Assembly (NCBI GenBank): GCA_902528215.1
Contig: CABZRR010000011.1
Span: forward strand, 1 to 42,709
Source of the DNA: an uncultured SAR86 cluster bacterium
GTDB taxonomy: Bacteria; Pseudomonadota; Gammaproteobacteria; Magnimaribacterales; D2472
Length of the DNA: 42,709 bases
Direction: 5' to 3'
The position numbers were made by a program, and so were the translations under genes. Positions 1 to 42,709 of the stretch are shown piece by piece. The notes under the pieces are model-generated. The model was not told where the DNA came from and made no database searches. It was given only the letters and a program-made list of their open reading frames with translations. How positions within the stretch are numbered: the first letter of the stretch is position 1; the number at the start of each line of letters is the position of its first letter.

Positions 1-686
1 GTGGCAGAATCATATCTGATCCAAAAAACTATAATAATATAACTGTAAGCGAGGTTATTGCTAAATCCAGTCAGGTGGGAGCCTCCAAGATAGCTTTGCT
101 GGTTGGTATAGATGGTTTAATTTCAGGCTATAAAGAATTTGGTATTTCAAAACCACCGAATATATTTTTTCCTGGTATCGCCTATGGAGTTATTAATTCA
201 AGAGAAAACATTACTGAGCATGAAGTTGCAAGCATTGGATTTGGATACGGCATGACCGCATCATCCTTACAACTAGCTAAAGCATACTCAGTTTTTGCTA
301 ATGAAGGATATCTAAAAAATTTTAAAATATTTATTGATAATTTTGATTCTTCATATGAGCAAAAAGTTATTAAAAGCAATACTGCAGAAGATATATTAGA
401 TTCTTTAAAATTAGTTATTTCAGATGGAACAGGCAGTCTTGCAAAATTAAAAAATTTTGAAGTTGCAGGTAAAACTGGAACATCCCACAAAACTAGTTCA
501 AAAGGTGGATATGATCAAAGTAAATATATGGCTTCTTTTGTAGGAATAGCCCCATTAAAATCAAGAAGACTTACAATTTTTGTCAACATTGATGAGCCAG
601 GATTAAATAATTATTCTGGAGGTAGTGTAGCTGCTCCATTATTTGCAGCTATTGCTAGCGATGTCCTAAATTACTTAGATGAATAA
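1..686 (+). CDS. ftsI: Peptidoglycan transpeptidase FtsI (PBP3), C-terminal part
   Basis: Septal penicillin-binding protein that crosslinks peptidoglycan at the division site with FtsW. The 5' end lies outside the window; the frame is open from base 3. The visible part covers the end of the transpeptidase domain. The segment ITVSEVIAKSSQVGASKIAL (bases 39-98) corresponds to the SxN region of PBP3, but the usual Asn is Gln (CAG at 72-74). The KTGT motif is intact (471-482), and the tail with GGSVAAPLF matches the PBP3 end. The serine of the SxxK motif is upstream and not seen. The stop overlaps the murE start by 8 bases, so the two are translationally coupled. Family assignment is certain from motifs and dcw context; the effect of the Gln is unknown. 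Confidence 0.93.
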   Translation, partial: GRIISDPKNYNNITVSEVIAKSSQVGASKIALLVGIDGLISGYKEFGISKPPNIFFPGIAYGVINSRENITEHEVASIGFGYGMTASSLQLAKAYSVFANEGYLKNFKIFIDNFDSSYEQKVIKSNTAEDILDSLKLVISDGTGSLAKLKNFEVAGKTGTSHKTSSKGGYDQSKYMASFVGIAPLKSRRLTIFVNIDEPGLNNYSGGSVAAPLFAAIASDVLNYLDE

Positions 687-2139
687 ATTACCTATTATTA
701 AACCTTTAATTAATACAAATGTATTTGATGGTCTTTTTATTTCATCAATAACTGATGATTCAAGAGATGTTCAAAAGAATTCTTTATTTGTTGCTAGGCA
801 GGGGGTTGATTCACATGGAAATGAGTTTATCAAGGATGCAATTCAAAATGGAGCATCATGCGTTATTACAGATCAAAAATTATATGAAGAATTGGATATA
901 CCTATCTATTACTTAGATAATTTGGAAGACAAGATCTTGGAAATCCTTTTTAGCTTTTACAATTTTTCTCAGAATGATTTTAGCTTTCATGGTGTTACAG
1001 GAACTAATGGGAAAACAACTACAGCATTCATGGCTCATAATATTGTCAGAGCTCATAAAAAATCCTCAGTTTATATTGGTACTTTAGGAGCTATAGTCAA
1101 TGATGATCCTATGGAAACAAAAGGTAATACAACTCCAGGGATATTTGAGATATTTCAAATTTTGCAGACTTGCAAATTTCAGCAAAAAGTATTTGTCTTT
1201 ATTGAGATTTCTTCTCACGCATTAGCACAAAAAAGATTAGGAGATTTACCTTTTTCACAGACAATACTTCTCAATATTCAATCTGATCATCTGGATTATC
1301 ACAAAACGGAATCAAATTACATCAATGCAAAATTATCCATAACTGAACTCAATAATAAAAATCCTACAATTATTTTGATAGATAAAATTCAGGACTTAAT
1401 TAAAAATTTTTCTGATGCTCAAAAACAACAACTTTCAAAATCATTATCCTTGAGTACAACTAACACCTCAGCAGAATTTAAGTATTATCTTGAATACAAT
1501 CCAAACGGTAGCTCAAAAATAAAATTGAGGTTTCCTAATTTATGTATCGATGTTCAGGCTTCATTATTTCTTAAATTTAATGTAGAGAATTATATTGCTG
1601 CCATTGCACTTATTTCAGACCATATTCCTGTGCATGAAATAAAGACCATTGAAAGCAATACAATCAAGCTACCGCAAGGAAGGGGCGAGATATTAAGATT
1701 AAGAGAGGGAAACATTTTGATTGATTTTGCTCATGACCATCAATCTATTCAAAATATTCTTTCTGAATTGGCCAATTATCATAATGAAATAATTTTAGTT
1801 TTTGGATGTGGAGGAGATAGAGATAGATCTAAAAGATCTAAGATGATGAAGGTGGCTCAAGATTTCGCTAGTAAAGTATTCTTTACATCTGATAATAATC
1901 GTTACGAGTCTTTTTCTTCAATAGCTTCAGATGCAATGTTAGGAAATTCCGATACAAGCATTGAAATTATAGAAAATAGACAGGAAGCAATCAGCCATGC
2001 TCTTCAATGCTTAAATAAAAAAAATATATTGGTAATATTGGGTAAAGGTCATGAGACTTATATGGATGTGTCTGGAAAAAAAGTACCGTTTAATGATAAA
2101 GATTGTGTTTTAGAAATTTTAGGCAATGAAGCTAATTAA
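679..2139 (+). CDS. murE: UDP-MurNAc-L-Ala-D-Glu:meso-diaminopimelate ligase MurE
   Basis: Cytoplasmic Mur ligase that adds the third peptide residue to the murein precursor using ATP. The 486 aa are close to the family length (E. coli 495). Visible motifs are the P-loop GVTGTNGKTTT at about 105-115, EISSHAL at about 176, the SDHLDYH segment at about 202-208, and NAKLS with the probable carbamylated Lys218. The diaminopimelate-recognition motif, normally DNPR, reads DNNR at 405-408: the Arg that marks DAP specificity is kept and the Pro is lost. GKGHETY near the C-terminus is typical. The ATG overlaps ftsI by 8 bases, and the end overlaps murF by 14. The dapA gene at the far end of this window agrees with a DAP-type murein. 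Confidence 0.96.
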   Translation: MNKLPIIKPLINTNVFDGLFISSITDDSRDVQKNSLFVARQGVDSHGNEFIKDAIQNGASCVITDQKLYEELDIPIYYLDNLEDKILEILFSFYNFSQNDFSFHGVTGTNGKTTTAFMAHNIVRAHKKSSVYIGTLGAIVNDDPMETKGNTTPGIFEIFQILQTCKFQQKVFVFIEISSHALAQKRLGDLPFSQTILLNIQSDHLDYHKTESNYINAKLSITELNNKNPTIILIDKIQDLIKNFSDAQKQQLSKSLSLSTTNTSAEFKYYLEYNPNGSSKIKLRFPNLCIDVQASLFLKFNVENYIAAIALISDHIPVHEIKTIESNTIKLPQGRGEILRLREGNILIDFAHDHQSIQNILSELANYHNEIILVFGCGGDRDRSKRSKMMKVAQDFASKVFFTSDNNRYESFSSIASDAMLGNSDTSIEIIENRQEAISHALQCLNKKNILVILGKGHETYMDVSGKKVPFNDKDCVLEILGNEAN

Positions 2140-3472
2140 CAATACAAAAGATTTATTAACGTTCCTTCAGCTTGACTCTGAATCAAATTTACCAATTAGT
2201 AATTTTCAAATAGATTCAAGGAAAGTAAAAAAGAATTCAGTTTTTTTTGGCCTAACTGGTTCAAAAGAGGATGGCAGCTTTTATGCGGAAGATGCTATCA
2301 ATAAAGGAGCATCTTTAGCAATTATAAAAAAGAGAAAAATTCCAATTTCTACAGTTTTTTCACCAAAAATTATTTCAGTTAAAAGTCCTGAAAAAATTTT
2401 GATTAATTCGGCCAAGATGGCAATTGAAAGATATCAAGGGATAGTCATTGGAGTTACTGGCAGCAACGGAAAAACAACAACCAAAACCATTTTAAATACT
2501 TGCATAAAAAATAGTTATGGTACTCACCAAAACTACAATAATGAAATTGGCTTACCATTGTGTGCTTTGGAGCTGGACTCACAAAATAGCACGGCAATTT
2601 TTGAGATGGGTGCAGCTAAACCAGGCGATATAGATCTGCTATCAAAAATAATTAAGCCGCATATTGGCATTATTACCCACATAGGCCATTCTCATTTAAA
2701 GGGATTGAATTCGGTTAAGGGAGTCCTTCAGGTAAAGTCCGAGCTTATAAAAAATATTAAGACAAATGGCTCCGCTATTGTTCCAAATGGTCAATATGTT
2801 GGTTACTGGAAAAAAATGAGGACTGACATTGCATTTTATACGTTTGGCAAAGATCCCACATCATCTTTTTTCCCATCTCAAATTAAGATGACAAAAGAAG
2901 GCTTATCCTTTTTCATTGAATCAGCTCATTTAAAGAAAAAAGTCCAAATAAAAACAAAACTTATAGGGATGCATAACGTATTTAATATTCTTGCTTCTTT
3001 TGCAGCAATTCATGCTGCTAGGTTAAACACGAAGGACTTTACAGATGGCTTGAAAGGGCTCAAAAATTCACCTCAACGTTTAGATTTAAAATTATGGGTT
3101 AACCAATCAACAGTTATCGACGATTCATATAATGCCAATCCTGATTCTATGAAAGCTGCATTAGATGTTTTGTGTCAATTTCAAGGAAGAAAGGTTGCAA
3201 TCCTTGGGGATATGAGAGAGTTGGGCAGATTTAGAAAAAAACTACACATTGACTTGGGAGACTATGCCAAAATACATGGGGTTAATTGTTTGATTGGATA
3301 TGGAGATTTAATACGTCATACAGTATTTGCATTTGGCAACAATGGTTTTTTCTTTAAAGATAAACTGGAGTTAGTAAATTTCTTGAAAAAAAAACTTAAA
3401 GGAAAAGAGAAAATACTATTAAAAGGCTCAAGATCAATGAAAATGGAAGAAATTCTAAACTTATGGAAATGA
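2126..3472 (+). CDS. murF: UDP-MurNAc-tripeptide:D-Ala-D-Ala ligase MurF
   Basis: Last cytoplasmic Mur ligase: it joins D-Ala-D-Ala (made by Ddl, also in this cluster) to the UDP-MurNAc tripeptide. The 448 aa compare with 452 in E. coli. The N-terminal domain has the DSRKVKKNSVFFGL segment typical of MurE/MurF. The P-loop is GVTGSNGKTTTK; EMGAAKPGDI, the GHSHL region and DDSYNANPDSMKAAL in the C-terminal domain are all characteristic. The start ATG lies 14 bases inside murE, and mraY follows one base after the stop, as expected for a coupled dcw operon. Nothing looks broken. Confidence 0.96.
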   Translation: MKLINNTKDLLTFLQLDSESNLPISNFQIDSRKVKKNSVFFGLTGSKEDGSFYAEDAINKGASLAIIKKRKIPISTVFSPKIISVKSPEKILINSAKMAIERYQGIVIGVTGSNGKTTTKTILNTCIKNSYGTHQNYNNEIGLPLCALELDSQNSTAIFEMGAAKPGDIDLLSKIIKPHIGIITHIGHSHLKGLNSVKGVLQVKSELIKNIKTNGSAIVPNGQYVGYWKKMRTDIAFYTFGKDPTSSFFPSQIKMTKEGLSFFIESAHLKKKVQIKTKLIGMHNVFNILASFAAIHAARLNTKDFTDGLKGLKNSPQRLDLKLWVNQSTVIDDSYNANPDSMKAALDVLCQFQGRKVAILGDMRELGRFRKKLHIDLGDYAKIHGVNCLIGYGDLIRHTVFAFGNNGFFFKDKLELVNFLKKKLKGKEKILLKGSRSMKMEEILNLWK

Positions 3473-3473
3473 T

Positions 3474-4559
3474 ATGATCGAATTATTTGGCACTTGGTTA
3501 ATGACATATGATTCAGGCTTCGATGTCCTTCGTTATTTAACTGTAAGAACTATTGGAGGTACCCTTACAGCGCTTATGCTGTCGATTTTTCTTGGTCCAA
3601 CCTTAATTAGATTTTTAACAAATATTCAGTTCTCACAATCCATAAGGGGAGATGGGCCTGAGTCACATCTTGCAAAGACTGGAACACCCACCATGGGAGG
3701 CTTAATTATTATCTTCTCATTGATAATTTCAACATTGCTCTGGTCAGATTTCCAAAATCCATACATATGGATTCTTATATTTATTACCATCTCATTTAGC
3801 TCTATAGGATTTCTAGATGACTGGTTAAAAATAAAGGAGAAAAACTCAAGTGGCTTAAAGGGAAAATATAAGCTCATCTTGCAATTTCTTTTTGCTTTGC
3901 TCGCGATGTTATTCATGTTGCAAGTTTCCCCTAATGGAAATGAACAAATTTTTATTTTGCCTTTTAATAAAGAATATATTTTTGTAATTTCTCCTTTTAT
4001 TTTTCTGTTAATTAGCATTTTTGTAATAATTGGTTCGTCCAATGCAGTTAACCTAACTGACGGTCTGGATGGACTTGCAATTTTGCCATCAGTCTTGATA
4101 GCGGGTGGTCTTGGTCTCATTGCTTATGCATCTGGAAACTTAATCATCTCAAATTATTTGTTCATCCCATTTAATTCGCTTAGTGGAGAGTTAATTGTGT
4201 TTTGTGGGGCCCTGATTGGTGCTGGCATAGGTTTTCTCTGGTACAACACATATCCTGCTCAGATATTTATGGGCGATTTAGGATCTTTAACACTTGGAGG
4301 AATTTTAGGTACCCTGGCAGTTTTGATAAGACATGAGATAGTATTTGCAATCATGGCAGGAGTTTTTGTGATGGAAACTTTGAGTGTTATTGTTCAAGTA
4401 GGCTCATACAAATTAAGAGGTAAGAGAGTCTTTTTGATGGCGCCAATTCATCACCATTTTGAATTAAAAGGCTGGGCCGAACCAAAAGTTATTGTTCGAT
4501 TTTGGATTATAACTTTTGTACTTGTTTTGTTTGCACTTGCAACCCTAAAGCTCAGATAA
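3474..4559 (+). CDS. mraY: Phospho-MurNAc-pentapeptide transferase MraY (lipid I synthase)
   Basis: Integral membrane enzyme that transfers phospho-MurNAc-pentapeptide from UDP to undecaprenyl phosphate, giving lipid I. It has 361 aa (E. coli 360) and about ten hydrophobic segments. Family signatures are visible: GTPTMGG near the N-terminus, FLDDWLK with the paired aspartates, NLTDGLDGLA, FMGDLGSL, and the cytoplasmic loop APIHHHFELKGW with the three histidines. It lies between murF and murD as in most proteobacteria. The reverse frame here shows a long shadow frame, which is not coding. It shares its lipid carrier with the DUF368 protein at 23259. Confidence 0.97.
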   Translation: MIELFGTWLMTYDSGFDVLRYLTVRTIGGTLTALMLSIFLGPTLIRFLTNIQFSQSIRGDGPESHLAKTGTPTMGGLIIIFSLIISTLLWSDFQNPYIWILIFITISFSSIGFLDDWLKIKEKNSSGLKGKYKLILQFLFALLAMLFMLQVSPNGNEQIFILPFNKEYIFVISPFIFLLISIFVIIGSSNAVNLTDGLDGLAILPSVLIAGGLGLIAYASGNLIISNYLFIPFNSLSGELIVFCGALIGAGIGFLWYNTYPAQIFMGDLGSLTLGGILGTLAVLIRHEIVFAIMAGVFVMETLSVIVQVGSYKLRGKRVFLMAPIHHHFELKGWAEPKVIVRFWIITFVLVLFALATLKLR

Positions 4560-4565
4560 TCCTCA

Positions 4566-5627
4566 ATGAAAGTCCTTATTTTTGGTTATGGAGTTACAGG
4601 CCAATCCATAGGAAGGTATTTAGAAAAAAAAGGTAAAGCTTTTGAAATCTATGATCAAAATGTGACAGGGCCTAATATCTCGAATAAGTTGCCCGATCAA
4701 AAAAAATTAAATTCTTACGAGATGATTTATCTGAGCCCTGGAATAAATATAAAGAAGATTTATCCAAATGGAGAATTTGATAAAATTTCGTATTTAACTG
4801 ACTTAGATATTTTTTTTCAAGAAGATAAGTCTTTCAAAATTGGAATTACTGGCACTAATGGAAAAAGTACTTGCTGCTATCACTTGCATCAGCTTTTAGA
4901 AGAATCTCAATTAGTTGGGAATATTGGCGAACCAGTTTTAGATAATATTAATTCCTGTCGATATTCAATAATTGAGCTTTCCAGCTTTCAGCTTGAGAAG
5001 ATGAAAGAGATTCAGCTAGATTTAGGAGTTCTCTTAAACATTTCTCCAGATCATATTGACCATCATGCAAATTTTGAAGAGTACAAGAAAGTTAAAAATA
5101 GAATTAAAGAATCAAAAAAAACAACAGAAGAGTCTAATCCAAAAAAATTATGGTCCATGATTACTGGTAGACCTCAAAGATTAGTGGAAGATATTGAGTT
5201 AAAAGACTTGCCCCATAGGCATCAGCTCATACCCACGCATGATCATCTAGTATTTATCAATGACTCTAAGGCCACAAATTTGACTGCACTTCAGTTTGCA
5301 TTAAATAAAATGTCTAATCCTTATGTATTGATCCTTTGCGGAGATCCAGATAAAGAACGATATGAAAGCTATGAAATTGAAGGTCCAACAAGGGTTTACA
5401 TTTTTGGTAATCATGCAGAAGAAATATCAAAGAAAATATTTCACCCAAAAAAAATCTTGTTCCATAATCAAGGCCTTTCATCTGTAATGAGATCAATACT
5501 TAAAGAAAAATATGATTCTCAAACTCATATACTTTTTTCACCCGGACATCCAAGCGGTCAAGATTATAAAAACTTTGAAGAACGAGGAGATCATTTTATC
5601 AAGCTTGCAATGAGTTCAAATGATTGA
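4566..5627 (+). CDS. murD: UDP-MurNAc-L-Ala:D-Glu ligase MurD, unusually short
   Basis: Mur ligase that adds D-Glu to UDP-MurNAc-L-Ala. It has only 353 aa against 438 in E. coli. Present are the Rossmann-like start (MKVLIFGYGVTGQS), the P-loop GITGTNGKST (92-101), IELSSFQLE, PDHIDHH, the probable carbamylated Lys177, LPHR (215-218), FINDSKATN and the C-terminal SPGHPSGQDYKNFEERG. Lys177 and Arg218 are 41 residues apart; the equivalent E. coli residues (K198, R302) are 104 apart. About 63 residues of the central domain are therefore missing, including the HNxxN motif conserved across Mur ligases. The frame is uninterrupted and the flanking genes are intact, so this looks like a shortened enzyme rather than a pseudogene. 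Identity is sure; full activity is not. Confidence 0.9.
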   Translation: MKVLIFGYGVTGQSIGRYLEKKGKAFEIYDQNVTGPNISNKLPDQKKLNSYEMIYLSPGINIKKIYPNGEFDKISYLTDLDIFFQEDKSFKIGITGTNGKSTCCYHLHQLLEESQLVGNIGEPVLDNINSCRYSIIELSSFQLEKMKEIQLDLGVLLNISPDHIDHHANFEEYKKVKNRIKESKKTTEESNPKKLWSMITGRPQRLVEDIELKDLPHRHQLIPTHDHLVFINDSKATNLTALQFALNKMSNPYVLILCGDPDKERYESYEIEGPTRVYIFGNHAEEISKKIFHPKKILFHNQGLSSVMRSILKEKYDSQTHILFSPGHPSGQDYKNFEERGDHFIKLAMSSND

Positions 5628-6723
5628 TCGCAATAACATACTAATTGTTCTTCCATATTTCTCTTTGTTGTTTATCGGTTTGGTAATGGTTGCATCTTCT
5701 AGCATTTTTATATCTGAGGACATCTATGGGACTCCTTTTCATTTTGCTTCAAGGCAAATAATTTTTTTTATTATTGGCGTCTTTGCAACAATAATTGCTT
5801 TAAGCATCCCATCAAATTTATTTTTAACATTAGATTGGGCAATTTTAATTGGTTCTTTGTTGTTACTCATCGCCCTTTTTTTTCCTGGGGTTGGCACAGA
5901 GGTCAATGGAAGTCTCAGATGGATTAGAATTGGCCCAATAAATATTCAACCCTCAGAAGTAAGCAAGATTGCTTTAGTAATATATATTTCAGGTTATTGC
6001 GTCAGAAGACTAAGTGAAATTAATACTTCATTGGGTTTTGTAAGGCCTTTAGTTGTGTTGGCTCTTTTTGGGCTTCTAATTATGTCCCAACCTGATCTTG
6101 GATCAACACTTGTAATTGGAGCATTGGTAATTGCAATATTGTTTTTTGCAGGAATTTCATTTTTGCAGTTTTCACTTTTAATCTTGCTTATGGCAGCATT
6201 GGCAGCTGTTGCTGTATACCTAGAACCATATAGGTACATAAGATTTATTTCATTTACTGAGCCGTTTGAGAATTTTTATGGGCCTGGATGGCAATTATCA
6301 AATGCACTAATTGGCATCGGGCGGGGCGAATGGTTTGGTCTAGGTTTAGGGAATAGTCTTCAAAAAAATCTATATTTGCCTGAGCCACACACTGATTTCA
6401 TTTTTGCTGTAATTGTTGAAGAGTTTGGATTATTTGGAGGATTAATTGTAATTTTTTTATTTGCATTATTAATTCTAGGCATTATCAGGACATCAATAAA
6501 AGCACTAGAGCTAGGAAAGTTATTTCAAGGGTTGCTTGCTTTTGGAGCAGGTATTTTGATTGCAATACAAGTAGTGTTTAATATAGGAGTAAATCTTGGA
6601 ATCTTACCCACAAAGGGTTTAACTCTGCCCTTTATAAGCTATGGGGGCACAAGCTTAATTATATTTATGTTTTTAATGGGCCTAGTTTTAAGAATTAATT
6701 TTGAAAATAAGTTGATAAAGTAA
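5620..6723 (+). CDS. ftsW: SEDS peptidoglycan polymerase / division protein FtsW
   Basis: Polytopic inner-membrane glycosyltransferase that polymerises lipid II at the septum with FtsI. It has 367 aa and about ten membrane segments. SEDS signatures are visible: LRWIRIGPINIQPSEVSKIAL, MSQPDLGST, the loop GPGWQLSNALIGIGRGEWFGLGLG, LPEPHTDFIFAVIVEEFG, and ILPTKGLTLPFISYGGTS near the C-terminus. The long extracytoplasmic loop aspartate region (EPHTD) is intact. The ATG lies inside the end of murD (8-base overlap), and the stop shares one base with the murG start (TAATG). FtsW rather than RodA is supported by the dcw position. Confidence 0.96.
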   Translation: MIDRNNILIVLPYFSLLFIGLVMVASSSIFISEDIYGTPFHFASRQIIFFIIGVFATIIALSIPSNLFLTLDWAILIGSLLLLIALFFPGVGTEVNGSLRWIRIGPINIQPSEVSKIALVIYISGYCVRRLSEINTSLGFVRPLVVLALFGLLIMSQPDLGSTLVIGALVIAILFFAGISFLQFSLLILLMAALAAVAVYLEPYRYIRFISFTEPFENFYGPGWQLSNALIGIGRGEWFGLGLGNSLQKNLYLPEPHTDFIFAVIVEEFGLFGGLIVIFLFALLILGIIRTSIKALELGKLFQGLLAFGAGILIAIQVVFNIGVNLGILPTKGLTLPFISYGGTSLIIFMFLMGLVLRINFENKLIK

Positions 6724-7763
6724 TGAAATTTTTAATCTCTGCAGCAGGAACCGGAGGTCATGTTTTTCCGGCATTAGAATTTGGCAGAGAATGTATCAAA
6801 AATGATCATGAGGTTCTTTGGATTGGAACGAAAACTGGTATAGAAAATCGAGTTCTCCCAAAGAACATAAAATTTTTATCCATTCCCATGATTGGATTTA
6901 GAGGAAAAAATTTAATTTTTAAAATTACTTCCTTAATAGGTTTAATAGCCTCAATTTTTAAAAGTATTTTTTACATAAAAAAAAATAATATTGATTTTAT
7001 CGTTTGCTTTGGGGGATATATCTCATTACCAGTTGGTTTATCTGCATGGATTTGTAGAAAGCCTCTTTTCTTGCATGAGCAAAATGCAATTATGGGCACT
7101 TCCAATAAAATATTAAAAAGATTTTCAAAAATAGTTTTTTTAGGATTTTCAATTAATGAGCCGATTTCAAAAAAAACGATGCTCGTAGGAAATCCTATTA
7201 AAAAGTTAGAATTATCATCTTTCACAAATCATAATCATAATCCTGTAAGGATCTATATAACAGGCGGAAGTCAAGGCTCCGAATTTATAAATAAAAATAT
7301 ACCTATTGCTTTAAATCAATTAAATATCCCATTAGAAGTGAAGCATCAATCCGGAAAAGGAAAATCTGTAGGAATAAAAGAATTATACTCAAGCAATATT
7401 TCTATAGAGGTAGAAGAGTTTTATGACTCACCTCATGAACTAATTTTATGGTCAGACTTTATTATTTCCAGAGCAGGCGCACTTTCTTTATCAGAGGCCA
7501 TCAGTTTAAAAAGGGGATCTCTCATGATTCCTTTGCCATCTGCAATTGATAATCATCAACTTTTAAATGCTAAATATATCTCAGATTTAGATATGGGGTT
7601 GATCCATATTGAGCTTGAATCTTTTAAATCCCTCTCGCAAAAACTTAAACATATTATTGAAAAAAAGCTTTATTTGAAATGGACAAAGATTGAGACTAAT
7701 TTAGACCATTTTCAAGCTGCGGCTACAATGCTAAGTTCAATTTTAAAATTTAAAAATATATGA
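6723..7763 (+). CDS. murG: UDP-GlcNAc:lipid I GlcNAc transferase MurG
   Basis: Peripheral membrane GT-B glycosyltransferase that makes lipid II from lipid I. It has 346 aa (E. coli 355). The N-terminal glycine loop GTGGHVFPALE, the acceptor-side GGYISLPVG, HEQNAIMGTSNK, and the donor-binding GGSQGSEFIN and SRAGALSLSEA motifs are all present, followed by IPLPSAIDNHQLLNAKYI. It starts on the last base of the ftsW stop and ends overlapping murC by 4 bases (ATGA), so translation is coupled at both ends. Confidence 0.96.
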   Translation: MKFLISAAGTGGHVFPALEFGRECIKNDHEVLWIGTKTGIENRVLPKNIKFLSIPMIGFRGKNLIFKITSLIGLIASIFKSIFYIKKNNIDFIVCFGGYISLPVGLSAWICRKPLFLHEQNAIMGTSNKILKRFSKIVFLGFSINEPISKKTMLVGNPIKKLELSSFTNHNHNPVRIYITGGSQGSEFINKNIPIALNQLNIPLEVKHQSGKGKSVGIKELYSSNISIEVEEFYDSPHELILWSDFIISRAGALSLSEAISLKRGSLMIPLPSAIDNHQLLNAKYISDLDMGLIHIELESFKSLSQKLKHIIEKKLYLKWTKIETNLDHFQAAATMLSSILKFKNI

Positions 7764-9151
7764 CTAATTTAGGATTTCAAAAGTTTAAAAAAATTCATAT
7801 GATCGGTATTGGTGGGTCGGGCATGATTGGGGTTGCTACGATTTTACAAAAAAGAGGTTTTAAAGTTACTGGATCAGATCTTGTTATTACAGATGAGTTA
7901 AAGGAATTAAAAAAACTTGGTGCTAAAGTTCAAATTGGTCACGAACCTAGGCTTATTAAGAATGCTGATTTGGTTGTTGCTTCATCTGCAATATCTAAGA
8001 GAAATTCTGAGCTTTCATATGCCAAGAAATCAGGATTAACTATTATTCCTAGGGCTGAGATGCTCGGAACTCTGATGAAACCATATCGAAGTATTGCGAT
8101 TGCTGGCAGTCACGGTAAGACTACTACAACTAGTATAGTTGCAAGTATTTTTAACGCTGCAAATTTAAGTCCTACTTATGTTATTGGAGGCCAAGTATTA
8201 AGCGTTGGGAGAAGTTCTGAACTTGGGGAGGGTGACTATATCATTGTTGAGGCTGATGAAAGCGATGGATCATTTCTTCATCTTCAACCTGATATTGCTG
8301 TAATTACAAATATTGACAACGATCATTTAAATTTTTATGAATCAAATCAAGAAAAATTAAATCAATCTTTTTTAAGTTTTGCGGAAAATTTACCTTTTTA
8401 TGGTTATATTTTAATCAATTTAGATGACTTAAACATTAGAAAAATTTCTAAAAATATTCATAGAAGACAAATTACATTTGGCTTTAGTGCAAGAAATAGA
8501 TTTCAAATAACTGATATAGAGCTAAAAAATGGTGTTCAAAAATTTCAAATAACAGACCACAGTAATAAGAAACATTATAAATTTTCTACCTATTTAAGTG
8601 GTAAACATAATCTATGCAATGTTACTGCTGCTATTTGTGTAGCCATTGAAGAAAATATTTCTATCAAGAATATTCTAAAAGGACTAAATGATTTTAAAGG
8701 TGTAGGTAGAAGGTTTGAGATCTCAAATCTTAGTTTCAATGATCAGCCTCGAATTTTAATAGATGATTATGGCCATCATCCTGTTGAAATTTCAGCAACC
8801 ATTCAAGCAATACGCCAAAAATTTCCTCGTAAGAAAATATGCATGATTTTTGAGCCACATAGATTTACTAGGACTAAACAACTTTTCAATGATTTTGTGA
8901 AAGTGCTCTCCCAAGTAGATAGCTTATTGCTTTTAGATATATATCCTGCCAGTGAGAAACCAATTAAAGGAATTTCTTCAAAAAAATTAATTTTTGAGAT
9001 AGCTAAAAACCATAAAAATGCCGAATACATTGGAAAGACTGACCCTTTGCTTTGGCTGAAATCAAATTACGAAAATTTCTCAATTTTAGTCACACAAGGC
9101 GCTGGAACCATATCAAAATTAAATAAAAAGATTAAACACAAGTGGCAATAG
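7760..9151 (+). CDS. murC: UDP-MurNAc:L-alanine ligase MurC
   Basis: Mur ligase that adds the first amino acid, L-Ala, to UDP-MurNAc. It has 463 aa (E. coli 491). It shows the N-terminal nucleotide fold HMIGIGGSGMIGVA, the P-loop GSHGKTTTT, EADESDGSFLHL, TNIDNDHLNFY, IDDYGHHPVEI and EPHRFTRT, all diagnostic for MurC. In contrast to MurD in the same cluster, the central domain is complete and contains GKHNLCNVTAA. murB, which often follows murC in other phyla, is not here; ddl follows directly with a 10-base overlap. Confidence 0.96.
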   Translation: MTNLGFQKFKKIHMIGIGGSGMIGVATILQKRGFKVTGSDLVITDELKELKKLGAKVQIGHEPRLIKNADLVVASSAISKRNSELSYAKKSGLTIIPRAEMLGTLMKPYRSIAIAGSHGKTTTTSIVASIFNAANLSPTYVIGGQVLSVGRSSELGEGDYIIVEADESDGSFLHLQPDIAVITNIDNDHLNFYESNQEKLNQSFLSFAENLPFYGYILINLDDLNIRKISKNIHRRQITFGFSARNRFQITDIELKNGVQKFQITDHSNKKHYKFSTYLSGKHNLCNVTAAICVAIEENISIKNILKGLNDFKGVGRRFEISNLSFNDQPRILIDDYGHHPVEISATIQAIRQKFPRKKICMIFEPHRFTRTKQLFNDFVKVLSQVDSLLLLDIYPASEKPIKGISSKKLIFEIAKNHKNAEYIGKTDPLLWLKSNYENFSILVTQGAGTISKLNKKIKHKWQ

Positions 9152-10059
9152 AAAAAATTACAGTTTTGTATGGCGGAAAATCCTCCGAGCGAAGTATATC
9201 TTTGGAAAGTGGCAAATATGTATTTCAATCAGTTAAGCATTTGGGCTATGAGGCTGAATTAATTGATTATCCAAGTGAGTTTTCACCTGAAAAATGTTTG
9301 CAAAGTGATTTTGTTTTTATAGCTCTTCACGGGCATGATGGGGAGTCAGGAGAGCTGCAAAGCTTCTTGCAACAAAGTAATATTCCATATACTGGAAGTG
9401 GTTATGAGGCTTGTAAAAATACTTGGAATAAAGATACCTTTAAAAAGATTTTAAGAGAAAATGGAATTCCGACCCCAAATTGGATTTCTGTTCCCTCTTT
9501 GGATAAATTTAAGGGCAATCTTAATGATTCAATTTTTGATCAATTCAGACCATTCAATGAAATTTTTTTAAAACCAACAGAAGATGGATCTAGTATAGAT
9601 GTTTTTAAATTATCAACTAATAATGATTTAAAAAAAGCCATTAGCGATAGCTTAGATTCGAAAAGACAATTTATATTTGAAGAAAGTATAGATTATAAAG
9701 AACTCACCGTCCCTATTCTTAACGGAAAATGTTTACCCCCAGTAGAGATAATAACTAAAGAATCTTTCTATAATTTCAATGCAAAGTATGTTAACGAGGA
9801 TACTGAGCTTATTGAATTTATACTTTCTGACAAAAAGAAAATTGAGCTTGAGCAGATTTGTTTAAAAACACTCAAAATAGTCAAAGCTAGCGGTTGGTTA
9901 AGAGTTGACCTTATGCAAGACAGTAATCAAAACTTTTATGTTCTTGAGGTCAATACAGTTCCTGGGATGACATCTCACAGTTTATTTCCTAAATCAGCAG
10001 AATCAATTGGGTTATCATATGATGAGCTTGTTAATGAAATTATTAATGCTGAAATTTAG
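9142..10059 (+). CDS. ddl: D-alanine--D-alanine ligase
   Basis: ATP-grasp enzyme that makes the D-Ala-D-Ala dipeptide used by MurF. It has 305 aa, close to E. coli DdlB (306). The N-terminal KSSERSISLESG and the LHGHDGESGELQSFL region correspond to the substrate loop. IPYTGSG, FLKPTEDGSSIDV, and the metal-binding segment WLRVDLMQ with VLEVNTVPGMT are in order. The start is GTG at 9142, inside the last codons of murC; no closer ATG fits the conserved N-terminus. D-Ala would come from Alr (14474) in this same window. Confidence 0.95.
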   Translation: MAIEKITVLYGGKSSERSISLESGKYVFQSVKHLGYEAELIDYPSEFSPEKCLQSDFVFIALHGHDGESGELQSFLQQSNIPYTGSGYEACKNTWNKDTFKKILRENGIPTPNWISVPSLDKFKGNLNDSIFDQFRPFNEIFLKPTEDGSSIDVFKLSTNNDLKKAISDSLDSKRQFIFEESIDYKELTVPILNGKCLPPVEIITKESFYNFNAKYVNEDTELIEFILSDKKKIELEQICLKTLKIVKASGWLRVDLMQDSNQNFYVLEVNTVPGMTSHSLFPKSAESIGLSYDELVNEIINAEI

Positions 10060-10681
10060 GTTTTTATTAATTTTTCTTACAGCCAACATTATTCTTGGTT
10101 GCTCAGATATTTCAAACCAAAAGACAATTATATTTTTTGAAAATCCTCAATTTTTAGAGCAAGAGGAGAACTTGGTAATAGCTCTAGGGGATATAAATTC
10201 ACATAAAAACCTTTATAAATTTTTAAATAATCAAAACTGGATCAATTCTTTCTTGATTAAGAAAAATCTTTTTAAACCTTTAGAAATATTCATTGAGTCA
10301 AAGGAGCCTAAATATATTTGGCAAGAAAAGTTTTATTTAGATAAAAATTTAAGTAAATTTTTATATTTTAAAGAGCATCCAGATTTATTACATCTTAACA
10401 CACCAATTGAATTAGTTGCTGAATGGTTAAAAGTTGAAAAGCAGTTTTATGAAGTAACTGAAGCCTTTAATTTAAAAATTTCTTCTGTTAGTTACACTGA
10501 AGCAGAAGGTTGGTATTTTAAAACCAGAAATAATTTACGAATCAATATGGGTTCTGATCTCTCAAGTAAGATTTTCGAAAAGCTTTCACTAGCCTTAAAA
10601 TATATTTTCGAAAAAAACTTAACTCCGAGTATTATTGATTTAAGATACAAAGATGGAGCAGCTTTAAATTATGGGAAATAA
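10034..10681 (+). CDS. ftsQ: Divisome protein FtsQ, short, with a lipobox-like N-terminus
   Basis: Bitopic division protein expected to link FtsB/FtsL to the rest of the divisome. Sequence conservation is low; the call rests on the position between ddl and ftsA, one N-terminal hydrophobic segment, and the C-terminal SIIDLRYKDGAALNYGK, which matches the FtsQ VDLRY ending. It has about 215 aa against 276 in E. coli. ATG 10034 and ATG 10046 are both possible starts; both lie inside ddl. There is almost no cytoplasmic N-terminus, and the hydrophobic stretch ends in NIILGCSD, which resembles a lipoprotein signal (Cys23 counted from 10034). Whether it is cleaved cannot be told from the sequence. 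The stop overlaps ftsA by 11 bases. Confidence 0.8.
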   Translation: MKLLMLKFRFLLIFLTANIILGCSDISNQKTIIFFENPQFLEQEENLVIALGDINSHKNLYKFLNNQNWINSFLIKKNLFKPLEIFIESKEPKYIWQEKFYLDKNLSKFLYFKEHPDLLHLNTPIELVAEWLKVEKQFYEVTEAFNLKISSVSYTEAEGWYFKTRNNLRINMGSDLSSKIFEKLSLALKYIFEKNLTPSIIDLRYKDGAALNYGK

Positions 10682-11900
10682 TGGAATTAAAGATCCAGAC
10701 TATGTTGTCGGATTAGATATTGGTACTTCAAAAGTTGTATGCATTATTGGTAAGTATGTTGACCAGCAAGCTATCGAGGTTGTTTCGATGGGGTCTTACC
10801 CATCTAGTGGATTGAAAAAAGGCGTTGTCGTTAATATTGACGCGACTACAGATGCAATTCAAAAATCTTTAGACCAAGCTCAAGCATCATTTGATGGAAA
10901 AATTAAGAATATATATGTTGGAATTGCAGGGAATCATATTCGAAGCTTAAATTCGCATGGGATTGTGGGAATCAAAGATAAAGAAGTTGAGGCCAGTGAC
11001 ATAGATAGGGTTATCGAAGCGGCTCAAGCAGTAGCGATACCATCTGATCAAAGAGTCCTTCATGTTCTTCCTCAAGAGTATGTTATTGATAATCAAGACT
11101 CTATAAGAGAGCCTTTGGGTATGTCTGGAGTAAGATTGGAATCACATGTTCATTTAGTGACTTGCGCAAATAACGCCATACAAAACATAGAAAAATGTGT
11201 TAAACGCTGTGGAATTGGGGTTGATGGATTTGTTTTAGAGCAATTAGCTAGCTCATATTCAGTTCTTTCAGAGGATGAAAAAGAGCTAGGTGTTTGTATA
11301 GTAGATATTGGTGGAGGTACAACAGATATAGCTGTATTTAATTCAGGCTCTATATCATTTACTGGAGTGATACCTATAGCAGGCGATCAAGTTACAAGTG
11401 ATATAGCTGTTGCCCTGAGAACGCCAACTGCTCAAGCAGAAGATATCAAGCAGAAGTATGGTTGTGCTGCAGCCGAACTTACTCAAGATGGAGAAACATT
11501 GGAAGTAATGAGAGTTGGAGGAAGGCCACCTGAAGATTTATCAAGAAGATCTTTGGCAGAAATTATTGAGCCTAGGTATGTTGAGCTATTTGATTTAGTA
11601 AAAGCAGAAATTAAACGTAATGGATTTGAAAGTAAAATCCCTGCAGGAATAGTTCTTACGGGAGGAACTTCAAAAATGGAAGGAGCTGTTGCACTAGCTG
11701 AGTCTATTTTTCAAACAAGCGTAAGATTAGGAATTCCAGAGAAATTCAATGGAATGGAGTCTGTTCTTAAAAACCCAATTTATGCAACTGCTTTAGGCTT
11801 AATATCATTTGGTTTTGATCAAATTAAACAGGGATATACTTTAGAGAACAATAAAACATTTTTGGATAGAGCTTTTGGCTTCTTAAGAAATAATTATTGA
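10671..11900 (+). CDS. ftsA: Cell division ATPase FtsA
   Basis: Actin-like protein that ties the FtsZ ring to the membrane and recruits later division proteins. It has 409 aa (E. coli 420). Visible are YVVGLDIGTSKVVCIIG (phosphate 1), the IVDIGGGTTDIAVF phosphate 2 loop, and VLTGGTSKMEGA (adenosine motif). A C-terminal amphipathic tail, FLDRAFGFLRNNY, fits the membrane-targeting helix. The ATG lies within the ftsQ end. In most proteobacteria ftsZ follows at once; here an intergenic gap with a promoter and rpsF comes next, so this is the last gene of the dcw transcript. Confidence 0.97.
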   Translation: MGNNGIKDPDYVVGLDIGTSKVVCIIGKYVDQQAIEVVSMGSYPSSGLKKGVVVNIDATTDAIQKSLDQAQASFDGKIKNIYVGIAGNHIRSLNSHGIVGIKDKEVEASDIDRVIEAAQAVAIPSDQRVLHVLPQEYVIDNQDSIREPLGMSGVRLESHVHLVTCANNAIQNIEKCVKRCGIGVDGFVLEQLASSYSVLSEDEKELGVCIVDIGGGTTDIAVFNSGSISFTGVIPIAGDQVTSDIAVALRTPTAQAEDIKQKYGCAAAELTQDGETLEVMRVGGRPPEDLSRRSLAEIIEPRYVELFDLVKAEIKRNGFESKIPAGIVLTGGTSKMEGAVALAESIFQTSVRLGIPEKFNGMESVLKNPIYATALGLISFGFDQIKQGYTLENNKTFLDRAFGFLRNNY

Positions 11901-11925
11901 TTGCTGGATGCATTTAGCTTAGAAT
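11897..11925 (+). promoter_or_regulatory. Putative sigma-70 promoter of the rpsF operon
   Basis: TTGATT (11897-11902) and TAGAAT (11920-11925) are separated by 17 bases, close to the sigma-70 consensus. The pair sits at the ftsA stop in a 79-base gap, one of the few real gaps in this region. A start near 11932 would leave a short leader containing an AAGGA ribosome binding site just ahead of the rpsF ATG. Confidence 0.45.
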
Positions 11926-11979
11926 TTTCATTCCTTGGTTTTTTGATAATCAAAAAATCTTTTAATCCATAAGGAAAAC

Positions 11980-12426
11980 ATGAATTATTACGAACTTACC
12001 TTAATACTTAATCCTGACTTATCTACTAAATTTGATTCATTTCAAACCAAGTTTGAGAAAACTTTAACTAACGCAGATTTTAAAATAAATAAGCTTGAAA
12101 ATATTGGTCGCAGACAGCTTGCGTACAGCATTTTAAATCATAATAAAGGCCATTATGCTATCTACCAAATTGAAGGCCCATCTGGGGCGGCTGTAGAGCT
12201 TGAGTCTAAACTAAAATATGATACATCTGTAATTCGTCATCTTTTATTAAAAGTAAATACACCATCTCTTGAGGATTCATTATTACTTACAGAATCAAAA
12301 GAGTTGAAAAAAAGTTCCCAAGATGATGAAAAAAATCAAGTAAAATTAAAATCTAATTCAGAGAAAAAAATGGATGAAGCTTTTGATGACGAACTTTCTT
12401 CTGAAAAATCTAAAGACGGTGAATAA
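11980..12426 (+). CDS. rpsF: 30S ribosomal protein S6 (bS6)
   Basis: Small-subunit platform protein that pairs with S18. The first 100 residues match bS6: [26 protein letters not shown] and the typical ending HLLLKV. A low-complexity tail rich in Asp, Glu, Lys and Ser follows (about residues 105-148), similar in kind to the glutamate-modified tail of E. coli S6 but longer. The ribosome binding site AAGGA stands 5 bases before the ATG. First gene of rpsF-rpsR-rplI; priB, which sits between rpsF and rpsR in enterics, is absent here. Confidence 0.96.
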
Positions 12427-12428
12427 TA

Positions 12429-12620
12429 ATGACACAATCAAATAGCAAAAATTTTAATTATAAAAACATTGAGCTCTTGAAAAAATATTTAACTGAGACT
12501 GGAAAAATTATCCCTGCGAGAGTTTCTAACATTAGTGCAGCAGAGCAAAGAAAACTAACAAAAGCTATTAAGATTGCTCGTTTTTTAGCTTTACTTCCTT
12601 ACACAGATTCTCATAGATAA
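12429..12620 (+). CDS. rpsR: 30S ribosomal protein S18 (bS18), N-terminally short
   Basis: Platform protein that binds S6 and 16S rRNA. The core [22 protein letters not shown] and the ending [18 protein letters not shown] match bS18. It has 63 aa; the E. coli protein has 75. The usual basic N-terminus (FRRRKFC in E. coli), which contacts rRNA and carries the Cys, is missing and replaced by MTQSNSKNF. An in-frame TGA at 12420-12422 lies 6 bases upstream of the ATG, so no longer start is possible in this frame. Two bases separate it from the rpsF stop, and rplI follows after 3. Confidence 0.93.
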
Positions 12621-12623
12621 ATT

Positions 12624-13070
12624 ATGAAAATTATACTTACAGACAAAATCCAAAAATTAGGTGAAATTGGAGATGTGGTTGAAGTGAGCTCTGGATATGC
12701 CAGAAACTTTTTAATTCCAAAAAAGAAAGCTATGTTTGCATCTGAAGAGAACCTTAAGTATGTTGAGAGCAAAAAGTCTGAGCTGGCTTCTGCATCAGCA
12801 GACGAAATGGCTAATGCTCAAGGCAAAGCAGATGCAGTCTCTGGAATTAAAGTTGAAATAAAGGTTCCAGTTACTGACGAGGGAGCATTATATGGATCTG
12901 TTGGAACAAGAGAAATTTCAGAAGCTTTTAGTGCAATTGAACAAATAGTTGACAAAAGTGCAGTTCAATTACCCGATGGGCCATTAAAGGAGCTGGGAGA
13001 TTACTCAATCACACTTTTATTTCATCCTGAGGTTTCATGTATTGTTGAAGTATCAGTTCAGCCAGAATAG
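12624..13070 (+). CDS. rplI: 50S ribosomal protein L9 (bL9)
   Basis: Large-subunit protein bound near the L1 stalk, with an N-terminal RNA-binding domain, a long connecting helix and a C-terminal domain. It has 148 aa (E. coli 149). The N-terminal signature KIQKLGEIGDVVEVSSGYARNFLIPKKKA is split only by normal variation, and EGALYGSVGTREI marks the C-terminal domain. It ends the ribosomal part of the operon; dnaB follows after 36 bases, the usual gammaproteobacterial order. Confidence 0.97.
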   Translation: MKIILTDKIQKLGEIGDVVEVSSGYARNFLIPKKKAMFASEENLKYVESKKSELASASADEMANAQGKADAVSGIKVEIKVPVTDEGALYGSVGTREISEAFSAIEQIVDKSAVQLPDGPLKELGDYSITLLFHPEVSCIVEVSVQPE

Positions 13071-13084
13071 TTGTTATCTTAATA

Positions 13085-13104
13085 ATATGATGCAAAAATC
13101 ATAT
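13085..13104. repeat. Perfect inverted repeat just before dnaB
   Basis: ATATGAT (13085-13091) and ATCATAT (13098-13104) form a perfect 7-bp stem with a 6-base loop GCAAAA, ending 2 bases before the dnaB ATG (13107). It occupies the place where a ribosome binding site would lie, and no Shine-Dalgarno sequence is seen. It could modulate dnaB initiation, be an operator, or be chance in AT-rich DNA. Confidence 0.4.
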
Positions 13105-13106
13105 TT

Positions 13107-14477
13107 ATGCCTAGTAATTCAATAGAAAATACAGAACAAGTAAGAGATCTTGAAAGAGCTATTCTCGGCGGTTTGATGCTTGAAACTGAGCGTTATGATG
13201 CTGTAAGTGAAATTATTGAATTTTCAGATTTCGAAGGCCAAGATCATCAAAATATTTTTCAATCAATGGGAGAACTCGTTAATTCAAATAAGCCATTAGA
13301 TCCCCTAACAGTATCTGACAGACTGGATAGTAAAAATCTTCTTACAAGAGCAGGAGGAAAAAATTATTTAATAGATCTTGCTTCCTCAACTCCGTCAGCT
13401 GCGAATTTAGAAGCTTATGCAGGGCTAATTAGGCAAAAATCAATTTCAAGAAGATTAATGAAGATTAATTCAGAAATTTCTGAGCTAATAATAAATCCTC
13501 AAGGCAAAGATGCAGAAGAGTTACTTGACGAGGCTGAAACAAAAATCTTTTCACTTAATGATGAGGCAAGCAGAAAATCTACTGATATTCAAAAATTAGA
13601 TCAATTAATCCCTCAATCAATTGAAAGAATGAATGAAATTGCTAAGAGTGGATCATCTTTGTTGGGATCTTCAACAGGATACAAAGATTTAGATATCAAA
13701 TTACAAGGGCTTCAAAATGGAGATTTAATTATTGTTGCTGCAAGACCAAGTATGGGTAAAACAGCACTTAGCATGAATATTGCTGAAAATTTTCTTGTTA
13801 GCAGAGACATTTCAGGCGGCGTATTGATTTTTAGCCTTGAGATGCCAGCTGAGTCTTTAACCACAAGGTTGCTTGCAAGTAATGCAAAAATTGATCAGCA
13901 AAAAGTAAGGTCTGCTTCTATGAATCAAGATGAGTTAAAGAAATTTATGGAATCTTCCTCAAAACTTAAAGATTTACCGCTATACATTGATGACAGCTCA
14001 TTGCTTTCACCAATGGAGCTAAGAGCTAGGGCAAGAAGAATTAATAGGCAGGATCCAAATGGCTTATCTTTAATAGTAGTGGATTATTTGCAATTAATGC
14101 AAATACCAACATCTCAAGAAAACAGAGTGAACCAGATTTCTGAAATCTCAAGATCACTAAAGATGCTCGCTAAGGAATTGAAAGTACCTGTTGTTGCATT
14201 ATCTCAGTTAAATCGAGCGGTAGAGCAAAGACCTAATAAAAGACCTATTATGGCTGATTTAAGAGATTCAGGCGCAATTGAGCAAGATGCTGATGTAATT
14301 TTATTTATCTACAGAGATGAGGTTTACAATGAGGATTCTGAAGAAGGTAACAAAGCTGAAATCATTATTGGCAAACAGAGAAATGGACCTATTGGAAAAG
14401 TTAATCTTACTTTCTTGAAAGAATATACTAGATTTGAAGACTTTGCAGTTGACAGTTTTTACGACTCTATACAATGA
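13107..14477 (+). CDS. dnaB: Replicative DNA helicase DnaB
   Basis: Hexameric 5'-3' helicase of the replisome. It has 456 aa (E. coli 471). The N-terminal domain starts ERAILGGLMLE. The RecA-like C-terminal domain has Walker A AARPSMGKTAL, FSLEMPAESL, Walker B LIVVDYLQLM, and the ALSQLNRAVEQRPNKRP and DLRDSGAIEQDAD segments. IIIGKQRNGPIG is near the end. No intein is present at the usual insertion points. The stop overlaps the alr start (ATGA), a common gammaproteobacterial arrangement. Confidence 0.97.
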   Translation: MPSNSIENTEQVRDLERAILGGLMLETERYDAVSEIIEFSDFEGQDHQNIFQSMGELVNSNKPLDPLTVSDRLDSKNLLTRAGGKNYLIDLASSTPSAANLEAYAGLIRQKSISRRLMKINSEISELIINPQGKDAEELLDEAETKIFSLNDEASRKSTDIQKLDQLIPQSIERMNEIAKSGSSLLGSSTGYKDLDIKLQGLQNGDLIIVAARPSMGKTALSMNIAENFLVSRDISGGVLIFSLEMPAESLTTRLLASNAKIDQQKVRSASMNQDELKKFMESSSKLKDLPLYIDDSSLLSPMELRARARRINRQDPNGLSLIVVDYLQLMQIPTSQENRVNQISEISRSLKMLAKELKVPVVALSQLNRAVEQRPNKRPIMADLRDSGAIEQDADVILFIYRDEVYNEDSEEGNKAEIIIGKQRNGPIGKVNLTFLKEYTRFEDFAVDSFYDSIQ

Positions 14478-15523
14478 TTGAACCAAATTCTGAGCTCATA
14501 ATTGACTTTGAGCTAGTTAGAAAAAATATTCAAGAAATTAAAAAAAGATTACCCAAAGATTGTAATTTTATGGGAGTCATAAAAAGTGATGCATATGGTC
14601 ATGATCTCAAAATAGCAACTAATGCAATCAAGGATGTTGTTGATGGCTTTGGAGTAGTAAGGGTAGATGAAGCATTGGTGATAAGAGAAAACTCCTTTAA
14701 ACCAATTTTAGCTATGCAGGGTGTTTATTCAACTGATGCATATAACTTATTGAAGCAGAATGATATATGGTCCGTAATACACTCAACTTTACAATTGCCA
14801 TTAGCTAAGCAATATAAAGATAATCTAATTTTTTGGATCAAACTAAATACCGGAATGAATAGATTGGGCATCAAATTAAATGAGCTCAATCAGTTCGAAT
14901 CATTTTTTACAGATCAGAATGTTTTAATGACTCATTTAGCATGTGCTGATAATCCGAGTGATGAGTTAAATAAGATACAACTTAAAAATTTTGAAAATTC
15001 GTTGAGTCAAGCAACAAATGAAATGAAAAGAAGTGTGTTGAACTCGGCTGGAGTATTCAATTTTCCAGAATATTCCTATGATTGGGTAAGGGTTGGAATT
15101 GCCATGTATGGGGGGCTTGACTTACCAAATCTAAAAACCGCAATGAAATTTAGAAGTCAAATTATTTCAATCCAATCATTGGATACTGGACAAAGAATAG
15201 GCTATGGAGGAAGAGTAAAAACAAAAAAACCATCAAAAATTGGCATTGTCTACTGTGGATATGCTGATGGATTTCCTCAAACTGCGCAAGATGGGACTTC
15301 TGTAATTGTGAATGATCGGCTTACTGAAATTATTGGAAGAGTAAGTATGGATCTTATATCTGTAGATGTTTCAGAAATTCCTGACTGTAAAATTGGTGAT
15401 TGGTGCGAATTATGGTCTTCTGATTTACCAATTAGTGAAAATGCAAAAAAAAATAATTTGATTTCTTATGAACTTATGACGAAAATGAGCAATAGAGTTA
15501 AAAGACAATATTTAAATATATGA
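14474..15523 (+). CDS. alr: Alanine racemase
   Basis: PLP enzyme that interconverts L- and D-Ala and so feeds Ddl. It has 349 aa (E. coli 359). The PLP lysine lies in MGVIKSDAYGHD (usual form VVKANAYGHG), followed by WIKLNTGMNRLGI, DWVRVGIAMYGG, IGYGG, the catalytic tyrosine segment YCGYADGFPQ and GRVSMDLISVDVS. It overlaps both neighbours by 4 bases (ATGA). The domain order of an N-terminal barrel and C-terminal beta domain is complete. Confidence 0.95.
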   Translation: MIEPNSELIIDFELVRKNIQEIKKRLPKDCNFMGVIKSDAYGHDLKIATNAIKDVVDGFGVVRVDEALVIRENSFKPILAMQGVYSTDAYNLLKQNDIWSVIHSTLQLPLAKQYKDNLIFWIKLNTGMNRLGIKLNELNQFESFFTDQNVLMTHLACADNPSDELNKIQLKNFENSLSQATNEMKRSVLNSAGVFNFPEYSYDWVRVGIAMYGGLDLPNLKTAMKFRSQIISIQSLDTGQRIGYGGRVKTKKPSKIGIVYCGYADGFPQTAQDGTSVIVNDRLTEIIGRVSMDLISVDVSEIPDCKIGDWCELWSSDLPISENAKKNNLISYELMTKMSNRVKRQYLNI

Positions 15524-16599
15524 AAATTAATTACCTAGACAATAATCCAAGAGAAATTAAATTAGAAGAGGATCTACCACCATACATGAATGAGGGAGTT
15601 GCTGACGATATTGCTGAAATTTTTAGCACACCATTATCAGGTGCATATAATTGGGATTACACAATACAAGATAACAGAATAAAAAAACTCTATGAACTTG
15701 GAAAAGAGCTTAATTGGAATGTAGAGCTAGACATAGATTGGAGCAGACCATTAAATAAAATTACTGAGCCAACCCCGATTTTTTGGGATGAATATGAGCC
15801 TTATACAAAACTTTCTGATAAGAAAAAAGTAGATTTTTTAAACCATAGAATTGCTTGGAGTCAAAGTCAGTTTCTACATGGAGAACAAGGAGCTCTTTTA
15901 GTGGCTTCTCAGCTAACTTCATGTGCTCCAACTTATAATGCGAAACTTTATGCTGCATCTCAAACTTTTGATGAGGCCAGACATGTTGAAGCATTTAACA
16001 AATACATTCAAACAAGAACAAAGATGATGTATCCGATTGGAAATGCATTAAAGTCAATACTCGATAAGATTCTTACCGATCCAAGATGGGATTTAAAATT
16101 TATTGGTATGCAGATAATAATTGAGGGTTTGGCGCTAGCTGCTTTTCAAGCATCAAGAGAGCTTACACATGATCCAGTTTTGCGAGATATGCTTGGTTTG
16201 ATAATAAGAGATGAAGCAAGGCATGTTACTTTTGGAATCAATTATCTTGAAGAGTTTGTTGATACTTTAAGTGAAGAAGAAAAAGAAGATAGGGCTCAAT
16301 TTGCTTATGAGGCCTGTTGGCTAAGTCGTGAAAGGCTGTTATCAACAGACGTATATGAACATTTTGGTTGGGACGTTGAAGACGCAAGACAATTTCAATT
16401 AGGAACAGATATCAACATACATTTCCAAAAGCTACTTTTTCAGAGAGTCATGCCAAATTTGAGAAGAATTGGTTTACTAAGAGATTCTGTTAAGGATAAG
16501 TTTGAAGATCTCGGAATTTTAGAATTTGCGTCATCAAAAAGTGACGCCGAAATTGACTGGGCTGATTTATCAAGACCTCTATTTGAAGAAACTGCCTAA
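15520..16599 (+). CDS. Ferritin-like di-iron protein, R2/AurF-like, function unknown
   Basis: 359 aa, no signal peptide, no membrane segment. It carries a clear four-helix di-iron carboxylate site: Glu122 (FLHGEQ), Glu152 and His155 (DEARH), Glu202 (IEGLAL), and Glu232 and His235 (DEARH). The spacing E-x29-E-x2-H occurs twice, the pattern of ribonucleotide reductase beta subunits and of AurF-type N-oxygenases. I see no clear radical-tyrosine context, and no nrdA lies nearby, so a class I RNR subunit is not favoured. It starts inside the alr stop (ATGA) and is followed by a 60-base gap, so it is co-transcribed with dnaB and alr. The fold and metal site are sure; the substrate is unknown. Confidence 0.78.
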   Translation: MKINYLDNNPREIKLEEDLPPYMNEGVADDIAEIFSTPLSGAYNWDYTIQDNRIKKLYELGKELNWNVELDIDWSRPLNKITEPTPIFWDEYEPYTKLSDKKKVDFLNHRIAWSQSQFLHGEQGALLVASQLTSCAPTYNAKLYAASQTFDEARHVEAFNKYIQTRTKMMYPIGNALKSILDKILTDPRWDLKFIGMQIIIEGLALAAFQASRELTHDPVLRDMLGLIIRDEARHVTFGINYLEEFVDTLSEEEKEDRAQFAYEACWLSRERLLSTDVYEHFGWDVEDARQFQLGTDINIHFQKLLFQRVMPNLRRIGLLRDSVKDKFEDLGILEFASSKSDAEIDWADLSRPLFEETA

Positions 16600-16653
16600 G
16601 TTAGTATTTATTACCTTCATAATCTGATATTCTGTATTCCCATCATAAAGTAA

Positions 16654-19123
<2,470 letters not shown>

Positions 19124-19124
<1 letters not shown>

Positions 19125-20413
19125 TGTCAATTATTAGTTCTATCCAAGCTATTCAAGTTTTTGATTCAAGAGGAACACCCACTGTCTCTTGCAAGGTAGA
19201 ACTTGAAAACGGTCTAAACGCAATCTCAATGGTGCCAAGTGGGGCATCAACTGGCTCTCGTGAGGCTTTGGAATTAAGGGATGAGGCAGAATCATTTATG
19301 GGCAAAGGCGTCTTTAAAGCAGTTACAAATATTCAAGAAATAATTGCTCCAGCACTTGTAGGTAATGATGTTAGAAATCAACAAGAAATTGATGAAAAAA
19401 TGATTTTGCTTGATGGAACTAGCTCAAAATCCAAGTTGGGCGCAAATGCTATTTTAGGAGTCTCCCTTGCAGTTCTGAACTTAGGAGCAAAAACACTTGG
19501 TCTCCCCCTTTTTCATTACATTAATCAAGTTTTTAAGAATATAAATGGTGAAAATCTTGTAATGCAAATGCCTGTGCCAATGCTAAATATAATTAATGGC
19601 GGGCAACATGCTGATAATAACATTGATATTCAAGAATTTATGATAATGCCAATCGGAGCTAGCAATTTTTCTCAGGCAATGCAGTGGTCAACAGAAATAT
19701 ATGCAAATTTAAAGAATCTTCTTCAAACTAGAGGTCTGAGTACCAGCGTTGGAGATGAGGGAGGGTTCGCACCAAATCTTTCTTCCAATACAGAAGCAAT
19801 AGAATTAATTATTGCCGCAATTCAAAAAAATAATTTAGTGGAAGGCAAAGATGTTGGAATTGCTCTGGATTGCGCAGCTTCAGAATTTTATGACAATGGA
19901 ATATATAATCTCAAGGGAGAGTCAAAAAAGTTAAATTCAATTGAATTCACTCAGTATCTTGAAGAATTAACAAACAAATACCCCATTTTATCAATTGAGG
20001 ATGGTATGGATGAGAATGATTTTAAAGGATGGAATCACCTTACCGATGTTCTAGGGAAAAAGTGTCAGTTAGTTGGAGATGACCTATTTGTAACAAATAC
20101 CTTCGAGCTCCAAAGAGGCATAGAGGAATCTCTAGCAAACTCAATTTTGATAAAATTTAATCAAATTGGAACAATCACTGAAACTATGAAGACTATACAT
20201 CTTGGAAATCAATATGGGTTTAAGTCAATTATTTCTCATCGATCAGGAGAGACTGAAGACAGTTCTATTGCAGATCTTAGTGTTGGTCTTGGTTCGGGTC
20301 AAATCAAGACAGGTGCGCCTTGCAGGTCTGACAGAGTGGCGAAATATAATAGATTATTGTGGATCGAGGCACAGCAATCTGATTTAAATTTTGCAAAAAA
20401 TGTCATTGGTTAA
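19124..20413 (+). CDS. eno: Enolase
   Basis: Glycolytic enzyme interconverting 2-phosphoglycerate and PEP, and in other gammaproteobacteria also part of the RNA degradosome. It has 429 aa (E. coli 432). It has the DSRGTPTVSCKVE start, GASTGSREALELRD, MPVPMLNIINGGQHADNN, SVGDEGGFAPNL, SIEDGMDENDF, the catalytic lysine in ILIKFNQIGT and ISHRSGETEDS. PEP is the substrate for KdsA encoded just upstream. The end overlaps ftsB. Confidence 0.97.
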
Positions 20414-20702
20414 AATAATAAACTTAATCTTATCCTTTCTGATAATCATTGCCTTGTACAATCTTTATTTTGGAATTGATAGCAAGAAAAATTTTTCAAG
20501 TCTTCAAAGTGAAAATCAAGAATTATCAGAAAGAAACATAGCTCTCTCTGATGAAAATTATATTCTAGAATCTGAAATTCAAAGTAGACAAAACAGTGAT
20601 GCTCACGCAGAAAAATTTGCTAGAGAGGAACTTAATTTAATCTTTGAAGATGAGCAGTATCTAAGTTTTAAAGAAAATAATCCTGATGAACCCAAAAAAT
20701 AA
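20400..20702 (+). CDS. ftsB: Divisome protein FtsB
   Basis: Small bitopic protein forming the FtsQ-FtsB-FtsL complex that triggers septal wall synthesis. About 100 aa: a short cytoplasmic start, one membrane helix (KIINLILSFLIIIALYNLYF), then a coiled coil with regular hydrophobic spacing (SLQSENQELSERNIALSDEN) and the family-like EKFAREELNLIF. ATG 20400 overlaps the end of eno by 14 bases; a TTG three codons earlier is possible but less likely. The position between eno and ispD is the gammaproteobacterial norm. Confidence 0.92.
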   Translation: MSLVKIINLILSFLIIIALYNLYFGIDSKKNFSSLQSENQELSERNIALSDENYILESEIQSRQNSDAHAEKFAREELNLIFEDEQYLSFKENNPDEPKK

Positions 20703-21840
20703 TATTGCTGTCATTATTCCAGCAGCTGGATCAAGCACTCGTTTTGGTGGAAACATTTCTAAACAATTTATCAAAATCGGAAACGAAACTATCATAGAAA
20801 CGTCTGTAAATAAATTCCTGGAAATTGAGTTTGTTAGAAAAGTGTATGTTGTTGTTGATCAGCATGAGACTCTCATAAAATCTCAATCATTTATAAATCA
20901 TTCGAAAGTTTCTATTACTTCTGGTGGAAGTTCAAGGAGTGAATCTGTATATAACGCAGTTTTAGCTGTAGATGATAATATTGATATTGTTATTATTCAT
21001 GATGCAGCTCGACCATGGGTGACCCAAGAATTTATAAATGAATTATTTCTAGAATTCATGAAAGATCAATCAATTCATGGCTTGTATCCAGTAATTTCAA
21101 TTAATGACTCTTTAAGAAAGAAGCAGGGTGATAATTTGATTCCTGTTGATAGGGACGATTTTTTATCTATTCAGACCCCACAAATATTTAAAAAAGAATC
21201 TCTTGAGATCGCATTGAATCAAATGATAAAACAAAATCTCTCTTTTACTGATGAGTCACAAGCTATGGAAAAAGCTGGCTTTAAAGTCAAAGAAATGCCA
21301 GGGGAAAGATCTAATTTTAAAATTACTTATGCAGCTGATATTCCATTTAATGTTGAAAACAATTATCGAATTGGAAGAGGTATAGATTTTCATAGATTTG
21401 AGCCTGGAGAGGGTATTACCTTGGGAAATGTTTTTATAGATTGTAATTTATCTATTGTTGCTCATTCTGACGGAGATATTGTTTTGCATGCATTATCTGA
21501 TGCATTGCTTGGTGCAGGAGGATTGAAGGATATTGGATATTATTTTCCAGATACAGATGTGAAAAACAAAGATCTTAGCAGTGTAAAAATTCTTGAGGAA
21601 TCTCTAAGGTTATTAAAGGAAAAAAATTTGCAACCTCATAACATTGATTTTGTTGTAGTTTGTGAACAACCAAAAATCCAACCTTATGTAGAGAGCTTAA
21701 AAAAATCTCTTTCAAGTATATTAAACATTGATGAGGGCTGTATTGGAGTGAAAGCAACCACAGCTGAGGGCATGGGAATTATCGGTGAGGGTAATGGCAT
21801 AGCAGTTTTTGCTATAGCCTCATTAGAGAATCTTCAATGA
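20686..21840 (+). CDS. ispDF: Bifunctional IspD-IspF (MEP cytidylyltransferase / cyclodiphosphate synthase)
   Basis: Catalyses two steps of the MEP isoprenoid pathway, whose end products include the undecaprenyl carrier used by MraY. It has 384 aa. IspD covers about 1-220: IPAAGSSTRFGGNISKQF, HDAARPWV, PQIFKKESL, DESQAMEKAG. IspF covers about 225-384: GRGIDFHRFEPG with zinc ligands Asp and His, VAHSDGDIVLHALSDALLG, IGYYFPDTD and VKATTAEGMGIIGEGNG. The linker is only a few residues. In most gammaproteobacteria the two are separate genes; fusion is better known from alpha- and epsilonproteobacteria. Both active sites look intact. It starts inside ftsB and overlaps surE (ATGA). Confidence 0.95.
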   Translation: MNPKNNIAVIIPAAGSSTRFGGNISKQFIKIGNETIIETSVNKFLEIEFVRKVYVVVDQHETLIKSQSFINHSKVSITSGGSSRSESVYNAVLAVDDNIDIVIIHDAARPWVTQEFINELFLEFMKDQSIHGLYPVISINDSLRKKQGDNLIPVDRDDFLSIQTPQIFKKESLEIALNQMIKQNLSFTDESQAMEKAGFKVKEMPGERSNFKITYAADIPFNVENNYRIGRGIDFHRFEPGEGITLGNVFIDCNLSIVAHSDGDIVLHALSDALLGAGGLKDIGYYFPDTDVKNKDLSSVKILEESLRLLKEKNLQPHNIDFVVVCEQPKIQPYVESLKKSLSSILNIDEGCIGVKATTAEGMGIIGEGNGIAVFAIASLENLQ

Positions 21841-22586
21841 ATATATTGCTCACCAATGATGACGGTTATGATGCACCAGGTATTACAAAGCTGCATAAGT
21901 CTCTGAGCAAAGACCATAATGTTTATTTGATTGCTCCTAAAGAAAATTGTAGCGGCATGAGTGCCGCAATTAGTCTTAGAAAAGAGATAGAGGTAAAAGA
22001 AATTTCAAAAAATATTTTTTCAGTTGATGGAACTCCAGCGGACTGTTCATACCTCGGATTGTTGTCAGTGATTCCAGATTCTATCGATATGATTGTTTCA
22101 GGAATTAATTTAGGAGCAAATCTAGGCGAAGATATTTTTTATTCTGGTACAGTTGGAGCAGCGATAGCAGGCCGTAGGCTTAATTATGTTCCTGTAGCTT
22201 TTTCTGTAACTGCTTTTAATCCAAAAAACTTATCATTCATCTCAGAGCAAGCTAGTTTAATTGTTAGCCAAGTTAGCAAGCTCCCAAATAATAAGAACTT
22301 AATTGTAAATGTAAATTTTCCTGATCTCTCATCTTCAAAGCTTAATGGAATAAAGCTTACCATGTTGGGCAAAAGGGGTACTCCTGATACTCCTGATTTA
22401 ATAGGATTTAATAACTCTTCAAAATTTTACAATTTTGGTCCTTCAGGAAAACTTCTTCCTAATCAGCATAATACTGATATTCAAGCAATTAATGATAATT
22501 ATATTTCTATATCAATTTTGGACTATAACCTTAGCGTTAATGCTAGCAATTGGAATTACTATAAAGAGGTTTTTAATTGTGAGTAG
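21837..22586 (+). CDS. surE: 5'/3'-nucleotidase SurE
   Basis: Metal-dependent phosphatase acting on nucleoside monophosphates and polyphosphate, linked to stress survival. It has 249 aa (E. coli 253). The metal-binding start MNILLTNDDGYDAPGI is conserved, with APKENCSGMSAAIS, VDGTPADCSYLGL and SGINLGANLGEDIFYSGTVGAA following. truD, which often sits between ispF and surE in enterics, is absent. The stop overlaps the GTG of pcm by 8 bases. Confidence 0.96.
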   Translation: MNILLTNDDGYDAPGITKLHKSLSKDHNVYLIAPKENCSGMSAAISLRKEIEVKEISKNIFSVDGTPADCSYLGLLSVIPDSIDMIVSGINLGANLGEDIFYSGTVGAAIAGRRLNYVPVAFSVTAFNPKNLSFISEQASLIVSQVSKLPNNKNLIVNVNFPDLSSSKLNGIKLTMLGKRGTPDTPDLIGFNNSSKFYNFGPSGKLLPNQHNTDIQAINDNYISISILDYNLSVNASNWNYYKEVFNCE

Positions 22587-23256
22587 CTCAGGCTTTACTT
22601 TCACAAGAGTTAAAGATCAAATGATTCAAGAATTACTTGATATGGGTATAAAAGATTTTCGAGTTCTTGATTCATTAAGTCAGGTCCCAAGACACATTTT
22701 TTTAGACCAAGCTCTATGGAGTAGAGCATACGAAAATAGAGCATTAACAATAGGTTATAAGCAGACAATCTCACAACCATATATTGTTGCTCGAATGACT
22801 GAACACTTGATTGGCCACACAACCAGAAGAGGTAAAGTTTTAAATAAAGTTCTAGAGATTGGCTCAGGTTGTGGATACCAATCTGCTGTTTTGTCCAATT
22901 TTGCAAATGAAGTCTTTGCTGTTGAGAGAATCAAGCCACTGGTAACAAAGTCTAGAGAAAATCTCAGAGAGCTTAAAATAAGAAATGTTACTGTAAAGCA
23001 TGCTAATGGTTTTGATAGTTGGGAGCAAGATAGCAAATTTGATGGAATAATATGTGCTGCTGCTCCACGGCAATACCCACAAGAGTTAGTTGAGTTATTA
23101 GAGATTGGTGGAAAATTAGTTATTCCAGCAGGAAATGAAGGTCAGCAAAAACTATTTGTAATCACAAGAAAAAGTGAGACAGAAAATGAAGAAACCGTTC
23201 ATGAAGAGGTTGCATTTGTCCCAATGTTACCTGGCATATCCAATGGAGAAATATAA
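22579..23256 (+). CDS. pcm: Protein-L-isoaspartate O-methyltransferase Pcm
   Basis: SAM-dependent repair enzyme for isoaspartyl residues. Conserved parts are VPRHIFLDQALWSRAYENRALTIG in two pieces, QTISQPYIVARMTE, the SAM motif VLEIGSGCGYQSAVL, VFAVERI and the end GGKLVIPAG. The start is taken as GTG 22579 (225 aa), because SSSGFTFTRVKDQMIQELLDMG aligns with the extended N-terminus of pseudomonad Pcm. ATG 22621 (211 aa, nearer the E. coli 208) is the alternative. It overlaps surE by 8 bases. Confidence 0.93.
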   Translation: MSSSGFTFTRVKDQMIQELLDMGIKDFRVLDSLSQVPRHIFLDQALWSRAYENRALTIGYKQTISQPYIVARMTEHLIGHTTRRGKVLNKVLEIGSGCGYQSAVLSNFANEVFAVERIKPLVTKSRENLRELKIRNVTVKHANGFDSWEQDSKFDGIICAAAPRQYPQELVELLEIGGKLVIPAGNEGQQKLFVITRKSETENEETVHEEVAFVPMLPGISNGEI

Positions 23257-23258
23257 AA

Positions 23259-23981
23259 GTGAAAGATCAAGTTAAATATTCTCTTGCTGGATTTTGCATG
23301 GGAGCTGCCGAATTAATACCAGGGATTTCAGGCTCAACTGTTGCGGTAATTTTTAAAATTTACCCAAATCTCATGACAATCTTGAGCCAACTAAGGCTAA
23401 AGAATATATCTTTAAACTTTTCTTTTATTTCTCAGACATTTCAATTTCGTGTGTCGATTCCACTTATATTTTCAATGCTAGCAGCAATCTTTTTGTGCTC
23501 CAATTTAATTAGTTTTTTAATGAATAATTATGAACAATTATTCCTGCATTTATTAGGTTGGTTGATGATGTTTTTATCAATTTATGTAGCAAACTTCCTC
23601 AAAGCCTCATTAAAAAGGTTCAATTTACTTGTTTTTTTATTTTTAGGTATTTTGATGGGATATTTTTTGCAAGAATTAAATATTAATTCTGGTGCAGTAA
23701 CGCCATTATATTTATTTATCAGTGGGGTAATTTCTTTTTCATTTTTTTTAATTCCTGGCATTTCTGGAAGTGCCATATTGGTTGTTTTAGGAGCCTACAG
23801 TTCTGTCATCCAAGCCACTGCAAATCTCAATTTTTTATTTTTATTCCCATTTGCATTGGGTTGTTTAACTTCACTTCTAATTCTTCCAAAGTTAGTTATG
23901 TCTCTATATTTAAAATATGAACAAAGATTAATGTATATTTTTTCTGGTCTAATCTTTTCTTCGGGTTATTTTTTACTGTGA
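23259..23981 (+). CDS. DUF368/PopT-type undecaprenyl-phosphate translocase
   Basis: 240-aa polytopic membrane protein, about 7-8 hydrophobic segments. It has the two DUF368 signature repeats, ELIPGISGSTVAVIFKIYP near residue 20 and FLIPGISGSAILVVLGAYS near residue 170, which suggest an inverted-repeat fold. Members of DUF368 (PopT) have been reported to return undecaprenyl phosphate across the inner membrane, with conditional importance at alkaline pH; that is knowledge of the family, not shown here. The start is GTG, 2 bases after pcm. The insertion between pcm and nlpD is not the standard arrangement and ties lipid-carrier recycling to a division-linked operon. The stop overlaps nlpD by 4 bases. 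Confidence 0.85.
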   Translation: MKDQVKYSLAGFCMGAAELIPGISGSTVAVIFKIYPNLMTILSQLRLKNISLNFSFISQTFQFRVSIPLIFSMLAAIFLCSNLISFLMNNYEQLFLHLLGWLMMFLSIYVANFLKASLKRFNLLVFLFLGILMGYFLQELNINSGAVTPLYLFISGVISFSFFLIPGISGSAILVVLGAYSSVIQATANLNFLFLFPFALGCLTSLLILPKLVMSLYLKYEQRLMYIFSGLIFSSGYFLL

Positions 23982-24628
23982 TTAAACATTTTAAAAATTA
24001 TCTAATATTTTTTATTTTTGTTATTTCAAGCTGCTCATCACTGAATAGTTTCAAAGAAACTTATCAAAAATTTTTGCCAAATTCTCAAACTTCATATTAT
24101 GTTGTTCAATCTGGCGATTCTCTTTGGTCAATTGCATTAAAATTAAACATCGATCAAAAAGCTTTAATTACTAGAAATAATCTCACAAATCCATATGTAA
24201 TTTATCCTAATCAAAAGTTACTTATAAGCGAAGTTGATAATTTAGATCTTTCTACAGAAAAAAATTCATCAAAGAAATGGCATCATCCTCTAAATGACGA
24301 TTTTCAGCCTTTAAACATTGATGATGGATGGATAATTTATAAGCAGCCAAGAGGTGCCCCAATTTTTTCTATTGAAAGTGGTAAAGTAGAGGTTGCAGGT
24401 CCAGATATTCCAGGATATGGAAATCTAGTAATGATCTCTCATTCTAATAATTATTTAAGTATATATGCTCACTGCGATAAATTATTCGTTGAACAAGGTG
24501 ATGTAGTTGGTAGAGGTTCGATTGTTGCTCGACTTGGAAGCACAGAGTCGCAATTACCTTTATTAAAGTTTCAGCTTCGAAAGGACGGTAAGCCTGTTGA
24601 ATCAGATAAAATAAATTTTATTTTTTAG
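23978..24628 (+). CDS. nlpD: NlpD-like lipoprotein (LysM plus degenerate LytM), amidase activator
   Basis: Outer-membrane lipoprotein expected to activate the septal amidase. The start is GTG inside the DUF368 stop. The signal MIKHFKNYLIFFIFVISSC puts the lipid on Cys19. A LysM domain follows (YYVVQSGDSLWSIALKLN, about 42-86), then an M23/LytM domain (about 125-216). The LytM metal site is not intact: the region equivalent to LHFEIR reads LKFQLRKDG, so the domain is regulatory, as in E. coli NlpD and EnvC. It is shorter than E. coli NlpD (379 aa) because the linker is reduced. In relatives rpoS follows; here the stop overlaps a convergent small gene by 4 bases. Confidence 0.88.
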   Translation: MIKHFKNYLIFFIFVISSCSSLNSFKETYQKFLPNSQTSYYVVQSGDSLWSIALKLNIDQKALITRNNLTNPYVIYPNQKLLISEVDNLDLSTEKNSSKKWHHPLNDDFQPLNIDDGWIIYKQPRGAPIFSIESGKVEVAGPDIPGYGNLVMISHSNNYLSIYAHCDKLFVEQGDVVGRGSIVARLGSTESQLPLLKFQLRKDGKPVESDKINFIF

Positions 24629-24882
24629 TCTGATTCAGGTTCTGATTGATTAAAGTTACAAGTCATTTTTGCTACAACTTCACCTTCAACTTTCAAAGAT
24701 AATGGAACAGCTCTTCCTTCCATATTACCAGCGACAACACATTTCTCTATGCTCTCTTGAACGATGGAACGGACAGTCTCCGTAAGCTCTTTAACAGTCA
24801 AATCTGAGACATTTCTATCATCCTGATCTGAATTGGCAAAGACAGTAGTGGTAGAAAAAAGAAATAAAAAAATAAATTTCAT
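24625..24882 (-). CDS. Small exported protein, unknown function
   Basis: 85 aa read from ATG at 24882 (a TTG at 24900 would add six residues). A signal peptide is clear: MKFIFLFLFSTTTVFA then NSDQDD. The mature part of about 70 residues is acidic, predicted helical in the first half (VKELTETVRSIVQESIEKC), then a strand-like segment (VPLSLKVEGEVVAKMTC). Two Cys residues could form a disulfide. I recognise no family. No Shine-Dalgarno is visible, and a perfect hairpin ends 7 bases upstream of the ATG. The stop codon overlaps that of convergent nlpD by 4 bases. Being exported and long enough with normal codon use, it is likely real. Confidence 0.68.
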   Translation of the reverse strand: MKFIFLFLFSTTTVFANSDQDDRNVSDLTVKELTETVRSIVQESIEKCVVAGNMEGRAVPLSLKVEGEVVAKMTCNFNQSEPESD

Positions 24883-24889
24883 AAGATTT

Positions 24890-24931
24890 ATAATAACCAA
24901 CCCCGGCAGAAGTGACGGGGTTGGTTATTAT
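24890..24931. terminator. Perfect 16-bp hairpin, probable bidirectional terminator or attenuator
   Basis: ATAATAACCAACCCCG (24890-24905) pairs perfectly with CGGGGTTGGTTATTAT (24916-24931) across a 10-base loop. The GC-rich top and A/T-rich foot fit a rho-independent terminator in both directions. It lies 2 bases after the end of the minus-strand Gly-rich gene and 7 bases before the ATG of the 85-aa gene on the same strand. It could therefore end the first transcript or control read-through into the second. Confidence 0.8.
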
Positions 24932-24933
24932 TC

Positions 24934-25311
24934 CTAGTTAAATTTGTATGTTAAATTTAATTGAAAGTTGTTAGAAGGAAGTTCGAGTTTATTTGAAAGA
25001 TCATTGAAATGATTGAAATCATAGTTATTTTCAAAATAACGATTATTTGATCCAACTGATATTCTAAAATTACTTTCATTATATCTCCTCACAAATGCAG
25101 ATTCAGTTTCATCTTCGTCTGTATCTCTGCTCATAAAATAGACTATTGCTCCGACAGCAATAAGTGCTGCTGCACCTCCGCTACCACCACCGTAGCCACC
25201 TCCGCCGCCACTGCTGCTTCCACTCGAACTGTCACCGCCAGTCCCGCCATGATATGAAGCATAAGTTAGTGGTGAAACTAATAGACATAAAATTAACGCA
25301 AGGTTTTTCAT
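24934..25311 (-). CDS. Exported Gly/Ser-rich small membrane protein, unknown function
   Basis: 125 aa from ATG 25311. This start is preferred over ATG 25323 because GGAG stands 6-9 bases ahead of it (inside the longer reading). Order of parts: signal peptide MKNLALILCLLVSPLTYA; a Gly/Ser-rich stretch (about 20-46); one hydrophobic segment (AAALIAVGAIVYFMS); an acidic patch (DTDEDETE); an Asn/Phe-rich C-terminal part ending NFQLNLTYKFN. The last residues resemble an outer-membrane strand (alternating, aromatic near the end), but there are too few strands for a barrel alone. No family recognised. It lies in the slot of rpoS, together with the 85-aa exported protein downstream. Confidence 0.72.
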   Translation of the reverse strand: MKNLALILCLLVSPLTYASYHGGTGGDSSSGSSSGGGGGYGGGSGGAAALIAVGAIVYFMSRDTDEDETESAFVRRYNESNFRISVGSNNRYFENNYDFNHFNDLSNKLELPSNNFQLNLTYKFN

Positions 25312-25346
25312 TATTTTCTCCATTTTTTAAATTAATTAACATTTCT

Positions 25347-25475
25347 GGGCGTCCATTGTTTGTAAGATTTAATCGTGTCCGATTAAACCAAGACAATAGC
25401 AAAACAGCGTTTGGAAGGGCGTCTATTGTATGTAAGATTAAATTGTGCCCAATTAAATCAAGACAATAGCAAAAC
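25347..25475. repeat. Two tandem hairpin repeats with covariation
   Basis: Two 59-base copies at 25347-25405 and 25417-25475, with an exact period of 70 bases, identical at 52 of 59 positions. Each folds: an outer stem near CTATTGT with ACAATAG, an internal loop, and an inner stem near TTTAATCG with CGATTAAA, closed by a 4-base loop TGTC or TGCC. Between copies one inner C-G pair becomes T-A, so both sides change together. This is the largest gene-free stretch of the window, 25312-25529, between fdxA and the Gly-rich gene (both minus strand). Nature unknown: structured leader, REP-like palindrome or small RNA. Confidence 0.8.
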
Positions 25476-25529
25476 TACACTAACTAATTTTTTGGCGACT
25501 AAATTTTATTTTTCAAGTAAAAAATTAAT

Positions 25530-25853
25530 TTATCTCTCTAATAAATGCTTTTTATCTTTTATTTCTGCGAATTCTTCAGCTTCAGGGAGCTGTTCTTTTT
25601 CTTCTGTGATATTTGGCCACACCTCAGAGAGCTCTGCATTAATTTCTATAAAATCGATTTGATCATCTGGAAGTTCATCTTCAGAAAAAATCGCATCTAC
25701 AGGACATTCAGGTTCACATAGAGCGCAATCAATACATTCTTCTGGATGAATAACTAAAAAATTTGGACCTTCATAAAAACAATCTACAGGACATACTTCT
25801 ACACAGTCTGTATGCTTACATTTAATGCATGATTCTGTAACTACAAATGCCAT
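25530..25853 (-). CDS. fdxA: Seven-iron ferredoxin FdxA
   Basis: 107 aa (Azotobacter FdI 106), soluble electron carrier with one [3Fe-4S] and one [4Fe-4S] cluster. It has [17 protein letters not shown] at 9-25 and [15 protein letters not shown] around 40-54, followed by the long acidic tail typical of the FdxA type. The missing second Cys of a plain 2[4Fe-4S] motif (the Thr-containing CKHTDC spacing) agrees with the 3Fe/4Fe class. The gene is divergent from recA. In pseudomonads fdxA lies downstream of rpoS, so its place here marks the old rpoS neighbourhood. Redox partner unknown. Confidence 0.94.
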
Positions 25854-25940
25854 ATTTTGTGAAGAAATAATAGATTAAACCGGATTTTAGCAACGACTTT
25901 CAAACAAGTCAGCACCAATTTGATAATATTTATTTTACTT

Positions 25941-25968
25941 TTGCAATATTTATTATATACTGTATAAA
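25941..25968 (+). promoter_or_regulatory. recA promoter (-35/-10)
   Basis: TTGCAA (25941-25946) and TATAAA (25963-25968) with a 16-base spacer match sigma-70 well. The -10 lies inside the LexA box, so bound LexA would block polymerase. The RNA would start near 25975, with the ribosome binding site GGGAG at 25981-25985 ahead of ATG 25992. Confidence 0.65.
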
Positions 25969-25977
25969 TATACAGTA
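25958..25977. promoter_or_regulatory. LexA (SOS) box of recA
   Basis: TACTGTATAAATATACAGTA is nearly the ideal gammaproteobacterial SOS operator (CTGT-N8-ACAG with an alternating AT centre), palindromic but for the centre. It sits over the -10 of recA, 14 bases before the ATG. It implies that the cell has a gamma-type LexA, although lexA itself is not in the window. Confidence 0.93.
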
Positions 25978-25991
25978 ATAGGGAGAACGTT

Positions 25992-27008
25992 ATGTCAGAT
26001 AAAGAAAAAAATTTAAGTGAAGCAATTTCTCAGATAGAAAAGCAATTTGGGAAAGGGACAGTTATGAAGATGGGAGATAGGGAAATAGAAGATATACCCT
26101 CTGTTTCAACTGGCTCGATTGGTTTAGATATAGCCCTTGGAATAGGAGGTTTACCAAAAGGAAGAGTCGTAGAAATTTTTGGTCCAGAATCATCTGGAAA
26201 AACAACTTTAACACTTCAAGCAATTGCAGAATGTCAAAAGGCTGGTGGTACAGCAGCATTTATTGATGCTGAACATGCTCTTGATCCAAATTATGCTGAG
26301 AAATTAGGAGTTAATGTTGATGAATTGCTTCTTTCGCAGCCTGACACTGGCGAACAAGCATTAGAGGTAACTGACATGCTCGTAAAATCTGGAAGTGTTG
26401 ACTTAATTGTTGTTGATTCAGTGGCTGCTTTAACTCCTCGTGCTGAGATTGAAGGCGATATGGGCGATCATCACGTTGGATTGCAAGCACGTCTTATGTC
26501 ACAAGCATTAAGAAAAATAACAGGAAATATTCAACGATCGAATGCGATGGTTATTTTTATTAATCAGATAAGAATGAAAATCGGTGTTATGTTTGGAAAT
26601 CCTGAAACTACTACTGGAGGCAACGCCCTTAAATTTTATTCTTCTGTACGTTTGGACATTCGCAGGATTGGCGCTGTAAAAGAGGGCGATGAAGTTGTCG
26701 GTAACGAAACAAGAGTCAAAGTAGTTAAAAATAAAGTTTCACCTCCATTTAAACAAGCTGAGTTTCAGATAATGTATGGAGAAGGTATCAATACAGAAGG
26801 AGAAATAATAGAGCTTGGCCAAAAACTTGAATTGGTTGAAAAATCCGGGTCTTGGTACAGTCATAATGGAGAAAAAATAGGACAAGGCAAAGTTAATGCC
26901 AGCAAGTTCTTAAGAGAAAATGCCAAAATCAGAGATGCGCTCGTAAAAGAAATAAGAAAGGCTTATATACCTTCAGCAAAGAAAGCTACAAAAAATAAAT
27001 CTTATTAA
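25992..27008 (+). CDS. recA: Recombinase RecA
   Basis: DNA strand-exchange ATPase and coprotease for LexA. It has 338 aa. Walker [51 protein letters not shown] (Walker B), loop L1 [33 protein letters not shown] (L2) and a C-terminal domain with a short basic tail are all intact. Its own SOS-controlled promoter precedes it. recX, which follows recA in most gammaproteobacteria, is missing; a thiolase with its own promoter comes next. Confidence 0.98.
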
Positions 27009-27017
27009 AAGCTGTAT

Positions 27018-27046
27018 TTAGCATTAACAAACTAATTAGTTATAAT
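27018..27046 (+). promoter_or_regulatory. Putative promoter of the thiolase gene
   Basis: TTAGCA (27018-27023) and a perfect TATAAT (27041-27046) are 17 bases apart. They lie in the 68-base gap between recA and the thiolase ATG (27077), so the thiolase need not depend on SOS-driven recA transcription. Confidence 0.5.
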
Positions 27047-27076
27047 GCTTTAACAATTTTAAATTTAGAGTTATTT

Positions 27077-28255
27077 ATGCCAAACAATGCCTATATAGTT
27101 TCAGCTGTAAGAACAGCTGGTGGAAAGAAAAACGGAAGTCTAAGTCTATGGCATCCTTCAGATTTAGGTGCAAAAGTACTGGATGAATTGGTTCAGCAAT
27201 CTGGAATTGATCCGGAGTTAATAGACGATGTGATCTTTGGATGTGTTGATCAAGTTGGAGCACAATCTGGAAATGTGGCTAGAAATGCGATTCTCTCATC
27301 AAGCTTACCTGAATCAGTGCCTGGTACTTCAGTAGACCGACAATGTGGATCATCCCAGCAAGCTATTCACTTCGCAATTCAAGCAGTAATGTCTGGAACT
27401 CAGGATGTTGTGATCGGTGGAGGAGTAGAAGTGATGTCTATGGTTCCAATTGGTGCAAGTATTAAGGATGGTTTTGATGCAGGTCATGGTCTCCCATTCG
27501 ATTCCGATGGAATGAAAGATAGATATCCTGGAATTTTTTTCTCACAATTTAGTGGCGCCGAGCTAATGGCAGAAAGATGGAACTTGTCTAGAGAGGATTT
27601 AGATAAGTTTGCACTGAGCAGTCATCAAAAAGCTGCTGCCGCTGTTGAAGGAAAATATTTTGATAGAGAGATTCTTCCTGTTCAAGCTAAAAATGCTGAA
27701 GGAAAAAAAGATATGGTCTTGAATGATGAGGGTATTAGATATGATGCTAGTTTTGAGGCTTTATCGGGACTAAATCCTGTAACTGAAGGTGGAGTTATTA
27801 CTGCAGGTAATGCTAGTCAAATTACAGATGGTGCAGCCGCACTTTTGATATGCAATGAAGACGGGCTTAAAAAAGTGAAATCAGATCCAAGAGCAAGAAT
27901 TATTGGTATAAGTGTAGTTGGCGATGACCCAATCTTGATGCTGGGTGGACCAATTCCTGCCTCTCACAAAGTTTTAAAAGAAACAAAGCTTACAATTGAT
28001 GATATTGATCTTTATGAGGTGAATGAAGCTTTCGCTCCTGTTCCGCTATCTTGGGCCATTGAATTAAAAGCTGATATGGCAAAACTTAATGTCAATGGCG
28101 GAGCTATGGCCTTGGGTCATCCTTTAGGAGCAACTGGAGCTAAGTTAATGACAACTCTTCTTCATGAACTTGAAAGGACTAACGGTAAATATGGACTTCA
28201 GGCCATCTGTGAGGGCGGTGGAACTGCTAACGCAACAATTATTGAGAGAATCTAA
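27077..28255 (+). CDS. Acetyl-CoA acetyltransferase / 3-ketoacyl-CoA thiolase
   Basis: Thiolase of 392 aa. The nucleophile Cys90 is in SVDRQCGSSQQAI, then GGGVEVMS, NEAFAPVPLSWA, the NGGAMALGHPLGATGAK histidine loop and the second catalytic Cys in CEGGGTANA. All four catalytic motifs are present. It may serve fatty-acid or branched-chain acid breakdown, or acetoacetyl-CoA formation; no fadB-like partner is nearby, so the substrate is open. It stands alone with its own promoter and meets proS tail to tail with a 4-base overlap. Confidence 0.92.
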   Translation: MPNNAYIVSAVRTAGGKKNGSLSLWHPSDLGAKVLDELVQQSGIDPELIDDVIFGCVDQVGAQSGNVARNAILSSSLPESVPGTSVDRQCGSSQQAIHFAIQAVMSGTQDVVIGGGVEVMSMVPIGASIKDGFDAGHGLPFDSDGMKDRYPGIFFSQFSGAELMAERWNLSREDLDKFALSSHQKAAAAVEGKYFDREILPVQAKNAEGKKDMVLNDEGIRYDASFEALSGLNPVTEGGVITAGNASQITDGAAALLICNEDGLKKVKSDPRARIIGISVVGDDPILMLGGPIPASHKVLKETKLTIDDIDLYEVNEAFAPVPLSWAIELKADMAKLNVNGGAMALGHPLGATGAKLMTTLLHELERTNGKYGLQAICEGGGTANATIIERI

Positions 28256-29538
28256 TTATCTTCTTTTTTGAAGTACTCGAATATAGTTTCAATGTCATCA
28301 ATCATACCTAATGAACTTTGACCATCCCTATGTCTCAGTTCTATTTCATTTTTCTCAGTATATTGTTTGCCAATTATGATATTAATTGGTATCCCAATTA
28401 ATTCTGCATCTTTCATTTTCGTACCAAAACCGTCATTTCTGTCATCTAAGATAACCTCATATCCCATAGACGATAATTTGTTGTATATTTCAATTGCAGC
28501 TTGTGCAATCATTTTGTCTTTTCCAAATCCTATCGCAATAATGTTTACTTCAAATGGAGCAATTACTTCCGGCCAGATAATACCTTTATCATCATGATTC
28601 TGTTCTATTGAAGCAGCAACCAGTCTAGAAATTCCTATCCCATAACAGCCCATATAAAGAGTTTGAGATTTACCTTCATGATCCAAGACATCAGCATTCA
28701 TTGCGTCTGCATAAATTTCTCCAAGTTGAAAGATATGACCAATTTCAATACCTTTTCTTATTTCAATAGTCCCAGTACCATCAGGCGATGGTTTTCCTTG
28801 AAGGGAGTTAATATCCTCACCTTCACCAAGTAAAAGCTCTGTATTAATTGCAAATTCAGATGAATTACTAACAGCAATCGTGTCTTCACCATTTTCAGCA
28901 AGCACATGAAATTCTTCAGATGCATCGCCGCCAATTGCACCTGAATCAGCTTTTACAATTTTATAATCTAGGCCCAATCTTTCTATAATCTTCTTATATG
29001 TTTCTTTCATTAAAAGATATGATTCATTTAAAGAATCTTCATTGATATTGAAGCTGTAAGAATCTTTCATAAGAAATTCTCTTCCTCGCATCACACCATA
29101 ACGAGGTCTTACTTCATCTCTAAACTTTGTTTGAATTTGATAAAGATTTAATGGCAGCTCTTTATAACTTTTAACATTATTTCTTACCAAGTCAGTTATT
29201 ACTTCCTCATGAGTAGGTCCCAGGCAGAAATCTCTATTATGCCTATCTTTAATCCGCATGAGTTCTGGCCCCATTTTTTTCCACCTTTTAGTTTCCTCCC
29301 ATAATTCTCTTGGTTGAACCATTGGCATTAAAATCTCTTGGGCGCCAGATGCGTTCATCTCTTCTCGGACAATATTTTCAATTTTCTTCAACACTCTCAA
29401 TCCAAGAGGAAGCCAAGTATATATTCCCGAAGTTACTTTTCTCACCATTCCTGCTCTCAACATTAGCTGATGACTTATAACTTCAGCGTCTTGAGGCGAA
29501 TCTTTTAAAGTAGGTAAAAAAATTTTGGACCAAAACAT
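28252..29538 (-). CDS. proS: Prolyl-tRNA synthetase, short form without editing domain
   Basis: Class II aminoacyl-tRNA synthetase, 428 aa; E. coli ProS has 572. Motif 2 region FRDEVRPRYGVMRGREFLMKDSYSF and motif 3 region CYGIGISRLVAA are intact, and a C-terminal anticodon-binding domain follows (IIAIGFGKDKM to the end). Between motifs 2 and 3 only about 70 residues are found, so the roughly 180-residue INS editing domain (removal of Ala-tRNA-Pro) is absent. This short form is best known from alphaproteobacteria; here it stands among gammaproteobacterial genes, so transfer or parallel loss is possible. Divergent from the fmdB-type gene. Confidence 0.95.
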   Translation of the reverse strand: MFWSKIFLPTLKDSPQDAEVISHQLMLRAGMVRKVTSGIYTWLPLGLRVLKKIENIVREEMNASGAQEILMPMVQPRELWEETKRWKKMGPELMRIKDRHNRDFCLGPTHEEVITDLVRNNVKSYKELPLNLYQIQTKFRDEVRPRYGVMRGREFLMKDSYSFNINEDSLNESYLLMKETYKKIIERLGLDYKIVKADSGAIGGDASEEFHVLAENGEDTIAVSNSSEFAINTELLLGEGEDINSLQGKPSPDGTGTIEIRKGIEIGHIFQLGEIYADAMNADVLDHEGKSQTLYMGCYGIGISRLVAASIEQNHDDKGIIWPEVIAPFEVNIIAIGFGKDKMIAQAAIEIYNKLSSMGYEVILDDRNDGFGTKMKDAELIGIPINIIIGKQYTEKNEIELRHRDGQSSLGMIDDIETIFEYFKKEDN

Positions 29539-29592
29539 TTTTTATATTTGAAATTTCATTTAGTTTATAATTTTATATTTTTTTAGAGACTT

Positions 29593-29883
29593 ATGCCGAT
29601 TTATGAATATAAATGCTTAAAATGTGGGCATCAATTCGAAGTTATTCAAAGATTTTCAGATAATCCTGTCGAAATTTGCCCAAATTGTAAAAATAATAAA
29701 GTAGAAAAATTGGTTTCAGCCCCATCTTTTAGGTTAAAAGGTGGTGGCTGGTATGAAACTGATTTTAAAACTGGCTCTAAAAAGAATATAGTAGATACTA
29801 AAGATGAAAAACAAAGCCAGCCTAAAGAAAAAACTAATAAAACTGCTAAATTAAAAGAAAAAAGTCCAAATAAAGAAAATTAG
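29593..29883 (+). CDS. FmdB-family zinc ribbon protein
   Basis: 96 aa. The N-terminal FmdB/CxxC ribbon is clear: MPIYEYKCLKCGHQFEVIQ, then CPNCKNNKVEKLVSAPSF, giving two CxxC pairs for one zinc. The C-terminal half is Lys-rich low complexity. Proteins of this family are common just upstream of aspS; their regulatory role is suspected but not established. aspS follows 15 bases later, so both are probably transcribed together. Confidence 0.9.
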   Translation: MPIYEYKCLKCGHQFEVIQRFSDNPVEICPNCKNNKVEKLVSAPSFRLKGGGWYETDFKTGSKKNIVDTKDEKQSQPKEKTNKTAKLKEKSPNKEN

Positions 29884-29898
29884 ACTAGAGAGATAAAT

Positions 29899-31662
29899 AT
29901 GCGTTCACATTATTGCGGAAATATTAATAGCTCAGATATTGGAAGTGATATTGAGATCTCTGGATGGGTTCATAAGAGAAGGGACCATGGTGGCGTAATT
30001 TTTCTAGACATTCGTGATTTACATGGCATTGTACAGGTAGTTTTTAATCCTGATTTAAAAGAAATATTTGAAATTGCAGATTCTTGTAGAAGTGAATATG
30101 TTGTAAATATTAACGGGAAAGTTAGAAAGAGAATCGAAGGTGCTATAAACCCAAAAATGTCTACGGGTGAAATAGAAATAGAAGCAACTTCTTTAACTAT
30201 TTTTAGCTCGGCAGTGACCCCACAGTTTCCATTAGATGATTATCAAGATGTGAATGAAGATATAAGATTAAAATATAGATTCATAGATTTGAGGCGGCCT
30301 GATGTAAACCAGAGATTAGTTCAGAGGTCTAAAATAACTTCAGAAATCAGATCAATCTTAGAAAAACATAATTTTCATGAAATTGAGACACCTATTCTTA
30401 CAAAAGCTACTCCAGAGGGAGCGAGGGATTACTTAGTTCCAAGTAGGGTCCATCCAGGGGAATTTTTTGCGTTACCTCAATCCCCACAACTATTTAAACA
30501 ACTTCTCATGATTGGTGGCTTGGATAGATACTACCAGATAGCTAAGTGCTTTAGGGATGAGGATTTGAGGGCTGACAGACAGCCAGAGTTTACTCAAGTG
30601 GACATAGAAGCATCCTTCATTACTAATGAGGATATTTTTGAAATTGCAGAGGATTTAGTTACAACTTTGCTCTCTAAGTTTACAGACTACAAAAAGATCT
30701 CTGTCCCAAGAATTACCTATGCAGAATCCATTGAAAAATATGGATGTGATAAACCGGACTTGAGGATTCCTTTGCAACTTAAAGATATTTCTGAGCTTGT
30801 AAAGGATGAGGAATTTAAAGTATTTTCTGGTCCAGCAAATGATCCTTTGTCAAGGGTAGTTGCCTTAAAAGTTCCTGAAGCCGCATCAATGACCAGAAAA
30901 ACAATAGATCAATATACTGATTATGTTGGTAAGCTTGGAGCAAAAGGTTTGGCATATATAAAAGTAGTTGAGCTTGATTCTGATAATGGACTTCAATCGC
31001 CAATCTTAAAATTTTTTAAAAAAGAAACAGTGGAATCAATTTTAAGTTCATTGGATGTAAAAAATAATGACATTATTTTTTTTGGTGCAGGAAGTGCCAA
31101 AATAGTTAATTTATCAATGAGCTCATTAATCAAAAAGCTTGGCGAAGATCTAAATTTAATCAGTTCAACTTGGGCTCCATGTTGGATTGTTGACTTTCCT
31201 ATGTTTGAAAGAAATAAAGATAATAATCTGACTTCATTACATCATCCATTTACTTTGCCAGCTGTAACAGTTGATGAACTTAAAAATGATCCAGAAAACG
31301 CGTTGGCATTCGCTTACGATTTTGTTTTAAACGGTTACGAGCTCGGAGGAGGGTCTTTGAGAGTTTATGAAAAGTCTATGCAAAAAGAAATATTTAAAAT
31401 TTTGGGAATTTCAAATGAAGAAGCTAATGAAAAATTTGGATTCTTGCTATCAGCTTTGGCATCTGGATGTCCTCCTCACGGTGGTATTGCATTTGGCTTA
31501 GATAGAATAATTATGTTGTTATCTGATACAACTAATATTCGAGATGTTATTGCTTTTCCCAAGACACAAAGTGCCTCATGTTTGTTAACAGAGGCACCAA
31601 GTGTGGTGTCTGATGATCAGCTTGACGAGCTTAATATCTCATCTAGTCTTAACACGGAGTAG
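29899..31662 (+). CDS. aspS: Aspartyl-tRNA synthetase, bacterial type
   Basis: Class II synthetase of 587 aa (E. coli 590). It has an N-terminal OB-fold anticodon domain ([20 protein letters not shown]), motif 2 ([18 protein letters not shown]), the bacterial GAD insertion between motifs 2 and 3, and motif 3 ([13 protein letters not shown]). The length and insertion mark the D-type bacterial enzyme. It is followed after one base by yebC. Gene order fmdB-aspS-yebC is standard for gammaproteobacteria. Confidence 0.97.
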
Positions 31663-31663
31663 T

Positions 31664-32401
31664 ATGGCTGGACATTCCAAGTGGGCTAACATCAAACATC
31701 GTAAAGCTAGGCAGGATGCATCTAGAGGCAAAATTTGGACTAAGGTTATCAGAGAGATTACTGTAGCAGCCAAGGATGGCCCAGATCCTGCAGATAATCC
31801 AAGACTAAGACTAGCATTAGATAAGGCTAATGCAGCTAATATGCCAAAAGATACTATTAAGAGAGCAATTCAAAAGGGTTCAGGAACCGGAGAAACTGGC
31901 GCACTTGAGGAATTAGTTTTTGAGGGCTATGGACCAAATGGAGTAGCCATTCTTGTTGAGACAATGACAGATAATCGAAATAGAACAGTTGCTGACGTTC
32001 GCCATGCTTTTTCAAAATTTGGAGGTAATATGGGGACCGATGGTTCAGTTGCATATCTTTTTAATAAATTAGGAATAGTTCACGTAGAAACAACTTATGA
32101 AGAAGATAAAATTATGGAAATAGCCCTAGAGGCAGGTGCAGATGACTTTACCGTCCTGGACGATTATTATGAAATTATTACCTCTCCGGGAAAATTAAGT
32201 AACATTATTGAGGTTTTAAAGGAAAAAAATATTGAATCTTTAGTGGCTGAAAATACTATGCGGGCAGAAACTTTAGTGAATTTAGATCAAGAAGCATCAG
32301 AAAAAGTTTTAAAAATTATGAACTTCATGGATGATCTTGATGATGTTCAAGAGGTACATACTAATGCAGAGTTTCCAGATAACTTTACTATTGATGAATA
32401 A
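31664..32401 (+). CDS. yebC: YebC/TACO1-family translation-associated protein
   Basis: 245 aa (E. coli 246). Start MAGHSKWANIKHRKARQDA, then NMPKDTIKRAIQKG, EGYGPNGVAILVE, NRTVADVRHAFSKFGG and a C-terminal acidic part, all typical. ATG 31664 is fixed by the family start and by GGAG 5-8 bases upstream. A longer in-frame reading into aspS is not credible. Family members have been described as DNA-binding regulators and, more recently, as helping ribosomes through proline stretches. Normally ruvCAB follow; here a PDDEXK-like protein does. Confidence 0.96.
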   Translation: MAGHSKWANIKHRKARQDASRGKIWTKVIREITVAAKDGPDPADNPRLRLALDKANAANMPKDTIKRAIQKGSGTGETGALEELVFEGYGPNGVAILVETMTDNRNRTVADVRHAFSKFGGNMGTDGSVAYLFNKLGIVHVETTYEEDKIMEIALEAGADDFTVLDDYYEIITSPGKLSNIIEVLKEKNIESLVAENTMRAETLVNLDQEASEKVLKIMNFMDDLDDVQEVHTNAEFPDNFTIDE

Positions 32402-32403
32402 TA

Positions 32404-32826
32404 ATGGCTATAAATTCTAGAACCAAAGGCGCTAATTTTGAAAGAGAAATTGGCAATATGCTTGTTGAGCAGTTAGATTTAAAACAGCCGGTTAAAAGGA
32501 TACTAGAGCAAACACGAACAAAAGAATTGCCTGATTTGAAACTAGGGCGATGGTGTCTTGAATGTAAAAGATATGGGGACGGAGTTGAACCGTCTCAGGA
32601 TTGGTGGGATCAAGTTTTATCTGCTACTGGTGAGGGAGAGTTTCCTGCATTAATTTACAAATTTAATAGAAGACCAATTAAAGTTAGAATTCTGGCTGGA
32701 AGTTTAATACCAGAACTTGATTTTTCTCCAATGACAATCGATTTAATGTGGGATGATTTTGTAGAAATTCTTCGTTACCTTTTCCAAGTAGACATTGAGC
32801 AGCATGAAGCCTCGTTTCAAGTGTAG
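32404..32826 (+). CDS. PDDEXK nuclease, Hjc-like putative Holliday junction resolvase
   Basis: 140 aa with no signal peptide. The N-terminal TKGANFEREIGNML has the Gly and Glu13-Arg14 of the Hjc/PDDEXK start; LPDLKLGRWCLECKRYG supplies Asp44, Glu53 and Lys55 (PD-x8-E-x-K); QDWWDQVL may supply the following conserved Gln and aromatic residues. Resolvase-like proteins of phages and archaeal Hjc share this pattern. It lies 2 bases after yebC and overlaps ybgC by 23 bases, exactly where ruvC-ruvA-ruvB stand in relatives. The fold call is firm from motifs; activity on Holliday junctions is inferred from position and motif, and a phage-derived nuclease of other use remains possible. Confidence 0.72.
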   Translation: MAINSRTKGANFEREIGNMLVEQLDLKQPVKRILEQTRTKELPDLKLGRWCLECKRYGDGVEPSQDWWDQVLSATGEGEFPALIYKFNRRPIKVRILAGSLIPELDFSPMTIDLMWDDFVEILRYLFQVDIEQHEASFQV

Positions 32827-33220
32827 TGATTTTTTTTGCAGAGTCTTCGTTGAAGATACTGATTTTCAAGGCTTCGTTTACTATGCAAACTATCTAAAAT
32901 ATTTTGAAAGAGCACGTTCACAGTTCTTAATTGAGAATAATTTGTCTCAAGTTAATGCCAAGACTCATGGTAATGAGTTGTATGTTGTTAAATCTGTTGA
33001 ACTGACTTACTGTTATCCAGCAACATTAGAGGATGAATTAATTATCAAAACCGAAATAGAGCTAGTCAGTAAAGCAAGAACCTTATTTCATCAATCTGTT
33101 TTGAACTCAAAAAATGATACACTCATTTGCGAGGGGGTTGTTGAGGTTTGCTACATTGATAATGATTCAGGAAAACCAAAAACATTTCCTGATAACTTAT
33201 TAAATTTATTTAAAGATTAA
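32804..33220 (+). CDS. ybgC: YbgC-type acyl-CoA thioesterase
   Basis: Hotdog-fold thioesterase associated with the Tol-Pal cluster. It has 138 aa (E. coli 134). Signature VFVEDTDFQGFVYYANYLKYFERARSQFL in two parts holds the catalytic Asp; the usual AGGVV after DTD is FQGFV here. ATG 32804 lies inside the preceding nuclease gene; a TTG at 32795 is possible but less likely. The gene ends one base before tolQ, so it belongs to the tol operon. Confidence 0.93.
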   Translation: MKPRFKCSDFFCRVFVEDTDFQGFVYYANYLKYFERARSQFLIENNLSQVNAKTHGNELYVVKSVELTYCYPATLEDELIIKTEIELVSKARTLFHQSVLNSKNDTLICEGVVEVCYIDNDSGKPKTFPDNLLNLFKD

Positions 33221-33221
33221 G

Positions 33222-33902
33222 ATGGATGACTTCTCAATAATAGAATTATTTCTTCAAGCAAGTTTAGTTGTTCAGGCAGTAATGGTTATATTACTTATGG
33301 TTTCAATTATTTCTTGGATTGTTATTTTTGAAAGATACTTTAATTTAAATCGGATTAAAGAAGCCAACAAATTATTTGAGGAGCAATTTTGGTCTGGAAA
33401 AGATCTTCATGAAATTTATATAGGCATTGAAGAACAATCTAATGAAGAGTTGATTGGTTCTTTACGAGTTTTTAAGAGTGGATTTGGTGAATTTTTAAGG
33501 CTTAGTGATAGTCAGAAAATTACAATAGAGGATCTTGAAAGTGTTAATAGAGCAATTAGGGTGTCTTTGGCAAGAGAGGAGGAATCGTTAATGCACCACC
33601 TTCCTTTTTTAGCAAACGCTGGATCAGTGAGTCCATATGTTGGATTGTTTGGAACAGTCTGGGGAATTATAAATTCCTTTCAAGGTCTTTCAGATGCAAC
33701 TCAAGCTACCATAAATGCTGTTGCTCCTGGAATTTCAGAAGCACTAGTAGCAACCGCTCTTGGATTATTTGCAGCAATCCCGGCTGTGGTTGCTTACAAC
33801 AGATTTGCATCTGAATCAGACACTCAACTCCAACAATCATCTATATTTGGTGAAGAGCTTGCCAGCATTCTTTATAGACAAACAGTTAAAGCAAAACCTT
33901 GA
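33222..33902 (+). CDS. tolQ: Tol-Pal proton channel subunit TolQ
   Basis: MotA/ExbB-family inner-membrane protein that forms the proton-driven motor with TolR. It has 226 aa (E. coli 230). It shows one N-terminal membrane helix and two later ones, with FLANAGSVSPYVGLFGTVWGIINSF and ISEALVATALGLFAAIPAVVAYN, the family signatures. It powers outer-membrane constriction together with TolA, TolB and Pal encoded downstream. The stop overlaps the TTG start of tolR. Confidence 0.95.
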   Translation: MDDFSIIELFLQASLVVQAVMVILLMVSIISWIVIFERYFNLNRIKEANKLFEEQFWSGKDLHEIYIGIEEQSNEELIGSLRVFKSGFGEFLRLSDSQKITIEDLESVNRAIRVSLAREEESLMHHLPFLANAGSVSPYVGLFGTVWGIINSFQGLSDATQATINAVAPGISEALVATALGLFAAIPAVVAYNRFASESDTQLQQSSIFGEELASILYRQTVKAKP

Positions 33903-34321
33903 TATATAGGATAGGCAAAAGAAAGAAGTTAAACGCAGAGATCAATGTTGTCCCGTATATTGATGTTATGCTTGTTCTTCTAATAATCTTTATGGTTCTT
34001 TCTCCACTTCTTATTCAAGGAATTGAGGTGAATCTCCCAAAAACTGATACAACAAAAATGTCTGTTGCTAGTGAGCCTCTTGTCATATCAATTGACCAAT
34101 TTGGTGAATATTATATTAATTTAGGAGAAGAGCAGCTGCCAATATCTCTTATGGAGTTGAAGAATAAAGCTAAAATTATTTTTCAAGCTAACCCTGATAT
34201 AGAGATAGTTTTTAAAAGCGATGCAAATGTGCCTTTTGATTATGTAGCAAAGGGGATGGCAAGCATTCAGAGCTTGGGAATTGAAAAAGTAGGAATTATT
34301 ACTTCTGGCTATGATAGCTAA
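33899..34321 (+). CDS. tolR: Tol-Pal motor subunit TolR
   Basis: ExbD-like protein, one membrane helix and a periplasmic domain, 140 aa (E. coli 142). The membrane helix holds the proton-carrying Asp in VVPYIDVMLVLLIIFMV. The C-terminal part IVFKSDANVPFDYVAKGMASIQSLGIEKVGIIT is typical. There is no in-frame ATG before the conserved region; the start is a TTG overlapping the tolQ stop (TTGA). The end overlaps tolA by 11 bases. Confidence 0.94.
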   Translation: MIYRIGKRKKLNAEINVVPYIDVMLVLLIIFMVLSPLLIQGIEVNLPKTDTTKMSVASEPLVISIDQFGEYYINLGEEQLPISLMELKNKAKIIFQANPDIEIVFKSDANVPFDYVAKGMASIQSLGIEKVGIITSGYDS

Positions 34322-34943
34322 TTATAGATATCTAGAAGCATCAGTGTTTTCTTTTTGTATTCATGCTGCCATTTTTTTATATCTGTATGGAACATTTGAT
34401 TCTGGTGGGACTCAAAAAATCTTAATTTCTAAACCTCTTCAAATAGAGTTAAAATTTGAATTACCTACTCAGGTCAAAAAGCAGATTCCATCCTTACCTA
34501 AAGTTGATTCAGCGGAAGAGAAAGAGTCAACTGAAGAATTAATATATTCAAAGGCATTTGATGCAACTGAAATTTCATCAATGAATCAGGCAATTACGCA
34601 AGATATCTATGAGCTATTGACTGAAGAAATTGAGGTTGAAGTAAGCAAAGAGCAGCAAGAAATTTCAATGTATGCTCAACAAATAATTTTAACTATAGAA
34701 GATGCCTGGATAAAACCAAAAAATATTCCTGAGGGTTTAATTGCAAATTTAAGACTTAGAATTCGTCCTACAGGAAGAATTATCAATGCAGATCTCATTA
34801 AGAGTAGTGGAAATATTAGATTTGATAACTCAGCACTTCAAGCCGTAAGAAGAGTTGAAACATTTAATTTCTTCAATTCAATTTCAAAATCTTTATTTGA
34901 AAAAGAATTTCAAACAATCTCAATTAGCTTTAATCCCTTATGA
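34311..34943 (+). CDS. tolA: Tol-Pal linker protein TolA, short form
   Basis: Bitopic protein that spans the periplasm from TolQR to TolB/Pal. It has 210 aa; E. coli TolA has 421. One N-terminal membrane helix (ASVFSFCIHAAIFLYLYG), a much reduced domain II (about 30-120, acidic and without the usual long Lys/Ala repeat), and a complete C-terminal domain III: IEDAWIKPKNIPEGLIANLR, SSGNIRFDNSALQAVRR, FEKEFQTISISFNPL. The Cys pair of E. coli domain III is absent. Fully coupled to tolR and tolB by overlaps. Confidence 0.91.
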   Translation: MIANYRYLEASVFSFCIHAAIFLYLYGTFDSGGTQKILISKPLQIELKFELPTQVKKQIPSLPKVDSAEEKESTEELIYSKAFDATEISSMNQAITQDIYELLTEEIEVEVSKEQQEISMYAQQIILTIEDAWIKPKNIPEGLIANLRLRIRPTGRIINADLIKSSGNIRFDNSALQAVRRVETFNFFNSISKSLFEKEFQTISISFNPL

Positions 34944-36226
34944 AGATTAATTTTTTAATATTCGCTTTAGTATGTTTTCCAACATTATGTTTTGGCGAGC
35001 TCTTTTTAGAAATTACCAAAGGCTCTGAAGATCCTTATAAGGTTGCGATGATTCCATTTGAAGGTAATTCGAGAATTTCAAAACAATTAAACAGCATAAT
35101 GCAGAATGATTTAATTCGGTCAGGAGAATTTTCTATTCTTGATGAAGAATTGATTTTACCCGTTCAAATTATTGATGATGAGCTTATTTACAACGATTGG
35201 AAATTGTTGGGAATGGATTATTTAGTGACAGGAAAAATTATTCAAACAAGTAATTCGTTAGACATAAATTATGAGATTTACGATATTCATAAAAAAAGAA
35301 AAGTTCGAAGCTCAAAAGTTTTTGGTATACCCAATCAAATTAGACAGCTTGCTCATTACGCCAGTGATGGAATTTATGAATCAATAACAGGCATTAAAGG
35401 TATTGCAGCGACCAGACTTTTATATGTGAATGAAATTAAAGATTCTAAATCAATCTCTACTTATAGACTTATGCTTGCTGATTCAGATGGTAAAAATGAA
35501 AAGAATTTATTGACAAGCTCAGAGCCTATTATTTCTCCATCATGGTCTCCAGATGGTAAAAGGGTGGCTTATGTATCATTTGAAACAGGCATGGCAAAGG
35601 TTTTTATTCAAGAAATTGCTTCTGGAAAGAGGGAGGTTGTGCTCTCAAAAGATACTCAAATAAGTTCACCCTCGTGGTCTCCAGATGGAAAATATCTATC
35701 ATTAACTCTTTTTCAAGATGGAAACGCAGAAATTTATATCTTGAGATTACGTGATAAAACATTAACTAGAATGACAAAGCAATTTTCAATAGATACAGAA
35801 TCATCATGGTCTCCAAAAGGAAATAAAATATTGTTTACCAGTGGTCGATCTGGTTCACCACAAATTTATGAGTTAGATTTAAGAAAATTGAATCCAAAAG
35901 CGAAACGCTTATCTTTTGAGGGAAACTATAATGCAAAGGCTTCATATCTGCCAAAAGAGGAAGGAATTATTTTTGTTCATAGAGCTGATGATGGACTATT
36001 CCACATTGCTCTTAAATACAAGAAAGAAAATTTTATAAGGATATTAACTGAGGCAAAGATGGATGAATCACCCAGTGTTGCTCCAAATGGTAATATGGTA
36101 ATCTATGGTATTAAAGATGGAGATTCAAGCATGCTTGCTGGATTTAGCCTTAGCGGAGCAAAATTCAAGCTACCAGCATCAAAAGGAGAGGTAAGAGAGC
36201 CGGCTTGGTCAAATTTTTTAAGATAA
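34940..36226 (+). CDS. tolB: Tol-Pal periplasmic protein TolB
   Basis: Periplasmic beta-propeller that binds Pal and TolA. It has 428 aa (E. coli 430). Signal peptide MKINFLIFALVCFPTLCFG; an N-terminal alpha/beta domain (YKVAMIPFEGNSRISKQLN); then WD40-like PD40 repeats visible three or more times as SPSWSPDGKRVAYVSFETG, SPSWSPDGKYLSLTLFQDG and SSWSPKGNKILFTSGRSG. It starts inside the tolA stop (ATGA). pal follows after 25 bases. Confidence 0.95.
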   Translation: MKINFLIFALVCFPTLCFGELFLEITKGSEDPYKVAMIPFEGNSRISKQLNSIMQNDLIRSGEFSILDEELILPVQIIDDELIYNDWKLLGMDYLVTGKIIQTSNSLDINYEIYDIHKKRKVRSSKVFGIPNQIRQLAHYASDGIYESITGIKGIAATRLLYVNEIKDSKSISTYRLMLADSDGKNEKNLLTSSEPIISPSWSPDGKRVAYVSFETGMAKVFIQEIASGKREVVLSKDTQISSPSWSPDGKYLSLTLFQDGNAEIYILRLRDKTLTRMTKQFSIDTESSWSPKGNKILFTSGRSGSPQIYELDLRKLNPKAKRLSFEGNYNAKASYLPKEEGIIFVHRADDGLFHIALKYKKENFIRILTEAKMDESPSVAPNGNMVIYGIKDGDSSMLAGFSLSGAKFKLPASKGEVREPAWSNFLR

Positions 36227-36251
36227 CTAATATTTAAGTGGAATTACTATT

Positions 36252-36725
36252 ATGAAAAGATCGATCAAAACATTATTTGCATTATCAGCTATATTATTTT
36301 TTGCGGGATGCAGCTCTTTGCAGGTAACTGAGGAAGCGATTGGAAATCAAAATGTTGCTGGAGTATCTATTTCCTCAAAAACAACTGCTACGCAAGCAGT
36401 CCTTGCTAATGCAGTGGTTTATTTTGAATATGATAAATTTAATTTGACAGCTAAATCTATTCAAGCTTTGAGGGGTGTCAGCAATTTGATGGGGGAAAAC
36501 TCAAAAATTACTCTCTCAATAGAGGGACATGCTGACGAAAGGGGAACAAGGGAATATAACTTAGCACTAGGTCAAAGGCGAGCAGAGTCAGTTGCTAGTT
36601 ATCTAATTGCAAATGGCGTAAACAGAAACAGATTGACTGTTAAAAGCTATGGTGAAGAAAGACCATTAGTTTTGGGTTCTAATGATTCTGCTTGGTCCAA
36701 AAATAGGCGAGTTGAACTCAAATAG
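36252..36725 (+). CDS. pal: Peptidoglycan-associated lipoprotein Pal
   Basis: Outer-membrane lipoprotein that binds peptidoglycan and TolB. It has 157 aa (E. coli 173). The lipobox FFAGC places the lipid on Cys20. The OmpA-like domain shows VYFEYDKFNLTAKS, IEGHADERGTREYNLALGQRRA and VKSYGEERPLVLG, with the meso-DAP-binding Asp and Arg in place, which agrees with DAP-type murein (MurE DNNR, DapA). Confidence 0.96.
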   Translation: MKRSIKTLFALSAILFFAGCSSLQVTEEAIGNQNVAGVSISSKTTATQAVLANAVVYFEYDKFNLTAKSIQALRGVSNLMGENSKITLSIEGHADERGTREYNLALGQRRAESVASYLIANGVNRNRLTVKSYGEERPLVLGSNDSAWSKNRRVELK

Positions 36726-36736
36726 TTTTTACTTTA

Positions 36737-37372
36737 ATGAAATTTTTTATTGTTTTGCTAATAGCAGCGCCTTTTTTTGCTAAAGCGCAGGATATTGATG
36801 CCTCCGATATTTTATTTCTTAAAATTCAAGAACTTGAAGGAGAGATTGCCTCTTTAAGAAGCGAACTTGAATCACAAGGATATCTTTTAGAAAAACTATT
36901 AAGTGAGGAAACTGTTCAACCAGATAATCTCAGTGACAAAGAAAACTTTTTATCTTCGGAATCCGAAACTTTTAGATTTGAGGGTATAAACGACTCAAAA
37001 AGCATTGAAGAGGTATATGATGAGGCCATAATAAATCTTAATGAAAAAGATTTTTATAAAGCTAAGCAATCTTTTAATTACTTAGCTGATAATTTTGATG
37101 ATCAAGAGAAGATTCCTTTGAGTTTGTTTTGGCTAGGAGAGATTTTGTTACTAGAATCTAATCTTCAAGAAAGTGAAAAGTTTTTTCAAAGATTGGCTGC
37201 AAATTATCCTGATCATTGGAGAACCCCATTAGCTCATAAAAAAATTGGAGATATCTTAATGATGTCGGGCGAATTGGATGCTGCAAAAATTAAATATCAA
37301 TACGTCATTCAATCATTTCCAGAAAATTCTGCTTCTTCTTTAGCCTTGCAGTTATTGGAAAATATGGAATAA
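36737..37372 (+). CDS. cpoB: Cell division coordinator CpoB (YbgF)
   Basis: Periplasmic protein that links Tol-Pal with septal murein synthesis. It has 211 aa (E. coli 263). Signal peptide MKFFIVLLIAAPFFAKAQ; a coiled-coil segment (LFLKIQELEGEIASLRSELES); a low-complexity acidic linker; then TPR repeats (SIEEVYDEAIINLNEKDFYKAKQSF, ESEKFFQRLAANYPDHWRTPLAHKK and beyond) split only for description. It closes the tol operon. The putative tRNA promoter begins within its last codons. Confidence 0.92.
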   Translation: MKFFIVLLIAAPFFAKAQDIDASDILFLKIQELEGEIASLRSELESQGYLLEKLLSEETVQPDNLSDKENFLSSESETFRFEGINDSKSIEEVYDEAIINLNEKDFYKAKQSFNYLADNFDDQEKIPLSLFWLGEILLLESNLQESEKFFQRLAANYPDHWRTPLAHKKIGDILMMSGELDAAKIKYQYVIQSFPENSASSLALQLLENME

Positions 37373-37373
37373 T
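37346..37373 (+). promoter_or_regulatory. Possible promoter for tRNA-Lys
   Basis: TTGCAG (37346-37351) and AATAAT (37368-37373) with a 16-base spacer lie at the end of cpoB, about 26 bases ahead of the tRNA. The match is moderate; the tRNA could also be cut from the tol transcript. Confidence 0.3.
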
Positions 37374-37398
37374 CACATCTTTTATGAAATCCTTTTCC

Positions 37399-37474
37399 GG
37401 GTCGCTAGCTCAGCTGGTAGAGCAGTTCGCTTTTAACGAATTGGTCACAGGTTCGAATCCTGTGCGACCCACCA
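37399..37474 (+). tRNA. tRNA-Lys (anticodon UUU)
   Basis: 76-base cloverleaf with CCA encoded at 37471-37474. Acceptor stem GGGTCGC pairs with GCGACCC; D arm GCTCAGCTGGTAGAGC; anticodon TTT at 37432-37434 in the loop CTTTTAA; T arm with GGTTCGAATCC. It stands after cpoB, the same place as a tRNA-Lys in some other gammaproteobacteria. No integration site or element is seen next to it. Confidence 0.97.
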
Positions 37475-37506
37475 TTCAGCCAAACAATTAAATTAATGTG
37501 TAACAA

Positions 37507-38760
37507 ATGAGTTCCGTTAAAATATTTTTTGAAAAAATCCCATTGTCCTTTACCAAAAACTCAGCAATCGCAGGATTTTTTTTCTTTTTGGTTTTGTGTT
37601 CTTGGTATATCTTAAGACCTGTTAGAAATGAAATGGCAGTTCAGAACTCTGACATTCTTCCATACTTGCTAGGGATCGGAGCATTGGTCATGCTGTTATT
37701 AAATCCAATTTATTCGTGGCTTGCATCTCGTAAAAATCTTAGATGTGTTCTGACAGGATGCTATCTATTTTTTATCTCAAACTTATTAATGTTCATCATT
37801 TTGTGGGAGGTTTTCAATTACTCCGATGCCATTTGGCTAAGTCAAATTTTTTATATTTGGTGCAATGTATATTCTTTTTTTGTGGTCTCAATTTTTTGGG
37901 TTGTAATTATTAATTTGTTTAGAGGAGATGGAGCAACGAATGTTTTCGGAGTTATTGCAGCAGGTGGATCAATAGGAGCTTTTTTGGGTTCTGAGATTTC
38001 TAAACAATTAGCAGTAACATTCAATGAATCAGGAATTATTTTTTTTACATTGATCGCAATCTTATTTCTTATATCGGCCTTAATAACAGGTTTGATTTTA
38101 TTAAATCGTCTTTCATTTATAGAGGGCATCAATGAAGCTGCTGGAGGAAATAGTTTTGATGGTTTTAAAAATTTAATTTCTTCTTCTCAAATTAGATCAA
38201 TAGGTTTATATATGTACCTATGGACAGCAATGATGACAATTCATTGGATAACATCAATTCAAATTATTAACTCTTGGTCATCGGATGGAGGAGATAGAAT
38301 TATCTTCTTTAGTAATATTGAACAAACAGTAACGTTACTAACGCTTATAACCCAATTTTTTCTTACTGCGGCAATTATAAGACTGGCAACTCCAAGAATC
38401 ATTTTAATGTTTTATGGATTAATATTTTTTGGAGCCTTTGTCGGTTATTTCTTAAATCCAACGATTGGGTACGTGTTTATTATAACTATTGTTTTACGAG
38501 TCTTTGAATATGGAATTAATAAACCAACAAGAGAGGTAGTGTTTAGTTATTTGAAGAAAATGGATCGCTATAAATCTTCGGTTATGTTTGATACTTTTTT
38601 GGTAAGAATGGGTGATTTTTCTGGTAGCGGCTTTATAACTCTATTTTCAAAAGCTTTTGGAGTTGCTTTTTTTTACATCCCATTAATAGCGATTCCCTTT
38701 GCAGGTTTTCTTGCTCTCTTAGGATTAAAGATTGCTCCCGAGAAAGAAATATCCTCTTAA
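37507..38760 (+). CDS. ATP/ADP translocase-like (Npt/TlcA-related) MFS transporter
   Basis: 417-aa membrane protein with about 12 hydrophobic segments and no signal peptide. The start CSWYILRPVRNEMAV, the following short loop, GAAGATNVFGV-like segment (GDGATNVFGVIAAGGSIGAF) and the late RVFEYGINKPTREVVFSYL match the translocase-like MFS proteins found in free-living proteobacteria and distantly related to nucleotide exchangers of intracellular bacteria. The substrate of the free-living members is not established, so ATP/ADP exchange should not be assumed. Single gene; its stop overlaps that of convergent bepA by 4 bases. Confidence 0.78.
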   Translation: MSSVKIFFEKIPLSFTKNSAIAGFFFFLVLCSWYILRPVRNEMAVQNSDILPYLLGIGALVMLLLNPIYSWLASRKNLRCVLTGCYLFFISNLLMFIILWEVFNYSDAIWLSQIFYIWCNVYSFFVVSIFWVVIINLFRGDGATNVFGVIAAGGSIGAFLGSEISKQLAVTFNESGIIFFTLIAILFLISALITGLILLNRLSFIEGINEAAGGNSFDGFKNLISSSQIRSIGLYMYLWTAMMTIHWITSIQIINSWSSDGGDRIIFFSNIEQTVTLLTLITQFFLTAAIIRLATPRIILMFYGLIFFGAFVGYFLNPTIGYVFIITIVLRVFEYGINKPTREVVFSYLKKMDRYKSSVMFDTFLVRMGDFSGSGFITLFSKAFGVAFFYIPLIAIPFAGFLALLGLKIAPEKEISS

Positions 38761-40187
38761 AAACCTTTTTTATTTGCAATTCTTTCTTTTGCATATTTTA
38801 TCTTTGTAAGAATGGTTTCTGAAGTTTGAAATGAATGACCAGAGAGTCCAAATGCAAATTGAAATTGATTTAATGCATTTTGAAAATCGCCAATTAATAG
38901 AAAATATTCTCCTTTGCTTAAATGATAACCGACAATATTTTTACCCGATCTCTGAATCTCAGAGAGTTGCATCCAAATACCAGGATCCTTATTTTTTTTA
39001 ATAAGTAGATCCCTTAAAATCTCTTCAGCTTTAATTGATTCATTTTTTGCACTTAAAATTTTAGCTTTTACTATCGAAGCAGGATAGTTCCTTGGTGAGA
39101 TTTTTAATACTTCTTCTATGGATACCTCCGCACGGTCATATTGTTGAGCAGAGAGCAATATTTCTGCTTGAGTAATATTTAAAATCAAATTTTTTGGAAA
39201 TTTTTCTAATAATTTATTATTTAAATTGGTTGCTTCCTGAAAATTTCCGCTTGATTTTAGCGAAGCAATATAAGCAAAGGTATTTTCATTTGAGGGATTA
39301 TTTTTATATATTGATTCAAAGTACCTATTAGCTGCCTGAGGAGAGGTAGCATTATATCTAGCTTTTAATTTTCCCTTGATTAACTCAAAATTGAGCGTAT
39401 TTTTTTTACCTCCTGTAATTTCTAATTGATCTGCTGCATTAAAAGCATCGCTAATTCTTGATGAGGTCACAGGATGGGTTAATAAAAATTCAGGAGGGTT
39501 ATCACCAGATAATTTACGGATTTTTGCCATATTTTCAAACATTTCTCCCATTGCTTTAGGGTCATAGCCGGCAGCAATTATATTATTAAACCCGTACCTA
39601 TCTGCCTCACGTTCAAATATTCGACTATATCTAAGTTGTTGTTGAGCTAGCGCGGCAGGACCAGTAATAAAAGCTGTAGGATTATTAGAAACTATTGCTA
39701 AGGCAATGGCTGATATCATCACTAATGATGATGCCAAATTTGAGTCTCTTCCACGCAATACATTTCTAGCAAAATGCCTTTGGCTTAAATGTGCTAATTC
39801 ATGACCTAAGACAGAAGCAAGTTGCGCTTCATTGTCAGCATTTAAGAACAGGCCTCCATTTACCCCAATTATCCCTCCGGGTGCTGCAAAAGCATTCAAC
39901 GATTTGTCGTCAATTAAAACAATTGAAAATTCTCTATCCTCTACTTGAGATGTTTCTGAGAGTCTGTATATGAGTAGCTCAGTATATTCTTGAATAATTG
40001 GATCATATATTAACGGTGCTTGAGCATAGACTTGTTCTAGGAACCCTTGCCCTAGGATTCTCTCTTGTTCTAGGGAAATAACTCCAGAGACTCTATCACC
40101 TAGTTCTGGTAAATTGAGGTCTTTATTCTGCGCAAGCAAAGGTGCAGCGAGTATAAATAGAATTAGAAGATTAATTTTATGAAGCAT
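38757..40187 (-). CDS. bepA: BepA-like M48 metalloprotease with TPR domain
   Basis: Periplasmic protease and chaperone for outer-membrane protein (LptD, BAM) assembly. It has 476 aa (E. coli 487). Signal peptide MLHKINLLILFILAAPLLA, then the M48 domain with LNAFAAPGGIIGVNGGLF, the zinc motif HELAH (His129, Glu130, His133) and the third ligand in EREAD (Glu194), and LLTHPVTSSRI. The C-terminal half is TPR repeats (about 300-460). Motifs and domain order fit BepA rather than HtpX or LoiP. Divergent from the PerM gene; 89 bases between them hold no clear promoter. Confidence 0.92.
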   Translation of the reverse strand: MLHKINLLILFILAAPLLAQNKDLNLPELGDRVSGVISLEQERILGQGFLEQVYAQAPLIYDPIIQEYTELLIYRLSETSQVEDREFSIVLIDDKSLNAFAAPGGIIGVNGGLFLNADNEAQLASVLGHELAHLSQRHFARNVLRGRDSNLASSLVMISAIALAIVSNNPTAFITGPAALAQQQLRYSRIFEREADRYGFNNIIAAGYDPKAMGEMFENMAKIRKLSGDNPPEFLLTHPVTSSRISDAFNAADQLEITGGKKNTLNFELIKGKLKARYNATSPQAANRYFESIYKNNPSNENTFAYIASLKSSGNFQEATNLNNKLLEKFPKNLILNITQAEILLSAQQYDRAEVSIEEVLKISPRNYPASIVKAKILSAKNESIKAEEILRDLLIKKNKDPGIWMQLSEIQRSGKNIVGYHLSKGEYFLLIGDFQNALNQFQFAFGLSGHSFQTSETILTKIKYAKERIANKKGF

Positions 40188-40276
40188 TTCTTAATTTTAA
40201 TGAATTGATTGAAAGCTTACACTATTAAGTAATTTCAATTAACATACCATTTTAACGACAAAATTAAATATAAAAA

Positions 40277-41326
40277 GTGCTTGAAGATCTAAATAATTTA
40301 TTAAAAAAAATATTTTCTAATGAGGAGACTTTAGTTTTTGCAATCCTTTTAATCATTGCTTTTTTTGTACTATTTTTCCTTGGTAACATACTGACTCCTT
40401 TTCTGATAAGTATAATTTTTGCATATTTATTAGTTGGTATGCAGAAAAGGCTCGAGATCACTGGTCTAAGCAGCAATATGTCATTGATACTTACATATGG
40501 ATTATTCTTATTACTGGGCATTGCGTTGATACTTTGGCTGGCTCCATTAGTCTATCAACAAACTCAATCATTAATTCAAGAGATTCCAAAATGGGTTAAT
40601 TCTTCAATGATTTTCATTCAAAATATTCCTCAAAATTATCCTGACCTAGTTTCCTCAGATCAAATTACTGCATTTTTACAAAGCCTTTCAGGCCAAATTA
40701 CAGATATTTCACAAAACTTTCTTCAAGCCTCGATAGCTGGCATCCAAAACACTGCAACAATAGCAATAAACTTAATACTTTTTCCAATTTTAGTTTTTTT
40801 CTTTTTATTTGATAGGGCTGAAATAATTTCTGGATTTCTAAAAATTCTACCCAAAGAAAGAGAGATGCTTAAGAGTGTATGGATTGAAATGGATGAGCAG
40901 TTAAGCAATTATACAAGAGGCAAGGCAATTGAAATTGTGATTGTTGGCTGTGCTGCAGCTTTTACATTTATTCTATTTGGATTGGAATATATTGCGCTTT
41001 TATCAGTTTTAGTTGGATTTTCTGTGTTGATACCATTTATTGGAGCATTTGCTGTAACCATTCCGGTTGCTGCAGTTGGCTTGCTGCAATTTGGCATTAC
41101 TTTTGATTTTTGGCTCTTGATAGGAGCATATATATTATTACAAATATTGGATGGATATCTTCTCTCTCCTTTATTATTTTCAGATGCAGTGAAATTGCAT
41201 CCAGTTGTAATAATGCTAGCAGTATTTGTTTTTGGTGGATTATTTGGTTTTTGGGGTATTTTTTTTGCAATTCCAATAGCAACTTTAATAAAAGCTATTT
41301 GGAATTCTTGGCCTAAAAATATCTAG
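40277..41326 (+). CDS. perM: AI-2E/PerM family membrane transporter
   Basis: 349 aa, about eight membrane segments, start GTG at 40277. The AI-2E/PerM domain shows IALILWLAPLVYQQTQSLIQEIP, LFPILVFFFLFDRAEI, the central periplasmic region, and the C-terminal GFSVLIPFIGAF, GYLLSPLLFSDAVKLHPVVIM and GGLFGFWGIFFAIPIAT. perM next to bcp and bepA (yfgC) repeats the E. coli gene neighbourhood. The transported substrate is uncertain; some family members export AI-2, others are proton/sodium antiporters. Confidence 0.9.
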   Translation: MLEDLNNLLKKIFSNEETLVFAILLIIAFFVLFFLGNILTPFLISIIFAYLLVGMQKRLEITGLSSNMSLILTYGLFLLLGIALILWLAPLVYQQTQSLIQEIPKWVNSSMIFIQNIPQNYPDLVSSDQITAFLQSLSGQITDISQNFLQASIAGIQNTATIAINLILFPILVFFFLFDRAEIISGFLKILPKEREMLKSVWIEMDEQLSNYTRGKAIEIVIVGCAAAFTFILFGLEYIALLSVLVGFSVLIPFIGAFAVTIPVAAVGLLQFGITFDFWLLIGAYILLQILDGYLLSPLLFSDAVKLHPVVIMLAVFVFGGLFGFWGIFFAIPIATLIKAIWNSWPKNI

Positions 41327-41335
41327 CAAACTTTT

Positions 41336-41809
41336 TTATTCAGTAAGCTCTTCTACCGCGTCCAATACTTCCGCAACATGTCCCTTGACTTTTACGCCTC
41401 TCCATTCCTTAACTATTTTACCCTTTGTATCTACAATAAATGTACTTCTGTCAACTCCCATATATTCTCTTCCATACATTGACTTTAGTTTCATTACATC
41501 AAATGCTTTACAAACTTTTTCATCTGGATCTGATAAAAGTTCAAATGGAAAATTTTGTTTAGACTTAAAATTTTCATGAGATTTAATTGATTCTCTTGAG
41601 ACGCCTAATATTTCGGTATTTAATTTTTTAAATTTTTTGTAACTGTCCCTAAATTCTTGACCTTCAGTAGTGCAACCCGGAGTAGAGTCTTTTGGATAAA
41701 AATATATTACAAAGTTTTGATCATGAAATGTGTCATTTGAAATAGTTTTATCGCTTGTTGCATCTGCCATAAATTTGGGACATTTCTTTCCTTCTAGATT
41801 TTTAGCCAT
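41336..41809 (-). CDS. bcp: Peroxiredoxin Bcp/PrxQ, lacking the usual resolving Cys
   Basis: Thiol peroxidase of 157 aa (E. coli 156). VIYFYPKDSTPGCTTEGQEFRD holds the peroxidatic Cys46. The second Cys five residues on (E. coli Cys50) is replaced by Gln51, so a within-subunit C-x4-C disulfide is not possible. Cys10 and Cys100 remain (Cys100 matches E. coli Cys99). GVDRSTFIVD near the end is typical. The ribosome binding site AAGGAA stands 4 bases before the ATG. Divergent from dapA with 43 bases between, as in E. coli. Confidence 0.94.
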   Translation of the reverse strand: MAKNLEGKKCPKFMADATSDKTISNDTFHDQNFVIYFYPKDSTPGCTTEGQEFRDSYKKFKKLNTEILGVSRESIKSHENFKSKQNFPFELLSDPDEKVCKAFDVMKLKSMYGREYMGVDRSTFIVDTKGKIVKEWRGVKVKGHVAEVLDAVEELTE

Positions 41810-41852
41810 AATTTCCTTAAAAAGTGTATAGTTTTATTTTTTACTGAAAACA

Positions 41853-42709
41853 ATGATGATGCAACCCCTTCAAGGAAGTTTTGTAGCTTTAGTTACCCCA
41901 ATGTTCCCAAATGGTGAGTTGGACTATGGATCATTAAAGGATCTTGTTGAATGGCAAATCAAAGATGGTATAAGTGGAATTGTTTCTGTTGGAACAACTG
42001 GCGAATCAGCTACTGTTAATGTTGAGGAGCATCTAGAAATTATTGAGAAGACAATAGAATATTCGAACGGAAGAGTTCCTGTTATTGCGGGAACAGGAGC
42101 TAATTCAACACAGGAAGCTATAGAATTAACCATAACAGCTTTTAACCTTGGAGCTGATTATGCACTAGTTGTGACACCTTATTATAATAAACCTAATCAA
42201 GAAGGCCTATTCAAGCATTATTTAAAAATTGCTGATGCAGTCAATATTCCCCAAATTTTGTATAACGTACCTTCGAGGACAGCGTGTGACTTGAAGCCTG
42301 AAACAGTCTTTCGTTTATCTGATCATCAAAATATTACTGGCATCAAAGAGGCAGTAGATGACGAGAAAAGAATGAAAGAACTTCTTGAAATTAAAGAAAA
42401 ATTAAAAGATAAAAAAAACTTCTCAATACTATCTGGTGATGATCCAACTTTTAATTTATTCATGGAAAAAGGAGCTGATGGAGTAATCTCAGTTGCTGCA
42501 AATGTTATTCCTTCAGCTATTTCTCGTATCTGTAAATTTAATTTGAACAAAGAATTTGATAAAGCAATCGATTTAAACAAAAGATTCTACAATCTATATG
42601 ATCTTTTATTCGTTGAATCTAATCCAATTCCTGTAAAATGGGCATTAGAAAAAATGAAAAAAATTGATTCTGGAATTAGACTCCCACTTGTTTCTTTAAA
42701 TAAAGTTTT
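41853..42709 (+). CDS. dapA: 4-hydroxy-tetrahydrodipicolinate synthase DapA, C-terminus cut by window
   Basis: Condenses pyruvate and aspartate semialdehyde in the lysine and meso-DAP pathway, supplying MurE. About 285 of roughly 292 residues are visible and the frame is open to the window end. Segments: GSFVALVTPMFPNGELD, VSVGTTGESATVNVEEH, VIAGTGANSTQEAIEL, TPYYNKPNQEGLFKHY, the catalytic Tyr in QILYNVPSRTACD and the Schiff-base Lys in ITGIKEAVDD, then SGDDPTF and FVESNPIPVKWALE. Three consecutive ATG codons (41853, 41856, 41859) are possible starts; MQPLQGSF from 41859 is the family-like one. Confidence 0.95.
   Translation, partial: MMMQPLQGSFVALVTPMFPNGELDYGSLKDLVEWQIKDGISGIVSVGTTGESATVNVEEHLEIIEKTIEYSNGRVPVIAGTGANSTQEAIELTITAFNLGADYALVVTPYYNKPNQEGLFKHYLKIADAVNIPQILYNVPSRTACDLKPETVFRLSDHQNITGIKEAVDDEKRMKELLEIKEKLKDKKNFSILSGDDPTFNLFMEKGADGVISVAANVIPSAISRICKFNLNKEFDKAIDLNKRFYNLYDLLFVESNPIPVKWALEKMKKIDSGIRLPLVSLNKV

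Follow-up and report, generated by a model that had tools for sequence, protein, structure and literature searches.

The stretch of DNA analysed here, which we refer to as the window, comprises 42,709 nucleotides and represents contig C11 of a 1.18-Mb, 30-contig SAR86 genome with an estimated completeness of 81%. Its forward strand carries, in direct succession, aspS (29899..31662), yebC (31664..32401), an open reading frame for a 140-aa protein (32404..32826, hereafter NUC), ybgC (32804..33220) and tolQ (33222..33902), the first of the downstream tol genes. recA is located on the same strand (25992..27008; NCBIfam TIGR02012, 555 bits). The products of aspS, yebC (YebC/PmpR) and tolQ (TIGR02796) score above their NCBIfam cut-offs, and the ybgC product passes the cut-off for the YbgC/FadM subfamily (TIGR00051) and misses the stricter one for the ybgC equivalog (TIGR02799). 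NUC begins with an ATG two bases behind the end of yebC at 32401, and its stop codon (32824-32826) lies within ybgC, whose ATG at 32804 results in an overlap of 23 bases. Reading frame, spacing and overlap are exactly as described in a first-pass annotation of this DNA. Elsewhere in the window a 417-aa membrane protein (37507-38760) has no NCBIfam match at 1e-8; by eye we take it to resemble transporters of the ATP/ADP translocase type.

NUC is a conserved gene. A single-sequence search identified it in 87 of the 99 genomes of the window's family (f1), including 17 of 19 near-complete ones and all 10 genera, and a search with the alignment profile A1 found it in 110 of the 121 genomes of the SAR86 order (37/39 near-complete, 20/20 genera). 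Since in addition the catalytic residues Glu13, Asp44, Glu53 and Lys55 are invariant in all 101 SAR86 copies (96 of them distinct), a chance reading frame is ruled out. The reading that some SAR86 lack NUC was also rejected. The 87 family genomes exceed the 79.5 expected from genome completeness, and among nine examined of the 20 genomes without a match (family and order samples together) seven have no yebC match either, one contig ends 23 bases past yebC (G022) and another inside yebC (G023). We read the absence in these nine genomes as missing assembly, a probable cause for the seven without yebC. Named relatives of the gene, at 60-98% identity, comprise 80 records, most of which are labelled SAR86 cluster bacteria and the rest with broader names; these labels are our ground for calling the order SAR86. 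One record, L101 (PAQA01000034.1), is labelled Rhodospirillaceae; it has the SAR86 gene order and a NUC with 65% identity, and the label is probably wrong. Across the class, profile A1 matched 6 of 369 genomes, namely four of the order and, weakly, two outside it (G194 and G286); in the nuclease tree described below, the proteins of these two fall with those of enterobacterial phages.

The position of NUC is as conserved as its sequence. The order yebC-NUC-ybgC was found at 30/30 loci of the f1 sample, at 80/80 named loci (genomes partly shared with the former set) and at 15/15 loci of families f2 and f3; yebC was retained at every locus read. No ruvA, ruvB or ruvC was found in the available flanks of the 80 named loci. 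In family f4 the pair yebC-NUC is present at all five loci, with tolQ downstream in four and no ybgC match between NUC and tolQ in any of the five (L179-L183). At one f4 locus (L180, G104) no tolQ, tolR or tolB match was seen within about 4 kb downstream. The usual gammaproteobacterial arrangement was checked at 20 ruvC-bearing loci, hand-picked among the top-scoring RuvC rows. There, yebC lies upstream of ruvC (at most 0.6 kb) in 18 of 20 and the order yebC-ruvC-ruvA-ruvB-tolQ occurs in 14 of 20; in 12 of the latter ybgC was detected as well, located after ruvB and ahead of tolQ. The first-pass annotation had assumed the order aspS-yebC-ruvC-ruvA-ruvB-ybgC-tolQ for gammaproteobacteria and had noted the absence of ruvC, ruvA and ruvB at the site. 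The assumption is real, and the yebC-ybgC slot of the window is assembled with NUC inside.

RuvC was found neither in the window's 81% complete genome (0/1) nor in the family (0/99) nor in the order (0/121, including 0/39 near-complete genomes). Outside the order it was detected in 217 of 226 genomes of the class (217/229 for the whole class sample); three of the 12 misses are SAR86 and nine lie outside. The search controls were positive in 8 of 14 genomes, as expected because the family is missing from Firmicutes and archaea. RuvB did not reach its cut-off in any of the 99 genomes of family f1 or in a 34-genome sample covering the four families, and neither did RuvA in the 99 genomes of f1. 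Weak matches below the cut-offs were present for RuvB in 98/99 and for RuvA in 88/99 genomes. Degenerate ruvA or ruvB genes were considered as their source and rejected for the window's genome, in which two of the matches (C5:33592 and C5:35214) are DnaX and RecR; the remaining weak matches are all far below cut-off. Contig C5 of this genome carries recR and a recX-like gene. At the corresponding locus (L204, 2089-4775; G000:C5) recX-like, dnaX and recR stand in a row, recR overlaps the end of dnaX, and no open reading frame of at least 100 aa separates the two; ybaB, which usually lies between dnaX and recR, is not present.

A full-length RecG is encoded elsewhere in the window's genome (G000:C1:42187-44094; 680 bits, above cut-off). 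The claim that no branch migration motor lies next to the nuclease holds for the neighbourhood and does not extend to the genome. RecG is above or near the cut-off in 26 of the 34 genomes, above it in 13, and in one (G138) split into two pieces on two contigs. No full-length RecG was found in the other eight (G001, G003, G004, G005, G006, G012, G014 and G020), which represent five genera of family f1 and are each at least 90% complete. Their best RecG matches fall into frames roughly 1000-1100 aa long, and judging from that length we take these for Mfd.

At the protein level, NUC scores 28.8 bits against PF24608 PDDEXK_15 (“Phage putative PDDEXK endonuclease”), barely above the cut-off of 27, and matches phrog_244 at E 1.1e-10; all 41 members of the diverse alignment A2 hit the two families with E-values of 1 or lower. 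The PDDEXK pattern given in the first-pass annotation (Glu13-Arg14, Asp44, Glu53-x-Lys55) is found at those positions. The codons of Glu13 (motif I, 32440..32442), Asp44 (motif II, 32533..32535) and Glu53-Cys54-Lys55 (motif III, ExK, 32560..32568) specify Glu, Asp, Glu53 and Lys55 residues that are invariant throughout A2 as well as in the SAR86 copies, and the same is true of R6, K8, G9, E13, R32, Q36, D44, E53, K55 and Q70 across SAR86 and phage rows. The invariant Glu - Asp - ExK set and a predicted fold that matches PDDEXK structures place NUC in the PD-(D/E)XK nuclease superfamily. Among Pfam matches up to E 10 there is no Hjc (PF01870), RuvC (PF02075), RusA (PF05866) or RecU, PF24608 being the sole match, and NUC is not filed as a PF01870 member. 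Profile A1 has no PDB match up to E 10, and a NUC profile reached the archaeal Hjc 1gef only at E 0.43, behind a ribosomal L25 chain.

A first structure model from 19 close rows (pLDDT 76) gave mixed folds and no PDB match below 1e-3 in Foldseek, and Hjc/Hje already appeared in its first six VIA-align rows. The broader 41-row alignment was used afterwards and gave a model with pLDDT 88.6 and pTM 0.85. Foldseek ranks 1-12 for this model are Hjc-type archaeal resolvases, a single chain being below 1e-3 (E 8.6e-4) and TM-scores to Hjc being about 0.45. VIA-align ranks 1-8 are likewise Hjc/Hje (Z 9.6-8.7), with 1ob8 at Z 9.6 (rmsd 2.9, 100 aligned), 1gef at Z 9.5 (rmsd 2.8, 99 aligned) and 2wcw at Z 9.3 (rmsd 3.0, 103 aligned). 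Other folds follow from Z 7.5 down: SPARDA chains (7.5), SSO0001, a Cas4 protein (7.1), and RecU (6.0-5.6). Among predicted viral structures 24 matched the model below 1e-3, most of them unnamed, with two labelled Holliday junction resolvase among the named ones. NUC is thus predicted to have the Hjc fold, and its catalytic layout is that of Hjc, as the first-pass annotation had noted for the motifs; the substrate cannot be read from a fold.

Archaeal Hjc and Hje act as stand-alone resolvases without RuvAB. They (PF01870; 1gef, 1ob8, 2wcw) are the best fold matches of NUC and have its catalytic layout in common, but there is no significant sequence match, and the C-terminal helical part of NUC is longer. 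RuvABC shares with NUC the genomic slot and the proposed task, whereas the protein family is unrelated and no RuvAB motor was found alongside NUC. RusA is a phage-borne resolvase that is also able to act without RuvAB; in contrast to it, NUC has a PDDEXK motif and a predicted Hjc-like fold, although PHROGs labels phrog_244 “RusA-like Holliday junction resolvase”. That label is ill-suited to the members seen, which carry PDDEXK motifs and have no listed RusA Pfam match. RecU, a PDDEXK resolvase, takes the role of RuvC in the Firmicutes, where RuvAB is retained and RecU is encoded away from ruvAB (PMC3403352). NUC, in contrast, occupies the ruvCAB slot itself without detected RuvAB, and RecU lies about 3 Z units below Hjc in the fold comparison (Z 5.6-6.0). 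Thermus phage Tth15-6 encodes Hjc_15-6 (PDB 7bgs, 7bnx), a phage-borne archaeal-type resolvase with the same E - D - ExK motif set. This enzyme is reported to cut junction DNA and to spare linear lambda DNA, and a protein of Thermus phage TSP4 is 96.1% identical to it (PMC8805305). The TSP4 protein matches phrog_244 at E 4.1e-5, has phrog_23036 as its best PHROG and stays below the PF24608 cut-off; SAR86 NUC itself has no match to 7bgs at E 10 or better. The two also differ in whom they serve, Hjc_15-6 a phage and SAR86 NUC, as we propose, a bacterial chromosome.

More distant relatives of NUC (29-40% identity) are found in 12 phage records and at 18 IMG/VR loci; the latter came from an alignment-based search, and no relative was confirmed when IMG/VR was scanned with the NUC sequence alone. 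All four records read with SAR86-type phage relatives carry recombination or replication genes nearby: a Sak-like protein and an SSB in phage C72C1, a Cas4-type exonuclease, RNase H and a helicase in PSTCR4, a PD-(D/E)XK nuclease, an SSB and a helicase in CRP-811, and a Sak4-like protein, an SSB, a ligase and a Cas4-type exonuclease in K9PH25C2. In phage C72C1 (L209, OQ984150.1) the NUC homologue is readable at 6001-6420, where the deposited annotation gives other frames. One SAR86 genome (G013) contains a second NUC-like copy, 42-43% identical, on contig C4 (L207, G013:C4:49000-55400; 3017-3436). Its surroundings are phage-like in order (a 313-aa protein, the nuclease, a 199-aa protein and a primase/helicase-like protein) and resemble IMG/VR locus L134, where the first protein is weakly like lambda exonuclease; the cassette is possibly a SAR86 phage or prophage. 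In a nuclease tree of 45 rows, built without archaeal rows, a branch (99/98) sets the 18 SAR86 rows apart, and their neighbours in the tree are phage rows. Of the earlier wording, a “phage- or archaeal-type” nuclease, the archaeal part describes the best fold match and the phage part the position in the tree.

Nine genomes outside SAR86 were RuvC-negative. Five of them have no yebC match and two a contig end inside yebC; in a further one (G257) yebC is present, with no ruv match in the 14 kb read, which are partly masked. The remaining genome, G223, is 1.1 Mb in size, 98% complete and belongs to another family of the class. It shows the gene order yebC, a 104-aa nuclease, ybgC and tolQ, with no ruv match by tblastn in 18.6 kb. 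This nuclease scores 37.2 bits against PF24608 and 19.9 bits against PF01870 Hjc, just short of the cut-off of 21.1; it matches phrog_244 and also PDB 7bgs (Hjc_15-6; E 8.6e-5 over 41 residues). In the nuclease tree it falls elsewhere, grouped with Geobacillus phages and Roseobacter phage CRP-823 on a different branch (100/98). In the Roseobacter phages CRP-811, with the SAR86-like type, and CRP-823, with the G223-like type, the nuclease gene has nearly the same location, ahead of genes for a PD-(D/E)XK nuclease, an SSB and a helicase, which suggests that both types share the same job. A host tree based on four housekeeping proteins, with 32 of 34 loci retained, unites the SAR86 rows in one group (100) and joins to them, again with support 100, the ruvCAB-bearing genome G346 (L184); G223 lies across this SAR86-G346 branch. 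Given that SAR86 forms one group and that its ruvCAB-bearing neighbour attaches to it, the swap of NUC for ruvCAB is most simply placed on the SAR86 stem.

Our analysis supports NUC as the chromosomal Holliday-junction resolvase of SAR86, a phage-cassette gene that replaced ruvC-ruvA-ruvB on the stem of the order and has been inherited vertically since; we put the probability of this reading at roughly 0.8. The non-orthologous displacement of RuvABC by one nuclease, as proposed in the first-pass annotation, is thereby supported. Of the two findings that would speak against it, a resolvase-unlike PDDEXK structure did not turn up, and neither did an intact ruvCAB elsewhere, given that no RuvC was found in this genome or its relatives and that RuvA and RuvB did not reach their cut-offs in the genomes searched. 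Cleavage of junctions by SAR86 NUC is inferred by analogy. In principle, incomplete assembly or divergence past detection could make ruvABC seem absent, as the window's genome is 81% complete and weak RuvB and RuvA matches are widespread. We nevertheless consider this scarcely credible, because RuvC was not found in near-complete genomes either, because by completeness the chance of missing a universal gene in all 99 genomes is about 10 to the -75, because two of the weak matches in the window's genome belong to other genes, and because the usual ruvCAB site is assembled and occupied by NUC. A more serious alternative is that NUC is a phage nuclease domesticated chiefly for a different task (flap or fork processing, or anti-phage defence), RuvABC having been lost by streamlining in favour of another resolvase or of none and the slot being a mere landing place. 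PDDEXK folds are indeed many-functioned, and Cas4 and SPARDA chains come next after Hjc in the fold list. Yet Hjc chains top both the Foldseek and the VIA-align lists, phrog_244 and the named viral structural matches are labelled Holliday junction resolvases (most viral matches being unnamed), and the same slot has been taken in RuvC-negative G223 by another branch of the family. Defence genes usually do not show an invariance of catalytic residues as seen here through the whole order. We regard this alternative as unlikely.

The number of replacements is a separate question. The presence in G223 of a second branch of this phage family, in the slot that NUC takes in SAR86, makes two swaps probable, one in SAR86 and one in the G223 lineage. 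A single replacement in a common ancestor of both, followed by divergence, would account for the shared slot and the shared broad family (hhalign E 1.9e-11), and the host-tree position of G223 is itself weakly supported (46-47). Against it, a tree forced to hold the SAR86 and G223 nucleases in one clade is worse by 73 log-likelihood units (AU p 2.4e-5). TSP4 was left out of this test, the tested group was named once the tree had been seen, and the 100-140-aa proteins carry little signal. Moreover, ruvCAB-bearing G346 goes with SAR86, with G223 across that branch. A single event hence appears improbable to us, and two independent swaps remain the preferred reading.

Under the preferred reading, the ruvC, ruvA and ruvB genes that lay between yebC and ybgC would have given way, on the SAR86 stem, to one gene out of a phage recombination module, ruvCAB being lost before, with or after the capture of the phage resolvase, and the captured gene would have been passed on vertically through the order. 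The retained RecA is the strand-exchange protein that produces Holliday junctions. By analogy with archaeal Hjc and phage Hjc_15-6, NUC may bind the four-way junction as a homodimer, and Glu13, Asp44, Glu53 and Lys55 together with Mg2+ would place nicks in a pair of opposed strands. The nuclease would do so without RuvAB loading or guiding it, and the junction might be moved by RecG where present, or by RecA itself. The direction of transfer from phage to host, the order of gain and loss, the dimerisation and the partnership with RecG are all inferred.

A further-reaching picture, which we put forward tentatively and as somewhat less than an even bet, is that bacterial chromosomes have on at least two occasions given up all of RuvABC for one Hjc-like resolvase of phage type, placed in the same yebC-ybgC slot, that the five SAR86 genera without a found RecG run late recombination on a small nuclease without a dedicated branch-migration motor, and that reuse of the slot links YebC to junction resolution. 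Later work on YebC concerns translation. A link between YebC and RuvABC was proposed earlier from gene neighbourhood and co-occurrence (PMC3403352).

The same paper, a 2012 survey, gives RuvA and RuvB as missing in less than 2% of sequenced bacteria, mostly small-genome parasites (PMC3403352). The present case is a free-living marine order without detectable RuvABC and with a phage-type enzyme in its place. In the open-licence literature we found no report of an Hjc-type enzyme as a chromosomal replacement of RuvABC and no paper joining SAR86 with RuvC or the Holliday junction; one apparent match (PMC6133358) was discarded, its terms occurring in the reference list and “ruv” being an author's name. 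The type of enzyme is already known from phages and archaea, and what we rate as new is its proposed use as a chromosomal replacement of RuvABC. SAR86 are abundant marine bacteria. They form a natural experiment that asks whether a bacterial chromosome can rely on a stand-alone Hjc-type enzyme; the probable second swap in the slot of G223 provides a replicate, and the SAR86 genera in which RecG was not found allow a test of whether a branch-migration motor is needed.
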